From: Hymenobacter roseosalivarius DSM 11622
Lineage (GTDB): Bacteria; Bacteroidota; Bacteroidia; Cytophagales; Hymenobacteraceae
Assembly: GCF_900176135.1 (NCBI RefSeq)
Contig: NZ_FWWW01000091.1
Location: 124,001-188,000 of the forward strand
DNA length: 64,000 nt
Direction: 5' to 3'
Below are positions 1 through 64,000 of the stretch, in pieces. The notes beneath the pieces are model-generated. The model made no database searches. It was given only the letters and a program-made list of their open reading frames with translations, and had not been told where the DNA came from. Every line of letters starts with the position of its first letter. Positions within the stretch are counted from its first letter, which is position 1. The position numbers and the translations under genes are program-made.

Positions 1-1
1 G

Positions 2-1300
2 CCCGTTATCGAAAATAACCAGCCCCTGACCAATGAGGGCGGTACTATGCGGGCGTCTTATCACGGCTACGGCTTCACGGATCATTATAACGTGGACCGT
101 CGCCTGGGGGGCAATTCTGCCTATAAAGCCTTCGTGGGCAAGGCGCACGCGGCCGGCCTGAAGGTAGTGCAGGACGCAGTGTACAACCATATTGGCAACA
201 CGCACTGGTTTATTCAGGATCTGCCGATGAAAAGCTGGCTCCACCAGTGGCCGACCTACACCAACACCTCCTACCGCCAGCAGCCCATCACCGACCCGCA
301 CGCGTCCCAGCTCGACCGCAAGGTGACGCTCGATGGCTGGTTTGTACCCTTCCTGCCCGACCTGAACCAGGAAAACCCCTACGTAGCCAATTTCCTGATT
401 CAGCACGCCATCTGGACCGTGGAGAACTTCGGAGTGGATGCCTGGCGCATCGACACGTATATGTATAATGACCAGCCATTTATGAATCGCTGCAACCAAG
501 CTTTGCTCACGGAGTACCCGCAGATTCACATCTTCGGGGAGTCATCAGTGAATAACGTAGTGGACCAGGCCTACTACGTGCGCAATAAGATTGATTTTCC
601 CTTCAAATCTAATCAGCCAGGCGGGCTGGATTTCGTGCTGGAAGGCGCGATGGTGGACGGGCTAAAACACGACGGCAGCCCCCAGCGCATGTACGAAGCG
701 CTAGCCCAAGACGCAGTCTATCAGGATCCTGCCAAACTGGTGACCTTCCTCGACAACCACGACCACGACCGGTTTTTGTCGGTGATGGGTGAGGATTACG
801 ACAAATATAAGATGGGCCTGACCTGGCTGCTGACCACCCGCGGCATCCCGTCGATGTACTATGGTACCGAGATTCTGATGAAGAATCTCAAAAACCCCAC
901 CGACGCCGAAGTACGCCGCGATTTCCCCGGTGGCTGGCCCGGCGACAAGCAGGATAAGTTTACGGCCGCCGGCCGCACGGCCCAGGAAAACGAAGCCTTC
1001 CAATTTGTGCGTACCCTGGCCACCTACCGTCGCGACCACCCCATGCTGCACTCCGGCAAGCTTATGCAATATCTGCCCCAGGATGGCATGTACGTGTACT
1101 TTCGCTATGATGACAAGGGCACGGTGATGGTCGCTACCAATGCTACCGACAAACCCATCGCCATGCATACGGCCCGCTTTTCCGAGCGCATGAGTGGCTT
1201 TACGAAGGCCCGTAATGTTCTCACGAATGAGACTCTGGACAGTGTAGCGACCGTGCAGGTGCCGGCAAAAACGGCCGTGGTTTTGGAGTTGATGCGCTAA
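2..1300 (+). CDS. GH13 alpha-amylase / neopullulanase (SusA-like), 5' end outside window
   Basis: This is the C-terminal part of a GH13 glycosidase acting on alpha-glucans or maltodextrins. The frame is open from base 2, so the gene begins upstream; the first internal ATG is at 47. The opening residues NNQPLTNEGGTMRASYHGY are typical of Bacteroidota SusA-like cyclomaltodextrinase/neopullulanase enzymes. The GH13 catalytic triad is visible: the nucleophile Asp in WRIDTYMY (codon 452-454), the acid/base Glu in IFGESS (539-541) and the Asp in LDNHDHD (752-754). A C-terminal beta-sandwich follows and ends with AVVLELMR. Cell location cannot be judged without the N-terminus. It ends directly before a bidirectional terminator. 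Family assignment is secure; the exact substrate is inferred. Confidence 0.88.
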   Translation, partial: PVIENNQPLTNEGGTMRASYHGYGFTDHYNVDRRLGGNSAYKAFVGKAHAAGLKVVQDAVYNHIGNTHWFIQDLPMKSWLHQWPTYTNTSYRQQPITDPHASQLDRKVTLDGWFVPFLPDLNQENPYVANFLIQHAIWTVENFGVDAWRIDTYMYNDQPFMNRCNQALLTEYPQIHIFGESSVNNVVDQAYYVRNKIDFPFKSNQPGGLDFVLEGAMVDGLKHDGSPQRMYEALAQDAVYQDPAKLVTFLDNHDHDRFLSVMGEDYDKYKMGLTWLLTTRGIPSMYYGTEILMKNLKNPTDAEVRRDFPGGWPGDKQDKFTAAGRTAQENEAFQFVRTLATYRRDHPMLHSGKLMQYLPQDGMYVYFRYDDKGTVMVATNATDKPIAMHTARFSERMSGFTKARNVLTNETLDSVATVQVPAKTAVVLELMR

Positions 1301-1319
1301 CCGCCAGGTGTCGCTTTTG

Positions 1320-1367
1320 CCGCTCTAAAACGCCCCCCAGGCTAGCCTGGGGGGCGTTTTAGAGCGG
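1320..1367. terminator. 48-bp perfect palindrome, bidirectional terminator
   Basis: The two 24-base halves are exact reverse complements with no spacer. The centre is CTAG, flanked by a C6/G6 run and then AAAA/TTTT. It lies between convergent genes and serves both. The stop codon of the minus-strand gene (1359-1361) lies inside the stem. Confidence 0.85.
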
Positions 1368-2384
1368 CCACTGCTGCCGTAGCTGCCGGTAGCCCGCGTG
1401 CTGATCCAGACCGGTGATGGACTCGAACATGCTCACGAAAGCGCGCACCAGTTCAGGGTCGGCCGTGAGCATGGCCCGCGCGTCGGTGAGCTTGTTCAGG
1501 TTGTATTGGCCCAGAAAAATAACCAAGGCCCGAAAAGGCTCTGGCCCTTCCAGATCTATCTGAATCAGTACTTGCAGCGGCAGCACGGGCAGCCGCAGGT
1601 GAGGCCCGAGGCCGGCGGCTTTCTGCTCCTGGTTTCGCGGGGCAGCGTCGAAAGCCGCCTGCACCTGGGTCAGCGTATGCTGGTGCGCCTGCCGCTGCGT
1701 GTCCCAGTCGGCCTCGGTGAGGGGCGTATCAGGGTTGAAATGCTGCCAGAAGGGCTGCACGTACTGGCTGAATAAGGGGTTTTTGGTGCCCGTTGGCGGA
1801 AATGCGACCACCTGCTCCTCCGTGCCGAGGGTAGCCAGGTAGAACTCGCGGGCATCCTGGGCGCGGGCCAGCAGCAACTCGTGGATGCGGGAGGTGAGCA
1901 GGTGCAGCTCGCGCGGATTGAGGGGCGGGTGGCGGAAATACTCGTACGGCTTGCCGATGGCGGCCGAGTCAGTCATGATGGCCACAAACTCGCTGCCGGC
2001 GGCGCGGTCCAGAAACTCGCGTACCTGCTCCAGAATGGGTTGCAGACCTTTATGCAGCTCGCGGGTAGCGTCGGAAATGGTGTCCACAGCCCGCCGGATT
2101 TGCTGGTCCACGGCGTAGTTGGAATGTGCCAGCTGCTGGGTCTCATTAGCAATCTGCTGCATTTTTCCCAAAGCCTCGTCGGTTTTACGGGCGGCTTCAT
2201 CGGCCGCCCGCCAGCTTTGGAACGCCACAAACAAGCCCAGAAAGGAGGCCACACTGCCAATAATAGAGTAATGGCCGTTCAGGGCCTGGTACAGATTCAG
2301 CCCCAACGCAATCAGCACCACGAGCAGCGCCAGGTAGAATAAGCTGTTTTTGGCGGGATCGAAGAGGAAGGGGCGGCGGGTCAT
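1359..2384 (-). CDS. Membrane-anchored protein of unknown function
   Basis: The protein has 341 residues. Two hydrophobic segments near the N-terminus (about residues 14-35 and 38-57) suggest two membrane helices with a short loop. A charged helical stretch rich in Ala, Glu and Gln (about 58-125) looks like a coiled coil. The remaining 200 residues appear soluble, contain no cysteine-based motif and match no family I recognise. The ATG at 2384 follows a repeat-rich intergenic region, so the gene is probably monocistronic. Topology suggests a cytoplasmic C-terminal domain, but no function is proposed. Confidence 0.75.
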   Translation of the reverse strand: MTRRPFLFDPAKNSLFYLALLVVLIALGLNLYQALNGHYSIIGSVASFLGLFVAFQSWRAADEAARKTDEALGKMQQIANETQQLAHSNYAVDQQIRRAVDTISDATRELHKGLQPILEQVREFLDRAAGSEFVAIMTDSAAIGKPYEYFRHPPLNPRELHLLTSRIHELLLARAQDAREFYLATLGTEEQVVAFPPTGTKNPLFSQYVQPFWQHFNPDTPLTEADWDTQRQAHQHTLTQVQAAFDAAPRNQEQKAAGLGPHLRLPVLPLQVLIQIDLEGPEPFRALVIFLGQYNLNKLTDARAMLTADPELVRAFVSMFESITGLDQHAGYRQLRQQWPL

Positions 2385-2450
2385 AGAGCAGAACGTGTTG
2401 GGTCAGAACGCAGAGACCGGCCGTGGGTTGTGGCGCGAGCCGTTGTTATA

Positions 2451-2619
2451 TAGCGCGAACTTGTAGTTAGTTGTAGTTCGCGTTTCGTTGCGGTCGACGG
2501 CGTATCGCGCACCAGCTCGGCACGCTTCCGCTTCGCGCCTCGTTGTTTAGCTAGACAAGCTGTCAGAAAAAGCTCCCCAGCCAATCGGGCGACGATACGC
2601 GAACTAAAAGTTCGCGCTA
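2451..2619. repeat. MITE-like element with nested inverted repeats
   Basis: An 18-base left end at 2451-2468 matches the reverse complement of 2602-2619 at 17 of 18 positions. A second inner pair (about 2475-2490 against 2591-2606) matches at 14 of 16 once about 10 extra bases in the left arm are allowed for. There is no coding capacity. It fills the divergent gap between the membrane protein and recQ. Confidence 0.6.
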
Positions 2620-2656
2620 CCAGGCGCTACTGCCCGCGCATTCGTATTTTTACCAA

Positions 2657-4900
2657 ATGTTATTTGCCCCCCCAGCGTATACGCCGACGTTAGAATCTGC
2701 TCGGCAAGTCTTAAAGCAATATTACGGCTACGATTCGTTTCGCCCTATGCAGGAGGAGATTATCTCTTCCATTCTGAGCGGGCGCGACACGGTGGTGCTC
2801 ATGCCTACGGGCGGCGGCAAGTCGGTGTGCTTCCAGGTGCCGGCCGTCATCAGCGAGGGCGTGTGCGTGGTCGTCTCGCCGCTGATTGCGTTGATGAAAG
2901 ATCAGGTGGAGGCGCTCAAGGCCAACGGCATCGCGGCGGCGGGCATCAACAGCAGCATCGGCCAGAGCGAGCAGAACAACATCGGGGCGGCCTGTATGAG
3001 CGGCCACCTCAAGCTGCTCTACGTGAGCCCCGAGAAGTTGCTCTCGCCGGGCTTCCTGCAATTTTTGCAGCGGCTGAAAATCAGCATGTTTGCCATTGAT
3101 GAAGCCCACTGCATCTCCTCCTGGGGCCACGACTTCCGGCCCGAGTACACCCAGCTGCGGCTCTTGCGCGAGCAGTTTCCGCAGGTGCCCATTATTGCGC
3201 TCACCGCCACCGCCGACCGCCTCACCCAGCGCGACATTCAGCAGCAGCTACGCCTGAGTGAGCCCCAGGTGTTCACGGCCAGCTTCGACAGGCCCAATCT
3301 CAACCTCATCGTGCGGCCCGGCCAGGACCGCGTGGGGGGCATTCTGGAGTTTCTGGACCGCCACCCCGACCAGCCGGGTATCATCTACTGCCTCTCGCGC
3401 AAGCAGTGCGAAACCCTCTCGCAGAAGCTGGTAGCCAAGGGCTACCGCGCCGGCCACTACCATGCCGGCATGACGCCCAACCAGCGCTCGGCCGTGCAGG
3501 AAGGCTTTTTGAAGGACGATTTGCAGGTGATTATCGCCACCATCGCCTTCGGCATGGGCATCGATAAGAGCAACGTGCGCTGGGTGATTCACTATAATCT
3601 GCCCAAAAACATTGAGGGCTACTACCAGGAAATAGGCCGCGCCGGGCGTGATGGTACCGACGCCACGGCCCTGCTGTTCTACAGCTTCGCCGACGTGATG
3701 AGTCTGCGGGAGATGCTCACCAAGGACAACCCCAACCTCACCCAGCTCAACCTGACCAAGCTGGAAAGGATGCAGCAGTTTGCGGAAGCCGCCAGCTGCC
3801 GCCGCAAAATCCTGCTCAACTACTTCGGCGAAACCCTGGCCACCGACTGCGGCAACTGCGACATCTGCCGCAACCCACCCACCACCTTCGACGGTACGCT
3901 CATTGCCCAAAAAGCCTTGTCGGCGGTGGTCAGGATGCGGGAGCGGGCCAGCATCGGCCTGCTCATCGACGTGCTGCGCGGTATGCGCAACCAGGCCGTG
4001 CTCAGCGGCGGCTACGACCAGATAAAAACCTACGGCGCCGGCGCCGATCTGCCTTACCTGGACTGGTACAGCTACGTGCACCAGATGCTCAACGACGGCC
4101 TGCTCTACATTGCCTACGAGGAAGGCTACGCGCTGAAAATCACGGAGCTGGGCAAGGAAGTGCTGCAAGGTCAGCGCCAGCTCCCGCTCAAGCAATTCAA
4201 GCCCGCCGAGAAGGCCGAAAAAACCACCCGCGCCAGCCGCAAGGCCGCCCAGGCCGCCACAACGCCCACCGACGCTACGGCGGCCCTCTTTGAGCGTCTG
4301 CGGCAGCTGCGCAAGCGCATCGCCGACGAGCAGAACGTACCGCCGTACGTCGTGTTTTCCGACGCTACGCTGGAGGAAATGGCCGCGGAGAAGCCCGTTT
4401 CGCGGGTGGCCATGCTGGCTATTTCGGGCGTGGGCATGAAGAAATTCGAGACCTACGGCGAGGCGTTTATCAAGGAAATTCTGGAACACAGGGGTGGGGG
4501 AGCGCCCGACGCGAGTAATACCGTCTACCCTGATTCCGATATGGGTGAGGGTCTGGAAATGCCCCCCGCGCAAGCGCCGCGCAAGCGCGAGGTAGGCGAC
4601 ACCCACGAAACGACGTTTCAGCTGCACCGCGTGGGCCTGAGCGTGGAGGCCATTGCGGAGCGCCGCAGCCTGAGCACCGGCACGGTGCGCGCCCACATCG
4701 AAACGCTGTATGCCAAGGGCTACCAGATCCGGCTGGAGGAGTTTCTGACTATGGATGAATTCGCCGAAATTCAGACTGCCCGCGACCAGCTCGGCGGCGA
4801 GCCTTTGCTCCGCGATTTATTCGATCACCTGCGCGAGAAGCATGATTATTTTAAGCTGCGGCTGGCGGTGCATTATCAAAAGCGGCTGCGGGAAGGGTGA
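2657..4900 (+). CDS. recQ: ATP-dependent DNA helicase RecQ
   Basis: RecQ unwinds DNA 3' to 5' in recombinational repair and fork restart. Order of features: Walker A MPTGGGKS with Lys55; DEAH box starting at Asp148 and followed by CISSWGHDFRP, the RecQ aromatic-rich loop; helicase C domain with QEIGRAGRDG; the zinc-binding cysteines CRRK and CGNCDIC; a winged helix; and an HRDC domain (LFERLRQLRKRIADEQ). A further helix-turn-helix-like segment near the C-terminus (LSVEAIAERRSLSTGTVRAH) is common in Bacteroidota RecQ. At 747 residues it is longer than E. coli RecQ (about 610) because of this tail. The ATG at 2657 precedes a normal N-terminus. Confidence 0.96.
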   Translation: MLFAPPAYTPTLESARQVLKQYYGYDSFRPMQEEIISSILSGRDTVVLMPTGGGKSVCFQVPAVISEGVCVVVSPLIALMKDQVEALKANGIAAAGINSSIGQSEQNNIGAACMSGHLKLLYVSPEKLLSPGFLQFLQRLKISMFAIDEAHCISSWGHDFRPEYTQLRLLREQFPQVPIIALTATADRLTQRDIQQQLRLSEPQVFTASFDRPNLNLIVRPGQDRVGGILEFLDRHPDQPGIIYCLSRKQCETLSQKLVAKGYRAGHYHAGMTPNQRSAVQEGFLKDDLQVIIATIAFGMGIDKSNVRWVIHYNLPKNIEGYYQEIGRAGRDGTDATALLFYSFADVMSLREMLTKDNPNLTQLNLTKLERMQQFAEAASCRRKILLNYFGETLATDCGNCDICRNPPTTFDGTLIAQKALSAVVRMRERASIGLLIDVLRGMRNQAVLSGGYDQIKTYGAGADLPYLDWYSYVHQMLNDGLLYIAYEEGYALKITELGKEVLQGQRQLPLKQFKPAEKAEKTTRASRKAAQAATTPTDATAALFERLRQLRKRIADEQNVPPYVVFSDATLEEMAAEKPVSRVAMLAISGVGMKKFETYGEAFIKEILEHRGGGAPDASNTVYPDSDMGEGLEMPPAQAPRKREVGDTHETTFQLHRVGLSVEAIAERRSLSTGTVRAHIETLYAKGYQIRLEEFLTMDEFAEIQTARDQLGGEPLLRDLFDHLREKHDYFKLRLAVHYQKRLREG

Positions 4901-4917
4901 TTTTCAAGCGTCGAGTT

Positions 4918-4993
4918 CCCGCAGCGGGTTACGCAGAGGTTCGCAGAGTGCTGACTATAGAACACTGCGAACCTCTGCGTAACCCGCTGCGGG
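4918..4993. repeat. 28-bp perfect inverted repeat downstream of recQ
   Basis: Bases 4918-4945 are the exact reverse complement of 4966-4993, with a 20-base loop. The arm contains the units GCAGAGG and CGCAG repeatedly. It lies 17 bases after the recQ stop and may end transcription, although no T-run follows. The length and sequence style suggest a dispersed palindromic element. Confidence 0.7.
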
Positions 4994-5121
4994 CCTCTGC
5001 GGAAACCTCTTATCAATAAAAAAATTATAGCTAATTGAATTAGTAAAGCTGCGAGGATGTTGCTAATTTCACGAGCCGGTAATGTTTTGATGTCGAAGCC
5101 TTTTCCGCCTCATTTCCCGCT

Positions 5122-5925
5122 ATGATTAACACGAACTTAAAATTCTGGCGCCGTGAGCTGGGCCTCACCCAGGCGCAAATGGCCGAGAAGCTAACCATAA
5201 AACGCTCCTTGGTAGGAGCCTACGAAGAAGGCCGAGCCGAGCCCAAGCTCACCACGCTGGTCAATATGGCCCGCCTGTTCGGCATCACCCTGGATGCGCT
5301 GGTAACCACCGACTTCAGTAAGAAGAGCGTGGCCAAAGCCGCCCTGCGCCAGCTCGACCCAGCTCTGCAAACGCCCGAGCCGCCCCGTCCCGCCGACCGT
5401 CTGCGCGTATTGGCCCTCACCGTCGACCGCGACCAGAACGAGAATATCGAGCTGGTGCCGCTTAAGGCCAGCGCCGGCTACCTGAATGGCTACGCCGATG
5501 CCGAGTTTATCGAGGAGCTGCCCAAGTTTCGCCTGCCCATGCTGGGCTCGGGCGGCACCTACCGCGCCTTCGAGATTGCCGGCGACTCGATGCTGCCCAT
5601 TGCCAGCGGCACCGTCATCGTGGGCCGCTACGTGGACGACTGGATGAACATCAAGGACGGCACGCCCTGCGTGGTAGTGAGTACGAAGGAAGGTATCGTG
5701 TTCAAGCGCGTCTTCAACCGCCTCAAGCAGGGCGCGATGCTGGCTCTGCACTCCGACAACCCCGTATATTCACCCTACGAGATTGACGTGGAAGACGTGC
5801 TCGAAATCTGGGAAGCTAAAGCGTATATCAGCAGCACATTCCCCATCGCCGACCTCTCGCTTAACCGCCTGGCCAGCATCGTACTGGACCTGCAACAGCA
5901 GATGATGACTATGAAGAAGGCGTAG
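5122..5925 (+). CDS. XRE-type HTH / S24 peptidase (LexA-like) repressor
   Basis: This 267-residue regulator has an N-terminal Cro/C1 HTH (about residues 5-62, LGLTQAQMAEKLTIKRSLVGAYEEG) and a C-terminal S24 domain. The catalytic Ser156 lies in GDSM and the Lys195 in VFKRV, 39 residues apart as in LexA-type self-cleaving repressors. An Ala-Gly pair at 118-119 (ASAGY) is a plausible self-cleavage site. Such proteins usually repress stress or prophage-like genes, but no phage genes are nearby. It is followed by a strong terminator and appears to be a single-gene unit. The targets are unknown. Confidence 0.88.
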   Translation: MINTNLKFWRRELGLTQAQMAEKLTIKRSLVGAYEEGRAEPKLTTLVNMARLFGITLDALVTTDFSKKSVAKAALRQLDPALQTPEPPRPADRLRVLALTVDRDQNENIELVPLKASAGYLNGYADAEFIEELPKFRLPMLGSGGTYRAFEIAGDSMLPIASGTVIVGRYVDDWMNIKDGTPCVVVSTKEGIVFKRVFNRLKQGAMLALHSDNPVYSPYEIDVEDVLEIWEAKAYISSTFPIADLSLNRLASIVLDLQQQMMTMKKA

Positions 5926-5956
5926 CGCGATTACGCGCTTGGTACTTACATATCAG

Positions 5957-6003
5957 ATAAAAGAAGAGGCATAAATCAGATCGGTTCGTGCCTCTTCTTT
6001 TAT
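5957..6003. terminator. 15-bp stem terminator
   Basis: Bases 5957-5971 pair perfectly with 5989-6003 across a 17-base loop. The outer stem is A/T rich, giving U-runs in both directions. It separates the convergent repressor and peptide deformylase genes. Confidence 0.8.
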
Positions 6004-6043
6004 GAAAGGTGGTACTGATCAGTTAGATGCTGGTTCCGGTTCC

Positions 6044-6547
6044 CTAAGTCGGAGCAGGAGTGGGGCGCCAGCGAAATGACTGCGTGTCGATAGCTCGCAT
6101 GGTGCATAGGATGCCGTCGAGGTGGTCGCATTCGTGCTGGAGCAGCTCCGAGATGCCATCCCGTACCGTCCAGGAGTGGGGCTGCCAATGCTCATCGCGG
6201 TAGCGTATCGTCACTTGCTGGTGGCGTTGCACGCGTACCAGCAGGTTGGGAAAGCTCATGCAATCGTCCCACAGCTCGAACGAAGCCTCACTCAACTCTA
6301 TTAATTCAGGGTTGAGTAGCACGCGGGGCTGCCCATCGAGGTGCAGATATACAAGGCGCTTCATTACCCCGATCTGCGGCGCGGCAATGCCCCGCCCAAA
6401 GTGGTAAGTGGTCCGAATGTCTTCCATCACCGTGTGCAGATCGGCCACCCAGCCGGCCACCAGGGGCAACTCCTGTTCGAGCACGGGGGCGCACTGCTCA
6501 TACAGTCGTGGGTCACCCAGCAGGACAATATCGGCTATGGTTTTCAT
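6044..6547 (-). CDS. Peptide deformylase family protein
   Basis: Peptide deformylase removes the formyl group from nascent N-terminal methionine using a metal ion. Motif 1 is present as GRGIAAPQIG and motif 3 as LQHECDHLDG, with both metal-binding histidines and the catalytic Glu. Motif 2, normally EGCLS, reads DDCMS: the cysteine metal ligand is kept but the two preceding residues are changed. At 167 residues it has the usual length. Motif 2 suggests a second, divergent deformylase rather than the main housekeeping copy. The ATG at 6547 gives a normal N-terminus. Catalytic activity is likely but unproven. Confidence 0.85.
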   Translation of the reverse strand: MKTIADIVLLGDPRLYEQCAPVLEQELPLVAGWVADLHTVMEDIRTTYHFGRGIAAPQIGVMKRLVYLHLDGQPRVLLNPELIELSEASFELWDDCMSFPNLLVRVQRHQQVTIRYRDEHWQPHSWTVRDGISELLQHECDHLDGILCTMRAIDTQSFRWRPTPAPT

Positions 6548-6598
6548 GACCCTAAGAAAGGAATAAACTGCCTTTTTCTGCTGGGTTTTTTACCTGCT

Positions 6599-6633
6599 CC
6601 GGGGGGCTTTTATTTTTTGAAAAAGCCCCCCGG
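6599..6633. terminator. 13-bp inverted repeat with C6/G6 core
   Basis: Bases 6599-6611 and 6621-6633 are exact reverse complements around a 9-base A/T loop. The right arm contains the dispersed 12-mer AAAAAGCCCCCC. It lies between the divergent deformylase and pirin genes, where a terminator is not strictly needed, so it may instead be the repeat element in paired form. Confidence 0.55.
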
Positions 6634-6717
6634 CAGCTTCCCGAAGCCGTGGAGTTAACTTACCTGAGCTGCCGCGCGTATGCCAGACTACTGGTCATCA
6701 ACCCCAACGTAGCCCTT

Positions 6718-7437
6718 ATGCTTAAATACATCCCCGCCATCGAGCGCCACCACGCCGAACCCGTGCAGTGGCTCAGCAGCTACTTCCTGTTTTCCTTCGC
6801 CGACTACCACGACAAGGATAATATGCAGTTCGGCCCCCTGCGCGTGTTCAACGACGACACCATCGCGCCCCGCTCGGGCTTCCCGCAGCACCCGCACTCG
6901 GAGATGGAAATCGTGACCCTGGTGCTCAGCGGCGAGGTGACCCACGAAGACACGATGGGCAACCGCACGACCATCAAAAAAGGCGAGGTGCAGCGCATGA
7001 CGGCCGGCACCGGCCTGGCCCACGGCGAGCGCAACGAAACTGACGAGGAGTTACGGATTTATCAGCTCTGGTTTTTGGCGAATCAGAAAGGCCTCGCTCC
7101 CAGCTACGAACAAAAGGATATTGATTTTCTGGACAGCAAGAACGAGCTAATTCCGTTGGTATCGGGGCAGAAGGTGCTGGAAGACGTGGTGTACATGAAC
7201 TCCAACTCGACGGTTTATTGGGCCAACCTGAGCGCCGAGAAAACCATCACCTTCAAAACATTTCCCATCCGCAACACCTTTATCTACGTGCGTGAGGGCA
7301 CTATCTACGTCAACGGCTCCGAAATTGGCCCCAGCGACCAGGCCCGGTTGGCCGACGAGCACGTAGTGGAGATCCGGGCCGAGAAGGATGCGCAGTTCAT
7401 CCTGATTGACTTGCCGGCCAGCGAAGTCAACTACTGA
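6718..7437 (+). CDS. Pirin family protein
   Basis: Pirins are bicupin iron proteins; some bacterial members oxidise quercetin, others act as regulators. The N-terminal cupin carries the metal-ligand pattern HPHSEME and HGE (in GLAHGERN), matching the His-His-His-Glu set of characterised pirins. FADYHDKDNMQFGPLRV and MGNRTTIKKGEVQRM are family signatures. I chose the ATG at 6718 because pirins begin close to this point; the frame also opens at a GTG at 6649, but the extra 23 residues have no family counterpart. The protein is probably cytoplasmic and stands alone, with no operon partner. Its substrate is unknown. Confidence 0.9.
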   Translation: MLKYIPAIERHHAEPVQWLSSYFLFSFADYHDKDNMQFGPLRVFNDDTIAPRSGFPQHPHSEMEIVTLVLSGEVTHEDTMGNRTTIKKGEVQRMTAGTGLAHGERNETDEELRIYQLWFLANQKGLAPSYEQKDIDFLDSKNELIPLVSGQKVLEDVVYMNSNSTVYWANLSAEKTITFKTFPIRNTFIYVREGTIYVNGSEIGPSDQARLADEHVVEIRAEKDAQFILIDLPASEVNY

Positions 7438-7546
7438 GGCGAGCCGCCCTGGTGGCTTCCAGCTGGGCTGCCGACCGTTTTCCCGCCGGCGCCGCCGTAT
7501 CTTGCCGGCCCAACAGGCACACTAAGCCAGTTTGGTTTTTTAAAGA

Positions 7547-8248
7547 ATGAGTAATTCCTTCCCAGGCTCCCTTATTCCGGAAAATGAGGCGACGCGGCTG
7601 CGCACCCTGCATCTGTATCAGATCGTCAATACCACGCCCGAGCGCATTTTCGACGACTACGTTTCCTGGACGGCGCAGCTCTTTGGCACCCCCATCTCCA
7701 TGATTTCGTTGGTGGATGAAGACCGGGTGTGGTTTAAGGCCGTCACCGGCGGGGGGGAAATAGTCAGCCTGCCGCGCACCGAGAGTATGTGCTCGGCCGC
7801 TATCCTGGCCGACCGGCAGGTGGTCACGTCGGACTACAAGCCGGAAAGCTGCGCGCTGATCAAGCCCGACGTGGCCCTGGCCCTGGGGCTGAACTTTTAC
7901 GCCGCCGCCGTGCTGCAGATGCCCGACGGCGCGCGCATTGGCACGATGGCCGTAATCGACCGGGAGGTACGCACCCTCTCCTCGGCCGAGGCCGACGTGC
8001 TGACCCGACTGGCCGGGCTGGTGAGCCGGACCATCGAGCTGCGCTTCCGCTACCTGAGCACCCACCGCCCCGACGAGTGGGAAGAGGCCCAACAGGAGCT
8101 GGCGACCACCCTCGACGACAACGCTACTCTCACCCGCTACCTCACCACCCGCAACCAAGGCCTCAACCTCGATGATGATGAGGTGCTGGGCCTAGTGCTG
8201 CGCCGGCTGACAGGAGTAGACAGCGTGCTGGCGCGACGCCTGAAGTAG
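7547..8248 (+). CDS. GAF domain protein
   Basis: A single GAF domain spans about residues 15-165 (RTLHLYQIVNTTPERIFDDY to LSSAEADVLTRLAGLVSRTIELR). It resembles the GAF modules that precede histidine kinases or stand alone in Bacteroidota. No kinase, cyclase or HTH domain follows; the last 65 residues form a charged tail. No conserved chromophore cysteine motif is evident, although one Cys occurs in ESMCSAAILADRQV and another further on. The protein is probably a small-ligand or redox sensor working with an unknown partner. A TATCTTG sequence just upstream could be the -7 promoter element. Confidence 0.8.
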   Translation: MSNSFPGSLIPENEATRLRTLHLYQIVNTTPERIFDDYVSWTAQLFGTPISMISLVDEDRVWFKAVTGGGEIVSLPRTESMCSAAILADRQVVTSDYKPESCALIKPDVALALGLNFYAAAVLQMPDGARIGTMAVIDREVRTLSSAEADVLTRLAGLVSRTIELRFRYLSTHRPDEWEEAQQELATTLDDNATLTRYLTTRNQGLNLDDDEVLGLVLRRLTGVDSVLARRLK

Positions 8249-8347
8249 GCTATCCCCTCCTCAGAGCAAGAGGGGAGCTAATCCTAGTGGCGCTCCGCAA
8301 CTTGGGTTTGCTGGCCCACCAAGCCTGACTCCCGGTGGCCGGATACT

Positions 8348-9364
8348 TCAGCGCCAGCGTACGGCGTCCATGCCCAGGGTTACGAGCAGCGCGTGCGGCA
8401 GGGTCACGACCGAAGCCACGAGTAGCGCCAGGCTTATGAAGACGGACCCGGTAGCTGCCTGCGACCAGGCTATCCCATAGAGCACCGCTAGTCCAGCCAG
8501 GCTGAGGGCTAATAAGGGCGCTGAGCGCCTAAGAAAAAAGCCTATTTCAGCCCCCAGTAGCAGCTGGCGACTGAGCAAAGGACGGCCCATGAGCTGGTTC
8601 ATCCGCAGTACGTGCTGCAGGCTGTGCCAAAACACGAAGTACACCCCCGCTGACAATAAGGGAGGAAGCACTACGAGCAAGGTGATGAGCAGTCCTGCTT
8701 CCAGCATATCAGTGCGGGCCGTGGTGCGGTGGCCCTGGCGCAGGTAGCTGGCCCAGAGCAGCAGGTGTCCGCCCGCCACAACGATGCCCAATACGAGTGC
8801 GGTTTGGGCAATAGCGGCCGGGCTGACGGGGGCCGCGCCCCCAAGGCCGAGCAGGCCGTTAATAATGGCGCGGGTTTCGTCTGCCCAGTAGTGCAGCGGC
8901 ACCGCGAATAGTAAGCCGCCCCGCATGAGGCTGTGCATGATCCAGTGGCGGCGGTGGGTGGCCAGGGCTGGGGCGTCGGCGGAGCCCCAGTGCCAAGCCG
9001 TCAGACCAAAGAAAACGGCCACGGTCACCGCCGGCTGCCACCACCATAGCAGGCCTACCAGCGCGGCCAGTCCCAGATAGCCAACTAAAAAAGCCACCCA
9101 GTAGCGCAACCGACTTTGCGTCAGGGCCGGATGGGTGACCGGCACTACAAATTGGTCGCAGGCGCCGTGGGCGACGCCCAACAGCAGGGCCCCAACCAGC
9201 AGCAGGGGCGTCAGCAGCCAGGTTGCCAGGCTGGGCACCAGCAGCCAGGCAGCTACCGCCGCCAGTACAATCAGGTAGGAAGCCCGACGCGGCACAGCGC
9301 TGCTTCCCAAAGGCAAAGCGACAGAATCAGGCAGTGACATACTTTTTCGTGCTGAGCTTTTCAT
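8348..9364 (-). CDS. blh: Brp/Blh family beta-carotene 15,15'-dioxygenase
   Basis: Blh cleaves beta-carotene into two retinal molecules in the membrane and supplies the chromophore of microbial rhodopsins. The protein is strongly hydrophobic, with about nine predicted membrane segments. The family histidines are visible in GVAHGACDQF, TAWHWGSADA, FWHSLQHVLRM and TLPHALLV. I start it at the ATG at 9364; a nearby ATG at 9340 is also possible. An open frame extends to 9472 but runs through a terminator-like hairpin, so it is not used. It lies downstream of the rhodopsin gene on the same strand, the standard rhodopsin-blh pairing. Confidence 0.88.
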   Translation of the reverse strand: MKSSARKSMSLPDSVALPLGSSAVPRRASYLIVLAAVAAWLLVPSLATWLLTPLLLVGALLLGVAHGACDQFVVPVTHPALTQSRLRYWVAFLVGYLGLAALVGLLWWWQPAVTVAVFFGLTAWHWGSADAPALATHRRHWIMHSLMRGGLLFAVPLHYWADETRAIINGLLGLGGAAPVSPAAIAQTALVLGIVVAGGHLLLWASYLRQGHRTTARTDMLEAGLLITLLVVLPPLLSAGVYFVFWHSLQHVLRMNQLMGRPLLSRQLLLGAEIGFFLRRSAPLLALSLAGLAVLYGIAWSQAATGSVFISLALLVASVVTLPHALLVTLGMDAVRWR

Positions 9365-9412
9365 ATACGTATTTCTGTCGTGGGTGCCAGAAAGTGAACA
9401 ACTCCTACTTGC

Positions 9413-9468
9413 TAAAACCTCATTTCCACCCTCCGCAAAGCCTTGTTGGAAGTGGAAATGAGGTTTTA
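9413..9468. terminator. 17-bp hairpin between rhodopsin and blh
   Basis: Bases 9413-9429 and 9452-9468 are perfect reverse complements with a 22-base loop. The stem has A/T-rich outer ends. It could stop or attenuate rhodopsin transcription before blh, or separate the two units. Confidence 0.65.
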
Positions 9469-9558
9469 ACATGCAAGGATAACTAGCTGGAGCACTGGTT
9501 TTTCAGCATAGCAGGCGCTATTGCCAAACCCAGCTGCCGCCAGCGCAGAAGGCAGCAA

Positions 9559-10326
9559 CTAAGCAGTGGGAGCCAGCTCACGCACGGCTGCCGCGCTCTT
9601 GCCCGACGCGGCAATGCCATACACCACCAGGCCAAATCCGATTTTGTTGATGGCATCGGCGATATTATAAAACAAGTCAACACTGGATGCCTGCCAACCC
9701 AAGCCCGTGTTCAGCCAGCCTCCCTGCATGCACATGTAGCCGATAGGGTAGATGGCCCATCCCACCAAAACAAACTAGGCCAGCGCCCGGATGCCTTTGA
9801 TAACAATCGCGTCGCCGGTTTTGCTAGCCAGCTGGGCTACTTCCCCGAACCAGGCAGTATACAGGATGTACACATATCCCAGCGTTGACAAGGACCCCCA
9901 CAACACAGAATGCCCCGTGGTGCCGTCCGCGAAGGCCTCGCCGATGTACCCCGTTACCAGCATAAAGACAGAGGCCGCAATGAGCTTCCACAGCAAGCTG
10001 ATGCGGGCCCCCGCCGCCTTGGTCAGCAAGTAAAACTCCACGCACATCAAGGGCACCGTAAGCGTCCAGTCGATGTAGCGCAGAGCCGTGGGCGTTTTAC
10101 CCGTTGCCAGGTAATAATCCCGCATGTAGTAATAGTGGATGGCCGCAATGCCCGTAATCAGCCCGGACACCAATAGCGAAAGTTTCCATTTACCTTCTAC
10201 ACTCCCGCGCTCCGCGAAGAAAAACACGGAGGCGGCCAGCATGGCCATGTAGCCCATGAAGAAAGTAAAGGCAATCGGGTCATCAACCCGAATATCTACC
10301 AGCCCGAACAATGAAGTTGTCTGCAT
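9559..10326 (-). pseudogene. Proteorhodopsin-like proton pump, interrupted by an in-frame TAG
   Basis: The first 183 residues cover helices A-E. Helix C reads RYIDWTLTVPLMCVEFY, giving the DTE set (proton acceptor Asp, Thr, donor Glu) of proton-pumping rhodopsins, and Met at the spectral-tuning site, typical of green-absorbing Bacteroidota pumps. The helix B histidine is present (IHYYYMRD). A single TAG at 9775-9777 then stops the frame. The same frame continues with helix F (GWAIYPIGYM) and helix G (DAINKIGFGL), whose retinal-binding Lys is codon 9643-9645, to a normal stop at 9559. The truncated product lacks that lysine and cannot bind retinal covalently. Read through, the length (255 codons) is normal. 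A recent nonsense mutation or a sequencing error are the two explanations. Confidence 0.88.
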
Positions 10327-10540
10327 TTTGTTGAGGTTTTTAAGTTAAAAGGTTAAACAAGATGCATATATATTTAACAATTGTTTGCATGGTAGGTAAG
10401 TAAATATTTGCGTCTAACTAGTTGACCCTCTAGGAAGTAAAAAGTGTCACTGAGGAGCTTGTATCGCAGCTGGGCAACAAGGCGGCTAGCAGCAGATACT
10501 ATATAGGATCGGACAACGAAACGATAGTATGCTTTAACAA
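10327..10540. promoter_or_regulatory. A/T-rich region upstream of rhodopsin
   Basis: This 5' region holds no gene. It is much richer in A/T than its surroundings near the rhodopsin start. It contains the 10-base palindrome AACAATTGTT (10376-10385). On the minus strand it has two TTGTT(T)AA units about 20 bases apart, which could be part of a regulated promoter. No exact Bacteroidota -33/-7 pair is clear. Confidence 0.35.
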
Positions 10541-10575
10541 AAAAAGCCCCCCAGAACTGCTCTGGGGGGCTTTTT
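10541..10575. terminator. 15-bp stem bidirectional terminator
   Basis: Bases 10541-10555 pair perfectly with 10561-10575 over a 5-base loop. The stem is C6/G6 with A5 and T5 outer runs. It follows the M2 peptidase on the minus strand and is made from two facing copies of the dispersed 12-mer. Confidence 0.88.
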
Positions 10576-10645
10576 GCTAATGACTTTTCGGGCAGCTACG
10601 CAGAAGGGCAGCTGAAACCAGCACGGCAAGAGTGCCTGCGCTATG

Positions 10646-12490
10646 CTACATCGTGTACTTGCGCCCTTTGTTCTGTGCTTTCAGATACGCCATCAGCGGC
10701 TGGAAATAATCGACCATGGCGCGGGCCGAAAGGTCTTCGCCGGTCTTCTCTTTCAGCACCGTGCGCCAGTCTTTGCTGGCACCGGGGCGCATGATGTCGG
10801 CCAGGAAAGTGCCTACTTCCTTGCTGCCGTAGTAGTTGGTGGCGTGCGGGTCCTGCTTCAGTATCTTCCGGGCAATGTGGTCGTGGAGCTGGAACAGGAT
10901 GACGTAGGAAAGCGCATAGTCGTAGTACTGGGCCGGGTCGTCGTTGATGTGGGTTTTGGTAGCCGGGTCGAGGAAGTTTTCGCCGCGGGTGGTGGGCGGT
11001 GTAATCCCCTGATACTTCTTCACCAGCTCCCACCACTTCGCGTTGAGCTGGTCGGGGGGCAAATTCTCGGCGTAGAAGCTGTTTTCCCATTCACTCATCA
11101 CCCCCGAGGCGAACGGCAGGAAGGTCACGTAGTTGAGCGCTTCCTTGAGCAGGGTTTGGGTCTGGTCGGTTTTAGCGGTGGCGGGTATCAGGTTCAGGCC
11201 CACCAGAAACGGCTTCTGGGTGGCCGCCAGGCCCATCAGGCTGCCCATGGCCTCGTGGTAGGCGCGGTTGGCCCCGGCGCGCAGCAGTACCGGCACCTCG
11301 GGGTTGGTATAGGTCAGGAAATAGTAGATGTGGCCCAGCTCGTGGTGAGTGGTTTCGTACCACTCCGTGTTGGGCTCCACGCTCATCAGGCTGCGCACGT
11401 CGTTTTCCAGGTCGATGTGCCAGGCCGAGGCATGGTTGTTCTTCTTGTAATTAACCCCGGCGGGCAGGGGGTACAGGCTGCTCTTTTCGTAGAAGCTGGG
11501 AGGTAAAGCACTGAAGCCCAAACTCTGGTAGAAGCGCTCGGCCTGCTTTACCTGCCACTCCGCGCCTTTTTTGGCCAATACCGCGTCTAGGTTAATGCCT
11601 TTCACGTCCACCATGGCGCTCCAGTCCTGGCCCCAGCGGTTGGGCAGCCAGTGGGCGGGCAGGTAGTCGGGCACCTGCTTCTGGCCGTATTTTTTGGCCA
11701 ATTCGTAGCGGGCGTAGGTGTGCAGCTCGCGGTAGAGCGGGCGCAGCTCCTCGTTGAGCTGGCGCACGAGCTGCATCATTTCCTCGCGGGTAAGGCCGTA
11801 ATCGGAGGCCTGATAGGTGAAATAATCGGGGTAGCCGAGCGCCTTCACGGTTTCGTTGCGCAGGTCGCGCAGATTGAGTAATCCTTCTTTCAGCGTCGGC
11901 CCAATAGCTTTGCTCGCTTCCCAGGCGGCCTGGCGCCTGGCCGGGTTTTTCTCCTTGCGCAGTACCTCGTCAATGTCGTTGGTCGTCACCGACTTGCCCT
12001 GGTACTTGTAGTCGAAGCCGTAGAGCTTTTCCACTTGGGCGGTTTCGGCCTTGATGCGGCGCGTGACGACGTCGGCAATGGTCTGGGGCGAGTTAGCGGC
12101 ATTGTAAAGCGCGGCTTTCAACTGCTTGATCTGCAATTCGCTTAGCTCCGCTTGGTGCTCCAATAGCCCCCGCAGGCGAGCAATGTTTTCGGTGCTGCCG
12201 GTGAAGGCGGCCATGGCCTGATTGGCGCGGGCCGTAGCAGCGGCGTTGGTCGTGTCGCCGGCCACGATGTGGGTATTCGAGCGCCACTCCGCCTCTTGCG
12301 ACTGCGTATACAGGCGCTGATATTCAGTGGAATAGCCTTGCAAAAACTCCTGAGCCTGCGCGCGGTAGTCGGGTTTGGGTGGGATGGCCGGCGTTTCGGC
12401 GGCACTAGTGGCGCTGGGGGGCGTTTTGGCGGTGGGCGCGCAGGCCGCCAGCGCGGCGACCGTGAGGAGGGGGAGAAGAGTTTTTTTCAT
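10646..12490 (-). CDS. M2 family zinc peptidyl-dipeptidase lipoprotein (ACE-like)
   Basis: This large secreted metallopeptidase resembles angiotensin-converting-enzyme-type dipeptidyl carboxypeptidases, which release dipeptides from C-termini. The zinc motif is THHELGHIYYF, and the third ligand Glu lies in AYHEAMGSLM after the family-typical LLRAGAN. The product starts at the ATG at 12490 with a lipoprotein signal (MKKTLLPLLTVAALAAC), so it should be lipid-anchored in the periplasm or outer membrane. An upstream in-frame start at 12532 would extend it by 14 residues and overlap the toxin gene; I reject it because it buries the signal peptide. At about 614 residues it matches bacterial M2 enzymes. 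It ends before a strong terminator. Confidence 0.92.
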   Translation of the reverse strand: MKKTLLPLLTVAALAACAPTAKTPPSATSAAETPAIPPKPDYRAQAQEFLQGYSTEYQRLYTQSQEAEWRSNTHIVAGDTTNAAATARANQAMAAFTGSTENIARLRGLLEHQAELSELQIKQLKAALYNAANSPQTIADVVTRRIKAETAQVEKLYGFDYKYQGKSVTTNDIDEVLRKEKNPARRQAAWEASKAIGPTLKEGLLNLRDLRNETVKALGYPDYFTYQASDYGLTREEMMQLVRQLNEELRPLYRELHTYARYELAKKYGQKQVPDYLPAHWLPNRWGQDWSAMVDVKGINLDAVLAKKGAEWQVKQAERFYQSLGFSALPPSFYEKSSLYPLPAGVNYKKNNHASAWHIDLENDVRSLMSVEPNTEWYETTHHELGHIYYFLTYTNPEVPVLLRAGANRAYHEAMGSLMGLAATQKPFLVGLNLIPATAKTDQTQTLLKEALNYVTFLPFASGVMSEWENSFYAENLPPDQLNAKWWELVKKYQGITPPTTRGENFLDPATKTHINDDPAQYYDYALSYVILFQLHDHIARKILKQDPHATNYYGSKEVGTFLADIMRPGASKDWRTVLKEKTGEDLSARAMVDYFQPLMAYLKAQNKGRKYTM

Positions 12491-12500
12491 TAACACAAAG

Positions 12501-12896
12501 CTAAAAATCCCGCCGAATAGAATACGCGTCAAACTTCCCGTCGCTGCTCGGCAGCGTTAAGTCGTCGGTGAGGGCCTGGGCAATAAGCAGGCGGTCGAAC
12601 GGGTCGCGGTGGCCGTTGGCGGGAAACGGCAACTGACTTAGGCGCAGAATGTGGCGCGGCTCGATGGGCAAATGCTGAAGGCCCGCTTGCCGGGCATCCT
12701 GAATCAGAGCTTGAAGGGGAACTGCTTCCGGCAGCCTGCCAATGCTGATTTTAATGGCTACTTCCCACCAGCTCGCGGCGCTTACCCAGCAGCGGTAGTT
12801 TAGATTAATGATCAAATCATTCAGGTGATAGGATAGTCGGGGGCTGCCGGTCTGCCACCATAGCAGTGTGTGCGTATCGAGGAGAAACTCGCGCAT
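12501..12896 (-). CDS. PIN domain toxin of a type II toxin-antitoxin pair
   Basis: This 131-residue VapC-like RNase carries PIN acidic residues: the N-terminal Asp in LLDTHTLLWW, the Glu in WWEVAIK, and Asp residues in HRDPFDRLLIAQA. The sequence style (DTHTLLWW, KISIGRLP) is that of the COG3744 group. Its ATG overlaps the antitoxin stop by one base (TGATG), which indicates translational coupling. It ends 10 bases before the M2 peptidase start. RNA cleavage is inferred from the family. Confidence 0.9.
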   Translation of the reverse strand: MREFLLDTHTLLWWQTGSPRLSYHLNDLIINLNYRCWVSAASWWEVAIKISIGRLPEAVPLQALIQDARQAGLQHLPIEPRHILRLSQLPFPANGHRDPFDRLLIAQALTDDLTLPSSDGKFDAYSIRRDF

Positions 12897-13132
12897 CAGA
12901 TATAGTCCTTAAAATCTTCCAAGGGTTCATCGAAGTCATCGGGAACCGTAAACTGCCCTTTGAATCTACCAAAGCCGGCTTTGCGGGCCGCGGCTATTTG
13001 CTCTGCGGTGGCTGGCGGGGCGGTGGCCTTCCGCTGGCGCTGGGCCAGGAAATCCACGAAATAGGCCACTTCCTGCTGCAAGTCGGCAGGCAGGGTTTCC
13101 AAAGTCTGAAGAATATGCTGCGCGTGTGTCAT
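12896..13132 (-). CDS. DUF2281-type antitoxin
   Basis: This 78-residue protein resembles DUF2281 antitoxin-like proteins, with QTLETLPADLQQEVAYFVDFL near the start and an acidic, disordered C-terminal tail (DDFDEPLEDFKDYI) that could wrap the toxin. It comes first in the pair, as usual, and its stop overlaps the toxin ATG. It probably neutralises the PIN RNase and autoregulates the operon; neither has been tested here. Confidence 0.82.
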   Translation of the reverse strand: MTHAQHILQTLETLPADLQQEVAYFVDFLAQRQRKATAPPATAEQIAAARKAGFGRFKGQFTVPDDFDEPLEDFKDYI

Positions 13133-13228
13133 TACGAAAGCAAGATACAGATTCGGGGGTTGGTTCTTTGCTAACTCAGCAACTGGCTACGGAGTTTCAG
13201 GGGGCTTTTTTTCCTCCTTCCAGCTATG

Positions 13229-14170
13229 TTACGCCGCCTGTTCCCGCAGTAAATGACACTCCTTGTACTTCTTGCCGCTGCCGCACGGGCACGGGTCGTT
13301 GCGGCCAAACTTGCGCCGCCCGCGCAGCGTCTTGAGCCATTCGCGCGGGTCGGTGGCCAGACACAGAAAGCGCTTCTTGGGGTTCTGGCGCAGGGCGCGG
13401 GTGAGCAATTGATATAACTCGGGGTGGTTTTCCTGGAGCTTCTTGGGCTTCTCGAAGAAGTACTCCGTCACGACCGCGAAGAACTCGGCTTCGTTGGTGC
13501 CGGCGTAGGAGTTGATGTCGGACTTCCCATCGCGGATGGCTTCGATTTCACGCTGCATTACCTCGGCCCAGGGCTGAAGCAGCTCGGAGGACAAAGCCAG
13601 GGAGGGTACGCCGTCGATGACCCCGTCGGCCTGGTCGAGCAGGTGGGCAAACTCGTGGATGCCCACGTTTTGCTTGTCCAGCGAATCCTTAAAGCCCTGC
13701 TCCAAAGAGGCCTTAGAAAGATGCATGTAATGAGAGGTTTGGAAGTTGCGCACGCTGCCCAACAGCTGGCCCTGCATGGGCGCGGTTTCCGTGTTCGGGT
13801 CGCGGGGCTCGCGCCAGGCATCAGGCACAATAAGTACCTCACTCAGGTTGCCGTATTCCCATTCCGGAAAGCCAAAAACGGGAATGATGGCCGAGGCCGC
13901 CACCAGCACCCGCGTGGTGTCGTCTACTTCGGTCTGGACGCCGGTGATAAGGATTTGGGCCAGAAAAACCTGTACGGCTTTCTCAAAGCGCTGCTTCTCA
14001 TTTTTGGTAAGAGAAAGGTAGAAGGCCACACGCTCCATCAGAATGCGTCGCCACTCAACGGAGAATTCTTCGGCCAGCGCCGCGCTTCGCACGCGCGAAT
14101 CGCGGGTAATATAGCGGTAGAAAAGAAAGATAAGGCCGCCGATAATGGCCAGAAATATAGCGTAGCTCAT
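13229..14170 (-). CDS. MtfA-like zinc peptidase with C-terminal SEC-C zinc finger
   Basis: The N-terminus holds one membrane segment (about residues 3-20). A DgsA anti-repressor/MtfA-type domain follows, with the zinc motif [10 protein letters not shown] and the downstream acidic stretch [17 protein letters not shown]. The C-terminus is a SEC-C motif, [16 protein letters not shown], a small zinc finger also found at the end of SecA. The fusion of MtfA and SEC-C occurs in many Bacteroidota proteins. It is expected to be a membrane-anchored protease; the substrate is unknown. The ATG at 14170 is well placed before the membrane helix. Confidence 0.9.
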
Positions 14171-14317
14171 GAGGTTTTAAGCAAAGAAACAGGCCTCATG
14201 TACGCAGGAGCAGCTATAATAGCTAAGCTGGGGGGCTTTTTTCTACCTGCTTAGAACCAGATTTCCACAAAAATCCGCAGGGGTACAACATAATGAGCCT
14301 CAGCACCTACCTGATTC

Positions 14318-14968
14318 TTAGTCGCACAGGGTTGGCAGGTCAGGATTCTGAGCAAAGTCCAGCATTTGCTCCAGCTGGGATAGCGTTACCCGGTCGGTGG
14401 ATAAGGGCAGATGGCGCAATTCCGCGCGCTGAACCCAGCGCACACCCGCCGTTTCGGGCGTATCGGCTTGCAGACTGCCACCTGTTATCTCGCACAGCAC
14501 GAATGCTTTATATACGTACCAAGGCTGCGGCGGGTGCGGGTGCCGCTTCTTGTCGAGCAGGGCCAGCAGGCGCACCGCCTGGGTTTCCAGTCCTGTTTCT
14601 TCCCAGGCTTCCTTCATGGCCACCTCGAAGGGCGTGTAGCCCACATCGGCCCAGCCGCCGGGCAACGTCCAGCGGTTTTGGTCTATCTTTTCCTGCACCA
14701 TCAGGATTTCCTCGGTGCCGCGAAACAGCACCGCCCGCACATCTACTTTAGGAGTAGCATAGCCGGCTTCGTTGGCAAACAAGGTATTCAGCTTCGCCAC
14801 GGGTTCGTCGGTCAGGCTGGCCATCAGCTGAAGGCTGAGCGCGTGCACTTCCTGGTAGCGATCTGCGTCGAAGGCATTGGGCGCATAGGCTAGGCCTACC
14901 TGGGCCAATGCCTGCAAGCGCTGGGCAACAGCAAGCCAGTCGGTAGCGGTCATATTAAGGTGGTTCAT
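14318..14968 (-). CDS. NUDIX hydrolase with N-terminal helical domain
   Basis: Nudix enzymes hydrolyse nucleoside diphosphates linked to another group. The N-terminal 60 residues are the helical extension seen in the ADP-ribose/ADP-sugar branch. The Nudix box is LPGGWADVGYTPFEVAMKEA followed by WEETGL. The metal-binding EExG core is intact, while the first Glu of the box is Tyr and the Arg before the core is Lys. The active site is therefore slightly altered but probably works. Length is 216 residues. The alternative ATG at 14953 would drop five residues. It appears monocistronic. Confidence 0.88.
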   Translation of the reverse strand: MNHLNMTATDWLAVAQRLQALAQVGLAYAPNAFDADRYQEVHALSLQLMASLTDEPVAKLNTLFANEAGYATPKVDVRAVLFRGTEEILMVQEKIDQNRWTLPGGWADVGYTPFEVAMKEAWEETGLETQAVRLLALLDKKRHPHPPQPWYVYKAFVLCEITGGSLQADTPETAGVRWVQRAELRHLPLSTDRVTLSQLEQMLDFAQNPDLPTLCD

Positions 14969-15004
14969 CTACTTCCGAATCGCCTTTAGACCTAGCTATG
15001 GGTT

Positions 15005-15334
15005 CTAAAGCTCCGGCAAGAAAGGCTGCAGTCGCTCCCTAAGCAACTCTTGAAGCATTGGGTCTTGAAATTGATAATTGTCGGGGATGCGCAAACAGAT
15101 GACGGGCTTGCCGGCCAGCTGGGGGGCAAATTTGGCCCGCAGGCGGTCGGTGTGGCGGCGCTCCATCACGAAAATGATATCAGCCCAGCCCAGATGCCCG
15201 GCCGTAACGCGCACCCTAGCGCCCGGCTCGGTGCCGGCACCGAGCCGGGCGCTAGGGTGCGCGTTACGGCCGGGCAGGCGCTCAGCGGTGAGACCGCGCC
15301 AGCGGTTCTGGCTACAGATAAAGAGGATCTTCAT
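15005..15334 (-). CDS. Low-molecular-weight protein tyrosine phosphatase-like protein, rewritten by a palindrome
   Basis: The protein begins MKILFICSQNRWRG and ends IPDNYQFQDPMLQELL, matching the roughly 110-residue LMW-PTP-like family of Bacteroidota and proteobacteria. The phosphate loop keeps Cys-X5-Arg (CSQNRWR), but the next residue, normally Ser/Thr, is Gly, and the usual SPTAE reads GLTAE. The segment between AERL and GTEPGARV is an exact reverse-complement copy of the following coding segment (see the 82-bp palindrome), yet the frame and length are preserved. I start at the ATG at 15334 because the family begins MKILF; the longer frame to 15391 adds 19 unrelated residues. Activity is doubtful. 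Confidence 0.75.
   Translation of the reverse strand: MKILFICSQNRWRGLTAERLPGRNAHPSARLGAGTEPGARVRVTAGHLGWADIIFVMERRHTDRLRAKFAPQLAGKPVICLRIPDNYQFQDPMLQELLRERLQPFLPEL
15195..15276. repeat. 82-bp perfect palindrome inside a coding region
   Basis: Bases 15195-15235 and 15236-15276 are exact reverse complements with no spacer (centre GTGCCGGCAC). As a result both strands encode the same peptide, GRNAHPSARLGAGTEPGARV, across the centre. It lies fully within the phosphatase-like gene. Confidence 0.93.
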
Positions 15335-15418
15335 ACTACGCAACCCTAGATTTCCGCTTGAAGAAACGTTGGGAAGCTTCACGCTACACACAACGATTCC
15401 CCAAGCCGGAGCTTAGGC

Positions 15419-16801
15419 CTACATCACCACCGACACCCGAATCTTGCGGCCTTTAATCTTTGCGCCGGTTACCCGCTGAACTACATCCTGAGCGTGCTGG
15501 CGCGGCACAGCTACGTAGCTGTAGTGGTCAAATACCTCAATATGGCCAACAGACTCGCGCTCCAGGCCGCCGTGGGCCACAAACGTACCAACCAAATCGT
15601 GGGCACTCACCTTGTCCTTGCGGCCAGCGGATACGTGTAGGGTCACGTTTTCGGGGCGGGGAGCTTTGGGCGCGGCGGGGGGCAGAGCCGGCGCGTGCAT
15701 AGTCTTCCACTTGATGCTTTCCGCCACGGGCCACTTCTGCACATGGTTTTGCTCGTGGGGCGTGGCCAGAATATGGGCCGTACCCACGGCGCCGGCGCGG
15801 GCTGTGCGGCCGGCGCGGTGCTGGAAAGAGTCGGCTTTGTCGGGGGCGTCGTACTGGATAACAGTGTCGAGGGCGGTTACGTCGAGTCCGCGGGCGGCTA
15901 CGTCGGTAGCGACAAGGGCCTGGGCCGAGCCGTTGCGCAGCTTCATCAGAGCTTTGTCGCGCTCGGGCTGGGGCATTTTACCGTGCAATATTTCGGCGGC
16001 CACGCCCCGGCCCACCAGAAAGCGGGCCAGCTCCTCGCACCGGTCGCGGGTGTTGCAGAAAATGAGGGCGCGGCCGGTTTCGGGCTGATGCAGCAGGTGG
16101 AGCAGGGCGGCGGGCTTTTTCTCAATGGGTCCTACCTGGCCCAGCAAGGTCAGGTTTTCGGGCAGTTCATCCGTATCCTGGCCGGCGTTTACCACCCGTG
16201 GCCGGGTAAGGTTGGCCCGAATCAGGTTCAGGACTTTATCCGACATCGTGGCCGAAAACAGCATGGTCTGGCGGCGGCGGGGCAGGCGCTTAATGATTTC
16301 GACCAGCTCATCCTGAAAACCCAGCTCCAGCAGCTTATCAGCTTCATCTAGAATCAGGGTTTTGAGCTGATTGGGAATAATCGTGCGCCGCTCTAGGTGG
16401 TCGAGCAGGCGGCCCGGCGTGGCCACTACTACGTGGGGTGTTTGCTTCAGCGACTGGGTTTCCTCGCGCATGGCGTGGCCGCCGTAAAAGGCCGTTACGC
16501 GCAGATTTGGCAGATATTTGCCGAGTTTTTTGAGGGCGTCGCGCACTTGCAGGGCCAGCTCGCGGGCGGGCACCAGCACCAGGATTTGCATGGTGTCCTG
16601 GGTCACGTCGATGTGCTGGAGCACGGACAGGCCGTAGGCGGCGGTTTTGCCCGAGCCGGTAGGGGCCTGCCCGGCTACGTCCTGCCCGGCCAGCGCCATC
16701 GGAATAACTTCGGCCTGCACGGGCGTGGGAGCGGTAAAATTCAGCTCTTCGAGGGCCTGGAGCAGCGGCGGCGCGAGGCCGAGGTCAGAAAAAGAAGTCA
16801 T
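15419..16801 (-). CDS. dbpA: DEAD-box RNA helicase with DbpA-type RNA-binding domain
   Basis: DbpA-type helicases act in 50S ribosome assembly and bind 23S rRNA hairpin 92 through their C-terminal domain. The Q motif (FTAPTPVQAEVIP), Walker A APTGSGKTAA, the DEAD motif as LDEADKL, SAT (FSATMSD) and HRAGRTARAG are all present. The last 75 residues (NVTLHVSAGRKDKVSAHDLV onward) match the DbpA/CsdA RNA-binding fold. I use the ATG at 16801, giving MTSFSDLGL, because the upstream extension to 16855 lacks family similarity. Length of about 460 residues equals E. coli DbpA. Confidence 0.9.
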   Translation of the reverse strand: MTSFSDLGLAPPLLQALEELNFTAPTPVQAEVIPMALAGQDVAGQAPTGSGKTAAYGLSVLQHIDVTQDTMQILVLVPARELALQVRDALKKLGKYLPNLRVTAFYGGHAMREETQSLKQTPHVVVATPGRLLDHLERRTIIPNQLKTLILDEADKLLELGFQDELVEIIKRLPRRRQTMLFSATMSDKVLNLIRANLTRPRVVNAGQDTDELPENLTLLGQVGPIEKKPAALLHLLHQPETGRALIFCNTRDRCEELARFLVGRGVAAEILHGKMPQPERDKALMKLRNGSAQALVATDVAARGLDVTALDTVIQYDAPDKADSFQHRAGRTARAGAVGTAHILATPHEQNHVQKWPVAESIKWKTMHAPALPPAAPKAPRPENVTLHVSAGRKDKVSAHDLVGTFVAHGGLERESVGHIEVFDHYSYVAVPRQHAQDVVQRVTGAKIKGRKIRVSVVM

Positions 16802-16990
16802 AGAAAGCACAAAAGGATACCACAAAGGTAGGCAGCCCGCGGGCAGTAGCCGCAACCCTTTGGGCGGCGCCCCGTACCTGCGCTCCGTACCTTTGCTCCG
16901 GCAGATGCATCACCTGCCAACAAAAAAGCCCCCCAGCCGCTCTAAATGTCAGCTTAACAGTCCCGGCGGCCCTGGATTCACCCGCGTAGC

Positions 16991-18238
16991 GTGAAGAACG
17001 AAGTTGTGATTACTCAGAATAGAACCCAACACCCCACCTCAGTACTGCCCCAAACACAAGCCCCGCTCACCAGTGGATTGGTGTGGCTGATGGCCATTAC
17101 CTGCGGCCTGGTGGTAGCCAATATCTACTACAATCAACCGCTGCTGGTTGAGATTGGCCGCACCTTTCAGGTGTCGGATAGCCGCGTGAGCCTGGTGGCG
17201 ACCATCACGCAGGTGGGCTACACGCTGGGCCTGCTGTTTGCCGTGCCGCTCGGCGACAAAGTGGAGCGCAAAGGGCTGATTCTGTTGCTGCTGCTGTGCG
17301 CGGCCGCCTGTCTGGGCGGGGCGGCACTCGCGCCTTCGTTCGCGGTGCTGGTGGCGGCCAGCCTCCTGATCGGCATCTTTTCGGCCGTGCCTCAGCTGCT
17401 GGTGCCCATGGCTGCTTCGCTGGCCACCGACGCTGAGCGGGGCAAGGTGGTGGGCAAAGTGATGAGCGGCTTGTTGATCGGGATTCTGCTCTCGCGCACT
17501 CTCAGCGGCTACGTGGGGGCGCATTTTGGCTGGCGCACCATGTTTGGCGGCGGCTCGCTGATGATGCTGGGCCTGGTGGCCGTACTGGCGCTGCGACTGC
17601 CGCGCAACCAACCCTCTTTTCGGGGTACTTACGGCAGTCTGATGAAGTCTCTGCTGACCCTTACCCAAGAGTTACCTACCCTGCGCCGTTCCTCGCTGGT
17701 AGGCGCGTGCATGTTTGGCGGACTCACCGTGTTCTGGACGACGCTGGTGTTTTTCCTGGAAGGCGCACCCTATTTTTACAAAAGTGACGTGGTGGGCTTC
17801 TTCGGGGTGGTCGGGGCATGTGGGGCACTGGCAGCCCCGCTGGCGGGCAAGCTGGCTGATAAGCGAGGCTCTGACTACGCCCTGAGCATGGGTATTCTGC
17901 TGGCCCTGGGGGCTTATTTGCTGCTGGGCGTGAGCGGCGTGTATCTGGCGGGCCTGGTACTGGGCATCATTCTGCTAGATGTTGGGCAGCAGGTAACCCA
18001 CATTTCCAACCAGTCGCGCATCTTCTCCTTACTTCCCGAAGCCCGCAGCCGCCTGAATACGGTGTATATGACCAGTTCCTTCATCGGTGGGTCGCTGGGG
18101 TCGCTGGTGGGGGGGCTGGCGTGGGCGCATTGGCAGTGGCCGGGCGTGTGTGCTACGGGGCTGCTGTTCGTGGCGGCGGCTTTCCTGCTGAATCGGTTTT
18201 ATGGTCGGGCGAAATTACCCTGGCATGTAGCTGAGTAG
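16991..18238 (+). CDS. MFS transporter, drug/arabinose-efflux type
   Basis: This 12-helix major facilitator (415 residues) has the signature NIYYNQPLL near the first helix and the loop 2-3 motif GDKVERKG, both typical of the ynfM/ydhP-like export branch. No substrate-determining motif is recognisable. The first in-frame start is a GTG at 16991, which gives a 27-residue polar tail before the first helix; no earlier ATG is available. It is convergent with nothing nearby and is probably transcribed alone. It should export a small organic molecule across the inner membrane. Confidence 0.85.
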   Translation: MKNEVVITQNRTQHPTSVLPQTQAPLTSGLVWLMAITCGLVVANIYYNQPLLVEIGRTFQVSDSRVSLVATITQVGYTLGLLFAVPLGDKVERKGLILLLLLCAAACLGGAALAPSFAVLVAASLLIGIFSAVPQLLVPMAASLATDAERGKVVGKVMSGLLIGILLSRTLSGYVGAHFGWRTMFGGGSLMMLGLVAVLALRLPRNQPSFRGTYGSLMKSLLTLTQELPTLRRSSLVGACMFGGLTVFWTTLVFFLEGAPYFYKSDVVGFFGVVGACGALAAPLAGKLADKRGSDYALSMGILLALGAYLLLGVSGVYLAGLVLGIILLDVGQQVTHISNQSRIFSLLPEARSRLNTVYMTSSFIGGSLGSLVGGLAWAHWQWPGVCATGLLFVAAAFLLNRFYGRAKLPWHVAE

Positions 18239-18349
18239 CACTAGGAAGAAAGCTGTGCTGGCCCGGATACCGCCCGGCTCAGAATAAAAGTCGTGGGTGG
18301 GCTTGACGGATACCCTCCCAGTCGTTGTTCTTGCCTAAAAATCAGGCTT

Positions 18350-18748
18350 ATGCTCCCCAAAGACCTTACCCGCGACCTAAAAAGCCGTCTGAATATGCTG
18401 GCGGGCCAGCTCCACGGCCTCGTCAGAATGCTGGATGCCGATGCCGAGCCGGAACAGGTGCTAAGGCAGTTTAAGGCCGTTGGCAGCGGCCTGAGTAGCG
18501 CGGAGCACCTGCTGCTGGATGAGGTATTTCGCAAAGGTCTGGCCCTGCAAATCGTGGACGTGGTAGGAGCCTGCCCCGGCGACTGCCAGGACGCCGAGCG
18601 CATCGAGCAGTTGCGGCGGCAGTTCCCCACCCTCACCGAAAACGAGCTAACGCAGAAAATGCGCGAGCTGCGCGAAATTGGCGGGCGGCTGGAGCAGCAT
18701 AATGCGAGGGTGGAAGCCGAAGAAAAAGAAAAAAATAAGCTTGACTGA
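18350..18748 (+). CDS. DUF156/CsoR-FrmR-like helical regulator lacking the usual metal ligands
   Basis: The first 70 residues (LTRDLKSRLNMLAGQLHGLV, then DADAEPEQVLRQFKAV) match the helical core of CsoR/RcnR/FrmR repressors. The Cys-His-Cys ligands of CsoR fall on Glu, Glu/Asp-type and Gly/Leu positions here, so the standard copper site is absent. Two cysteines occur later in CPGDC, followed by a charged helical tail. I start at the ATG at 18350; the upstream extension is not family-like. It lies 56 bases before the thioredoxin-like gene and probably heads a small operon. The assignment is by pattern and is moderate. Confidence 0.6.
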   Translation: MLPKDLTRDLKSRLNMLAGQLHGLVRMLDADAEPEQVLRQFKAVGSGLSSAEHLLLDEVFRKGLALQIVDVVGACPGDCQDAERIEQLRRQFPTLTENELTQKMRELREIGGRLEQHNARVEAEEKEKNKLD

Positions 18749-18804
18749 TACCCTGGGTAGCGCAGCACCTTTGTCTCAGTATCTCACTCTTTACTATCAA
18801 GAAC

Positions 18805-19077
18805 ATGAAGCGTACAGTAGAAATATTCACGGCCGGCTGCCCCTTTTGCGAACCCGTCGTGGAATTGGTCCAGACCGTCGCCTGCAACAGCTGCGAGGTA
18901 AGCACGCACAACCTGGCCGATGCCGTAGCCGGTAGCGAAGCGCTGCGAAAAGCGCGCGAGTACGGGGTACAAGCCTTACCGGCCGTGGCCGTCAACGGCG
19001 TCCTGTTAGCCTGCTGCCAAAGCGAGGGCATTACCAGAGAAACCCTGAAGCAGGCCGGCATCGGGCAGGCCGCGTAG
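18805..19077 (+). CDS. Small thioredoxin/glutaredoxin-like protein
   Basis: The 90-residue protein has the redox motif TAGCPFCEPV at residues 9-18 and the cis-proline segment VQALPAVAVNG, the minimal thioredoxin fold. A further Cys pair occurs at LLACCQ, plus CNSC in the middle, so it is unusually rich in cysteine. Related short proteins are found in metal (often mercury) resistance or redox clusters. It lies between a CsoR-like regulator and a secreted Cys-rich protein, which supports a metal or thiol-stress role. No signal peptide is seen, so it should be cytoplasmic. Confidence 0.8.
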   Translation: MKRTVEIFTAGCPFCEPVVELVQTVACNSCEVSTHNLADAVAGSEALRKAREYGVQALPAVAVNGVLLACCQSEGITRETLKQAGIGQAA

Positions 19078-19165
19078 CTGTTCCCGCGTTCCGTGGGGCA
19101 CGGCCTGCGTTTCCTTATCTGCCTGGCTGCCGTATCCAGTAGGCTCACCCTTAGCTCTTTATCGC

Positions 19166-19366
19166 ATGAAACAAAAAGTGTTGTTGCTCAGTACAGCGGT
19201 CCTGCTATCAGCTGGTGGGGCGCTATTTGGCTTCACAAGCCCCGCTAAAACGGCGGATTGCCCCCTCAAGGGCACACCGGAGTGCCCGTTGGTAAAAGAC
19301 TGCTCGGACAAGGGCACTGCCGCCTGCACCCTGGCCGGCGTACCGGCCTGTTGCGCCAGGAAATAG
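19166..19366 (+). CDS. Small secreted cysteine-rich protein
   Basis: This 66-residue product has a clear signal peptide (MKQKVLLLSTAVLLSAGGAL) and a mature part of about 40 residues with seven cysteines (CPLK, ECPL, DCSD, ACTL, ACCARK). I do not recognise the family. The spacing of the cysteines suggests metal binding or disulphide-stabilised structure in the periplasm. It follows the thioredoxin-like gene by 88 bases and ends before a good terminator, so it completes the small operon. Confidence 0.65.
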   Translation: MKQKVLLLSTAVLLSAGGALFGFTSPAKTADCPLKGTPECPLVKDCSDKGTAACTLAGVPACCARK

Positions 19367-19391
19367 CTCGGGGCAGGAGTAAAGTCAGGCT

Positions 19392-19438
19392 TGGGCCGGA
19401 TAGCAACGTAAGGTTGCTGTTCCGGCCCAGGCTTTTTT
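19392..19438 (+). terminator. Intrinsic terminator
   Basis: TGGGCCGGA (19392-19400) pairs with TCCGGCCCA (19421-19429); an inner AGCAAC/GTTGCT pair extends the stem, and six T follow at 19433-19438. It ends the regulator-thioredoxin-Cys-rich operon and abuts the stop of the convergent brkB-like gene. Confidence 0.85.
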
Positions 19439-20396
19439 ACCCTCTTATATCCTTCACGCCTTCTTCGCTGACATCGACCAGCCGGTAGCGCACAGCCGAT
19501 TTTTTGGGTTTAATATCCATGCCGACGTAGTGGGCGTACACTTTCGTGAAACAGGCCCCGAAGTAGAAAATCATGGCCGAGTAAAATACGAACAGCAGCA
19601 CCAGCACAATGCTGGAAGCCGGCCCATAAATGGGGCCTAAATTGCGGGGCACCAGCAGATAGCCTAAGATCAACTCACCAATGTCAATGAAGACAGCTGT
19701 TAAAATTGCCCCCCGCAGCACCGCCCGCCAAGGAACGTAGGCGCTGCTCAGGTTGCGGAACGTGACGGCAAACCAAGTAGACAGAATCAGCAGGGACGTC
19801 AGCAGGCTCAGGCCCTGAAACAAGTAATAGCCAAATGTGGCGTCGAAGTCGCGGGTGTAGTCGGCTAAGAAAGCCAGCACGGCATCAGTCAGAAAGGCCA
19901 GCAGCGTAAGCAGGGCTGTGGCCAGTAACACGCCCAAAGAACGGACCCGCTCGTGCAGCACCTTGTGAAATTTACCCTCATTACGTTGGGGCCGCACTTT
20001 CCAGAGCTGGTTGAGGGAGTGCTGAATAACCACAAATAGAGTAGTGGCTATAAAAACCAAAAAGGCCGAACCGAGCCACGTCATCAGGTGGCTGCGCTCA
20101 ATATTGCCCACGTTTTGCAGAATTTGCTCTACCAGCCCCGCCGCCGGGAGGCCCAGCAGCTCTGATAATTTATGCAGCAGCAGCCCGCGCACCGTGGAAG
20201 CCGAATAAATGGCCCCCAGCACTTGAATGAGGATAATAAGGATGGGCGGCAGGGCAAACGTGGTGAAAAAAGCCGTGGCCGCGCCCAGGCGCAACGGGTC
20301 GTTGGCCGCCAGCTCCTGGGCCGCGCGCCGGAGCAGAACAAAAAAATCGGTCCAGACTTTGCGCCGGGGCTGACCCGGCTCGCGTACTTTTGCCAT
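19437..20396 (-). CDS. YihY/BrkB family inner membrane protein
   Basis: This 319-residue protein has six predicted membrane helices and the family signatures RLGAATAFFTTFALPPILI near the N-terminus and SSIVLVLLFVFYSAMIFYFGA near the C-terminus. The family was once thought to be RNase BN but is a membrane protein of uncertain, possibly transport, function. The ATG at 20396 is 42 bases from the divergent DUF2062 gene, so the two promoters share this gap. Confidence 0.92.
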   Translation of the reverse strand: MAKVREPGQPRRKVWTDFFVLLRRAAQELAANDPLRLGAATAFFTTFALPPILIILIQVLGAIYSASTVRGLLLHKLSELLGLPAAGLVEQILQNVGNIERSHLMTWLGSAFLVFIATTLFVVIQHSLNQLWKVRPQRNEGKFHKVLHERVRSLGVLLATALLTLLAFLTDAVLAFLADYTRDFDATFGYYLFQGLSLLTSLLILSTWFAVTFRNLSSAYVPWRAVLRGAILTAVFIDIGELILGYLLVPRNLGPIYGPASSIVLVLLFVFYSAMIFYFGACFTKVYAHYVGMDIKPKKSAVRYRLVDVSEEGVKDIRG

Positions 20397-20438
20397 GCGC
20401 CTCGCGTACTATCTCGGGCGCGGGGCCGTTCGGTGCGA

Positions 20439-21011
20439 ATGGCGAAGATAGCGCGCCGCCGCGTCATTCTGCTTTTCCCTTTGTTTAAACCTCCTGCTGT
20501 TTTGTCTGGTCTGCCCGTCCGTCCGTCTGCTGCGCCGCGCCCTGTCGGCTGGATGCGCCGCCGGGTGCTCAATCCGCTGCTGGGTGTGCTGCGACAGGGT
20601 CTTTCACCCACGCAGCTGGCCCTCACGGTGGCGCTGGGAGTGGCGTTTGGGCTAATTCCAGTCCTGGGAGTCACTACGCTGTTCAGCACCTTCGCGGCCG
20701 TGCGGCTGCGCCTGAACGTGGCCGCCCTGCTGCTCATCAGCCACCTGATGAGCCCATTGCAGCTGCTGCTGCTCATTCCGCTGCTTCAGCTCGGAGCCCG
20801 CGTAGTAGGCGATGGCACGGATACTGAGCTAACCCTGACGCAGTTGCAATACTTACTCAGCACCGACTGGATGGAAGCGGCCCAATTACTCTGGCGCGCT
20901 ACCCTGGGGGGCTTTTTGCTGTGGCTGCTGGGCTCCCTGGTATTGGTGCCCGGCCTGTTTTATGGATTGCGGCCGGTATTTGACCGCATGGCGCGCCGGC
21001 AGGCAAAGTAG
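20439..21011 (+). CDS. DUF2062 domain membrane protein
   Basis: The 190-residue protein carries a DUF2062 domain: LGVLRQGLSPTQLALTVALG, FGLIPVLGVTTLF, and LLLISHLMSPLQLLLLIPLLQ. Three to four membrane helices are expected. Family members are often found with glycosyltransferases, but none is adjacent here. I place the start at the ATG at 20439, because the longer frame upstream overlaps the divergent brkB-like gene and reads as its antisense. One copy of the dispersed 12-mer lies in the coding sequence at 20906-20917, read as LGGFLL. Confidence 0.85.
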   Translation: MAKIARRRVILLFPLFKPPAVLSGLPVRPSAAPRPVGWMRRRVLNPLLGVLRQGLSPTQLALTVALGVAFGLIPVLGVTTLFSTFAAVRLRLNVAALLLISHLMSPLQLLLLIPLLQLGARVVGDGTDTELTLTQLQYLLSTDWMEAAQLLWRATLGGFLLWLLGSLVLVPGLFYGLRPVFDRMARRQAK

Positions 21012-21021
21012 CCATTTCGTA

Positions 21022-21954
21022 CTACTCGCTACGCTTATAGATGGGCTCGTTCTGATAGAAATAGTGGCTCAACGGCTCCTCCGAATCGGGGTTAATGAGC
21101 ACGATATCAACGAACTGATGACTGGCGTCGAGGTGGTGCTGGATAACAGCCCCTACTTCCTGCAGAAAAGCGGTGTCTTCGCCTTCCACCTCAAAGCCTA
21201 AAAGCAGCCGAGCCGGCTCGGCGCTATCAGGCAGCTGCATCTGCGCCAGGTAGATAGCCCGAATCAGGGGCTGGCCGGCCGCGTACGTGCTCAGCGACTC
21301 CACGAGCGCCGTCGGGAACTCAGCGGGCTGGCCCAGTAGTATTTGGGTATCTGGTGGTATCTGGTGGGCGGGAGCTTCAAACAGGTGACCCGATAATAAT
21401 TCGGCTACTTCATTAGCCATGAATAGTTTGCCCAAGCTGGAAAACGGATTCAGGGCGCAGTCAGCACCTTGCACCATCTGAAACAAATCGAAGCCCGACA
21501 AACGCAGGTAAGGCACTTCCTCCTTTACTACGTTGCTATCGAAAATGCGCTCCGGGGCCGTAAAAACCGGAATCTTGCCGTCGTGCAGCACCTGTAGCTG
21601 TACTTCCATGTTCTGGGTTACGGGTATCTCACCGGCTGGCTGCCCTTCCTGGGGCTGGGTCAGCACCAATACATCTTCCTGCAGCAAAGCGCGGTAGAAA
21701 TCGGGGCGGGCATCGGGGTCGGCGGCGGCCAGAAGCAGCATTTCTTCGAGGCGATTCAGGGGCTCGAAGGCGGGCATCGGGGGTGGGGGGGGCGGTAGAG
21801 TTGGCGCAGGGGGCGTCGGCACTACGGGTGAGGTAAAATTGGCCCCCTTGTAGCGCGGCCCGGTAGCCGGGGTGCCGCTCACAGGGGTAGCGGCTGGCGG
21901 AGCCGGGGTTTCAGTAGCTTGTTTCTTGGCTTTCAGAAAGTCGAACAGACCCAT
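21022..21954 (-). CDS. SseB-like (enhanced serine sensitivity) protein
   Basis: The protein has 310 residues. After a short MGLFDFLKAKKQ start comes a Pro/Thr/Ala-rich, probably disordered linker with a polyproline run (about residues 17-62). SseB N-terminal (NRLEEMLLLAAADPDARPDF to SLGKLFMANEVAELL) and C-terminal domains follow, the latter containing LGQPAEFPTALVESL. SseB relieves serine sensitivity in E. coli through an unclear mechanism. The protein is probably cytoplasmic. The proline-rich linker is longer than in typical SseB. It is a single-gene unit, convergent with the DUF2062 gene. Confidence 0.88.
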   Translation of the reverse strand: MGLFDFLKAKKQATETPAPPAATPVSGTPATGPRYKGANFTSPVVPTPPAPTLPPPPPPMPAFEPLNRLEEMLLLAAADPDARPDFYRALLQEDVLVLTQPQEGQPAGEIPVTQNMEVQLQVLHDGKIPVFTAPERIFDSNVVKEEVPYLRLSGFDLFQMVQGADCALNPFSSLGKLFMANEVAELLSGHLFEAPAHQIPPDTQILLGQPAEFPTALVESLSTYAAGQPLIRAIYLAQMQLPDSAEPARLLLGFEVEGEDTAFLQEVGAVIQHHLDASHQFVDIVLINPDSEEPLSHYFYQNEPIYKRSE

Positions 21955-22132
21955 AATACGAAGTGACTTGAGGTGGCAAGCTAAGGAGGATTGCCGAGGA
22001 AAAACGCGAAAAAGTGCCTCCAGCCGCCGAATGAAAGAATAGACTGTGGCTTATTTAAGCTATAAATCAGAAGCTTATAGCGCTTTTGAATAACGATGGC
22101 GACGCGAACACGCGTTTCTACCCATACCTGAG

Positions 22133-22558
22133 CTATTGCCCGTCGCTGCCGGCGCAGCCCTGGAGCCGCTCCGATACCTCCCGAATCGTGTACGGCTCGC
22201 CTTTATTTCCCCACGACGACTGCACGAAGTTCAGCAGGTTAGTGATTTCCGAGTCGGTGAGGTCTTCGTGGCCGGGCATCACCTGATTGAACGCAATGCC
22301 ATTGACTACCATCGGCCCATTTACCCCCCGGCGCACCAAACAGGCCAGACCGCTACGGTTTTGGGCCACGTAGTCGGCACCGGCCAGGGGTGGGATGAGG
22401 CGGCGCAGTCCCTGGCCTTCGTCGCCGTGGCAGTGGGCGCAATGCTGGGCATAGAGCTTGGCACCGGCATTCTGGCGCTCCGTAAAGCAGCCTGCGGCTA
22501 GTGTTCCGGCCGCCAAAAAGCCCCCCAGCCGCAGCCAGTCCGCCGCGCGCCACCTCAT
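22133..22558 (-). CDS. Single-heme cytochrome c lipoprotein
   Basis: A lipoprotein signal (GGFLAAGTLAAGC) is followed by the heme-binding motif CAHCH and an axial Met in NQVMPGHEDL, as in class I cytochromes c. Its ATG overlaps the end of the SCO gene by four bases (22555-22558), showing translational coupling. It probably shuttles electrons in the periplasm, linked to the SCO protein that helps build the copper centre of cytochrome oxidase. The C-terminus ends in a Gly/Ser tail. One copy of the dispersed 12-mer lies in the signal-peptide codons (22515-22526). Confidence 0.92.
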   Translation of the reverse strand: MRWRAADWLRLGGFLAAGTLAAGCFTERQNAGAKLYAQHCAHCHGDEGQGLRRLIPPLAGADYVAQNRSGLACLVRRGVNGPMVVNGIAFNQVMPGHEDLTDSEITNLLNFVQSSWGNKGEPYTIREVSERLQGCAGSDGQ

Positions 22559-23250
22559 AGAGCGGCCTGAGCGGTAGTTTCGGCTTCTTCTTTCAGCAGC
22601 ACGGGCAAATCCTCGATCAGACGCGCCACCTCGTCGGGGTTCATGCCGTCGTACACGCCCCGAATGCGGCGCTGGGAATCAATGAGGGTGAAGGCCCCGC
22701 TGTGGGCAAACCCGCCGGCTAACGACGCGTCTTTCTGGGCCGAGACATAGTAGGCGCGGGCCAGGCTGAAAATAGTATCGTGGGATGCGGTGGCGAAGTG
22801 CCAGCGGCTGGCATCCTGTACGCCCAGGCGCTGGGCGTAGTCGCGCAGCACCGCCACCGAATCGTGCTCAGGATCAATGGTATGCGACAGAAACAGCACC
22901 CGCGGGTTGTCCTTGAATTTCTCATACACGCGCAGCATTTCGCTCTGCATTTTGGGGCAGATACTCGGGCAGGTGGCGAAGAAGAAATCGGCCACGTACA
23001 CCTTGTTTTTGAAGGTGTCGTTGGTGATGGTGGCGCTGTCCTGGTCGGTTAGTGTGAAGGCCGGAATGGTGGCGTACAGCGTGTCGGCCGGGCCGCCATC
23101 GGCGCGCGGTACTACCTGCCGCTCCCCAATATAAGGCAGACGATCAAGGGCAGCAGTATCCGGTTTGCTTTGGCAAGCACTTAGTACAAGGAGTGCGCCG
23201 CCAATAAGCAAGGCCCCCCGACGGGCGCGGGTGAAAAGAAAGAACATCAT
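22555..23250 (-). CDS. SCO1/SenC family copper-binding protein
   Basis: SCO proteins deliver copper to, or reduce, the CuA site of cytochrome c oxidase. The motif FFATCPSICPKM gives the CxxxC copper ligands, and the distant His lies in GFAHSGAFTLID. The N-terminus is a lipoprotein signal (GGALLVLSAC), so the domain faces the periplasm. Its start overlaps the preceding lipoprotein gene by four bases and its end overlaps the cytochrome gene by four bases, so the three form one tightly coupled operon. Confidence 0.95.
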   Translation of the reverse strand: MMFFLFTRARRGALLIGGALLVLSACQSKPDTAALDRLPYIGERQVVPRADGGPADTLYATIPAFTLTDQDSATITNDTFKNKVYVADFFFATCPSICPKMQSEMLRVYEKFKDNPRVLFLSHTIDPEHDSVAVLRDYAQRLGVQDASRWHFATASHDTIFSLARAYYVSAQKDASLAGGFAHSGAFTLIDSQRRIRGVYDGMNPDEVARLIEDLPVLLKEEAETTAQAAL

Positions 23251-23684
23251 TTTTTGGACGAATTAGACGAATTACCAGCCTGCGTACCAAGTACCAGGCG
23301 AGCTGAATCAATGCTGTTCTGCATCAAACGCCCCACGGAGTCGATTTTGTGCTCCTGGGTGGCAAAATAGGCCATTACCTGCTCGTGAGCCACGGTGTCG
23401 GCGGGGCGGCGGTACTGGTGCATCCAGCCCATCATGGCCGCGTCGGCCCGTAGCAGAGAGCGGCGGCGGCGACCGGCTTCAGTAGTATCAGGCAGAGTGG
23501 CGCGCTGGAGCTGCTGGCGCAGCATGTACAGCTGATCCATCTGGGCCATTAGCTCATCATGCTTGGCCATAACGGCTTTTTCGGCAGCTTCGGCCTGCTG
23601 CTCCTCGCTTTGCAGCGACAGGCAGGCGGGTAAAAGAAAAGCGGCCAGCAGGTAGCAGAGCAGGAGGGAAGCGGAGGGTTTCAC
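23247..23684 (-). CDS. Small helical lipoprotein, first gene of the SCO operon
   Basis: I start this at the GTG at 23684, which gives a lipoprotein signal (LLCYLLAAFLLPAC) at the right distance. The longer open frame to 23792 has no signal and is not favoured. The mature part, about 120 residues, is helical with EQQAEAAEKAVMAKHDELMA and many charged residues. I do not recognise a defined function; similar genes are found beside SCO genes in Hymenobacter-type genomes. It overlaps SCO by four bases. Confidence 0.65.
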   Translation of the reverse strand: MKPSASLLLCYLLAAFLLPACLSLQSEEQQAEAAEKAVMAKHDELMAQMDQLYMLRQQLQRATLPDTTEAGRRRRSLLRADAAMMGWMHQYRRPADTVAHEQVMAYFATQEHKIDSVGRLMQNSIDSARLVLGTQAGNSSNSSKK

Positions 23685-24147
23685 GGGGCAAAAGTACGGC
23701 AGGAATGCTTGGGACGCACAGTCAGCCCCTATAACAAGCTGGCGGCCCAAACCTCCCATGGAATAAGCCGAATCTGGCTCAAGTACCGTCATAAAAACTC
23801 TTTAGAATTACTGCGGTTGCTGCAAAACCGTGCAGGAAGCACCTGGGGGGCTTTTTCAAGCTTCTTCAGCAGCTTTCGCGGCTGCCTGATTTCAGGCTAT
23901 GTGGAGTTGGCCGCGTAAGTCCTGCTCGTCTGACGCACCTGGGGGGCTTTTTCAGGTTCCCCTGACGGTGGCGCTTGGCGTGGGCCTTAAAAACTTGCCT
24001 ACACTAGGTTGCACGCCGGTTCCCAGCCCGGAAACCAATTGATGCATTACTGCTTACTTTACGAGTAAACTGAAAGCCGTTGATACAACGTAACTGATGA
24101 GGTTATTTCCAGCTTATCTTCCCGCTGCCTGAGCAGCTGGTCAAATC
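23685..24147. repeat. Intergenic region with a 20-bp direct repeat
   Basis: No gene is supported in these 463 bases. The 20-base sequence GCACCTGGGGGGCTTTTTCA occurs twice in the same orientation, at 23839-23858 and 23935-23954, and each copy contains the dispersed 12-mer. The region is the divergent gap between the SCO operon and the HTCS gene, so it should hold both promoters, but I cannot identify them with confidence. Confidence 0.7.
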
Positions 24148-26940
24148 GTGGTTTTCGCAACCAACTCCCACTCCTTGTACACGCCTCCTGTAAACATTTT
24201 GTGGTGCTGGCGGCTGGTGCTCTCCCTGCTGATCGGAATGGTTGGCTGCACGCCGTCAGCGCCGGAGCCGGTGTACCGGATCGGATTTTCGCAGTGCAAT
24301 ACCGATGACGCCTGGCGCCGGGCCATGCTGGCGGGCATGGAGAAGGAGTTGAGCTTCCACCCGAACGTCCGGTTTCGAATGCTGGACGCGCACAACAACA
24401 GCGACCTGCAGCAGCGGCAAGTGCGGGAGCTTATCCGGCAGCGCGTTGATTTGCTGATTATCTCGCCCAACCAGTCGGGCCCGCTTACGGCTCTGGCCGA
24501 GGCCGCGTATAACCAGGGTATTCCGGTAGTTATCCTCGACCGGCGCACTACCTCGCGCCTGTACACGGCCTATGTAGGCGGCAACAACCAGGAGGTTGGC
24601 CGCACGGCCGGCCACTACGCCGCGCAGCTGCTGCGCCGGCGCGGCCGGGTGCTGCAGATTCTGGGTACGCCCGGCTCCTCGCCGGCTACCGACCGCGACC
24701 TGGGTTTCCGGCAGGCCCTGGCGGCCCATCCGGGGGTGCAGCTCGTGGCCCAGGTGGAAGGCGACTGGCAGCCGGCCTCGGTGCTGCGGCGCCTGCCGGC
24801 CGTGCTGCGCGCCCACCCCGACACGGACCTGATCTTTGCCCACAACGACCCCATGGCGCAGGCCGCCTACCAGGTGGCGCGGCAGCAGGGCCTGGCCCGG
24901 CGCATCCGCATCATTGGTGTGGATGGCCTGTCGGGTCCCGGCAACGGGTTGCAACTGGTAGAGGACGGGGCCCTGAAAGCCACGCTGCTCTATCCCACCG
25001 GGGGTGAGGAAGCCATTCGCACGGCGCTGCGCATCCTGCGCCACGAGCCCTACGTGAAGGAAAACGTGTTGAATACCATGGTCATTGACTCGGCCAACGT
25101 AGGCACCATGCGCACCCAGACCGAGGAGCTGGCCACGCAGCGCCGCGATATTCAGCAGCAGCAGCGGCGGCTGCGGGAGCAGATGCGCCGGTACGCCAGC
25201 CAGAAAATGACGGTATACCTGCTGCTGGCCAGCCTGCTGGGGGCCTTGCTGCTGGGGGCGCTGGCGTGGCGCTCCTCGCGCCTGAACCGGCGCATCCGGC
25301 GGGTGCTGGAGGGGCAGAACGCGGAGATCAGCGCCCAGCGCAACCAGATTGAGCAGCTGGCCGAAGAGGCCCGGCGCTCGTCGGAGGCCAAGCTGCGCTT
25401 CTTTACCAACTTCTCCCACGAGCTGCGCACACCGCTTACCCTCATTCTGGGGCCGGTGGAAGACCTGCTCAGCAGCCCCACGGAGCTGACGCCGGCCCAG
25501 CACCACGACCTGAAGCTGGTGCGCCGCAACGCCCAGCGCCTGCTGCAGCTGGTCAATCAACTGCTCGACTTCCGCAAGATCGACGTGGGCAAGATGGCCG
25601 TGCGCGCTACCGAAGGCAACCTGGTGGCCTTCGTCCGCGAGCTCATGGACGTGTTCGAGAAAACGGCCCACCGGCGCGGCATCACCTTTCGGTTTTTGCC
25701 GGCCGAGCCGGGGATCAGCCTCTGGTTTGACGGGGATGTGCTGGATAAAATATTTTCCAACCTACTCTCCAACGCCTTCAAGTACACCGCCGATGGGGGG
25801 CAAATTACGGTAAGCATCCAGCGCCTGCCGGCGGCCAATACCGTGCGGGTGAGCGTGGAAGACAACGGGCGCGGCATTGCCGAAGCCGATCAGCCGCACA
25901 TTCTGGGGTGGTTTTACCAGGGCAGCCAGCCTTCGGCCAACGGCTCGGGCCTGGGACTGGCCCTGGCCGATGGCCTCACCCGCCTGCACGAAGGCACCCT
26001 GTCGTTTCGCAGCCAGCACGGCCAGGGCAGCACGTTTGAGGTGACCCTGCCGCTGGCTAAACCCACCACTTTCCTCGACGCAGAGCCAGACCACCTGTAC
26101 CGGCCTGCCGCCGACAGCCGGCCCGACGACGAGCCTACCGGCCCGCCCGACGAAGCCGCACCGATCCGCTCCGACACGACGGTGCTCGTCATTGAGGACC
26201 ACGAGGAGGTGCGCGACTTCCTGGTACAGAAGCTCCAGCCCCATTTTCAGGTGAGCACGGCCGCCGACGGCGCGACCGGCCTGCGCCTGGCCGGCGACAC
26301 CATCCCCGACGTGATAGTGTGCGATGTGAACCTGCCCGAGCTGAGCGGTCTGGAGGTGGCCGCCGCCCTCAAGGGCGACTGGCGTACCTCCCATATTCCG
26401 CTGGTGCTGCTCACGGCCCGCGACGCGCCCGAGCAGCAGATTGCCGGCGTCCAGGCCGGAGCCGATCTTTACCTGACCAAGCCCTTCAACCCTACTTTTC
26501 TGCTCGAAAGCCTGCGTACGCTGCTGCGCAACCGCGACCAGCAGCGCGAGCATTTCCGCCGGGAGCTGAGCGTGGACACGGCCACCGTGGCCCCACAGCG
26601 CGTGGACCAGAAATTCCTGGCCGACCTGACGGCCATTATTGAGGCCAACCTGGACCGGCCCGGCCTCAGCGTGGACGACATTGCCCGCAGCCTGGGCGTG
26701 TCGCAGATGCAGCTCTACCGCAAAGTGAAAGCGCTGCTCGGCACCGGCGTTACCGACTACATTCAGAACCTGCGCCTCACCAAAGCCCGCCAGCTGCTGC
26801 TGCACGAGGGCAGCGCCATTGCCCAGGTAGCTTACCAGACGGGCTTCTCCTCGCCGTCCTACTTCGCCACCCTCTTCAAGGGCAAGTACCAGGTGTCGCC
26901 TTCCGAGTACAAAGCCCTGCACGCGCCCAGCCAGCACTGA
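24148..26940 (+). CDS. Hybrid two-component sensor/regulator (HTCS) with periplasmic sugar-binding domain
   Basis: This one-protein signalling system has, in order: an N-terminal signal with lipobox-like LLIGMVGC; a type-I periplasmic binding domain (about residues 40-325, YRIGFSQCNTDDAWRRAM and AYVGGNNQEVGRTAG); a coiled coil; a membrane helix (354-374); a HisKA domain with the phosphorylated His424 in FSHELRTPL; a HATPase with N and G boxes; a receiver with Asp726 in VCDVNLPELSG; and an AraC-type HTH. The layout equals the fructose-sensing HTCS of Bacteroides levan loci (BT1754), so the ligand is probably fructose or a related sugar. The first in-frame start is the GTG at 24148, after a stop at 24130. 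It should activate the GH32-SusC/D genes downstream. Confidence 0.95.
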   Translation: MVFATNSHSLYTPPVNILWCWRLVLSLLIGMVGCTPSAPEPVYRIGFSQCNTDDAWRRAMLAGMEKELSFHPNVRFRMLDAHNNSDLQQRQVRELIRQRVDLLIISPNQSGPLTALAEAAYNQGIPVVILDRRTTSRLYTAYVGGNNQEVGRTAGHYAAQLLRRRGRVLQILGTPGSSPATDRDLGFRQALAAHPGVQLVAQVEGDWQPASVLRRLPAVLRAHPDTDLIFAHNDPMAQAAYQVARQQGLARRIRIIGVDGLSGPGNGLQLVEDGALKATLLYPTGGEEAIRTALRILRHEPYVKENVLNTMVIDSANVGTMRTQTEELATQRRDIQQQQRRLREQMRRYASQKMTVYLLLASLLGALLLGALAWRSSRLNRRIRRVLEGQNAEISAQRNQIEQLAEEARRSSEAKLRFFTNFSHELRTPLTLILGPVEDLLSSPTELTPAQHHDLKLVRRNAQRLLQLVNQLLDFRKIDVGKMAVRATEGNLVAFVRELMDVFEKTAHRRGITFRFLPAEPGISLWFDGDVLDKIFSNLLSNAFKYTADGGQITVSIQRLPAANTVRVSVEDNGRGIAEADQPHILGWFYQGSQPSANGSGLGLALADGLTRLHEGTLSFRSQHGQGSTFEVTLPLAKPTTFLDAEPDHLYRPAADSRPDDEPTGPPDEAAPIRSDTTVLVIEDHEEVRDFLVQKLQPHFQVSTAADGATGLRLAGDTIPDVIVCDVNLPELSGLEVAAALKGDWRTSHIPLVLLTARDAPEQQIAGVQAGADLYLTKPFNPTFLLESLRTLLRNRDQQREHFRRELSVDTATVAPQRVDQKFLADLTAIIEANLDRPGLSVDDIARSLGVSQMQLYRKVKALLGTGVTDYIQNLRLTKARQLLLHEGSAIAQVAYQTGFSSPSYFATLFKGKYQVSPSEYKALHAPSQH

Positions 26941-27140
26941 TGAAATTCTGCAAGTCGTGTCAGATTACTGATGGTAGGGGAGTGTCAGACGAGTTGTATT
27001 TTAAAATTAAATAATTGATTAATAGAAAGTTGAGGTAATGAAGCAGGTATTGTAGGAATCCTGGAAGAATTTGAAGGAAAGCAGCAAGCCTTTGTTGGAA
27101 AAGAAGCTCACTTTTGAGACACACTCCGACAACGCTTTCC

Positions 27141-28463
27141 ATGATTCAACGCAAAGTACTCTTCTGGTCCATTGTCACGGCGCTGGGGGGCTTCCTGTTC
27201 GGGTTTGATACGGCCGTCATTTCGGGGGCCGAAAAAGCCATTCAGCAGCTCTGGAACCTGAGCGCGTTCGAGCACGGATTCACGATTTCCATCGCTCTCA
27301 TCGGCACGGTGCTGGGGGCCGTCTTTGGCGGCATCCCTTCGGATAAGCTGGGACGGCGGCAGACGCTGCGCTGGATCGCGGTGCTCTACCTGGTGTCGGC
27401 AGTAGGAGCGGCCCTGGCCCCGGCCTGGATCCCGTTCATGGTGTTCCGCTTTCTGGGCGGACTGGGCGTGGGTGCCTCCTCCGTGACGGCCCCGCTCTAC
27501 ATCTCCGAGATTTCGCCGGCCCGCTCGCGGGGCAAGTTGGTGGGGCTGTTTCAGTTCAACATCGTCTTCGGCATTCTCATCGCTTACCTTTCCAACTACC
27601 TGCTGGCCGGCGTGGGCGAGCACTCGTGGCGGCTGATGCTGGGTGTGCAGGCCGTGCCGTCGGTGGCCTTCCTACTGTTTCTGTTCCGGGTGCCCGAAAG
27701 CCCCCGCTGGCTGCTGCTGCACGGCCGCCTGGACGAGGGCCGGGAGGTGCTGCGCATCATCAGCCTTGCCACGGTAGAGGCCGACGTGTCGGCCATTCTC
27801 ACCTCGCAGGCGCAGGCCGGGGGGCAAAGTGAGTCGCTCTGGGCCCGGCAGTACCGCACGCCGGTGCTGCTGGCCGTGGCCTTCGCCTTTTTCAACCAGG
27901 TATCGGGCATCAACGCCATCATTTACTACGCCCCGCGCATCTTCGAAATGACGGGGCTGGGCCAGGGCGCGGCCCTGCTCTCGTCGGCCGGCATCGGACT
28001 GGTCAACTTCTGCTTCACGCTGCTGGGCGTCAACCTCATCGACCGGTTTGGGCGGCGCACTCTCATGCTAGTGGGCTCGGTGGGCCTTATTCTGACCCTG
28101 GGCCTGGTGGCGCGGGCCTTCTATGGGGCGCAGTTCACGGGCTATACCGTGCCGGTGCTGCTGTTCGTGTACATCGCCTTTTTTGCCTTCTCGCAGGGGG
28201 CCGTCATCTGGGTGTTCATCTCCGAGATCTTCCCCAACGCCGTGCGGGCCAAGGGCCAGGCTCTGGGTTCGAGCACGCACTGGGTGATGGCTACAGTCAT
28301 TGCTTTCACCTTTCCCTACTTCGCCGAGCACCTGGGCGGCGGGCACACCTTCGCCTTTTTCTGCGCCATGATGGTGCTGCAGCTCATTTTCGTGCTGCGC
28401 TTCATGCCCGAAACCAAAGGCAGCAGCCTGGAGCAAGTCGAGAAAACCCTTGTTTTTCACTAA
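27141..28463 (+). CDS. Sugar porter family MFS transporter, probably fructose
   Basis: This 12-helix sugar/proton symporter has the hallmarks of the sugar porter branch: GFLFGFDTAVISGAE in helix 1, DKLGRRQTL, PESPRWLL in the central loop, and PETKGSSLEQVE at the end. The position between an HTCS and a fructokinase makes fructose the likely substrate. I use the ATG at 27141; the start at 27114 adds nine residues without similarity. The intergenic stretch before it (26941-27140) is A/T rich and may hold a promoter. Confidence 0.92.
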   Translation: MIQRKVLFWSIVTALGGFLFGFDTAVISGAEKAIQQLWNLSAFEHGFTISIALIGTVLGAVFGGIPSDKLGRRQTLRWIAVLYLVSAVGAALAPAWIPFMVFRFLGGLGVGASSVTAPLYISEISPARSRGKLVGLFQFNIVFGILIAYLSNYLLAGVGEHSWRLMLGVQAVPSVAFLLFLFRVPESPRWLLLHGRLDEGREVLRIISLATVEADVSAILTSQAQAGGQSESLWARQYRTPVLLAVAFAFFNQVSGINAIIYYAPRIFEMTGLGQGAALLSSAGIGLVNFCFTLLGVNLIDRFGRRTLMLVGSVGLILTLGLVARAFYGAQFTGYTVPVLLFVYIAFFAFSQGAVIWVFISEIFPNAVRAKGQALGSSTHWVMATVIAFTFPYFAEHLGGGHTFAFFCAMMVLQLIFVLRFMPETKGSSLEQVEKTLVFH

Positions 28464-28487
28464 AACTGAAGAGGAGTGGAACAGGTC

Positions 28488-28591
28488 ATGCTGAGCTTAC
28501 CGAAGTATCTCTGCCACAATAGGAATTGATCTGGTGAGTGCCTTCGCTTCGCTGCAACGAAGCAGGAGAGGTGCTTTGGTAAGCTCAGCAT
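28488..28591. repeat. 104-bp inverted-repeat element between transporter and kinase
   Basis: The 25-base arm at 28488-28512 matches the reverse complement of 28567-28591 at 22 of 25 positions. A small inner stem (GCTTCG/CGAAGC) lies between. The arm ends ATGCTGAGCTTACC and CGAAG, a type of dispersed palindrome I associate with Bacteroidota genomes. Confidence 0.65.
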
Positions 28592-28644
28592 AACGTTCTG
28601 TTTGACTCACTATCTCGCTATTTCATCACCTCACCTTTCACCTC

Positions 28645-29532
28645 ATGCCAATTGCCTGCTTCGGAGAAATGCTGTGGGACGTGCTGCCGACGGGCAAGCA
28701 GCCCGGTGGTGCACCCCTCAACGTGGCGGTGCATCTGCATAATTTTGGCCTGGACGCGCAGGTAATCAGCCGGGTAGGTCATGATGACCTGGGCACCGAG
28801 CTGCTGGCCTTCGTCGAGTCCAAGGGCATTAGTACCCGCTACGTGCAGCGCGGCGAAACCCACCTGACGGGCGTGGTGAAAGCCAACGTGAGCGACAGCA
28901 TGGAGGTGACCTACCAGATAGTGAAGCCCGTTTCCTGGGACTACATTCAGTACGATGCCGCCCTCAGCGAGCTGGTCGAAACCGCCGATGCTTTTGTGTT
29001 TGGTAGTCTGGCCGCCCGCCACGCGCCCTCACGCGAGACGCTGTACCGGCTGCTGCAACGAGCGCCGCTCAAGGTGTTTGACGTAAACATGCGGCCCCCG
29101 CACTACTCGCGCGACGTGGTGACTTACCTGCTCCGGCAAGCCGACGTGGTAAAGCTCAACCACCACGAGCTGGCCGAAATCATGGGCTGGTTTGGGGTGA
29201 GTCCGGCCGAGGAAACGGCCCTGCGCTGGCTGGCCGAGCGCTTTCAGCTGCGGGCCGTGTGCGTAACGAAAGGGGCCGACGGGGCCGCGCTCTGGGTCGG
29301 TGAGCAGCTCTACCGCAGCCCTGGCATCGCGGTGCAGGTGCAGGACACCATCGGCAGCGGCGACGCTTTTCTGGCGGCCCTGCTCCGGGGCTGGCTGGCC
29401 GGGCAGTCGCCGGCCGACTACCTGGCCTTTGCCTGCGCGGCGGGCTCGCTGGTCGCCACCTTCCAGGGCGCGACGCCGGCCATTTCCGAAGCTCAGGTGC
29501 GGGCTCTGGCCACCACCGCCTCCACTACCTGA
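28645..29532 (+). CDS. PfkB family fructokinase
   Basis: The kinase phosphorylates a sugar, probably fructose to fructose-6-phosphate, in the cytoplasm. Family signatures are the N-terminal GGAPLNVAVHLHNFG and the C-terminal catalytic motif DTIGSGDAFLAALL, whose Asp is the base. Its 295 residues match bacterial fructokinases. It sits between the sugar porter and GH32, which supports the fructose assignment. Transcription may be separate from the porter because a repeat element lies between them. Confidence 0.92.
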   Translation: MPIACFGEMLWDVLPTGKQPGGAPLNVAVHLHNFGLDAQVISRVGHDDLGTELLAFVESKGISTRYVQRGETHLTGVVKANVSDSMEVTYQIVKPVSWDYIQYDAALSELVETADAFVFGSLAARHAPSRETLYRLLQRAPLKVFDVNMRPPHYSRDVVTYLLRQADVVKLNHHELAEIMGWFGVSPAEETALRWLAERFQLRAVCVTKGADGAALWVGEQLYRSPGIAVQVQDTIGSGDAFLAALLRGWLAGQSPADYLAFACAAGSLVATFQGATPAISEAQVRALATTASTT

Positions 29533-29577
29533 TTACCCTTATTTGCCCCCCGCCGCCTGAAAAAGCCCCCCAGTTGC

Positions 29578-31119
29578 ATGAAAACAACGTTTCTCACCGC
29601 CTTTATCCTGCTCAGCACTTTGCCGGGTCCGGCCCAGACGCCGGCCGCCGACCCTTATCGACCGGTGTATCACTTCACGGCCCCCAAAAACTGGATTAAC
29701 GATGCCAATGGCCTGATTTACACCAACGGTCAGTACCAGCTCTTCTACCAATACAACCCGTTTAGCGCTGACCCCGGCCACCTGAGCTGGGGCCACGCCA
29801 CCAGCCCCGACCTGCTGCGCTGGACGCCCCAGCCCGTGGCCCTAACCGAGTATAAAAACGCGGACGGCAGCAACACGATGATCTTCTCGGGCAGCGCCGT
29901 GGCCGACAAGGATAATACCTCGGGCCTGTTTCCGGCCGGCACCACCGATGGGCTGGTGGCCTTCTACACCGGCCATGTGGAGCGGCCCGGCGTGGTGCTG
30001 CGCCAGCACCAGAACCTGGCTACCAGCCTCGACCACGGCCTGACCTGGCAGCGCTACGCCGGCAACCCCGTGCTCGATATCGGTAGCAAGGAGTTTCGCG
30101 ACCCGAAGGTGTTCTGGTATGCCCCCCAGCAGAAGTGGGTGATGGCCACCGTGAAGGCCGACCGCCAGCAGGTGTACTTCTACGAGTCGAAAAACCTGAA
30201 AAACTGGACCTTTCTGAGCCGCTGGGGCCGGGCCGGCGACACGGTGCGGGAGTGGGAGTGCCCCGATTTGTTTGAGTTGCCCGTGCCCGGCGGCGGCACC
30301 CGGTGGGTGCTGCTGATTTCGGCCGGCAACCCCACCGAGCAGTTTCGGGGGCAGCAGTACTTTCTGGGCCAGTTCGATGGCAAAGTATTTACCCCCGACC
30401 AGCCCTACGACGAGCCGACGTATATCGACTATGGCAAGGACTTCTTCGCCGGCGTCACGTTCAACGACGCGCCCGACAACCGCCGCATTCTGGTGGGCTG
30501 GACCAACGACTGGGCCTACGCCCGCGACGTGCCCACCGGCACCGAATGGCGCGGCAATTTCGCCGTGCCCCGCGAGCTGAGTCTGCGCCGTACCACCGCC
30601 GGCCTGACGCTGGTGCAGCAGCCCGTGCCCGAGCTGCGCAAGCTCGGCAAGGACGCCCTGAACGTGAAGAACCGGGCCCTGAAGCCCGGTCCGACGGGCT
30701 ACGAGGTACCGTTCCGCGGCGAATCGTACGACTTGGAGCTGACGCTGAAGCCCGGTGCGGCCCAGGTGCTGACCCTGAACGTGCTCCAGAGCGAGGCCGA
30801 GCGCACCACCCTGCGCTACAACGTGGCCCGGCAGACGCTGACTCTGGACCGCACCGGGTCAGGCAACGTGGGCTTCCATCCGCTGTTTGCCAGCACGCTG
30901 GAAACGGCCAAAGTACCCCTGCAAAATGGGCTGCTGCACCTGCGGCTGCTGGTAGATAAGTCGGTGGTGGAAGTGTTTGCTCAGAACGGCGAAACGACCC
31001 TGACCGACCTGGTTTTTCCCCGTCAGCATACTGGCCGCATCACCCTGACCACTGAGGGCGGGGCGGCGCAGCTCACCACGCTTCGCCTTACTGATCTGAG
31101 TCAGCTAACGGTGCCTTAG
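29578..31119 (+). CDS. Secreted GH32 glycosidase (levanase/inulinase/invertase type)
   Basis: GH32 enzymes hydrolyse beta-fructosidic bonds of sucrose, levan or inulin. A signal peptide ends near residue 20 (LPGPAQ). Catalytic residues are visible: nucleophile Asp42 in WINDANG, transition-state stabiliser Asp175 in FRDPKVF, and acid/base Glu227 in WECPDLF. The C-terminal beta-sandwich follows from about residue 345. At 513 residues it matches exo-acting fructan hydrolases. It lies after the kinase in the same direction, with a C6-rich segment between, and is probably periplasmic or surface-located. Linkage preference cannot be decided from the sequence. Confidence 0.95.
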   Translation: MKTTFLTAFILLSTLPGPAQTPAADPYRPVYHFTAPKNWINDANGLIYTNGQYQLFYQYNPFSADPGHLSWGHATSPDLLRWTPQPVALTEYKNADGSNTMIFSGSAVADKDNTSGLFPAGTTDGLVAFYTGHVERPGVVLRQHQNLATSLDHGLTWQRYAGNPVLDIGSKEFRDPKVFWYAPQQKWVMATVKADRQQVYFYESKNLKNWTFLSRWGRAGDTVREWECPDLFELPVPGGGTRWVLLISAGNPTEQFRGQQYFLGQFDGKVFTPDQPYDEPTYIDYGKDFFAGVTFNDAPDNRRILVGWTNDWAYARDVPTGTEWRGNFAVPRELSLRRTTAGLTLVQQPVPELRKLGKDALNVKNRALKPGPTGYEVPFRGESYDLELTLKPGAAQVLTLNVLQSEAERTTLRYNVARQTLTLDRTGSGNVGFHPLFASTLETAKVPLQNGLLHLRLLVDKSVVEVFAQNGETTLTDLVFPRQHTGRITLTTEGGAAQLTTLRLTDLSQLTVP

Positions 31120-31569
31120 TCATGACTTTTTAGGGTGCTGTTTTTTTCTGTTTTTCGCCTAATCGATTTCTTCCGGCCGTTGTTTCTGTCTCACCTAACG
31201 TCCAGCACAGAGAGCCGCCAAAAGCCAGATTTTTTATGCGCACACGACCGAGACCACCAGCCCACTAAGCGCGTGGCCTTGCAGACTTAGTTAAGTGTCT
31301 TCGCGGTAATGCGTTCAGGTTCTTTTAGTTTTAATAACTCAAAAGTCAATTAGTTGCTAGGAAACCAGCAGGAGCTGCGTTGGTCTAAAAAAACCCCCCA
31401 GGTGCCGGCAGGATGATTCTTGCCCACAACCGCATAAGTCCTGTACATTCGCGTAAGTCATGTGCATTTTAGTATCTTCACTTTACCCAGTTCCGTTTAC
31501 ATTTAGTCAGGTAGTGACTGCCGCGGGTTTTCATCCGGATACGTTTGCGGTGGGCTTGCCCAAGGCTAG
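31120..31569 (+). promoter_or_regulatory. susC upstream region with candidate HTCS binding repeats and promoter
   Basis: No gene is seen in this 450-base gap. Two adjacent 19-base units (31431-31449 and 31450-31468, pattern CGCRTAAGTCMTGTRCATT) match at 16 of 19 positions. They are followed at 31473-31480 by TATCTTCA, similar to the Bacteroidota -7 element. No -33 TTTG is present at the right distance, which fits an activator-dependent promoter bound by the AraC-type domain of the HTCS. Confidence 0.5.
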
Positions 31570-34500
31570 ATGATGTCAGATTCCCACCATTTCACTTTTT
31601 CACTCATGGATAACAACTGGTACAAACAGTGTAAATCGGTTGAGCCGTCGGCCGCCATTCCGCCCGGTAGCAGCCAGCCAGCCTGGCGGCGGGTGCTGAC
31701 TTTCAGTTTCTTTCTCCTTCTTTTCCCAATCCTGAGCTATGCCCAGGCCACTCGGACAATTTCCGGTAAGGTGGTCGACGCTCAGTCCAGCGGTCTGCCG
31801 GGCGTAACGGTTATCATTCCGGGAACGACAACGGGCACCAGCACCGGCGCCGACGGCACTTTTGAGCTGACCGTGCCCGAGGGGACGACGACGCTTTCTT
31901 TCTCGTCTATTGGCTACAGCTCCCAGCAGGTTGATATTGCGGGCAAAACCTCGGTGCAGGTAGCCATGCAGGAAGATACCCAGAAGCTGAACGAGGTGGT
32001 AGTAACCGGTTACGGTACGACGCGGAAACAGGATCTGACCGGGGCCGTGGCAGTCATCGGCGAAAAAGAATTTAACAAAGGCACTTTCACGTCGCCGGAT
32101 CAGCTGATCCAGGGCCGCGTATCGGGCGTGCAGGTAAGTAACAACAGCGGCCAGCCCGGCGGGCCGGCCACGATTCGTATCCGGGGCAACTCGGCCGTAA
32201 CCGGCAGTGGCCAGCCCCTGTACGTGGTGGATGGCGTGCCGCTCGACGGGCGCTCGGCCCGGCCGGGTCTGGTGGCCTCCAACGACATCGGGAGTGGAGC
32301 CGACAGCAACCCGCTCAACTTCCTCAACCCCGACGACATAGAGACCTTAACGGTGCTCAAAGACGCCTCGGCCACGGCCATCTACGGCTCCCGGGCCGCC
32401 TATGGGGTAGTGCTCATCACCACTAAAAAAGGCAAAACGGGTGCCCCGGTGCTTAACGTGGGCGTATCCGGCGGCTTCTCGAGCCTGCTGCGCCGGCCCG
32501 AGTTCCTCGATGCTGGCCAGTACCGTGAGGCCCTGACTTACTACGGCGTAGCCGCCACCAACGACAAAGGCGGCAACGTGGACGCGCTGGATGAGATACT
32601 GCGTACCGGCTACCTGCAGAACTATAACGTAGCCATGAGCGGCGGGGGCGAAACCGGCCGCTACCGTCTCTCGCTTGGCTACCTCGACCAGGATGGTATC
32701 GTGAGCAAAACGGGCTTTAAGAAGTACAGCGCTAACCTTTCCACGAACCTGCAATTTCTGGAAAGCAAGAAGCTGGGCCTCGACGTGAACATCGCCACCA
32801 GCCAGTTTCGCGAGCAACTGGCCCCCATTACGACCGACGCCGGCTTCCGGGGCAGCCTGATCGGGCAGGCCCTACAATGGAACCCCACGCAGTCCCTGCG
32901 CAACCCCGACGGCACGCTGTTCGTGCAGGCCGGCGACGTAGTGAACCCCCTGGCCAACCAGAATTTCTACAACGACAATTCCCGGGTAACCACTATCCTG
33001 GCCAGTGCCTCGCCCTACTATAAGTTCACCGACTGGCTCGAGTATCGGGTATTGGTTAGTGTCAACTACAACACCGGCCAGCGGCGCACCTCCATCGACC
33101 AGCGCCTCATCAACTTTCCCGATGTGGCCAACAAGGGCTTTGCCAGCATCAGCGACAATGAGCTGGTCACGCAGCAAATAGTCCACACGCTTACCTTCAA
33201 CAGGCCGGTGACTACTGACCTGAACCTGAACGCATTGCTGGGGTACGAGTACACGAATTTTGCTAATAAGGGCTCCAACGTGAATGCGTTTGGTAACCCC
33301 GACGTGGGGGGCTTTGGAAACTTTGGCCTCGATTATACCAACTACATTCAATATTCGGCCGCCGGGGCTCGCCAGGCGTCGTCGTTCGTTGACCCGTCGT
33401 CGGAGCTGCAATCGGTTTTTGGCCGGGCTACCCTGAATTATAAAGACCGCTACGTACTGACCGGCACGCTGCGCCGCGACGAGAGCAGCAAGTTCGGCCC
33501 CAATAACCGGGTTGGCTACTTTCCATCCTTCGCCGTGGCTTGGGACCTGAGCCAGGAAGCCTTTTTTCCGGCCGAGAAGCTCACCCAGCTCAAGCTGCGG
33601 GCCGGCTACGGCCGCACCGGCAACCAGGAGTTTCCGGCCGGCTCGGCCCAGTTCCGCTACACCCTCGACAACAACGGGGCTCAGTCGCCGCTCAACGACG
33701 AGAATGCCGACTTGAAGTGGCAGTCCGACGCTCAGGTTAACGCCGGTATCGATATCGGGGCCTTCAACAACCGCCTCACCTTCACGGCCGACTACTTCTA
33801 CAAAACCACTACCGACCTGTTGTTTCCGACTACGCCTGGCGAGCCCCGGCCCTCTAACGCGGCCATTCGCTGGGAAAACCTCGACGGCAAAATCGTGAAC
33901 AAGGGCGTGGAGCTGGGCCTGGGTACCACGCTGGTAAGCAACGAGCAGGTGGAAGTAGGCTTTAATGCTAATGCCACTTTCATTCGCAACGAAGTGTCGG
34001 ATCTGGTAGGAGCACCCATTCCGACCGGGGCCATCAACGGGCAGGGCCTGTCGGGGGCGCTGTCGCAGACCATCCGCAACGGGCTCCCCATCAATGCCTT
34101 TTTCCTGCCTCAATTCAACGGTCTCAATGAGCAGGGTCTGTCCAACGACTTCGGCGCAATAGTGTATGCAGGCAGCCCCAACCCCCGCACGCTGCTGGGC
34201 CTGAGCGCCAATGCCCGCTATGGCAAACTCGCTCTTATCGCGAACATGACCGGCGTATTCGGCCAGTACATTTACAACAACACGCTCAACGCGGTAGGCA
34301 ACGTGGGTCAGATAGGGGCAGGCAAGAACATTGCCGTCTCCACGTTTGAAAACCCGATCAAAGAAGCGACCGGCAACCCGTCGGCGGCCTCTACGCGCTA
34401 TCTGGAAAAGGGGGACTATTTGAAGATGTCCAACGTTACGCTCTCCTACACCATTGGCAACCTGGGTAGCTTCGTAAAAGGAGCCCGGGTATACGCCACG

Positions 34501-34656
34501 GGCCAGAACCTGTTCGTGATTACCGACTACGACGGGTTTGACCCGGAAATAAACACCATAAAGCGGGGAGCCAACCAAGTGCCCTCCGTCGGTATTGACT
34601 ACCTGCCTTACCCTAGTGCCCGTACCTTTACGTTCGGCGTCAACTTCACTCTGTAA
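31570..34656 (+). CDS. SusC/RagA-type TonB-dependent outer membrane transporter
   Basis: This 1028-residue protein imports oligosaccharides through the outer membrane using TonB energy. After a signal peptide (FFLLLFPILSYAQ) come a CarboxypepD-regulatory-like domain (RTISGKVVDAQSSGLPGVTV), a TonB-box/plug region (LNEVVVTGYGTTRKQDLTGA), the SusC signature LYVVDGVPLDG and a beta barrel ending GVNFTL with a terminal hydrophobic residue. The frame opens at the ATG at 31570; the ATG at 31606 is an equally plausible start and the sequence does not decide between them. It forms a pair with SusD 18 bases downstream. Confidence 0.96.
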   Translation: MMSDSHHFTFSLMDNNWYKQCKSVEPSAAIPPGSSQPAWRRVLTFSFFLLLFPILSYAQATRTISGKVVDAQSSGLPGVTVIIPGTTTGTSTGADGTFELTVPEGTTTLSFSSIGYSSQQVDIAGKTSVQVAMQEDTQKLNEVVVTGYGTTRKQDLTGAVAVIGEKEFNKGTFTSPDQLIQGRVSGVQVSNNSGQPGGPATIRIRGNSAVTGSGQPLYVVDGVPLDGRSARPGLVASNDIGSGADSNPLNFLNPDDIETLTVLKDASATAIYGSRAAYGVVLITTKKGKTGAPVLNVGVSGGFSSLLRRPEFLDAGQYREALTYYGVAATNDKGGNVDALDEILRTGYLQNYNVAMSGGGETGRYRLSLGYLDQDGIVSKTGFKKYSANLSTNLQFLESKKLGLDVNIATSQFREQLAPITTDAGFRGSLIGQALQWNPTQSLRNPDGTLFVQAGDVVNPLANQNFYNDNSRVTTILASASPYYKFTDWLEYRVLVSVNYNTGQRRTSIDQRLINFPDVANKGFASISDNELVTQQIVHTLTFNRPVTTDLNLNALLGYEYTNFANKGSNVNAFGNPDVGGFGNFGLDYTNYIQYSAAGARQASSFVDPSSELQSVFGRATLNYKDRYVLTGTLRRDESSKFGPNNRVGYFPSFAVAWDLSQEAFFPAEKLTQLKLRAGYGRTGNQEFPAGSAQFRYTLDNNGAQSPLNDENADLKWQSDAQVNAGIDIGAFNNRLTFTADYFYKTTTDLLFPTTPGEPRPSNAAIRWENLDGKIVNKGVELGLGTTLVSNEQVEVGFNANATFIRNEVSDLVGAPIPTGAINGQGLSGALSQTIRNGLPINAFFLPQFNGLNEQGLSNDFGAIVYAGSPNPRTLLGLSANARYGKLALIANMTGVFGQYIYNNTLNAVGNVGQIGAGKNIAVSTFENPIKEATGNPSAASTRYLEKGDYLKMSNVTLSYTIGNLGSFVKGARVYATGQNLFVITDYDGFDPEINTIKRGANQVPSVGIDYLPYPSARTFTFGVNFTL

Positions 34657-34674
34657 TTCCTAATTTTCCCCACC

Positions 34675-36240
34675 ATGAGATACCCAAAAATTACCTGTGC
34701 GGCCGCCTTTCTGGCTTTGCTGCAGGTGGTCAGTAGCTGTGAGCTGAACGAAACCCTGGAAGGCCAGCTCACGCAGGACCAGATTCCGAGCGGTGACCCA
34801 GCCGCCTTGCTCCAGGGCGTGTATAATTCGCAGCGCGCGCCTATTCAGGGCGTAGCAAACGTATTTGCCCTACAGGAAGTATCTACCGACTCCCGTATCA
34901 TGCCTACCCGCGGGCCCGACTGGGATGACAATGGCAAGTGGCGGCAGCTCTACAACCATACATGGAACGCTAATAATGAGCAGGTGCGCGAAACCTACAC
35001 CCAGCTCAACGGCATTATCTACGCTTCCACCGACCTACTGCGCTTCTCCCCTACCGCGCAGCAGGGGGCCGAAGCCCGGTTTTTGCGGGCCTGGGCCATG
35101 TACTTGGTGCTGGACATCTACGACCAGGTGCTCTATCGGGAGCCAGGCGAAAAATTGAGCGAATTTGCTCGGATCCGCAAGGGAACCGAGGCGCTTGACT
35201 TCATCGTGAGTGAGATTGCCGCTATTCAAAGCGCTCTGCCCGATGCCCCCGTCAGCCGCGCCAACAAGGATGCCGCCCGGGTACTGCTGATGAAGTGCTA
35301 CCTGAACAAAGGCGTGTATGCCAACCGCCAGTCCCCAACCTTCGCTGCGGCGGATATGAATCAGGTAATCCGGCTGGCCGACGAATTAATCAGCAGCGGC
35401 AAGTACTCGTTTACGCCCAACTTCTTCGACAACTTCGCGCCCAACAACGGCGCCATTGGCCGGGAGAACATCTTCACCCAGGAAAACACCTTCGGCAACA
35501 GCGGCGCCACGCGCGACCACTGGAAGTTCGTGTCGCACTATAATATGCGGCCTGTGGACGGCTACAATGGCCCGGCCGCTCCGGCTACGCTCTACGACCT
35601 GTTTGAGGCGAATGATAAGCGCCGGGGCGTGGCCTACGACGTAAGTGGCGGGCCCGCGAACCCTGGCCGGCGCATCAACGTGGGTTTCCTTATTGGTCAG
35701 CAGTACAATCTGGCTACTGACGCGCCGCTCATGACGCGGGGCGGGGCGCCGCTGGCTTTTACCAGGGATATCAACTTGTTTGAAACTGGTCCCGACCTCG
35801 AAGCCAAGGGCATCCGCCCCTTGAAATACCCCGTCGACTATTTAAGCGAGGCCCGAGGGGGCAACGGAGCCGAAAACGACCATGTGAGCTTCCGGCTGGC
35901 CGACGTGCTGCTGATGAAGGCCGAAGCCATCCTGCGGGGCGGCACGCCCACCAGCGCCGGAGCTTTCGGAGCCACGCCGCTGGCCATCGTCAACTCGCTG
36001 CGGACCCATCCCTCGCGCGGCGCCAGCGCCCTGACCTCCCTCACCCTCGACGTAATGCTCGATGAGCGGGGCCGGGAGCTGTACGGCGAGTCGTGGCGGC
36101 GGCAGGACATGATCCGGTTCGGCAAGTTCCTGCAGGCTCGCAAAGACAAGCCCCAGAGCGACCCGAAATACCTGATCTATCCCGTGCCGCAGACCCAGGT
36201 GGATGTAAACCGCAACATCACCCAGAATCCGGGCTATTAA
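34675..36240 (+). CDS. SusD/RagB family glycan-binding lipoprotein
   Basis: SusD lipoproteins sit on SusC at the cell surface and capture the glycan. The signal LALLQVVSSC gives a lipoprotein, and the mature sequence begins ELNETLEGQLTQDQIPSGDP. Family segments include ARFLRAWAMYLVLDIYDQV and the C-terminal RGRELYGESWRRQDMIRFGKF. At 521 residues the length is normal. It is tightly linked to susC (18 bases) and followed by a GC-rich hairpin. Confidence 0.95.
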   Translation: MRYPKITCAAAFLALLQVVSSCELNETLEGQLTQDQIPSGDPAALLQGVYNSQRAPIQGVANVFALQEVSTDSRIMPTRGPDWDDNGKWRQLYNHTWNANNEQVRETYTQLNGIIYASTDLLRFSPTAQQGAEARFLRAWAMYLVLDIYDQVLYREPGEKLSEFARIRKGTEALDFIVSEIAAIQSALPDAPVSRANKDAARVLLMKCYLNKGVYANRQSPTFAAADMNQVIRLADELISSGKYSFTPNFFDNFAPNNGAIGRENIFTQENTFGNSGATRDHWKFVSHYNMRPVDGYNGPAAPATLYDLFEANDKRRGVAYDVSGGPANPGRRINVGFLIGQQYNLATDAPLMTRGGAPLAFTRDINLFETGPDLEAKGIRPLKYPVDYLSEARGGNGAENDHVSFRLADVLLMKAEAILRGGTPTSAGAFGATPLAIVNSLRTHPSRGASALTSLTLDVMLDERGRELYGESWRRQDMIRFGKFLQARKDKPQSDPKYLIYPVPQTQVDVNRNITQNPGY

Positions 36241-36267
36241 TCACTAACGAATAGCCAGTAGCGTACA

Positions 36268-36315
36268 AAACCGGCCGTTGGGTGCTGCTGAACGGCAGCG
36301 GCCAGCGGCCGGTTT
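36268..36315 (+). terminator. Hairpin after susD
   Basis: AAACCGGCCG (36268-36277) pairs with CGGCCGGTTT (36306-36315), with an inner GCTGC-type stem. Only a short T-run follows. It probably ends the susCD transcript and precedes the GH13 relic. Confidence 0.6.
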
Positions 36316-36344
36316 GTGTGCGGCATAGCACCTCAGTAGTCCTT

Positions 36345-36924
36345 ATGAAAATCATCGCGACAAGCTGGGCATGACCAACATCCGCTTTGACCGCATTGAG
36401 GACTACCGCGACGTGGCTACCCTGAACGGCTATCAGCAGGTAAAAAATAAGGGCGGCGACCTGAAAGCCTTTCTAATTACGGCCAAGCGCACGGCCCGTG
36501 ATAACTGCCGGACGCCTTTCCAGTGGGATGCCACTACTAACGCGGGCTTCACGACCGGCACGTCCTGGCTGAAAATAAACCCCAACTATCAGCAGGTGAA
36601 TGCGGCCGCCCAGGAAAAGGACCCCAACTCCGTGCTCAACTATTTCCGCCGGGCCACGGCGGTGCGCCGGCAGCATAAGGCGCTGATATACGGCCAGTAT
36701 GAGCTGCTTGATGAGGCCAATCCGCACATCTACGCCTACACCGCACCCTGGATAAGGAAAAAGTGCTGGTGGTGCTTAACTTCTCCTCGGAGAAGCGCGG
36801 CTGGGCGCTTCCCAACAACCTGAAGCTGGGCGGGCAGCCCTGGCTTAACAATTACCTCACTTTTACTCCGGCCGCGACCCTGGCCCTGCTGCCCTGGCAG
36901 GCCCTAGTGCTGCCTTTGCGCTAG
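36345..36924 (+). pseudogene. C-terminal relic of a GH13 alpha-glucosidase
   Basis: The reading starts abruptly at LGMTNIRFDRIEDYRD and runs through RTPFQWDATTNAGFTTG and DPNSVLNYFRRATAVRR, segments of oligo-1,6-glucosidase/alpha-glucosidase enzymes. The whole N-terminal catalytic barrel is missing. Near 36748, after PHIYAYT, the frame shifts: the next frame continues LDKEKVLVVLNFSSEKRGW and ends PWQALVLPLR with a stop at 36922-36924. So the gene has lost its 5' part and carries a frameshift. The intact neighbours show that an alpha-glucosidase was once part of this locus. Confidence 0.88.
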
Positions 36925-36969
36925 GCCTGGTTTCGCTTAATCAGTTTACATTCCTCCTGCCCCTGTCTA

Positions 36970-39054
36970 ATGTCGAAATTTGCCCCCCGGAAACTGAAAA
37001 AAGCCCCCCACCAGCTGCTGGCTTGTTGGGGCGCGATGCTGTTGCTTTGCCTGACGTTTTTGCCCCCCGCGCTGGCCCAGCCCGACCCGTGGCGCATCAC
37101 GGCCGCCAGCATTGACCCCAGTAACTACTACGGCGTGGCGGTGGCCAACGGGATGATTGGCATCGTGTCTTCGCCCGCCCCGTTTCAGGTCAAAAATGTG
37201 GTGCTGGCCGGGGCCTACGACCAGTACGGCCGGGGGCGGGTGAGCAATTTCCTCAACAGCTTCAACCTGCTGAATATGTACCTGGAAGTGGATGGCCGGC
37301 GGCTCGCGGCCCAGGATGCGACCAACTTCCGCCAGGAGCTGGATATGCGCCGCGCCGCCCTTACCAGCACCTTCGACTACCAGGACAAAGCCACCATCAG
37401 CTACACCTACTATGCCCTGCGCCACCTGCCGTTTACCGTGCTGCTGGACGTGACTATCACGGCCAAAAAAGACCTGGCCCTGACGGCGGCCAGCGTGATG
37501 GAAACCCCGGACGCCCTGCGCGATGCCCAGAACTACTACAACGAGATTGATCGGCCCCACGTCACGCTGAGTTTGCTGACTTCCTCGGCTAAAAGCCCTA
37601 CGGGCAAGCTGCTGCTTTGCGCCTCTAACAGCTTCCTGTTCGGGGAGGCACACGGGCAGGAGCCGCGGGTGATCCATGAGATGTGGGACAACAACATGCA
37701 CCTGATGAAATTCAGTAAAAAGCTGCCGGCCGGACAGACGTATAACTACGCCGTGACCGGTTCGTCCATCACCTCCGCCCACCACGCCGACCCGCTGAAC
37801 GAGGCCGAGCGCCTGACCATTTTCGCCCGCCTCGAAGGCAAAGAGCGCCTGTTGGCTTTTCATACCAAAGCATGGAACGAGCTATGGCAGAGCGACATCC
37901 AGATTACGGGCGATGCGCAGGCCCAGCAGGACGTGCGCAGTATGCTCTACCACCTGTACAGCTTTTCGCGGGCCGGCACCGACTTATCGCCCTCGCCTAT
38001 GGGCTTGTCGGGGCTGGGCTACAACGGCCACGTTTTCTGGGATACCGACGTGTGGATGTTTCCGGTGCTGGCCGTGATGCACCCGGAAATCGCGAAGTCC
38101 CTGATGGAGTACCGCTTCCGGCGGCTGGAGCCGGCCCGGCGCAATGCCTTCGCCCACGGCTACCAGGGTGCCATGTACCCCTGGGAAAGCGCCGATACGG
38201 GCGTGGAGGAAACCCCGGTCTGGGCCCTGAGCGGGCCGTTCGAGCACCATATTTCCGCCTGCGTGGCCCTGGCCGCCTGGCAGTACTACAGCGTGACCCA
38301 GGATAAGGACTGGCTGCGCGAGAAAGGCTACCCCATGCTTTCGGCCACCGCCGACTTCTGGGCCAGCCGCGTGGAGCGCAACGGCCCCGGCCGCTACGAC
38401 ATCAAGAACGTGGTGGCGTCGGATGAGTGGGCCGAAAACGTGGACAACGACGCCTTCACCAATGCCGCCGCCCAGGTAAACCTGCGCAACGCCACCGCCG
38501 CCGCCAAGCTGTTGGGCCTGCGCGCCAACCCCGACTGGCTGCATGTGGCCCAGAACATCCCGATCCTCAAAATGGCCGACGGCGTGACCCAGGAGCACGC
38601 CACCTACAAGGGCGAGGGCATCAAGCAGGGCGATGTGAACCTGCTGGCTTACCCGCTAGGCGTTATCACAGCCCCCGCCCAGATAAAAAAAGACCTGACT
38701 TACTACGAAACCCGCGTGCCCAACGAAGGCACGCCCGCTATGACCCAGGGCATATTTGCCCTGCTCTACGCCCGCCTCGGCGACGCCGGCAAGGCCAGCC
38801 TGTGGTTCAAAGACGCCTATGAGCCCAATCTGCTGCCGCCCTTCCGGGTTATCGCCGAAACCAAGGGAGGTACTAATCCCTATTTCGCCACCGGCGCGGG
38901 GGGTGTTTTGCAGGCCGTGCTCATGGGTTTTGGAGGGCTGAATATTACGCCCACGGGCATCATGCAAAGCAAAACCACCCTGCCCACGGGCTGGCAGTCG
39001 GTGAAGATTACGGGGGTGGGCCCGCAGCGCAAAACGTACTCCGTGGGGCGGTAA
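36970..39054 (+). CDS. Secreted GH65 family glycoside hydrolase
   Basis: GH65 enzymes act on alpha-glucosides such as trehalose, maltose, kojibiose or nigerose. The protein (694 residues) has a signal peptide ending near PPALAQ, a beta-sandwich, and an (alpha/alpha)6 barrel with GHVFWDTDVWMFPVL, GYQGAMYPWESA and the general acid Glu486 in SDEWAENVDNDAFTN. Secretion and the absence of a phosphorylase-type context favour a hydrolase, such as the Flavobacterium kojibiose hydrolase, over a phosphorylase. It is the last gene of the utilisation locus. Exact substrate is unknown. A 12-mer repeat copy lies in the codons just after the start. Confidence 0.88.
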   Translation: MSKFAPRKLKKAPHQLLACWGAMLLLCLTFLPPALAQPDPWRITAASIDPSNYYGVAVANGMIGIVSSPAPFQVKNVVLAGAYDQYGRGRVSNFLNSFNLLNMYLEVDGRRLAAQDATNFRQELDMRRAALTSTFDYQDKATISYTYYALRHLPFTVLLDVTITAKKDLALTAASVMETPDALRDAQNYYNEIDRPHVTLSLLTSSAKSPTGKLLLCASNSFLFGEAHGQEPRVIHEMWDNNMHLMKFSKKLPAGQTYNYAVTGSSITSAHHADPLNEAERLTIFARLEGKERLLAFHTKAWNELWQSDIQITGDAQAQQDVRSMLYHLYSFSRAGTDLSPSPMGLSGLGYNGHVFWDTDVWMFPVLAVMHPEIAKSLMEYRFRRLEPARRNAFAHGYQGAMYPWESADTGVEETPVWALSGPFEHHISACVALAAWQYYSVTQDKDWLREKGYPMLSATADFWASRVERNGPGRYDIKNVVASDEWAENVDNDAFTNAAAQVNLRNATAAAKLLGLRANPDWLHVAQNIPILKMADGVTQEHATYKGEGIKQGDVNLLAYPLGVITAPAQIKKDLTYYETRVPNEGTPAMTQGIFALLYARLGDAGKASLWFKDAYEPNLLPPFRVIAETKGGTNPYFATGAGGVLQAVLMGFGGLNITPTGIMQSKTTLPTGWQSVKITGVGPQRKTYSVGR

Positions 39055-39171
39055 GCCAAGCATACAGGAGCCTCAAGCGCCTGGAAAAGCCCGCCAGTGG
39101 TGCGCGGTTCGTTATTACAGTCGTTGCGGGTTGATAAGGTATTGGTCAGTCCCTCGGCAGACGGCTAACGG

Positions 39172-39681
39172 CTACCACCAGTTTTGCCCCCCGTAGTGCC
39201 ACAGCCAGGCCGTGGCGGCCCACAGGCCCCAGGCTATCAGCCCAAAGACCACCAGCATCCCCACGAGCACCACGGCCAGCAGCCCCTTGCCGCTACCCTG
39301 GTATTTGCCTTCGGCATAGTGGCGGCGCAGCAGGCGCACGTTGCGGTCGTTGGCTTTATAGGCGAAGTCGAAGATGTTGCCCAGCACCGGAATGGCCCCC
39401 ACGATGGTATCGAGCAGGATGTTGAGGGCCATGCGCACCACCAGGCTGCCACTGGCCCCGTGGCGCATCATGGTCAGCAGCAGGGCCCCCGATATGGCCA
39501 TGCTTGTCAGGTCACCCACCACCGGAATCAGGCCCAGGATGGGGTCGAGGCCGAAGCGGAAGCGGGTACCGGGCAGCGTAAACTGGCTGTCCATGAGGCG
39601 GGCCACGCTCTCTACCCAGCGCAGGCGCTGGTCGGCTTCGGGGGGAGTGGCGGCAGAGGTGGGGGGCATTTTGAGGGACAT
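39172..39681 (-). CDS. DUF4112 domain protein
   Basis: The family segment is RWVESVARLMDSQFTLPGTR to FGLDPILGLIPVVGDLTSMA, continuing through IVGAIPVLGNIFDFAYKAND; this is DUF4112. Two or three membrane helices follow. The start is taken as the ATG at 39681, which lies within the first copy-like C6 region; the longer frame to 39774 is not family-like. Function is unknown. Confidence 0.85.
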   Translation of the reverse strand: MSLKMPPTSAATPPEADQRLRWVESVARLMDSQFTLPGTRFRFGLDPILGLIPVVGDLTSMAISGALLLTMMRHGASGSLVVRMALNILLDTIVGAIPVLGNIFDFAYKANDRNVRLLRRHYAEGKYQGSGKGLLAVVLVGMLVVFGLIAWGLWAATAWLWHYGGQNWW

Positions 39682-39823
39682 GGCAGGAGGGGTTTTTGCT
39701 TTAAACGGGAATTGCGGCCCGATAACCAGCCAACATGATTTTTCGGCCTTAAAATTCAACCTTAGCCGGCCCACTCCCCGTTAATCAGGCAGTCAGTTCT
39801 TTCCTGTACCTAAAAACAACGAT

Positions 39824-40813
39824 ATGCAAACGCGCGCACTGGGCCGCTCCGGCCCGTCGGTCTCGGCCCTGGGACTGGGCTGCATGGGAATGTCCGATTT
39901 CTACGGCCAGCGCGACGACGCGCAGAGCACCCGCACCCTGCACCACGCCCTGGACCTGGGCGTCACCTTCTTCGATACGGCCGATATGTATGGCCCTTAT
40001 ATCAATGAGGAGCTGGTGGGCAGCGCCCTGCGCGACCGGCGCGACCAGGCATTTATTGCCACCAAGTTCGGCATTGTGCGCGACCCCAACGACCCCGCCA
40101 AGCGCGGTATAAACGGCCGGCCCGAGTACGTGCGGGCGTCCTGCGAGGGCAGCCTACGCCGCCTGGGCACCGAGCACATCGACCTGTATTATCAGCACCG
40201 CGTCGACCCCAACACGCCCATTGAGGAAACCGTGGGGGCCATGGCCGAACTGGTGCGCGAAGGCAAGGTGCGCCACCTGGGCCTCTCTGAAGCCTCGGCC
40301 GACACGCTGCGCCGGGCCAGCGCCGTGCATCCCATCGCGGCCCTCCAGAGCGAGTACTCGCTCTGGAGCCGTGACCCCGAAGACGGCGTGCTCGCCGCCT
40401 GCCGCGAGCTGGGCATCAGCTTGGTCGCCTACAGCCCTTTGGGCCGGGGCTTCCTGACCGGCCAGATTCAGCGCTTTGAGGACCTGGCCGAGGACGACTA
40501 CCGCCGCCACACGCCCCGCTTTCAGGGCGAAAACTTTCAGCGTAACCTCGATGTGGTAGCCCGCATCAAGGAAATGGCCACCCAGAAAAACTGCACGCCC
40601 GGCCAGCTGGCCCTGGCTTGGGTGCTGGCTCAGGACGATGATATTGTACCCATTCCTGGCACCAAGCGCATCGAATATCTGGAGGAGAACCTGGGCGCGC
40701 TCGACGTGCAGCTATCGGCCGCCGAGCTGGCGCAAATCGAGGAAATTGCCCCCCGCAGCGCCATCGCCGGGCTGCGCTACCCGGAAGCCATGATGGGCAG
40801 CGTGAATGGGTGA
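39824..40813 (+). CDS. Aldo/keto reductase
   Basis: This 329-residue NADPH-dependent reductase has the catalytic tetrad Asp and Tyr in [11 protein letters not shown], Lys in ATKFGI and His in YYQHRVDP, plus the cofactor-binding [17 protein letters not shown] near the end. It resembles the YajO/perakine-reductase branch (AKR12/13-like). Substrates are typically small aldehydes or ketones. It is a single gene divergent from DUF4112 and is followed by a symmetric repeat. Confidence 0.95.
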
Positions 40814-40817
40814 AGTG

Positions 40818-40887
40818 GTGAAGTGGTGAAATGGTGAAGGGTGAAGTGGAGCGAATTTGTCTCTCTTTCACCATTTTACCACTTCAC
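40818..40887. terminator. 21-bp inverted repeat
   Basis: Bases 40818-40838 match the reverse complement of 40867-40887 at 20 of 21 positions. The arms consist of GTGAAGTGG and GTGAAATGG units, repeated in tandem. It sits between the convergent aldo/keto reductase and DACNV-type genes and probably ends both transcripts. Confidence 0.65.
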
Positions 40888-40897
40888 TAACCTAGCG

Positions 40898-42343
40898 TTA
40901 GCTCACCGGCGGCAGCAAGTCAATTAAGCCGTCTTCGCTGACTACCACGGCCAGCACCGGGTACTGGCTGCTTTCTACGTAGCGTAGGGCCGAGTTATAG
41001 CGTGAGCCGCGGGAGGAGTCGCCTTTGGCCGTTGCCAAGCCGTCGAGGATAACCCCGATGGCGTGGCAGATTCCGTTTTGGTCCACGAGTACGGCCCCGT
41101 CAATATTCGTGACCAGGCGCATGATGGCGGGCGTCATCAGGCGGGGTGCTACCCGGAAACACTGGCGGGTGAGGCGTTGGGCCTCCTGAGCGGCACCCGC
41201 GGAAATTACCAGAATGGTGCCGTTCGACTGGGTGCTGGCTTCCTGGGTGAGTTGCCAGAGATACGCGGTGCCGGTGTCGCGGAGGTCGGGCCACTGCTGG
41301 CGCGCGGCATGGGCGAAATTGGCGGCATCGACGCGGCCCTGGGGTAGGCGGGGTGCGTTCGACACTACCTTCATCATAATGTGGTCGGCGTGCGTTAGCT
41401 CCCAGCTATAGTGTTTGGTGAAGTGCACCATAAACAGCGGCTCGTAGTTCGGGTGCGTTTCCTCTACCAGATAGCCCAAGCCAAAAACATGCGTGGCGTC
41501 CGTTATCAGGGCCGTGTTGTCTTCGCTCAGCTCCAGCAGTTTCCGAATAGAACGATGGTCACGTAGGGTAATAGGCGTTTCCAGGGTCAGAACGGGAACT
41601 ACAGCGGGGTGGTGCCGGCGCGCGACAATCATCAGGCCGATACCCTCGTCGCCCTCGTGTCGCAGCGCGGCCACGCCGTTGCAGGCATCATAGAGGCCGT
41701 AGGTGCCAGCGGCGGCGCGCAGCATGAAGCGCCGGCCGGCCGCGCGCAGCATCTCGTTATAATCGCGGTCGAGGACGGGGTGGGCATCGTCGGAATCCGA
41801 TTCGCGCAGCGCGCGGGCACAATCCTGCAAAAACTCCTGTACCGCCGCGGCCAGCAGGGAGTTGGCGCGGGCCACGATCTTGTCGGGCAGGGCGTAGTAG
41901 CCGTGGTAGGCTTCGGAGGAGAGCTGCAGTACCACCAACACCATATATCCATTAAAGCTGACGGGCAGCGAGCAAAAGGAAACCCGCGGCATGGGCTCGG
42001 GGGGCATTTCGGCCAGGGTTAGCTCAGTGGCCTGGCGGAGCAATTCGTACCAGCGCTGCTTCTCGAAGCGGTCTTGGTCGGTAGGATGCAGGTGATACAC
42101 GACTTCGCGGGGACCCTCGGCCGACTCCAGCGTGGCGGCGCGCACCTTCACTTCCGTAAACTCCGAGCTGGGGTAGCGGTGGTTGGTGGGCTCGATTACG
42201 ACGGCCTGCGGCTCGTCGGGTTCTTTGGCCGAAGCTAGACCAAGTAAAAAAACTTCGGGCTTTAAATTTCTATCCAGCAGATTAAAAACGCCTTCGGCAA
42301 ACAGCTGGGCCGAGACGCGAAACAGACTTTGGTGCTCCCACAT
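40898..42343 (-). CDS. DisA_N/DAC-like sensor protein, DACNV type
   Basis: The C-terminal third resembles the DisA_N diadenylate cyclase fold: DGAVLVDQNG with Asp415, and VILDGLAT, then GSRYNSALRYVESS where true cyclases have RHR. The conserved Arg-His-Arg is replaced by Arg-Tyr-Asn, so ordinary c-di-AMP synthesis is doubtful. Such variant domains (DACNV, DACND, DACNH) were described in studies of nucleotide-based conflict systems. The N-terminal 330 residues have no clear motif. No signal peptide or membrane helix is seen. No effector gene is adjacent. The family assignment is by pattern. Confidence 0.72.
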   Translation of the reverse strand: MWEHQSLFRVSAQLFAEGVFNLLDRNLKPEVFLLGLASAKEPDEPQAVVIEPTNHRYPSSEFTEVKVRAATLESAEGPREVVYHLHPTDQDRFEKQRWYELLRQATELTLAEMPPEPMPRVSFCSLPVSFNGYMVLVVLQLSSEAYHGYYALPDKIVARANSLLAAAVQEFLQDCARALRESDSDDAHPVLDRDYNEMLRAAGRRFMLRAAAGTYGLYDACNGVAALRHEGDEGIGLMIVARRHHPAVVPVLTLETPITLRDHRSIRKLLELSEDNTALITDATHVFGLGYLVEETHPNYEPLFMVHFTKHYSWELTHADHIMMKVVSNAPRLPQGRVDAANFAHAARQQWPDLRDTGTAYLWQLTQEASTQSNGTILVISAGAAQEAQRLTRQCFRVAPRLMTPAIMRLVTNIDGAVLVDQNGICHAIGVILDGLATAKGDSSRGSRYNSALRYVESSQYPVLAVVVSEDGLIDLLPPVS

Positions 42344-42507
42344 AGGGTAAGTTGGGCGGTCAGAAGAAGGGAAGGGCCGGAAAACAGTACGACGTACGCG
42401 AAAAAGCCCCCCAGGGTGGTGGAATAAGACGGCAACATTCCAGCCAGATTAAGGCAACATCCCACTGCCAACATAGTTATAGACATTAGAATGAGGATTG
42501 TTAAGGA

Positions 42508-42538
42508 TTGGGAAACTCTCGCAAACCAAGTATCTTCA
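42508..42538 (+). promoter_or_regulatory. Bacteroidota-type promoter
   Basis: TTGG (42508-42511) and TATCTTCA (42531-42538) are separated by 19 bases, the usual -33/-7 spacing for the Bacteroidota sigma factor. They lie 32 bases before the ATG of the small membrane protein. Confidence 0.5.
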
Positions 42539-42569
42539 CGATACCACTCACCCCATAGCTGCCACCGCC

Positions 42570-42821
42570 ATGTTTGTTGATTTACTGCTGGGCTTTTTGT
42601 GCGCTATGTCGTTCCTGCCCCTTACCACCGGATATTGCGCCCACAGTTACGGCCGCTCGTTCTGGCTGTGGTTTGTCCTGGGCTGGGTGTTACCCATAGT
42701 TTCTTTTTTTCTGCTCTTCGCGCTTATCTGCCGCAAGCAGCTCAACCCCGGCGAATGCCTGCTGGATGAAGCCAAAGCCATTCTGGCCGCGGCCGAGAAA
42801 AATACGGTAGCAAAACAATAA
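42570..42821 (+). CDS. Small membrane protein
   Basis: The 83-residue product has two predicted membrane helices (MFVDLLLGFLCAMSFL and WLWFVLGWVLPIVSFF) and a soluble helical tail (CLLDEAKAILAAAEKN). I start at the ATG at 42570 because the apparent upstream extension runs through the promoter. I do not recognise the family. It lies 32 bases before the AraC regulator and could be cotranscribed. Confidence 0.6.
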   Translation: MFVDLLLGFLCAMSFLPLTTGYCAHSYGRSFWLWFVLGWVLPIVSFFLLFALICRKQLNPGECLLDEAKAILAAAEKNTVAKQ

Positions 42822-42853
42822 AGCCGCGCTGACTATTCGCCGCTGAAACGCCC

Positions 42854-43849
42854 ATGGAGCTGCTTTTTACGCCGACCGGGGCAGTTAATCTTCTGCGCGA
42901 GTTCGCGGCCGTGGCAGGCGTGACACCAGTGAGTAATACCTTAAAGCTGCCGCCCACCCTGAGGCAAGGAGATTTGCAGGCGCATGTATTACAACCTGGC
43001 TTTGAGTTGATTACGCACCACTATACCCTGTGTGCCCCCCTAACGCTGCGGCGGGTGCCAGCCGTGCCGCGTACAGATTTGATGTGCATTATTTTCTGCC
43101 TAAATGAGCTGCCCATCGACCAACAATTCGGCGGCGACAACGCCAGCCATTCGGGGCGGCCAGCGGCGGGCATCACGCTCTCGACCGACGATATGGGCGG
43201 CGTGTTCGTGTTTCCGGTGGGAATCGAAATTTTTGTGGGTATCCTCACGCTGCGCCTGGCCGTGCTGCGGGAGCTGCTGGGGGCCGGCACCGAGCATCCG
43301 CTGCTGACGGAGATGCAGGCGGGCAGTAAGTCGTTTTTTGTGTACGAAGATGCGCGGCCGGATATTCAGACGGTAGTGCGGCAATTGCGGCAGCCGCCCG
43401 CCGCGCCCACCTTGCAGGCGCTCTACTACCAGTTTAAGGCGCAGGAGCTGCTGTATTTGTTTCTGGGCCAACTGGCGGTGCGCCCCAATCAAGCGTTGGC
43501 CGCCATGCACCCGGCCGATGCCAAGCGGCTGATGCAGGTCCGGGCTCAGTTGCTAGCCGACCTAGCCTGCGCGCCCTCGGTGGCGGCGCTGGCCACCGCG
43601 GCGGGCCTGAGCGAAACCCGACTCAAAAGGCTGTTTCGGCAGGTGTTCGGGCGAAGTATCTACGATTATTATCAGCAGGCCCGGCTGGCGGAGGCCCGAC
43701 GCCTGCTGCGCAATCCGGCCCTGTCAGTGGCCGACGTGGGCGAAAGACTGGGCTTCACCAACCTGAGCCATTTCGCCCGCCTTTTCCGCCGTACTACGGG
43801 CACTACACCGAAGAAATACGCTCGAGAGCTGCCCGTCGGATGGGACTGA
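42854..43849 (+). CDS. AraC family transcriptional regulator
   Basis: The C-terminal 100 residues hold two HTH motifs: SVAALATAAGLSETRLKRLF and RNPALSVADVGERLGFTNLS, ending HFARLFRRTTGTTPKKYARE. The N-terminal 200 residues should bind a ligand. No membrane or phosphorylation domain is present. It stands upstream of the broken SDR gene, a common arrangement in which the regulator controls the oxidoreductase, so it may have lost its target. Confidence 0.92.
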   Translation: MELLFTPTGAVNLLREFAAVAGVTPVSNTLKLPPTLRQGDLQAHVLQPGFELITHHYTLCAPLTLRRVPAVPRTDLMCIIFCLNELPIDQQFGGDNASHSGRPAAGITLSTDDMGGVFVFPVGIEIFVGILTLRLAVLRELLGAGTEHPLLTEMQAGSKSFFVYEDARPDIQTVVRQLRQPPAAPTLQALYYQFKAQELLYLFLGQLAVRPNQALAAMHPADAKRLMQVRAQLLADLACAPSVAALATAAGLSETRLKRLFRQVFGRSIYDYYQQARLAEARRLLRNPALSVADVGERLGFTNLSHFARLFRRTTGTTPKKYARELPVGWD

Positions 43850-43942
43850 TTTTAGGTCGAAAAGAGCTATTTTATTCAGCTTGAGGGCTGTTGTTTTGCT
43901 GGCTCAATCACTTGTCTTCTTCCTACACTTCCCCCTGCGCTC

Positions 43943-44687
43943 ATGGACACTCACTCTCACACGGTACTCATCACTGGCGGCGCTACTGGTATCGGCCTTG
44001 CCCTGGCCCGGCGTTTTGCCGAAGCCGGCAACACCGTACTCATCTGCGGGCGACGGCCCGACGCGTTGGCCGCGGCGCAGGCCCTGGAGCCGCGGCTGCA
44101 TACGTTCGTGGCCGACATCGCCGTATCCGGCCGGGCGCGCGGCGTTGGTGGCGTGGGCGTTGCGGGAGCATCCTAATTTGAACGTGCTGATCAACAACGC
44201 CGGAATTCAGCGCCGCATCGACCTGCGGGCGGGAGAGGAAGCGCTGACGGGCGGCGACGCCGAAATCAGCACCAACCTCACGGCCGTGCTGCTGCCGGTG
44301 TTGCAGTCCCGGCCCGCGGCGGCGGTGGTCAATGTGGGTTCGGGGCTGGGAATCGTGCCGGTGGCGGCCATACCTGTGTACAGCGCCACCAAAGCGGCCT
44401 TACATGCCTACACGCGCTGCCTGCGCCACCAGCTGCGGGGTACTTCCGTCCGGGTGTTCGACGTGCTGCCACCGGCGGTAGATACCGAGCTGGATCAAGG
44501 AGCCCGAGCCGCTCGCGGCGAAACTGCCCGCACGGTGTCGCCCGAGGCCGTGGCCGAGGCATTTTGGCAGGCCTGGTGCCGCGACCAGCCGGTAGTAGCG
44601 GTGGGCATGGTGAAGGTGCTGCTGTGCATGAGCCGCCTGGCACCGGATTTTATTTTTACTAAGCTGAACAGCCTCGTTAAGCTCTAG
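43943..44687 (+). pseudogene. Short-chain dehydrogenase (DltE-like) broken by a frameshift
   Basis: The first frame starts at the ATG at 43943 with the cofactor motif ITGGATGIGLALARRFAEAG. At 44121-44125 one extra base, most simply the T at 44124, shifts the frame; without it the protein would read DIADPAGRAALVAWALREHP. The second frame continues NVLINNAGIQ, NVGSGLG and the catalytic YSATKAA. Compared with relatives, NLTAVLLP also seems to lack about six residues after NLTA. The uninterrupted frame from 43881 reads antisense-like sequence before the shift and is not the real start. Confidence 0.85.
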
Positions 44688-44936
44688 CTTGCGCTTCCGT
44701 TCAACGAGACGTAGCGGTAGTAAGTGTAAGCACGGATAGGGCATTGGGGCCAAGCAAAAGGCAACCGAGCTTTGAGCAGCCTAGGTGAATAGACTATAAA
44801 TTCAATGATAATCAAGCATTTATAAAGGGGGGTAGGAGCAGCTTCAGGAGCTTGAAAATGCCCCCCAGCGGCTATAAAAACATTTTTTGACAGCAACTGC
44901 GTCAGTTCTAAACCTTTAAAACCGATTCCACGCCCT

Positions 44937-45602
44937 ATGCTCCAAGGCCACACCCTGACCTTTCTCTCCCAGTTAAAAGCGAATAATAACGCGGCCTGGT
45001 TTGCCGCTAACCGCCCCGCCTACGAAGCAGCCAAGGCTGATTTTCAGCAGCTGGTAGGGCAGGTACTCGCAGGCTTGGCCACCGCTGATCCTGCCATCGG
45101 CCGGGCGGGGCTGGACCCGCGCAAATGCCTGTTTCGCATCAACCGGGATGTGCGTTTTTCGGCGGATAAGTCGCCCTATAAAACCAATTTCGCGGCGTGG
45201 TTTAACGTGGGGGGCAAAGGGGCGCCCACGGCTGGCTATTACTTGCACGTTGAGCCGGGTGCCTCGCTGGTAGCGGGCGGTATGTACATGCCCGCTCCGG
45301 ATGTGCTGGCGCGTATCAGGCAGGAAATAGATTACAACCTGCACGCTTTCGAGGCCTTACTGAGCCAACCAGCTTTCGCGCGGCAATTCAGGGAGTTAAG
45401 CCGGGAAAACGTCTTGCAGCGTCCGCCCAAAGGCTACGAAGTCACAAATCCGGCCCTCCAGTACCTGAAGCTGAAGAGCTTCACCGCCAGCCAGCCGCTG
45501 CCCGACGCGGACATGCGTCGCCCTGATTTGGCGCAGCGGATAGGGGACGCTTTTGCCAGCCTGCAACCCCTGGTCGCATTTCTGAATAAGGCCCTGAGTT
45601 AA
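44937..45602 (+). CDS. DUF2461 (TIGR02453) family protein
   Basis: The family pattern is LTFLSQLKANNNAAWFAANR, CLFRINRDVRFSADKSPYKT and GYYLHVEPG. Its length of 221 residues is normal. No catalytic residues are established for the family. It is an isolated gene; the 250-base gap before it (44688-44936) contains only one C6-type 12-mer (44855-44866) and no recognised promoter. Confidence 0.9.
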   Translation: MLQGHTLTFLSQLKANNNAAWFAANRPAYEAAKADFQQLVGQVLAGLATADPAIGRAGLDPRKCLFRINRDVRFSADKSPYKTNFAAWFNVGGKGAPTAGYYLHVEPGASLVAGGMYMPAPDVLARIRQEIDYNLHAFEALLSQPAFARQFRELSRENVLQRPPKGYEVTNPALQYLKLKSFTASQPLPDADMRRPDLAQRIGDAFASLQPLVAFLNKALS

Positions 45603-45658
45603 GTAGCTTGTAGCTCTGATCAGTGCGGCGGCCGGGTAGAGGCAAGCAGTAGGCGAGG

Positions 45659-46891
45659 CTACAGCTGTATAAAACCTGAAATTGCCCGTGCCACCCAGGC
45701 ACCGGTGCTGAAGCAGCCCTGTAGCAAATAGCCACCAGTGGGCGCTTCCCAGTCCAGCATTTCGCCGGCCACGAAGGTGCTGGGCCGCCGCCGCAGCATC
45801 AGGTCTTCATCGAGCTCTTCCCACGCTACGCCGCCCGCCGTGCTGATGGCCTCATCCAGCGGGCGGAGGCCTATTACAGGCATGGGCAGGTGCTGGAGCA
45901 AATGGGCCAGGCTTTCGGCTGAGCCGGTAATGGCTTCGGGAGGCGCCAGCTCGCGCAGCAGAGTAGGTACGGGTGGTCCCAGGTGCAGGACCTGCTGCAA
46001 AAAAGCCCCCCAGGACTTGCTGCCGCGCGGTTTGCTTAATTTTTGCACGAGTTGATTAGGCGTTAAGTCAGGCTTGAGATTGAGCCAGAGCGTGGCCGGC
46101 GTCTGCTGATCCAAGGCCACGCGTAGGGCCGGCGTGAGGGCGTACACTGGCGTGCCTTCCACGCCGTAGTCGGTGAGCAGTAGCTCGCCGCGCACGGTCT
46201 GACCCGCGCAGGTCAGGGCAATGTTTTTGAGCGGAGCGCGGCCCACCTTTTCCCGGAAAAAAGCCCCCCAGACTATTTCGGCCCCGCAGTTGGCGGGTGC
46301 AAACGGCGTACAGCGCACCCCGATGGCGGCGAGGGCCGCTGTCCAGTGGCCATCGGAGCCGGTCTTGGCCCAGCTGGCTCCGCCCAGGGCCAGCACTACG
46401 GCCGGGGGGCAAATCGTGTATTCTTCGCTGGTCTGCTCATCGCGCAGGCGCAGGCCGGTGGGCGAGTCGGACATGAAGCCCAGCCAGCGGTGCCGGCTTT
46501 TGATAACCACACCTAACTCTGCCAGTCGCGCCAGCCACGCTCGTAGCAATTGGGCGGGCTTGTAGTCGGCCGTCGGGAAAATGCGGCCGCTGCTGCCTAC
46601 AAACGTTTCCACGCCCAGATCGGCGGCCCAGGTGCGCAGCTGTTCGGGCCCAAAATGAGCGAGGTAGGTAGCAAATGCCTCGTGATGAGCGCCGTAGCGC
46701 TTCCCGAAGGTGGGCAGCGGCTCGCTGTGCGTAAGGTTGAAGCCCCCGTGCCCGGCCACCAGAAACTTGCGGCCCACGGTGGCCTGAGCATCGTACAATG
46801 TCACGCGGTGGCCGGCCTGGGCCAGGTGATGAGCGGCCAGCAAGCCCGCCGGGCCGCCCCCAATAATGGCGATGCTGGGATGAGTAGACAT
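45659..46891 (-). CDS. HI0933-like/TIGR03862 FAD-dependent flavoprotein
   Basis: The FAD-binding Rossmann motif IIGGGPAGLLAAHHLAQAGH begins at residue 8, followed by GRKFLVAGHGGFNLTHSE, the family signature. Near the C-terminus are AISTAGGVAWEELDEDLML and GEMLDWEAPTGGYLLQGCFS, also characteristic. The start is set at the ATG at 46891 so that the nucleotide motif follows directly. Two copies of the dispersed 12-mer occur in this gene (46000-46011, 46258-46269), each read as WGAF. The physiological substrate is unknown. Confidence 0.92.
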   Translation of the reverse strand: MSTHPSIAIIGGGPAGLLAAHHLAQAGHRVTLYDAQATVGRKFLVAGHGGFNLTHSEPLPTFGKRYGAHHEAFATYLAHFGPEQLRTWAADLGVETFVGSSGRIFPTADYKPAQLLRAWLARLAELGVVIKSRHRWLGFMSDSPTGLRLRDEQTSEEYTICPPAVVLALGGASWAKTGSDGHWTAALAAIGVRCTPFAPANCGAEIVWGAFFREKVGRAPLKNIALTCAGQTVRGELLLTDYGVEGTPVYALTPALRVALDQQTPATLWLNLKPDLTPNQLVQKLSKPRGSKSWGAFLQQVLHLGPPVPTLLRELAPPEAITGSAESLAHLLQHLPMPVIGLRPLDEAISTAGGVAWEELDEDLMLRRRPSTFVAGEMLDWEAPTGGYLLQGCFSTGAWVARAISGFIQL

Positions 46892-47104
46892 AGAAGCAGA
46901 GCAAGTGCTGATAGTCGGCAAGATACGGCCTCGCCCCGCGCCGGAGCTTGTCCTGATCCTGATAACTGTCAGTGACGTATGGGGGCCAATCCGGCTTTAT
47001 AGCTTCTGCCAAGACTCCAAACGCACTAACTTGCTAGCTTTCGGTCTCATTCAATTCCCGGCGGCGACGTATAGGGAGGAGTTCAGTCCACACATTTCCA
47101 CCGC

Positions 47105-48292
47105 ATGGGTCCATATACTATCCTGATTGGCCTGAGCCTGGCCGTCGTTCTCTCGTACCTGTTTGACCTGGTCGCGCGGGCCACCAAAGTTCCGTCGGTG
47201 CTGATGCTGCTCTTTACCGGCATCGCCCTGAAACAGGCCGCCGACTACGGCGACATTGGGGTATTGATTCCCCAAGTAATACTGGAGATATTCGGCATTA
47301 TTGGACTAATACTCATTGTGTTAGAAGGAGCGCTGGATTTGAAGCTTAGCCGGGATAAGGCTCCCCTGATTCAACGCTCCTTCGCCGCGGCGGCCCTGAT
47401 TCTGGTGGTGCAGGCCCTTACTATCGCCGAGTTGTTGCAGCTGTACCTGGGTGCCTCGTTTCAGAGCTGCCTGGTGAATGCCGTGCCGCTGGCCGTTGTC
47501 AGTTCGGCCATTGCTATTCCGAGCGTGTCCAGCCTGGTTGGGGAAAAGCAGGAGTTTATCGTGTACGAAAGCACCTTTTCTGATATTCTGGGCATCATGC
47601 TCTTCAACTTTGCCTTGCAGGATAATTTTGCTCAGGGCATATCCATCTTCACGTTTCTGCGCGACGTGGTGGCCGTGTCCATCGTGGCCGTACTGAGCAC
47701 GGCGGTGCTGGCGTTTATGCTGGATCGTATTCGGCTGCACATCAAGTTCTTCCTGATTTTCGCCTTCCTGGTTCTGATTTACAGCCTGGCCAAAAAGCTG
47801 CATTTGTCGTCTCTGCTGCTGGTGCTGGCTTTTGGCTTGGCCGTCAACAACGCCGAGCTGTTCCTGCGGGGTCCGCTACGCCGCTTCCTGCACCCCGAGC
47901 GCCTCACCGAGGAGCTGCATCAGTTCAAAAGCATTACGGCAGAGTCGGCCTTTCTTATCCGCACGTTCTTTTTTCTGCTGTTTGGCTATTCCATCACACT
48001 CACCAATCTCATCAGCATAACGCTGCTGTGGCAAGGGCTCCTGATTGTAGCAGTACTCACGGTTATCCGCTTTTTTTATCTGCGCTACATCGCCAAGTCA
48101 GACCTCATCCCAGAGCTGTTTATTGCCCCCAAAGGCCTGATCTCGGTGCTGTTGTTTTATAGCATACCCAAGGCCCATCTTATTGGGCAAGTCAGCGAAA
48201 ATATCCTGTTTGTCGTAATCCTCCTGACGGGACTCCTGATGATGGTCGGTTTGCTAATGGCCCGCAAGGAGCCGGAGCTGGGGGAGTATTAA
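47105..48292 (+). CDS. Cation/proton antiporter, CPA family
   Basis: The 395-residue integral membrane protein has about 12 helices. The ion-site pattern SSAIAIPSV and YESTFSDILGIMLFNF corresponds to the discontinuous helices of Na+ or K+/H+ exchangers (NhaP-Kef group). No regulatory C-terminal domain is present. It begins an ion-transport region with MscS, DUF421, DUF2254 and ClC genes. The ion is not determined. Confidence 0.88.
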   Translation: MGPYTILIGLSLAVVLSYLFDLVARATKVPSVLMLLFTGIALKQAADYGDIGVLIPQVILEIFGIIGLILIVLEGALDLKLSRDKAPLIQRSFAAAALILVVQALTIAELLQLYLGASFQSCLVNAVPLAVVSSAIAIPSVSSLVGEKQEFIVYESTFSDILGIMLFNFALQDNFAQGISIFTFLRDVVAVSIVAVLSTAVLAFMLDRIRLHIKFFLIFAFLVLIYSLAKKLHLSSLLLVLAFGLAVNNAELFLRGPLRRFLHPERLTEELHQFKSITAESAFLIRTFFFLLFGYSITLTNLISITLLWQGLLIVAVLTVIRFFYLRYIAKSDLIPELFIAPKGLISVLLFYSIPKAHLIGQVSENILFVVILLTGLLMMVGLLMARKEPELGEY

Positions 48293-48350
48293 AGCCGATA
48301 CGCCTCAGACTATAATCTAAACGGTTGTACCATACTCTACTCTCAGGCTT

Positions 48351-49292
48351 ATGGATTTCTCTATTGCGTGGCAGAAGCTCAACCAGATTGGTCGCGACCT
48401 GATGGCCGTTTTGCCCAATATTGCGATTGGAGTTGTCGTCTTAGTGTTGTTTGTATTGCTGGCCCGCGGGGCCCGCTCGCTGGTAGGGCGTGTTACCCAA
48501 GGCAAGGGCAAGAGCCATAGCTTGTCGTTGCTGCTGAGCCGGCTGGCCTACGTGGTGATGCTTATTCTGGGCGTGCTGGTGGCCATTACGATTATTCTGC
48601 CAGGCTTTACGCCGGCTAGTCTGATCAGTGCATTGGGCGTGAGCGGTATTGCTATTGGCTTTGCTTTTAAAGACATCTTCCAGAACTTTTTGGCCGGTAT
48701 CCTGCTGCTGCTCACCGAGCCTTTCAAGATTGACGATCAGATCAAGTATAAGGAGTTTGAGGGCACGGTAGAATCCATTCAGACCCGCGCCACTACCATC
48801 AGAACCTACGATGGACGTCGCGTGGTTATTCCTAATGCTGAGCTGTTTACGAACGCTGTCATCGTCAATACCGCTTACGAGATGCTCCGCCTGCAATACG
48901 ATGTGGGTATTGGCTACGGCGACGATATCGCGCGGGCCCGGCAGCTGATGCTGGAAGCCGTACACGAAACCGAAGGCATCGTGCAGGACCCGGCCCCCGA
49001 CGCGCTGGTCATGGATCTGGCTGATAGCACCGTCAACATTCGGGTGCGGTGGTGGGTGAATCCGCCGCGCCGCGCCGACGTGCTGGATGCCCGCGATAAA
49101 GTGCTGGAAAGCATCAAGAACAAGCTTACGGCCAACGGCATCGATATGCCATTCCCGACCCAGCAGATTCTATTCCACGATCAGACCGAGGTGACCGATG
49201 GCGACCGCCGCACCCAGCGCGAAGGCTGGCCCGCCGGCAAGGGCGATGTGCCGGCCGCCCGCGCCGCTATTTCTGAGTCCAGCGAACAATAG
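48351..49292 (+). CDS. MscS family mechanosensitive channel (copy 1)
   Basis: Three N-terminal membrane helices precede the MscS pore motif (SALGVSGIAIGFAFKDIFQN) and the beta domain (GTVESIQTRATTIRTYDGRR). A mixed alpha/beta C-terminal domain follows. This copy has 313 residues and a polar tail. It probably opens on hypo-osmotic shock. It is cotranscribed with the antiporter or at least in the same direction, 58 bases away. It is only distantly similar to copies 2 and 3. Confidence 0.93.
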   Translation: MDFSIAWQKLNQIGRDLMAVLPNIAIGVVVLVLFVLLARGARSLVGRVTQGKGKSHSLSLLLSRLAYVVMLILGVLVAITIILPGFTPASLISALGVSGIAIGFAFKDIFQNFLAGILLLLTEPFKIDDQIKYKEFEGTVESIQTRATTIRTYDGRRVVIPNAELFTNAVIVNTAYEMLRLQYDVGIGYGDDIARARQLMLEAVHETEGIVQDPAPDALVMDLADSTVNIRVRWWVNPPRRADVLDARDKVLESIKNKLTANGIDMPFPTQQILFHDQTEVTDGDRRTQREGWPAGKGDVPAARAAISESSEQ

Positions 49293-49308
49293 CCCTTTCG
49301 TGGTATAG

Positions 49309-49384
49309 AAGCTGTTTAGTACTTCGCTTTACGGTCATGCGCGGAATGCTCTACATGACCGTAAAGCGAAGTACTAAACAGCTT
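49309..49384. repeat. 31-bp perfect inverted repeat
   Basis: Bases 49309-49339 and 49354-49384 are exact reverse complements with a 14-base loop. The arm begins AAGCTGTTTAGTACTTCGC. It lies between the convergent MscS and DUF421 genes and may end transcription, but its size suggests a mobile or REP-type palindrome. Confidence 0.8.
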
Positions 49385-49410
49385 TATTAGATGACTGAAT
49401 AAGAGCGCCC

Positions 49411-49947
49411 TCAGCTTACTTTTTTCGCCCGACTCATGGGCACGTCCTGTAGTGTTGATTGTGGGCCGTGGGTGGTGTTTTTGAGAATGCTCAGGTCGCC
49501 CCCGGTTTCTAAAATTACTGCCGCAGCATCAGTCATGCTCGCTACTCCTTGCTCGCGTAGGCCGGCCAGAATTTCTGCCTCCGTAACGCGTTCAGCTTTG
49601 AGAGCCGCCGACAAAAATGCCCCCTGGTACACCAGCAATGTCGGCTCAGACTTCACTAGGTTACTTATCGTCTTGGATCGAACGGAGAGCCACGTAATTA
49701 GGTATTGAAGAAAAATCAGCAAGGCAAATGCAGTCATTCCATCTGCCAGGGGGACGCTTTTATTGAGTAGCACAGTGGCCAACGTCGAGCCAAGCGCAAC
49801 GGTCACAATCAGGTCGAAGGCATTCATCTTAGTCAGCGTGCGCTTGCCCGATAGGCGCAACAGCAGAATCAGGCCAGAATAGGCCCCTAAGCCAATTACC
49901 AGGGTGCGGATAATACTCGTCCAAGAAGAAAAGAAAAATTGCTCCAT
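49411..49947 (-). CDS. DUF421 (YetF-like) membrane protein
   Basis: The protein has three predicted membrane helices and the DUF421 pattern LLRLSGKRTLTKMNAFDLIV followed by VALGSTLATVLLN. The soluble C-terminus has SEPTLLVYQG and EILAGLREQGV. I use the ATG at 49947; the frame extends to 50013 without similarity. Function is unknown; in Bacillus relatives are linked to spores and membrane stress. Confidence 0.88.
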   Translation of the reverse strand: MEQFFFSSWTSIIRTLVIGLGAYSGLILLLRLSGKRTLTKMNAFDLIVTVALGSTLATVLLNKSVPLADGMTAFALLIFLQYLITWLSVRSKTISNLVKSEPTLLVYQGAFLSAALKAERVTEAEILAGLREQGVASMTDAAAVILETGGDLSILKNTTHGPQSTLQDVPMSRAKKVS

Positions 49948-50070
49948 AGCATAGGGGGGTAGGTAAGGTGGAATAGCAGGTATATATAGGTGTACGGTAC
50001 TAAGCACCAGCAAGTAGAGGTACTTAGCATTCGGGGTGCTTTTTCCTCTTGCTTAGAAAGTAAGTTGCCG

Positions 50071-51387
50071 CTAACTGGTCTTGTGCTTGGCTATACGTAA
50101 GCGCACTTGGGCCCGCTCGTATTCGGTGTGGAGGGTCTGCTCGGCTGCTTCACCGATTAATTCTCTCTGCTGGCGCAGGGCTTGGCTACGCTTGGGATCT
50201 TGGATGCGCTGCTCAATGGTGGCCAGGGCCGTGAGCATGCGCAGATACACGGCCGCGTTGCCGTCGGCGCAGATCCGGATCTGGTCGAAAGCGGTGCTCA
50301 GGAACTGCTCGAACGAGGGGCGTACCGCTATTACGCGGACGCGGTCGTCGTCGGCCCGCAGGGGATGTGCCAGGCGCCGGTCGGCCAGCTGCGCGAGTAG
50401 GGCGCCGAGGTAATCGACGCTGATAATGGCGGTGGTGGTATCATTAACGCCCGGCGATAGGGCCTTGAGCGCTATATCCACGATTTGCCGCAGCCCAAAA
50501 CCGGCATCCTGCTCAATGGTCCGCTGGCTGCCCAGCCCGAATTGCTCGTTCACCCGATCCTTGAGCTTATCATCAACCAACACCCTTTCATTGCCATAGC
50601 TCGCTACTGATACCAGTGCCGCCCCGCGCGCCACAAACCCGCCAATGCCGTGTTCCATGCGCACCACACCGTCCAGGTCGCGCGCCAGCTTTAGCAGACC
50701 CTCTTCATCAATACTCTGCAGGTAGCCATTGGTATGGGAAGGTATGGCCAGCCACGTTAGCTGACCGGCTTTCTCCAACAGCTCCTGCGCCTCGCTGGGG
50801 TTGGCTTCCTGGCCAAGCTCGTTAGGAAACAGGCGTTGGATGGCCGCTTCTGTTTCCTCGGTGGCGTTGCGCACGATGTTCGACGCCTGGATGGAGGAGG
50901 CAATGTGATGGATAAAAAATATCAGCACCCCAATACTGACCAAAGCCAGCACCAGGCCCATTAGCACCGCCAACGACGGAATGAAGCTGCCCTCGTCGCC
51001 GCCCCGGATGGTTCGCAGCACGATAAGGCAGTAGACGAAAATGCTGACGAAAAACCCGAGTACCATCTGATTGGCCCGGTCGCGCATAAAGTTGCGCAGC
51101 ACCCGCGGGGTGTACTGGCTGGATATCTGGGCCAACGTGCTCAGCGTGAGGGAAAAGATCAGGCCCGCCACCGTAATCATGGAGCCCGCAATGGCCGTGA
51201 GCATGCCGCGGGCACCATCGGAGCCTGCCCCGAATACTAGCGGGTAATCTTTTAACCAGTCGTGCGCTATGCGCAGATCAACGAAGATCAGGGTAAAGGC
51301 CAACAGAACAGCCCCGGCCACCATAAGGGTCGGGACAAACCATAGGCTGGCATTCAGATTCAGCCAGAGTGCGCGAAGTCGATTCAT
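50071..51387 (-). CDS. DUF2254 membrane protein
   Basis: The 438-residue protein has four N-terminal membrane helices (FVPTLMVAGAVLLAFTLIFV, and MLTAIAGSMITVAGLIFSL, typical of DUF2254) and a soluble C-terminal half with ALKALSPGVNDTTTAIISVD. The family has no assigned function. It stands in the ion-homeostasis region between DUF421 and ClC, all on the minus strand. Confidence 0.88.
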   Translation of the reverse strand: MNRLRALWLNLNASLWFVPTLMVAGAVLLAFTLIFVDLRIAHDWLKDYPLVFGAGSDGARGMLTAIAGSMITVAGLIFSLTLSTLAQISSQYTPRVLRNFMRDRANQMVLGFFVSIFVYCLIVLRTIRGGDEGSFIPSLAVLMGLVLALVSIGVLIFFIHHIASSIQASNIVRNATEETEAAIQRLFPNELGQEANPSEAQELLEKAGQLTWLAIPSHTNGYLQSIDEEGLLKLARDLDGVVRMEHGIGGFVARGAALVSVASYGNERVLVDDKLKDRVNEQFGLGSQRTIEQDAGFGLRQIVDIALKALSPGVNDTTTAIISVDYLGALLAQLADRRLAHPLRADDDRVRVIAVRPSFEQFLSTAFDQIRICADGNAAVYLRMLTALATIEQRIQDPKRSQALRQQRELIGEAAEQTLHTEYERAQVRLRIAKHKTS

Positions 51388-51471
51388 ACCTTCATAGGTA
51401 CTGCCGAGTATGCGCTAGGGTTTAAGCAACCAGGCGCGTTGTTCCTGCGAGGGGGTAGTAGGCCGAGGGCT

Positions 51472-53250
51472 CTACTCAATTTCCTTGAGCAGCTGCCGCC
51501 GATAATTGGCCAGAATAGTGGATTTGAGCAGGAAACCCAGGTAGAGGCCGTTGCGAACCATGGGCAGCGCCCAGACGTCGTGGTGTTCCATCTCGCTGAG
51601 CGTATCCAGCAGGCTGTCCTCCGGGTGCACTACGGCTACGGGGGGCACCATCAGGTCGCTGACGTAGGTAGTAGTATAGTGCTCATCGTCGAAGAGGGCG
51701 TCGCGCACCGTATCCAGCGAAACGACCCCCACGAGTTTGTTATCGGCATCGACCACCGGAAACAAGTTGCGCGTGGCATGGCGAAAAATATCCACCAGCT
51801 CGCCCAGAGTTGTTTCGGGGTGGACGGGCACGAAGTCGTTCTGCACCAGCGACAGCGGCTCGAGCTGGGAGAGCAGGCCCCGGTCGCGGTCGGCGTGCAT
51901 GTGAACGCCGCGCTGCACCAGCTTGCGGGTATACACCGAGTAGGGCTCGAAATACTTGGTAATCAAATACGAGCTGGAAGTAACCACCATCAGGGGCACG
52001 AACAGGGCGTAGCCGCCCGTAATCTCCGCAATCAGGAAGATGGCCGTGAGGGGCGCATGGACCACGCCGGCCAGCGTGCCCGCCATACCCAGCACCACGA
52101 AATGCACCTCCGACACGGGGTACCAGCCGATCATATTGATCACCCGCGCCAGCAAAAAGCCCCCCAGCGCCCCCGTAAACAGCGACGAGCCGAACATGCC
52201 GCCATTGCCGCCCGAGCCGATGGTGACGCAGGTAGCCAGTACCTTCAGCAGCATGCTGCTGGCTACTACCAGCAGCAGCAGCCACACGTTCTCATCGCGG
52301 TAAACGGCGAAAATAGAGCCTTCCACCAAGCCCTCCGGCCGGCCATTGAGCAGCAGCTCTACGATGTTGTAGCCTTCGCCGTAGAGCGGCGGAAACAAAA
52401 ATACCATGATGCCCAGCGTGAAGCCGCCAAAGACCACCTTGCGAAAAGTGCCCGGAAACCGCTCAAAGTATTTATCGGAGGCAAAATAAATGCGAATCAT
52501 GTACACCGACAGCAGCGCGGTAAACAAGCCGAGCATCAGGTAAGACGGCACGGCCTCCACCGGCCAGGTAGTGGTAATCAGCACGAAGGGCTGACCCGCG
52601 TACAGGGCCTTGGAAACCACCGTGGCCGTGGCCGAGGAAATGAGGAGCGGAATAAAAAATGGGGCTGACAGTTCCGACAGGATTACTTCTACCGCGAACA
52701 GCACACCTGCAATGGGGCTGTTGAAGATGGCTGCCACCCCAGCCGCCGCGCCGCACCCCACCAGTAGCCGCCGCTCGCGCCGACCGACCCGCAGAATGCG
52801 CCCGATATTAGAGCCCAGGGCCGAACCCGTGACCGAAATAGGTGCCTCCAGACCTGCCGAGCCGCCAAACGTGACCGTGAGAAAGGAGGTTATAGCCTGC
52901 GAATACAGCTTGCTGCGCGGTACCACACTGCCCTGGCGGGCAATGTTATAGAGAATGGGGCCGATGCCGCGACTAAGCGTACCACCCAGCGCATAGCGCG
53001 TAAAGAGTACCGTGAGCCCAATGCCCAGCATCGGATATAGAAACAGGGCAAATACCCGGTTTTCTTCGGGTACCCAGGTATACAGCAGGTTCTGGGCCGT
53101 GTGCACGGAACTCTTCAGCGCCACCGCCGCCAAACCCGCCAGCAGTCCCACCAGCACGCTCACCATAATCAGGTATACCCGGTCGTTGACGTGGCGCAGT
53201 CGCCACAGCAACAAGGGGCTTAACAGACGGTGAAATGGACTTTTCGGCAT
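51472..53250 (-). CDS. ClC-type chloride channel/antiporter with CBS pair
   Basis: This ClC protein carries the conserved anion-binding loops GGSAGLEAPISVTGSALGSN and GSGGNGGMFGSSLFTGA, and AGTLAGVVHAPLTAIFLIAE. About residues 440-590 form two CBS domains (LGELVDIFRHATRNLFPVVD and VVHPEDSLLDTLSEMEHHDV), which usually bind adenine nucleotides. In the first loop, the gating Glu of exchangers lies in GLEAP, which favours a Cl-/H+ exchanger. I use the ATG at 53250 instead of a TTG at 53259. One 12-mer copy lies at 52154-52165. Confidence 0.94.
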   Translation of the reverse strand: MPKSPFHRLLSPLLLWRLRHVNDRVYLIMVSVLVGLLAGLAAVALKSSVHTAQNLLYTWVPEENRVFALFLYPMLGIGLTVLFTRYALGGTLSRGIGPILYNIARQGSVVPRSKLYSQAITSFLTVTFGGSAGLEAPISVTGSALGSNIGRILRVGRRERRLLVGCGAAAGVAAIFNSPIAGVLFAVEVILSELSAPFFIPLLISSATATVVSKALYAGQPFVLITTTWPVEAVPSYLMLGLFTALLSVYMIRIYFASDKYFERFPGTFRKVVFGGFTLGIMVFLFPPLYGEGYNIVELLLNGRPEGLVEGSIFAVYRDENVWLLLLVVASSMLLKVLATCVTIGSGGNGGMFGSSLFTGALGGFLLARVINMIGWYPVSEVHFVVLGMAGTLAGVVHAPLTAIFLIAEITGGYALFVPLMVVTSSSYLITKYFEPYSVYTRKLVQRGVHMHADRDRGLLSQLEPLSLVQNDFVPVHPETTLGELVDIFRHATRNLFPVVDADNKLVGVVSLDTVRDALFDDEHYTTTYVSDLMVPPVAVVHPEDSLLDTLSEMEHHDVWALPMVRNGLYLGFLLKSTILANYRRQLLKEIE

Positions 53251-53349
53251 GAAAATCAACTAAAAGCAGAGCCCAATCCGCAAGAAACCGGCCACTTATA
53301 CAAGTTATAAGCAATACGTAGCAATAAGCACGCACAGACTTATTACGCC

Positions 53350-54174
53350 TTAATTAACCCCCGAAACAACGAATCCCTCCGCCTGCAGCATCGCTTTGCT
53401 GCCCTTCAGCAAGGCGCTCTTCAGCTCCAGAGTGCCCCGCCGGTAGTCTTCGGAATAAGCCCAGATGAAAATACGCAGATCGACGGAAGTGCTGCTCATT
53501 TTTTCGACGATACTATAAGGCGTATGCGGGTCGCGGGTTTCAACACCCCTATGGCCGCGCACGTAGTTGAGCAGCAACTCTTCTATCCGATCCGAAGTCA
53601 GTTCGGTGCCCAGATCAACGCTTATCAGGAAGTCCTGACGAATGAAGCCGTCGCGGGTGTAGTTGGTCAGGGGCTCGCGCAGCACCAGAGCATTGGGCAG
53701 AAAGATGTGCTTGCCATCAAAAGTTCTGATGAGGGTAGTGCGCAGGTTCAGTGCTTCTACTTCGCCCATCAGATCGCGCACCTGCACGGTATCATGAATG
53801 CGGAAGGGGCGGTTGAAGGCCAGCACCACGCCAGCCAAAAAGTTTTCGGCAATATCCTTGAGGGCAAAGCCCACGATGAAAGCTGATAGACCTGCCGCGC
53901 CCAGCATGCCACTCGCCACCCCCGACAGGCCCAGCACCTGCATGGCCAGCAGCAGGCCGGCCAGCAGCAGGGCCCAGCGGGTAAAGTTGGTCAGAAAATC
54001 GGCCAGCAGGGCATCGTGCGAGCGTTGTCTGAGCTTGCGGCCCAGCAGGGCACTCACATGATTGGCCACGGTCAGCCCGATGGCCACCACCACCAGGGCA
54101 ATAAGAAGCTTGGGTAACAGGTGCAAAAACTGGTGCCAGTAATCGAGCAGCACCTGATTCAGTTCGTCGAGCAT
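53350..54174 (-). CDS. MscS family mechanosensitive channel (copy 2)
   Basis: The protein is 274 residues from the ATG at 54174 (MLDELNQ). It has three membrane helices, the pore helix SGMLGAAGLSAFIVGFALKD, and a beta domain with RTTLIRTFDGKHIFLPNALV. It is clearly paralogous to copy 3, which begins MFDELNS in the same style. The gene pair looks like a tandem duplication. Confidence 0.93.
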   Translation of the reverse strand: MLDELNQVLLDYWHQFLHLLPKLLIALVVVAIGLTVANHVSALLGRKLRQRSHDALLADFLTNFTRWALLLAGLLLAMQVLGLSGVASGMLGAAGLSAFIVGFALKDIAENFLAGVVLAFNRPFRIHDTVQVRDLMGEVEALNLRTTLIRTFDGKHIFLPNALVLREPLTNYTRDGFIRQDFLISVDLGTELTSDRIEELLLNYVRGHRGVETRDPHTPYSIVEKMSSTSVDLRIFIWAYSEDYRRGTLELKSALLKGSKAMLQAEGFVVSGVN

Positions 54175-54195
54175 AGGGGAGAAGTAAACAAAAGT

Positions 54196-54222
54196 TGCCC
54201 CCCGGCCCGGCACCGGGGGGCA
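54196..54222. terminator. C6/G6 hairpin between the tandem MscS genes
   Basis: TGCCCCCCGG (54196-54205) pairs with CCGGGGGGCA (54213-54222) across a 7-base loop; ATTTT or ACTTTT follows on each side. It would end copy 3 transcription before copy 2. Confidence 0.75.
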
Positions 54223-54295
54223 TTTTAAGAGAAAAGCAGATCAGCTGCTGTACAGGACCGGCCCGCCGCCGGGTCAAAAAAATGCCCCCGGTGAC

Positions 54296-55261
54296 TTATG
54301 GCGCCGTACCCGCCTGGAGAGGGGGCTCCGGGGCCGGCCGCGCCGGCCGCTGGCCGTCGGGGGCCGACGGCGCGGCCGGCTGCCCGTCGCCCCGGATAAG
54401 CTCGATGGGCAGGGCCGGCTGGAAGCTGGGCAGGCGCACCTCAATGATGTCGGGCGGCAGCGAGAAGCCTTTTTTGGCCAGCGAGGTCTTGGTGCGGTCC
54501 ATCACGCGGCTGCGTAATTCCAGCACCCCGCGCCGGTAATCGTCGCTGCTGGTCCAGAACAGCACTTTCAGATTGACGGTGCTGGTGGCCAGCTCGTCAA
54601 TCACGACGAAGGGCTCGTGGGGGGCATTTTTGAGCACTTCCTCCTCCTGATTCAGCTGCTCCAGGATCAGGCGGCTGGCGCGCGCCACATCGTCGTCGAA
54701 ATCGATGCCCACCAGAAAGTCCTGGCGGATAAACCCGTCGCGGGTGTAGTTGGTAACCTTCTCTTTCAGGATGGTTGCGTTGGGAATGTAGACGTCCTTG
54801 CCGTCGAAGGTCTTGAGCAGGGTGCTGCGAATGTTCAGCTCCTGTACGCGACCCATCACGCCCTGGATCTCGATGGTATCGGAGAGGCGAAAAGGGCGGT
54901 TGAAGGCCAGAATCACGCCGGCCAGGAAGTTCTCGGCGATGTCCTTAAAAGCGAAGCCCACCAGAAACGCCGATAGGCCCGCCGCTCCCAGCAGGCCGCC
55001 CACCACCCCCGAAAACCCGATGATCTGGAGGGAGAGCAGCAGGCCGCCCAGCACGATAAACCAGCGGGCAATCTGGGTCAGGAAGGAGGTAAGCAGCGGG
55101 TCGTCAGAGTGGCCGGCCAGCTTGCGGTTCAGAAACAGCCGCAGCCGCCCCGCCACCACCCACACGATGAGCAGCAGCACGACGCCCACCAGCAGCCGCG
55201 GCAGTACGAATAAAAACTGCGCCCAGTAGGTGCGCAGGACCGAGTTGAGCTCGTCGAACAT
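54296..55261 (-). CDS. MscS family mechanosensitive channel (copy 3)
   Basis: The protein has 321 residues from the ATG at 55261 (MFDELNS), chosen because it aligns with copy 2; an upstream extension to 55369 is rejected. The pore helix reads GLLGAAGLSAFLVGFAFKD, and the domain around RSTLLKTFDGKDVYIPNATI matches copy 2. Its C-terminus has an added Pro/Ala-rich tail of about 40 residues. A divergent duplicate of copy 2 is the most likely origin. Confidence 0.93.
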   Translation of the reverse strand: MFDELNSVLRTYWAQFLFVLPRLLVGVVLLLIVWVVAGRLRLFLNRKLAGHSDDPLLTSFLTQIARWFIVLGGLLLSLQIIGFSGVVGGLLGAAGLSAFLVGFAFKDIAENFLAGVILAFNRPFRLSDTIEIQGVMGRVQELNIRSTLLKTFDGKDVYIPNATILKEKVTNYTRDGFIRQDFLVGIDFDDDVARASRLILEQLNQEEEVLKNAPHEPFVVIDELATSTVNLKVLFWTSSDDYRRGVLELRSRVMDRTKTSLAKKGFSLPPDIIEVRLPSFQPALPIELIRGDGQPAAPSAPDGQRPARPAPEPPLQAGTAP

Positions 55262-55319
55262 AGGCGGGGGGCAAATCAAAAAATACGCGCCGCGCCTCCC
55301 CAATGTTCCGCCCGCCGCT

Positions 55320-55688
55320 TCAGACCGGCCGGTTGAGCCAATACCGAAAGAGCCCGGTGCCCACAGCATAGGCTACCACATCGAACGGGTCGGCTACGGC
55401 CCTGGCCGAGAAGTAGGGCAAAATGCCTTCAAACCACAGCGATACGTAGAGCCAGGCCGCAATCAGCCACGTATCGGGGAGCACGAAGGCGCGGGAGCGG
55501 ACCACGAAGCGGCGTTGGGCAGCCAGCGCCAGGCTGAGCATCACGGGCATAGCCGCCAGGTCGCCCAGGTAGGAGGTGAGCAGCGTAGGCATGGGCCAAT
55601 GCACCAGGTAGCGGTTTGCGAGGTAGCCTACGTACAGAAATACGGCAACGAGGAACAGCGGATGTCGGAATTCGGGCCAGCGTTTCAT
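55320..55688 (-). CDS. Small four-helix membrane protein
   Basis: The 122-residue protein is highly hydrophobic, with about four membrane segments (LFLVAVFLYVGYLANRYLVH, and AMPVMLSLALAAQRRFV). It resembles short magnesium/citrate-type transporter annotations in Bacteroidota, but I cannot support a function. Its ATG lies one base after the stop of the zinc-ribbon gene upstream, so they form an operon. Confidence 0.65.
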   Translation of the reverse strand: MKRWPEFRHPLFLVAVFLYVGYLANRYLVHWPMPTLLTSYLGDLAAMPVMLSLALAAQRRFVVRSRAFVLPDTWLIAAWLYVSLWFEGILPYFSARAVADPFDVVAYAVGTGLFRYWLNRPV

Positions 55689-55689
55689 C

Positions 55690-55995
55690 TCAACCGGCGG
55701 CTACGGTGACCACCCACACAATGAAGGACAAGATGGCTGCGAAAGCCAGCTGCCCACCCCGGACGATGGTTTTGAAAAAGCGGATTACGCCTTTGTCCTC
55801 GGGCTTGATTTCGAGCAGAATAAGGGAGGATGTTTTCTGGTTTTCCAACTCCGCGCGCTCCAGGGCACTTTGCCGGGCGCGCGGGTCGAGCAGCTCGCCG
55901 CAGTGCTCGCAGCGGTCGTCGGGGCTATGCTGCCACTTCGACCATTGCTGGCAGTTCGGACATTTTTTGGAAGCAAGTAAAGGAGTGTCAGCCAT
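55690..55995 (-). CDS. Zinc-ribbon membrane protein
   Basis: From the ATG at 55995, the 101-residue product has a zinc ribbon (CPNCQ and CEHCG) at residues 12-35 and one C-terminal membrane helix (GGQLAFAAILSFIVWVVTV). The upstream extension to 56058 reads MALGPFCILC and is probably not translated because it covers a terminator. Function unknown; it is coupled to the small membrane protein downstream. Confidence 0.75.
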   Translation of the reverse strand: MADTPLLASKKCPNCQQWSKWQHSPDDRCEHCGELLDPRARQSALERAELENQKTSSLILLEIKPEDKGVIRFFKTIVRGGQLAFAAILSFIVWVVTVAAG

Positions 55996-56041
55996 CCGTA
56001 GGATACGCGCGAGACGGGCGGTGGGGTTACATAAAATGCAA

Positions 56042-56079
56042 AAAGGCCCTAGTGCCATTCTGGTGGCACCAGGCCCTTT
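56042..56079 (-). terminator. Terminator of the deaminase gene
   Basis: Bases 56042-56057 match the reverse complement of 56064-56079 at 14 of 16 positions. On the minus strand a five-base U-run follows. It separates the deaminase and zinc-ribbon genes, both on the minus strand. Confidence 0.7.
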
Positions 56080-56130
56080 CTGGGTGTTTTTAACCGGTTT
56101 TTAACCTGTTTGCGGCTGTGTGGCTTTCGC

Positions 56131-56565
56131 TTACAACTCCATAATGTCCTCATTCCAGAGCGTGGGCTCGGCCGCAATAAACTCCCGCATCATCGTCACG
56201 CACTCTTCCGAGTCCACGATTTCGACCGCTACGCCGTGGGCCTCCAGAAACTCCCTGGATTCGCCGAAGGTGCGCGACTCACCCACTACCACTTTCGGAA
56301 TTTTGAACTGCACGATGGTGCCCGCGCACATATAGCAGGGCATGAGGGTGGTGTAGAGCACCGTATCGCGGTAAGTGCGCTGGCGGCCGGCATTGTAGAG
56401 GCAGTCCATCTCGCCGTGCTTGATGGGGTTGTCTTCCTGCACCCGCTTGTTGCGCCCGCGAGCCACGATTTGCCCCCCGCGCACCAGCACCGCGCCAATT
56501 GGAATACCGCCTTCCTGGCGGCCTTGGCGCGCCTCGTCGATGGCGGCTTGCATGAATTCGTCCAT
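56131..56565 (-). CDS. Cytosine/nucleoside deaminase, yeast Fcy1-like
   Basis: The zinc deaminase motif is HGEMD for the first ligand and catalytic Glu, and PCYMC for the two cysteine ligands. The segment LYTTLMPCYMCAGTIVQ and the ending EPTLWNEDIMEL resemble yeast cytosine deaminase (its last residues are similar, with W-x-E-D-I) more than tRNA adenosine deaminases. It probably deaminates a free pyrimidine or related base in the cytoplasm. I start at the ATG at 56565; TTG starts further upstream are less likely. The 19-bp inverted repeat upstream (56627-56681) separates it from the nuclease gene. Confidence 0.87.
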   Translation of the reverse strand: MDEFMQAAIDEARQGRQEGGIPIGAVLVRGGQIVARGRNKRVQEDNPIKHGEMDCLYNAGRQRTYRDTVLYTTLMPCYMCAGTIVQFKIPKVVVGESRTFGESREFLEAHGVAVEIVDSEECVTMMREFIAAEPTLWNEDIMEL

Positions 56566-56626
56566 AATTTCAATGAGTGAATGAGCAGTTATCAATTAAC
56601 ATTTAACAATGAGCACTTGGCCGGGT

Positions 56627-56681
56627 AGCCGCGGGGCGGCGGCATAAATCGTTGGACCGGGTATGCCGCCGCCCCGCGGCT
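56627..56681. terminator. 19-bp perfect inverted repeat
   Basis: Bases 56627-56645 and 56663-56681 are exact reverse complements over a 17-base loop. The arms are GC-rich (AGCCGCGGGGCGGCGGCAT). It follows the AddB-like gene on the minus strand and could end it, though no U-run is obvious. Confidence 0.65.
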
Positions 56682-56764
56682 CTGGGTAAGGTAAAAAGAA
56701 CTTACGAGCTATCTACATACCGTCGCGCTGCGACTACCAGCCAGATGCTCCTTTACCCCTTCGC

Positions 56765-59700
56765 TTATCTGGCACAGATTCCCCGGTACGGGCAATACTG
56801 GCACCGCGTCAAATCATCGGTTTTGCGGATCGGCTCGGCCGGGTCCAGGATGCGGTGTACGAAGTTGGTCAATAATTCCTGGCCTTTGTCGAGGAAGGAG
56901 GTGCCGTCTGCGGTCAGGAAGCCCATTTCGGCCGTCATGGGGCCGGCGCTGAGGTTGCGCAGGGAGATAATGGCGGCATCGGCGGCGGGGCGGCCCGTGC
57001 GCTCCAGCATGAAGCGGTAGAGCCAGAGCTGGCGCACTTTGTCGGCGGCGGGCGTGGCGTCGGTGAGCAGGCGCTGGGTGGCGGCGGCGGCGTCCTCGCC
57101 GCGCTTTTGCAGGCGCAGCTCGTGGGCCTGCACCAGGCCGGTTTTATAGTCTACCACGCGCAGGCGGCCGTCGGGCAGCTCATCCAGCCGATCGGCAATG
57201 CCGGAGAGGCGCAGGGTCAGCGTGTCGCCGCCGGGCAAGGTAACCGGAACGGTGGCTTGCAGGATCTCCTCTAAGCCATTGACGTGCAGCGGCAGAGCCC
57301 CAGCCTGCCCGGGCAGGCCTTCCAGGTAGCGGCGCACGAGCTGGGCCGCCACCTGACCCAGGACATGGTTCAGGCCTTCGTCGGGGCGGGCGTGGCGGTC
57401 GTCTTCTTCCTGGCGCATGGCGGAGGCTACCTCGGCGGGCACCTGCTGGAGCAGGGCAGGCAGGTCGGCGGCCGTCAGGGGGCGTTTTTCCTTAGCGAAA
57501 GGCCGCAGCAGGTTTTCCAGCACCGCGTGTACTACCGTCCCGAAGCCATCGGCCCCCAGCTTTTCCTCCACTTCCTCCGCCTCCTGAAACTTGGCCAACC
57601 GCGCGAAATAGAACTGCAGGGAGCAATTCAGGAATTGATTTAAAGCGGAAGGCGAGAGGCCGCGAATGAGCACCCCGCGCAGGGCGGTGAGCATTTCGGA
57701 GTCTTTTTCGAGCAGGAGGTCACCGACGGTGGCCTCACCCCCCGGCCCCCACTCCTCCGGGAGAGGGGGAGCCTGACGATTTTCCAAAGAGCCAGTCAGA
57801 ACGTCGACGTGAGGCTCCCCCTCTCCCGGAGGAGTGGGGGCTGGGGGGTGAGGTAAATCGTTGCCTACCGTCGCCACCACATCCCGCAGCACCAGGCCCG
57901 GGTTCTGGGGGGCTAAATCATTCTCAATCTGGAGCAAAAAGCGGCTGCGCTCGCCCGTGCGGGTGCCTTCAGCCCCTGGCAGCACATGCAGCAGATCTAC
58001 CTGGCGGGCGCGCTGGAGCAGACGCCAGAACTGGTGGGCGGTGGCGGCTTCGTGGTCGGCATAGGTGGGCAGGTTGAACTCACGCAGCACGTCGTAGGGA
58101 AAGAGGGAATTGCTGCGCTTGGGGGCGGGCAGCACGTTCTCGTTGCAGCTCAGAATGATGACGTGGTCGAAGTCGAGGGCGCGGGTTTCGAGCAAACCCA
58201 TGACCTGCACATCCGCAATCGGCTCGCCGCTGAAGGGCAGGCGGGTGCGGGCCATCTGCTCGTACAGAAACCGCCGGAATGAGCGCACCGACAGCCGCTG
58301 CTCCCGGCAATCGAAGACCGAATCCAGGCGCTTGACAAGGGTAAAAAACAGGTACAGATACTCCGCTTCAACAGCCGAATGCTGGTCCTGGTACGCTTTT
58401 TTGAGCAAATCAATGAGTGTGTAGCAGGCCGTGATGATGTCGTCGCAGGTGTCCCAGGTGGCAAACAGCGCCTCGATGAGCGGGTGCTGCCGGCCCAGCT
58501 GCAACAGCTCGCTGGCCGGCAGCAGCACCGCGTTGCGCTTGATGATCTGGTTGCAGACGTTTTCGAGCAGGCCGTGGTACTGGGGGGCATTTTCCTGCTT
58601 GTCGAGCCACTGCTGGTAGCGGCGCAGAAACGGGTGCTGCAGGAGCTTGGTGACGGCCAGATGATGGTAGCGCGGCACGCCGTAGCCCGTCTCGGCCGAG
58701 CCCTCCCGGATGCCGGTCAGGTGTACCTCGAACAGCAGATCGACCAGGTTAAACAGCGGCGTGCTCTGGAAGCTCAAACCCATCGTCACGTTGTACTCGG
58801 GCACCGCCTCGGGGGGCAAGCCATGCAGCACGGGCAGCAGCAGCGTCTCGTCGGGCAGCACGATGGCCACTTTGGCCCGCGGGTTCCGGAGGCGGGAGGC
58901 GGCCAGCAGTTGGCCGGCTACTTTGCCCTGCATGCTGGCGTTGGCCACGCCCACAAACTGAATTTCGCGGGGCAGCGTACGCAGCAAGTCGGGGAGGGCG
59001 CCAGTGGTGCTGGTGAAGCTCTCGGGGGGCAAATCCCACTGCTGGCGGTAGCGGCGCAGGTGCTGGCCGGCACGGTTGGGCGAGTCCTGCTCCAAATAAA
59101 ATGCGTCGCCATCGAAGCGCACTTCGGCCCGGCCTTGCTTGAGCAGCAGGCGAATAAGCTTTTCTTCGGCTTTGGATAATGAACCCAAACCCAAAAAGAC
59201 GTGCTGGGGGGCTTTTTGGCCATTATTCAGCATGTCCTGCACATGCTCCACGGCCAGGCGGTAGGCCAGGCCGGGGTAGGCCACGCCTTGCTGCTCCATA
59301 CGCTTACGTAGGCGCCAGTACACTTTTTCCAGGTCGTCCCAGAAGCGGAAGTAGGCGACTGTAGTGGTGGAAGGCGCGGGCATCTGCTCCAGCGCCCAGC
59401 GCTCTAGGGCTTTGGCCTCGGTGAGGTAATCGAAGACCTTGGATGGCTCAGCCAGATTCTGGTCGAGGTTGGAAAAATCCTGCAGCAGCAGCCCCGACCA
59501 GCCTACGAACTGGTCGAAATCCAGCTTCTTGTCAATATCACGCAGAATGTCGAACAGCAGGAGCTGCAAGGCAATGGGCTCCTCCACCTGCACGCCCGCC
59601 AGCTCTACCATGTAGTCTTCCATGGCCGCGATGCGCGGGCTCCACAGCGCCGTACCTACTTCGGTGGCCAGGGCCAGCTCATTTTTGAGGTACACTACCG

Positions 59701-59863
59701 CCCGCCGCGTGGGCACCACCACCACCACATCCGACAGCTCTGAGCCCGGATAGCGCGTCACTAAGTCGCGGGCTGCCTGGGTCAGAAAAGGCATGGGGGC
59801 ATTGCTAGTGGCAGCAGGAGCCAGGGAAGCGGGGGTGACGGGAGCAGAAGTGCTGGGGGGCAT
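56765..59863 (-). CDS. AddB-like PD-(D/E)XK nuclease/helicase-fold protein
   Basis: The 1032-residue protein resembles the AddB subunit of AddAB-type recombination nucleases in Bacteroidota. The N-terminal half is an inactivated helicase-like fold (SELSDVVVVVPTRRAVVYLK). The C-terminal domain starts at GLSPSALNQFLNCSLQFYF and has the nuclease motif LRVVDYKTG with Asp and Lys. Four cysteines (LNCS and CQYCPYRGICA) form the AddB-type iron-sulphur site. No AddA helicase is adjacent here. The gene contains an in-frame palindromic insert at 57733-57853 in a linker region. The ATG at 59863 is the only good start. Confidence 0.9.
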   Translation of the reverse strand: MPPSTSAPVTPASLAPAATSNAPMPFLTQAARDLVTRYPGSELSDVVVVVPTRRAVVYLKNELALATEVGTALWSPRIAAMEDYMVELAGVQVEEPIALQLLLFDILRDIDKKLDFDQFVGWSGLLLQDFSNLDQNLAEPSKVFDYLTEAKALERWALEQMPAPSTTTVAYFRFWDDLEKVYWRLRKRMEQQGVAYPGLAYRLAVEHVQDMLNNGQKAPQHVFLGLGSLSKAEEKLIRLLLKQGRAEVRFDGDAFYLEQDSPNRAGQHLRRYRQQWDLPPESFTSTTGALPDLLRTLPREIQFVGVANASMQGKVAGQLLAASRLRNPRAKVAIVLPDETLLLPVLHGLPPEAVPEYNVTMGLSFQSTPLFNLVDLLFEVHLTGIREGSAETGYGVPRYHHLAVTKLLQHPFLRRYQQWLDKQENAPQYHGLLENVCNQIIKRNAVLLPASELLQLGRQHPLIEALFATWDTCDDIITACYTLIDLLKKAYQDQHSAVEAEYLYLFFTLVKRLDSVFDCREQRLSVRSFRRFLYEQMARTRLPFSGEPIADVQVMGLLETRALDFDHVIILSCNENVLPAPKRSNSLFPYDVLREFNLPTYADHEAATAHQFWRLLQRARQVDLLHVLPGAEGTRTGERSRFLLQIENDLAPQNPGLVLRDVVATVGNDLPHPPAPTPPGEGEPHVDVLTGSLENRQAPPLPEEWGPGGEATVGDLLLEKDSEMLTALRGVLIRGLSPSALNQFLNCSLQFYFARLAKFQEAEEVEEKLGADGFGTVVHAVLENLLRPFAKEKRPLTAADLPALLQQVPAEVASAMRQEEDDRHARPDEGLNHVLGQVAAQLVRRYLEGLPGQAGALPLHVNGLEEILQATVPVTLPGGDTLTLRLSGIADRLDELPDGRLRVVDYKTGLVQAHELRLQKRGEDAAAATQRLLTDATPAADKVRQLWLYRFMLERTGRPAADAAIISLRNLSAGPMTAEMGFLTADGTSFLDKGQELLTNFVHRILDPAEPIRKTDDLTRCQYCPYRGICAR
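57733..57853. repeat. 121-bp palindromic element inside the AddB-like gene
   Basis: The 46-base arms 57733-57778 and 57808-57853 are reverse complements with 44 of 46 matches, separated by 29 bases. The arms carry CCTCACCCCCC and CTCCGGGAGAGGGGGAGC. In the gene they encode LPHPPAPTPPGEGEPH and APPLPEEWGPGGE, keeping the frame open. Palindromes of this style occur as dispersed elements in many genomes. Confidence 0.85.
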
Positions 59864-59993
59864 TTTGTTGGAAAATTTATAAACTATAAGCAGTCAACTA
59901 TTAAATCAGGCAGGTGCCTACACCGTTTTTTATAAAGGCATGAATTGTGCGGGTGTGCTGATTAAGTGCAATTATTACAGCTTGTTCTTGCAT

Positions 59994-60491
59994 ATGAAGC
60001 GATTTTTACTTCTTGGTATTCTATTGTTCATAAGCTCGGCCAGCTTTGCGCAAATGGGTCGTACGCGCCCGGTGGTGGAGTTTAAATTTAAATCCATTTT
60101 TGGTGCCCCCAAGAAAGACAGCACCCTTGCCTACTGCCTGCTGGGCACCGGTTTTTACAAAAGCCGCCGCGCCAAGACCACCGACACGCTGATTGCCAGT
60201 TGGATAAAGCAACACCCCACGGCGCGGGTAATACCCGTTTCCACCATCGAATCTACCATGCTGGGGTCGTCTAACTCCAGCATGACGTACTGCTGGCTGG
60301 TCGACAAAGACGACAACCTCAACCTTTATTTGATTCAAAACGGGTGCTTTCCGGGCGGTACCATGCAAAAACCCAAAGCCGGAGTCAAGACCCACGTTAG
60401 CAAAAAGGAATACGAAGAGTTTATGCTGCAGGTCCGGCTGGCCGAGCTGTACGCTCAAAAGAAAAAGCTCGGCGTGTGGGTGAAGGAATAG
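59994..60491 (+). CDS. Secreted protein, function unknown
   Basis: From the ATG at 59994 the 165-residue protein has a clear signal peptide (MKRFLLLGILLFISSASFAQ). The mature part has two cysteine pairs (LAYCLLG, MTYCWLVDKDDN and NGCFPG) and ends LYAQKKKLGVWVKE, which recalls the C-terminus of staphylococcal-type nucleases, but the catalytic Arg/Glu motif is not seen. I do not assign a function. It is followed by a strong terminator. Confidence 0.7.
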   Translation: MKRFLLLGILLFISSASFAQMGRTRPVVEFKFKSIFGAPKKDSTLAYCLLGTGFYKSRRAKTTDTLIASWIKQHPTARVIPVSTIESTMLGSSNSSMTYCWLVDKDDNLNLYLIQNGCFPGGTMQKPKAGVKTHVSKKEYEEFMLQVRLAELYAQKKKLGVWVKE

Positions 60492-60534
60492 AGAAAGACC
60501 CTAGCCGCGCAGCTCCACGCTTACCAAGTAACTC

Positions 60535-60563
60535 AGAAGGCCCGGCCACTTGCCGGGCCTTCT
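60535..60563 (+). terminator. 12-bp stem terminator
   Basis: AGAAGGCCCGGC (60535-60546) pairs with GCCGGGCCTTCT (60552-60563) over a 5-base loop, then TGCATT. It ends the secreted-protein transcript. Confidence 0.85.
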
Positions 60564-60680
60564 TGCATTCATTTGATTGTGTGCCTGATGGTAGGCTCCA
60601 CGCCTTATCAAAGGTCACCAGTAAGCGGATAATCGTATAGAGCCTTATAAGTGCTTGGGTTACATCTCACAGCAAAAAAA

Positions 60681-60727
60681 TTAATCACTTGATTAAAACA
60701 TCTTTACAAATAAGGAGTTTATACTCC
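60681..60727 (+). promoter_or_regulatory. Candidate TetR operators
   Basis: Two palindromes lie just upstream of the TetR gene. TTAATCA-CT-TGATTAA (60681-60696) is a perfect 7-base-arm palindrome, and GGAGT-TTAT-ACTCC (60714-60727) is a 5-base-arm one. Such sites are typical for TetR dimers and suggest autoregulation. No exact promoter is identified. Confidence 0.5.
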
Positions 60728-60804
60728 TCACGCCGCTATACCAAGCTAAAGCAGGTGCGCCTGGGGCAGAGGTAGTGACCAATGCGTATTGACCTAACTT
60801 GTTT

Positions 60805-61410
60805 ATGGCCGACGAAAACCCGCAGTGCACGGAACAAAAAATCAAAGAAGCGGCGCGCAAGGTGTTTATGGAGAAGGGCTTTGATGGTACTACTACCCGC
60901 GATATAGCGGAGGTAGCCGGCATCAATCAGGCCCTGACCAACTATTACTTCCGCAGTAAAGAGAAGCTGTTTCGGCTGATTTTTGAGGATGTGCACCGGG
61001 AGTTCTTCCAGCAGATTTACGCCATTATGGCCCAGCCTATAGACCTGCGCGATAAGCTTCCGCTGCTGGTGGAGGCTCACTTCAGCTTGTTTGCCGCCAA
61101 CCCCGACTTGCCGCTTTTTCTGCTCTCTGAGCTGCGCCGCCACCCCGATCTGCTGACGCCCCCGAGCAAGGACCGGCCGGTGTTTTTCTTTCTGCGTCAG
61201 ATGCAGCAGGCCATCGACGAAGGCCAGATCCGGCCGGTGCCGCCCTTGCATGTGTTGCAGCTACTTATGGCCAACATCCAGTTTCTACACTTGTCGCGAC
61301 CTATTACCATGGAAATAGCCGCGTTCGATCAGGCAGCCCACGAGGAATTTACGCGTCGGCATAAGGACATCGTCATTGATATGCTGATGAGCTACCTGTT
61401 CACTTTTTGA
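60805..61410 (+). CDS. TetR/AcrR family repressor of the efflux locus
   Basis: The N-terminal HTH is typical (KIKEAARKVFMEKGFDGTTT, then RDIAEVAGINQALTNYYFRS). The helical C-terminal ligand domain ends at residue 201. It precedes a TolC-type gene and an RND adaptor on the same strand, the usual layout of a drug-efflux operon. The ATG at 60805 is used, rather than a TTG at 60799. Ligands are unknown. A C6-type 12-mer (61411-61422) lies directly after the stop. Confidence 0.92.
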   Translation: MADENPQCTEQKIKEAARKVFMEKGFDGTTTRDIAEVAGINQALTNYYFRSKEKLFRLIFEDVHREFFQQIYAIMAQPIDLRDKLPLLVEAHFSLFAANPDLPLFLLSELRRHPDLLTPPSKDRPVFFFLRQMQQAIDEGQIRPVPPLHVLQLLMANIQFLHLSRPITMEIAAFDQAAHEEFTRRHKDIVIDMLMSYLFTF

Positions 61411-61484
61411 AAAATGCCCCCCAGCGCGTCAAGTGGTGAAACATGGGTGCGCCGGCTGCTTTTTTAGTTTGAATTGATTACGTG

Positions 61485-62875
61485 ATGAAGCATTTTTTTG
61501 CCCCCCAGCAGTTTCTGAGCCGTGTATTTCTGGTAAGCTTAGCGCTAGTGGGTGGCCCGTGGCTTGGGTGGGCGCAGTCGGGCAAGGCGGGCGCGCCGCC
61601 GACGTTGTCGGCCAATGCCACCTTGCAGGAGTGCGTACAGTTTGCCCTGCGCAATCAGCCGCTGGTGCGCCAATCCTTTATCGATGAAGCCATTGGCGAG
61701 CGGCAAACCCGCCTTGGCTTATCGGATTGGCTGCCCCAGGTGCAGGGCGTGGGCTCCTATACCCGCAACCTGATTCTGCCTACCACCGTGCTTCCCAACT
61801 TTCAGGACCCCACGGCCGGGCAGCAGCTGGTGCGTATTGGCCTGAATAATACTTCCACCATTGGCTTGCAGGGCACCCAGCTATTGTATAGCAACAGACG
61901 TGCTATTGGCGGCCCGCTCTATGCGCTTCGTGCGCCTGAACAACAGCCAGAACACCACTGCCTTCAAGATTGACGTGGTGACCAACGTGAGCAAGGCCTT
62001 CTACGATATTCTGCTGACCCAGGAGCAGCTGCGCATTCTGGATGAGGCCATCGTGCGCCAGGAAAAACAGCTCAAAGATGCCTTCGCGCAGTACGAGGTG
62101 GGCATCGCCGACAAGATTGACTACAAGCGGGCGTCTATTTCGGTGAAGAATGCCCGCGCCCAGCGCAAAACCACGGCTGGCTGAGTCGTTGAAGGGCAAA
62201 TATGCCACCCTCAAGCAGCTCATGGGCTACGCGCCCGAAAACAGCCTGGCCCTGGCCTACGACACGGCCCAGATGATTCAGCAAACCCGCCTGGATACCA
62301 CCCAGCAGCTGGCTTTCGAAAACCGCATTGAGGTGCAGCAGCTCCTGACCCAGAAGAAGCTCCAGCGCCTGAACATTGACTATTACCGCCTGGGCTTTCT
62401 GCCCTCGCTCTCGGGCTTTGTCAATTACAACCGCGTGTACCAGAACAACGACTTCGCGGCCCTGTACGACCGCGCGTTTCCTAACTCTCAGGCGGGTTTG
62501 CAGCTGGCCCTGCCCATTTTTACGGGCACGCGCCGCACGCAGAATCTGAAAATCGAGGAGCTGCGGGATGAGCGCCTCGACCTGGACTTATTCGATACCA
62601 AAAACTAGATCAACTCGGAGTATGAGCAGGCGCTGGCAACCTACAAAAGTGCCCTCAACGACCTGGCTACCCAGCAGGAAAACGCCCGCGACGCCCAGGA
62701 AATATACGGCATCGTGAAGCTGCAATACGATGAAGGCATCAAGACCTATCTGGAAGTAATTGTGGCCGAAACCGATTTGCGGACGTCGCAGCTTAACTAT
62801 TACAATTCGCTTTTCGCGGTGCTGGCCAGCAAGCTGGACGTGGAGCGGGCGCTGGGTACCATTGCTTTAAACTAA
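61485..62875 (+). pseudogene. TolC-family outer membrane efflux protein, broken by three small lesions
   Basis: The N-terminus has a signal peptide (LVSLALVGGPWLGWAQ) and outer-membrane channel repeats (LQECVQFALRNQPLVRQSFI). Lesion 1: one extra base near 61896, after LLYSN, moves the frame; restored it would read NDVLLAARSMRFV. Lesion 2: a four-base GGCT duplication at 62175-62182 moves it again; restored it would read TTAESLKGKY. Lesion 3: codon 62606-62608 is TAG where CAG is expected (DTKN then INSEYEQAL). The last frame ends at ALGTIALN (stop about 62873-62875). All lesions are small, so decay is recent, or some are sequencing errors. Confidence 0.88.
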
Positions 62876-62881
62876 TATAAA

Positions 62882-62999
62882 CCACTGTAGAGACGCGTAT
62901 TCGCGTCTCAATCGTCGCAGTCATTGTTTAGGCTAACTATTCGAAAGACGCGGCGCCGGTCGTTCAACGAGGAGACGCGAATACGCGTCTCTACAGTGG
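62882..62999. repeat. 118-bp MITE-like element with 28-bp terminal inverted repeats
   Basis: Bases 62882-62909 and 62972-62999 are exact reverse complements. Each arm holds a near-palindrome (GAGACGCGTATTCGCGTCTC), so it could fold several ways. The element sits six bases after the TolC pseudogene and holds no gene. Confidence 0.8.
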
Positions 63000-63068
63000 C
63001 GGAGAACTCAATTAAAAATGCCCCCCAGGGCGTTTAAAATGCCTTATTACTTTACAAACATCTACCCC

Positions 63069-64000
63069 ATGAAGTGGAATCTAGTCCGGCTGCTACCCTT
63101 TGTTATCGGCTCCGTCGCGGCCACGGCCTGCGGCGCAAAGAAAGAGGAGGCCGCGCAGAGCGCGGCTCCGGTGGCCGTGCCCGTATCGGTGCATAAAGTG
63201 ACTGAAGAAAGCGTAGTGGGCATCGACACCTACCCTGGCACGGTGGTGCCGCTGAACGAGGTGGAGCTGCGGGCCGAAGTGAGTGGCTACCTGACCAAAA
63301 GCTACGTGCGGGATGGCCAGCGGGTAACCAAGGGCCAGCGGCTCTACGAGATTGACCAAAGCCGCTATGCGGCGGCGTACCAGTCGGCCCAGGCCCAGCT
63401 GCGCATCACCCAGGCCAACTACCAGAAAGCCGCCAAGGATGCCGAGCGCTACAACCGCCTGGCCGAGCAGGACGCCATTGCCCGCCAGCGCGTCGACTAT
63501 GCCGCCACCGACGTCGCCAACGCCCAGGCCCAGATAGCCAACGCCCAGGCCAACCTCGCCAATGCCGCCACCGACTTGCGCCGCTCGGTGCTCGTCGCGC
63601 CATTTGCCGGTACCATCGGCCTGGCCCAGGTAAAGCTCGGCTCCCTCGTGACGCCCGGCACGACCTTGCTAAACACCATTTCTTCTGATAGCCCCATTGC
63701 CGTCGATTTTCCCGTGAACGAGCAGCTGATTCCGCGCTTTTCCAGGTTTGAGCGCGCGGCGGGGGGCAATTCTGACTCCCTGTTCACGCTGGTATTGGCA
63801 GGGGAGGAGACGTACCCCGCGCCGGGCAAAATCAACACCATCGATAGGGCCGTGGACCCCCAGACCGGCACCATCATGGTGCGCCTGCAATTCCCGAACG
63901 CCGAACGCACGCTGCGCGCTGGCATGAACGCCACCGTGCGGGTGTTGAACGAGGATACCGGCCGCCAGCTCGTCATTCCTTATAAAGCTGTGACGGAGCA
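63069..64000 (+). CDS. RND efflux periplasmic adaptor (MexA/AcrA type), 3' end outside window
   Basis: The frame is open from the ATG at 63069 to the window end, giving about 310 residues. It begins with a lipoprotein signal ending AATAC, then a barrel-sandwich hybrid and lipoyl part (ELRAEVSGYLTKSYVRDGQR, VTKGQRLYEID), a helical hairpin (YQSAQAQLRITQANYQKAAK) and the beta-barrel segment (PFAGTIGLAQVKLGSLVTPG). It links an inner-membrane RND pump, expected just downstream, to the TolC channel. The outer-membrane partner upstream is broken, so the pump may use another TolC. Confidence 0.92.
   Translation, partial: MKWNLVRLLPFVIGSVAATACGAKKEEAAQSAAPVAVPVSVHKVTEESVVGIDTYPGTVVPLNEVELRAEVSGYLTKSYVRDGQRVTKGQRLYEIDQSRYAAAYQSAQAQLRITQANYQKAAKDAERYNRLAEQDAIARQRVDYAATDVANAQAQIANAQANLANAATDLRRSVLVAPFAGTIGLAQVKLGSLVTPGTTLLNTISSDSPIAVDFPVNEQLIPRFSRFERAAGGNSDSLFTLVLAGEETYPAPGKINTIDRAVDPQTGTIMVRLQFPNAERTLRAGMNATVRVLNEDTGRQLVIPYKAVTE

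Follow-up and report, generated by a model that had tools for sequence, protein, structure and literature searches.

A perfect 82-bp palindrome inside a phosphatase-like gene of Hymenobacter roseosalivarius, with a template switch as its probable origin

A gene for an LMW-phosphatase-like protein in Hymenobacter roseosalivarius DSM 11622 contains an exact 82-bp palindrome, one arm of which is ancestral gene sequence, whereas the other is its inverted copy, written over the segment that relatives carry in the same place. We consider it very likely that a single recent two-jump template-switch mutation, i.e., a quasi-palindrome mutation, produced it during replication. The gene lies in the window, the whole 64,000-nucleotide stretch that was analysed (contig NZ_FWWW01000091.1, positions 124,001 to 188,000), and positions below are those of the window unless another contig or locus is named.

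The palindrome and the gene that carries it

The phosphatase-like gene is encoded on the minus strand, from an ATG at 15334 to a stop at 15005, and yields a 109 aa protein in an intact frame, with a DEAD-box helicase gene on one side and a NUDIX-like gene on the other. The palindrome (15195-15276) falls wholly within this open frame. A repeat search of the window returned two arms of 41 nt each (15195-15235 and 15236-15276) that are complementary at 41/41 positions with a spacer of 0 nt, which bears out the original prediction, made from the letters alone, of an exact 82-base palindrome without spacer inside a coding sequence. Chance alone, with the base composition of the gene, would give about 1e-19 palindromes of this kind per 64 kb. 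The symmetry centre (15235/15236) lies on a codon boundary, so the same peptide is read from both strands across the palindrome; the window protein across the segment is ERLPGRNAHPSARLGAGTEPGARVRVTAGHLGWAD. The transcript would bear a very stable hairpin, with a folding energy of -131.4 kcal/mol and a z of -13.5.

The assignment of the protein to the LMW-PTP-like family proved right. The protein has a CX5R P-loop (C-S-Q-N-R-W-R, residues 7-13) and a predicted fold of the Wzb type, the best PDB matches of the AlphaFold model being Wzb (2wja, TM 0.75 by query). In both respects it is like the LMW protein-tyrosine phosphatases of the Wzb type, from which it differs in being short (109 aa), in having Gly instead of Ser after the P-loop Arg, and in having its helix-1/strand-2 link replaced. 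The change of the first residue after the P-loop Arg, which had also been noticed beforehand, is real. Codon 14 (15293-15295, minus strand), adjoining the catalytic Arg, reads GGT where near-invariant Ser (AGT) stands in homologs, a single A-to-G difference outside the palindrome that turns C-S-Q-N-R-W-R-S into R-G. The Ser/Thr that directly follows the P-loop Arg as an LMW-PTP feature is thus absent here, and the only other Gly seen at this position is in a broken copy of the gene in genome G048 (L219). The window's copy, at 16.4 bits, misses the curated Pfam LMWPc cut-off of 23.2 bits, and close relatives score over it (26.9-34.3 bits). In the AlphaFold model, which was built with an alignment of intact relatives and is biased towards their fold, the new segment (residues 21-30) has a mean pLDDT of 68, versus 95 in the intact homolog of the relative G062, and the remaining fold is Wzb-like. 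Because the near-invariant P-loop Ser is Gly and the predicted confidence drops from 95 to 68, the protein is probably impaired, with reduced or lost activity.

Ancestral and new sequence among relatives

Of 120 Hymenobacter genomes searched, 111 matched the gene and nine did not, some of the latter being incomplete assemblies; the gene is dispensable within the genus. The order helicase-ptp-nudix is conserved in G062 and G085, and in a third relative, G061, the gene is missing and its two neighbours lie about 50 bp apart. As a separate observation, homologs of the neighbouring gene 13229-14170 align as two overlapping pieces in G061 and G062 (L269:12926-13842 and L202:7506-8443), possibly owing to frameshifts in these two assemblies.

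An alignment of about 90 homologs from Hymenobacter and more distant groups tells the two arms apart. The homologs are gap-free through the segment, with the consensus ERLFDxHPHYEARSAGTEPGARVRVTAGHLGWAD. Read in the direction of the gene, the downstream half of the palindrome (15235-15195, minus strand), here called the donor arm, is ancestral. It encodes GTEPGARVRVTAGH, which had been judged to fit the family, and its protein is identical to that of relatives, the differences after the symmetry centre being synonymous only. The upstream half, or new arm (15276-15236, minus strand), is the exact reverse complement of the donor arm and has no counterpart in relatives, which confirms the proposal that it displaces their segment. 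Relatives fill the overwritten stretch with FDDHPHYEARSA (36 nt), in place of which the window has about 39 nt (15236-15274), a net gain of one codon. The original prediction also held that the protein keeps normal length and frame; the frame is indeed intact, but in this segment the protein has one residue more than all relatives. The outermost bases of the new arm, TG (15275-15276), match the ancestral Leu codon CTG. The flanks of the copied tract are unaltered, and the tract replaces sequence in place and is not added to it.

The palindrome itself was found in none of the other genomes among the 120 searched, where matches cover one arm and run only about 3-25 nt beyond the centre, so we rejected the possibility that it is ordinary family sequence. 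It occurs once in its own genome, which likewise led us to reject a mobile or repeated palindrome. Judged by sequence divergence, the event is recent and much younger than the split from relatives, because the arms have zero mismatches despite a dS to the nearest relatives of about 1.1 (G062) and 0.85 (G085). Outside the new arm, dN/dS is 0.035-0.06, which indicates that purifying selection acted on the gene until recently.

Origin of the palindrome

A two-jump template switch, a mechanism established in E. coli (PMC7202029) and yeast (PMC8604942), characteristically overwrites a tract in place with its neighbour's inverted copy and leaves normal sequence on both sides, which is the pattern seen here. 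A template switch had been suggested at the outset, and the homolog comparison supports it. In the proposed course of events, the nascent strand would have strayed from its template around the midpoint of a short, imperfect inverted repeat within the RSAGTEPG codons, or at the outer CTG in the case that the opposite strand was under synthesis. About 39 nt of the gene's own complementary strand would then have been copied before the nascent strand resumed its proper template at a position that matched. In this way the reverse complement of the neighbouring 41 nt would have taken the place of the 36 ancestral nt and left the perfect 82-bp palindrome. The net +3 nt would correspond to a 1-nt and a 2-nt bulge of the inferred quasi-palindrome, and the frame was kept because the net change is +3. 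Simple snap-back is less likely than a switch to the opposite strand or a start from a hairpin that was slightly out of register, given that no unpaired loop separates the arms. The outer switch point may have had 2 nt of microhomology, the TG at 15275-15276, and GCC at the palindrome centre is possibly another microhomology. Among the points against a template switch are the outer-junction microhomology of only 2 nt and the length of the copied tract, which exceeds that of the coding examples we found in the literature.

The quasi-palindrome that probably seeded the switch lies around the RSAGTEPG codons. Many homologs have an imperfect inverted repeat at the site (GCCCG-CTCGG--CCGGC facing GCCGGCACCGAGCCGGGC). 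In 26% of 87 homologs the complementarity of the left and right segments exceeds that of shuffles at p<0.05, in some cases with 0/300 shuffles, and the new segment is closer to the ancestral one than codon shuffles are (mean z 2.05, 79 homologs); the homologs are not independent, and these p and z values are indications only. In the two nearest gene-carrying relatives the signal for a quasi-palindrome is weak (L067, p 0.16; L068, p 0.43), and the seed in the immediate ancestor is therefore inferred from more distant homologs.

The main rival to a template switch is an artefact of library preparation or assembly, in which the inverted copy would stem from fold-back chimeric molecules or a graph error, the real gene being normal. 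Such an origin would suit a draft assembly of 122 contigs, probably from short reads, as well as the difficulty of sequencing hairpins and the entirely mismatch-free state of the palindrome. However, the palindrome lies mid-contig, 139 kb into 291 kb, and a simple fold-back would continue into the reverse-complemented gene without an in-frame return to the ancestral upstream sequence. Two chimeric junctions would be needed, both supported over the true sequence, and their k-mers do not exist in the normal gene. Nor does the scanned part of the genome have an excess of gene-internal palindromes. In a scan of 1.32 Mb of the genome, about 27% of it, and 1.2 Mb of relatives, the phosphatase-like gene's palindrome was the only long one inside a conserved gene within the 1.32 Mb, and the other long spacerless palindromes resemble intergenic terminators or repeats. 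Spacerless palindromes numbered seven in the 1.32 Mb, in line with four, one, and zero in 0.4 Mb each of G061, G062, and G085, so a genome-wide palindrome artefact was rejected. We regard an artefact as unlikely.

Two further explanations accept the sequence as it stands. The very strong transcript fold could speak for a selected function, i.e., an RNA hairpin or a protein site regulating the gene, but the fold is an automatic consequence of the palindrome, which is confined to a single lineage, recent, located within a coding region, and not conserved; we hold this to be highly improbable. Least probable of all is an inserted palindromic repeat element comparable to the Rickettsia palindromic elements or to REP/MITE hairpins. 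The genome does have dispersed intergenic hairpin repeats, including a family matched about 25 times, but the palindrome is present at one place only, one of its arms is the gene's own conserved sequence, and sequence was replaced, with a gain of only 3 nt. A template switch is the reading that we prefer.

Most other lesions found in the gene, across other Hymenobacter species, are at or near the palindrome site. G071 and G072 (L217 and L218) have a 1-nt deletion at or near the same codons, where a copy at one genome place (L047/L226) has a multi-base change leading to a stop, and the copy of G048 has lost about 35 nt at the same site, which breaks it; G073 and G065 have N-terminal losses. This tally, which is post hoc and amounts to about three independent lesions, suggests a lesion hotspot at these codons, although simple slippage could explain the 1-nt deletion case. 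We put forward only tentatively, and with some doubt, a combined proposal: that about 39 nt of a coding gene (13 residues) can be rewritten in frame by one template switch in a bacterium, that the resulting spacerless 82-bp palindrome can become fixed although the genome is SbcCD-positive, and that template switching recurs at the RSAGTEPG codons as a hotspot and has repeatedly inactivated the gene across Hymenobacter.

Persistence of the palindrome and comparison with known systems

Loss of SbcCD was rejected as the reason for the palindrome's survival, as sbcD and sbcC are adjacent and open in the genome; the sbcC match is under the curated cut-off, as it is in all but one of 14 control genomes. 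Hairpins equivalent to palindromes above about 20-36 bp are cut by SbcCD in vitro, and lethality has been demonstrated for a 460-bp perfect palindrome (PMC4245961). Given that length, and the perfect 78-, 74-, and 60-bp palindromes between genes in the same genome, the 82-bp palindrome is no anomaly. The original prediction's remark that such palindromes are unstable in bacteria is therefore only partly apt, 82 bp being far under the lengths lethal in E. coli.

Other palindromes and inverted repeats were seen along the way. A spacerless perfect 78-bp palindrome (L100:4057-4134, i.e., 84057-84134 of the same contig, outside the window) lies within a terminator-like hairpin, and its core GTGGTACTACGACTTTAAAGTCGTAGTACCAC belongs with a hairpin repeat that is dispersed between genes and occurs about 25 times in the genome; being intergenic, with a core from a repeat family, it was rejected as a parallel case. 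Within the window, a perfect 50-bp spacerless palindrome (1319-1368) between two convergent genes, whose ends are at 1300 and 1359, resembles a bidirectional terminator. A long inverted repeat at 57733-57853, with 46-nt arms (96%) of the CCTCACCCCCCGGCCCC type, resembles intergenic repeats in other contigs and in G085.

The palindrome appears to be a large, naturally occurring case of a known replication error, and what sets it apart is mainly its length and the preserved reading frame. It offers a natural record in which donor, product, and ancestor can all be identified, for a mutation class usually known from reporters or small clusters, and it would show the number of amino acids that a single replication error is able to exchange in one step. 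It also indicates that a perfect palindrome of 82 bp can survive, for a short time at least, despite SbcCD, and it serves as a warning that in protein alignments such changes pass for ordinary divergence.

With the Rickettsia palindromic elements, as cited in PMC6649704, the case shares palindromic DNA in frame in bacterial genes; those elements are multi-copy insertions, whereas the Hymenobacter palindrome is single-copy and derived from the gene itself. The coding palindromes of Nematomorpha mitochondria (PMC6649704) are likewise long perfect inverted repeats in translated genes, for which a template-switch origin has been proposed. There, however, both arms encode conserved residues and the repeats are numerous and up to 284 bp long; here, one isolated event in a bacterium replaced a moderately conserved segment. 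The proposed mechanism is that of quasi-palindrome mutations (Ripley; E. coli lacZ reporters, PMC7202029; yeast coding sequence, PMC8604942), in which an arm of an imperfect inverted repeat becomes exactly complementary to its partner through two polymerase jumps, with small indels from filled bulges. Unlike these, the Hymenobacter palindrome has no unpaired loop, and its 41-nt arms and approximately 13 changed residues compare with 16-nt arms and five residues in the largest yeast coding case (PMC8604942).
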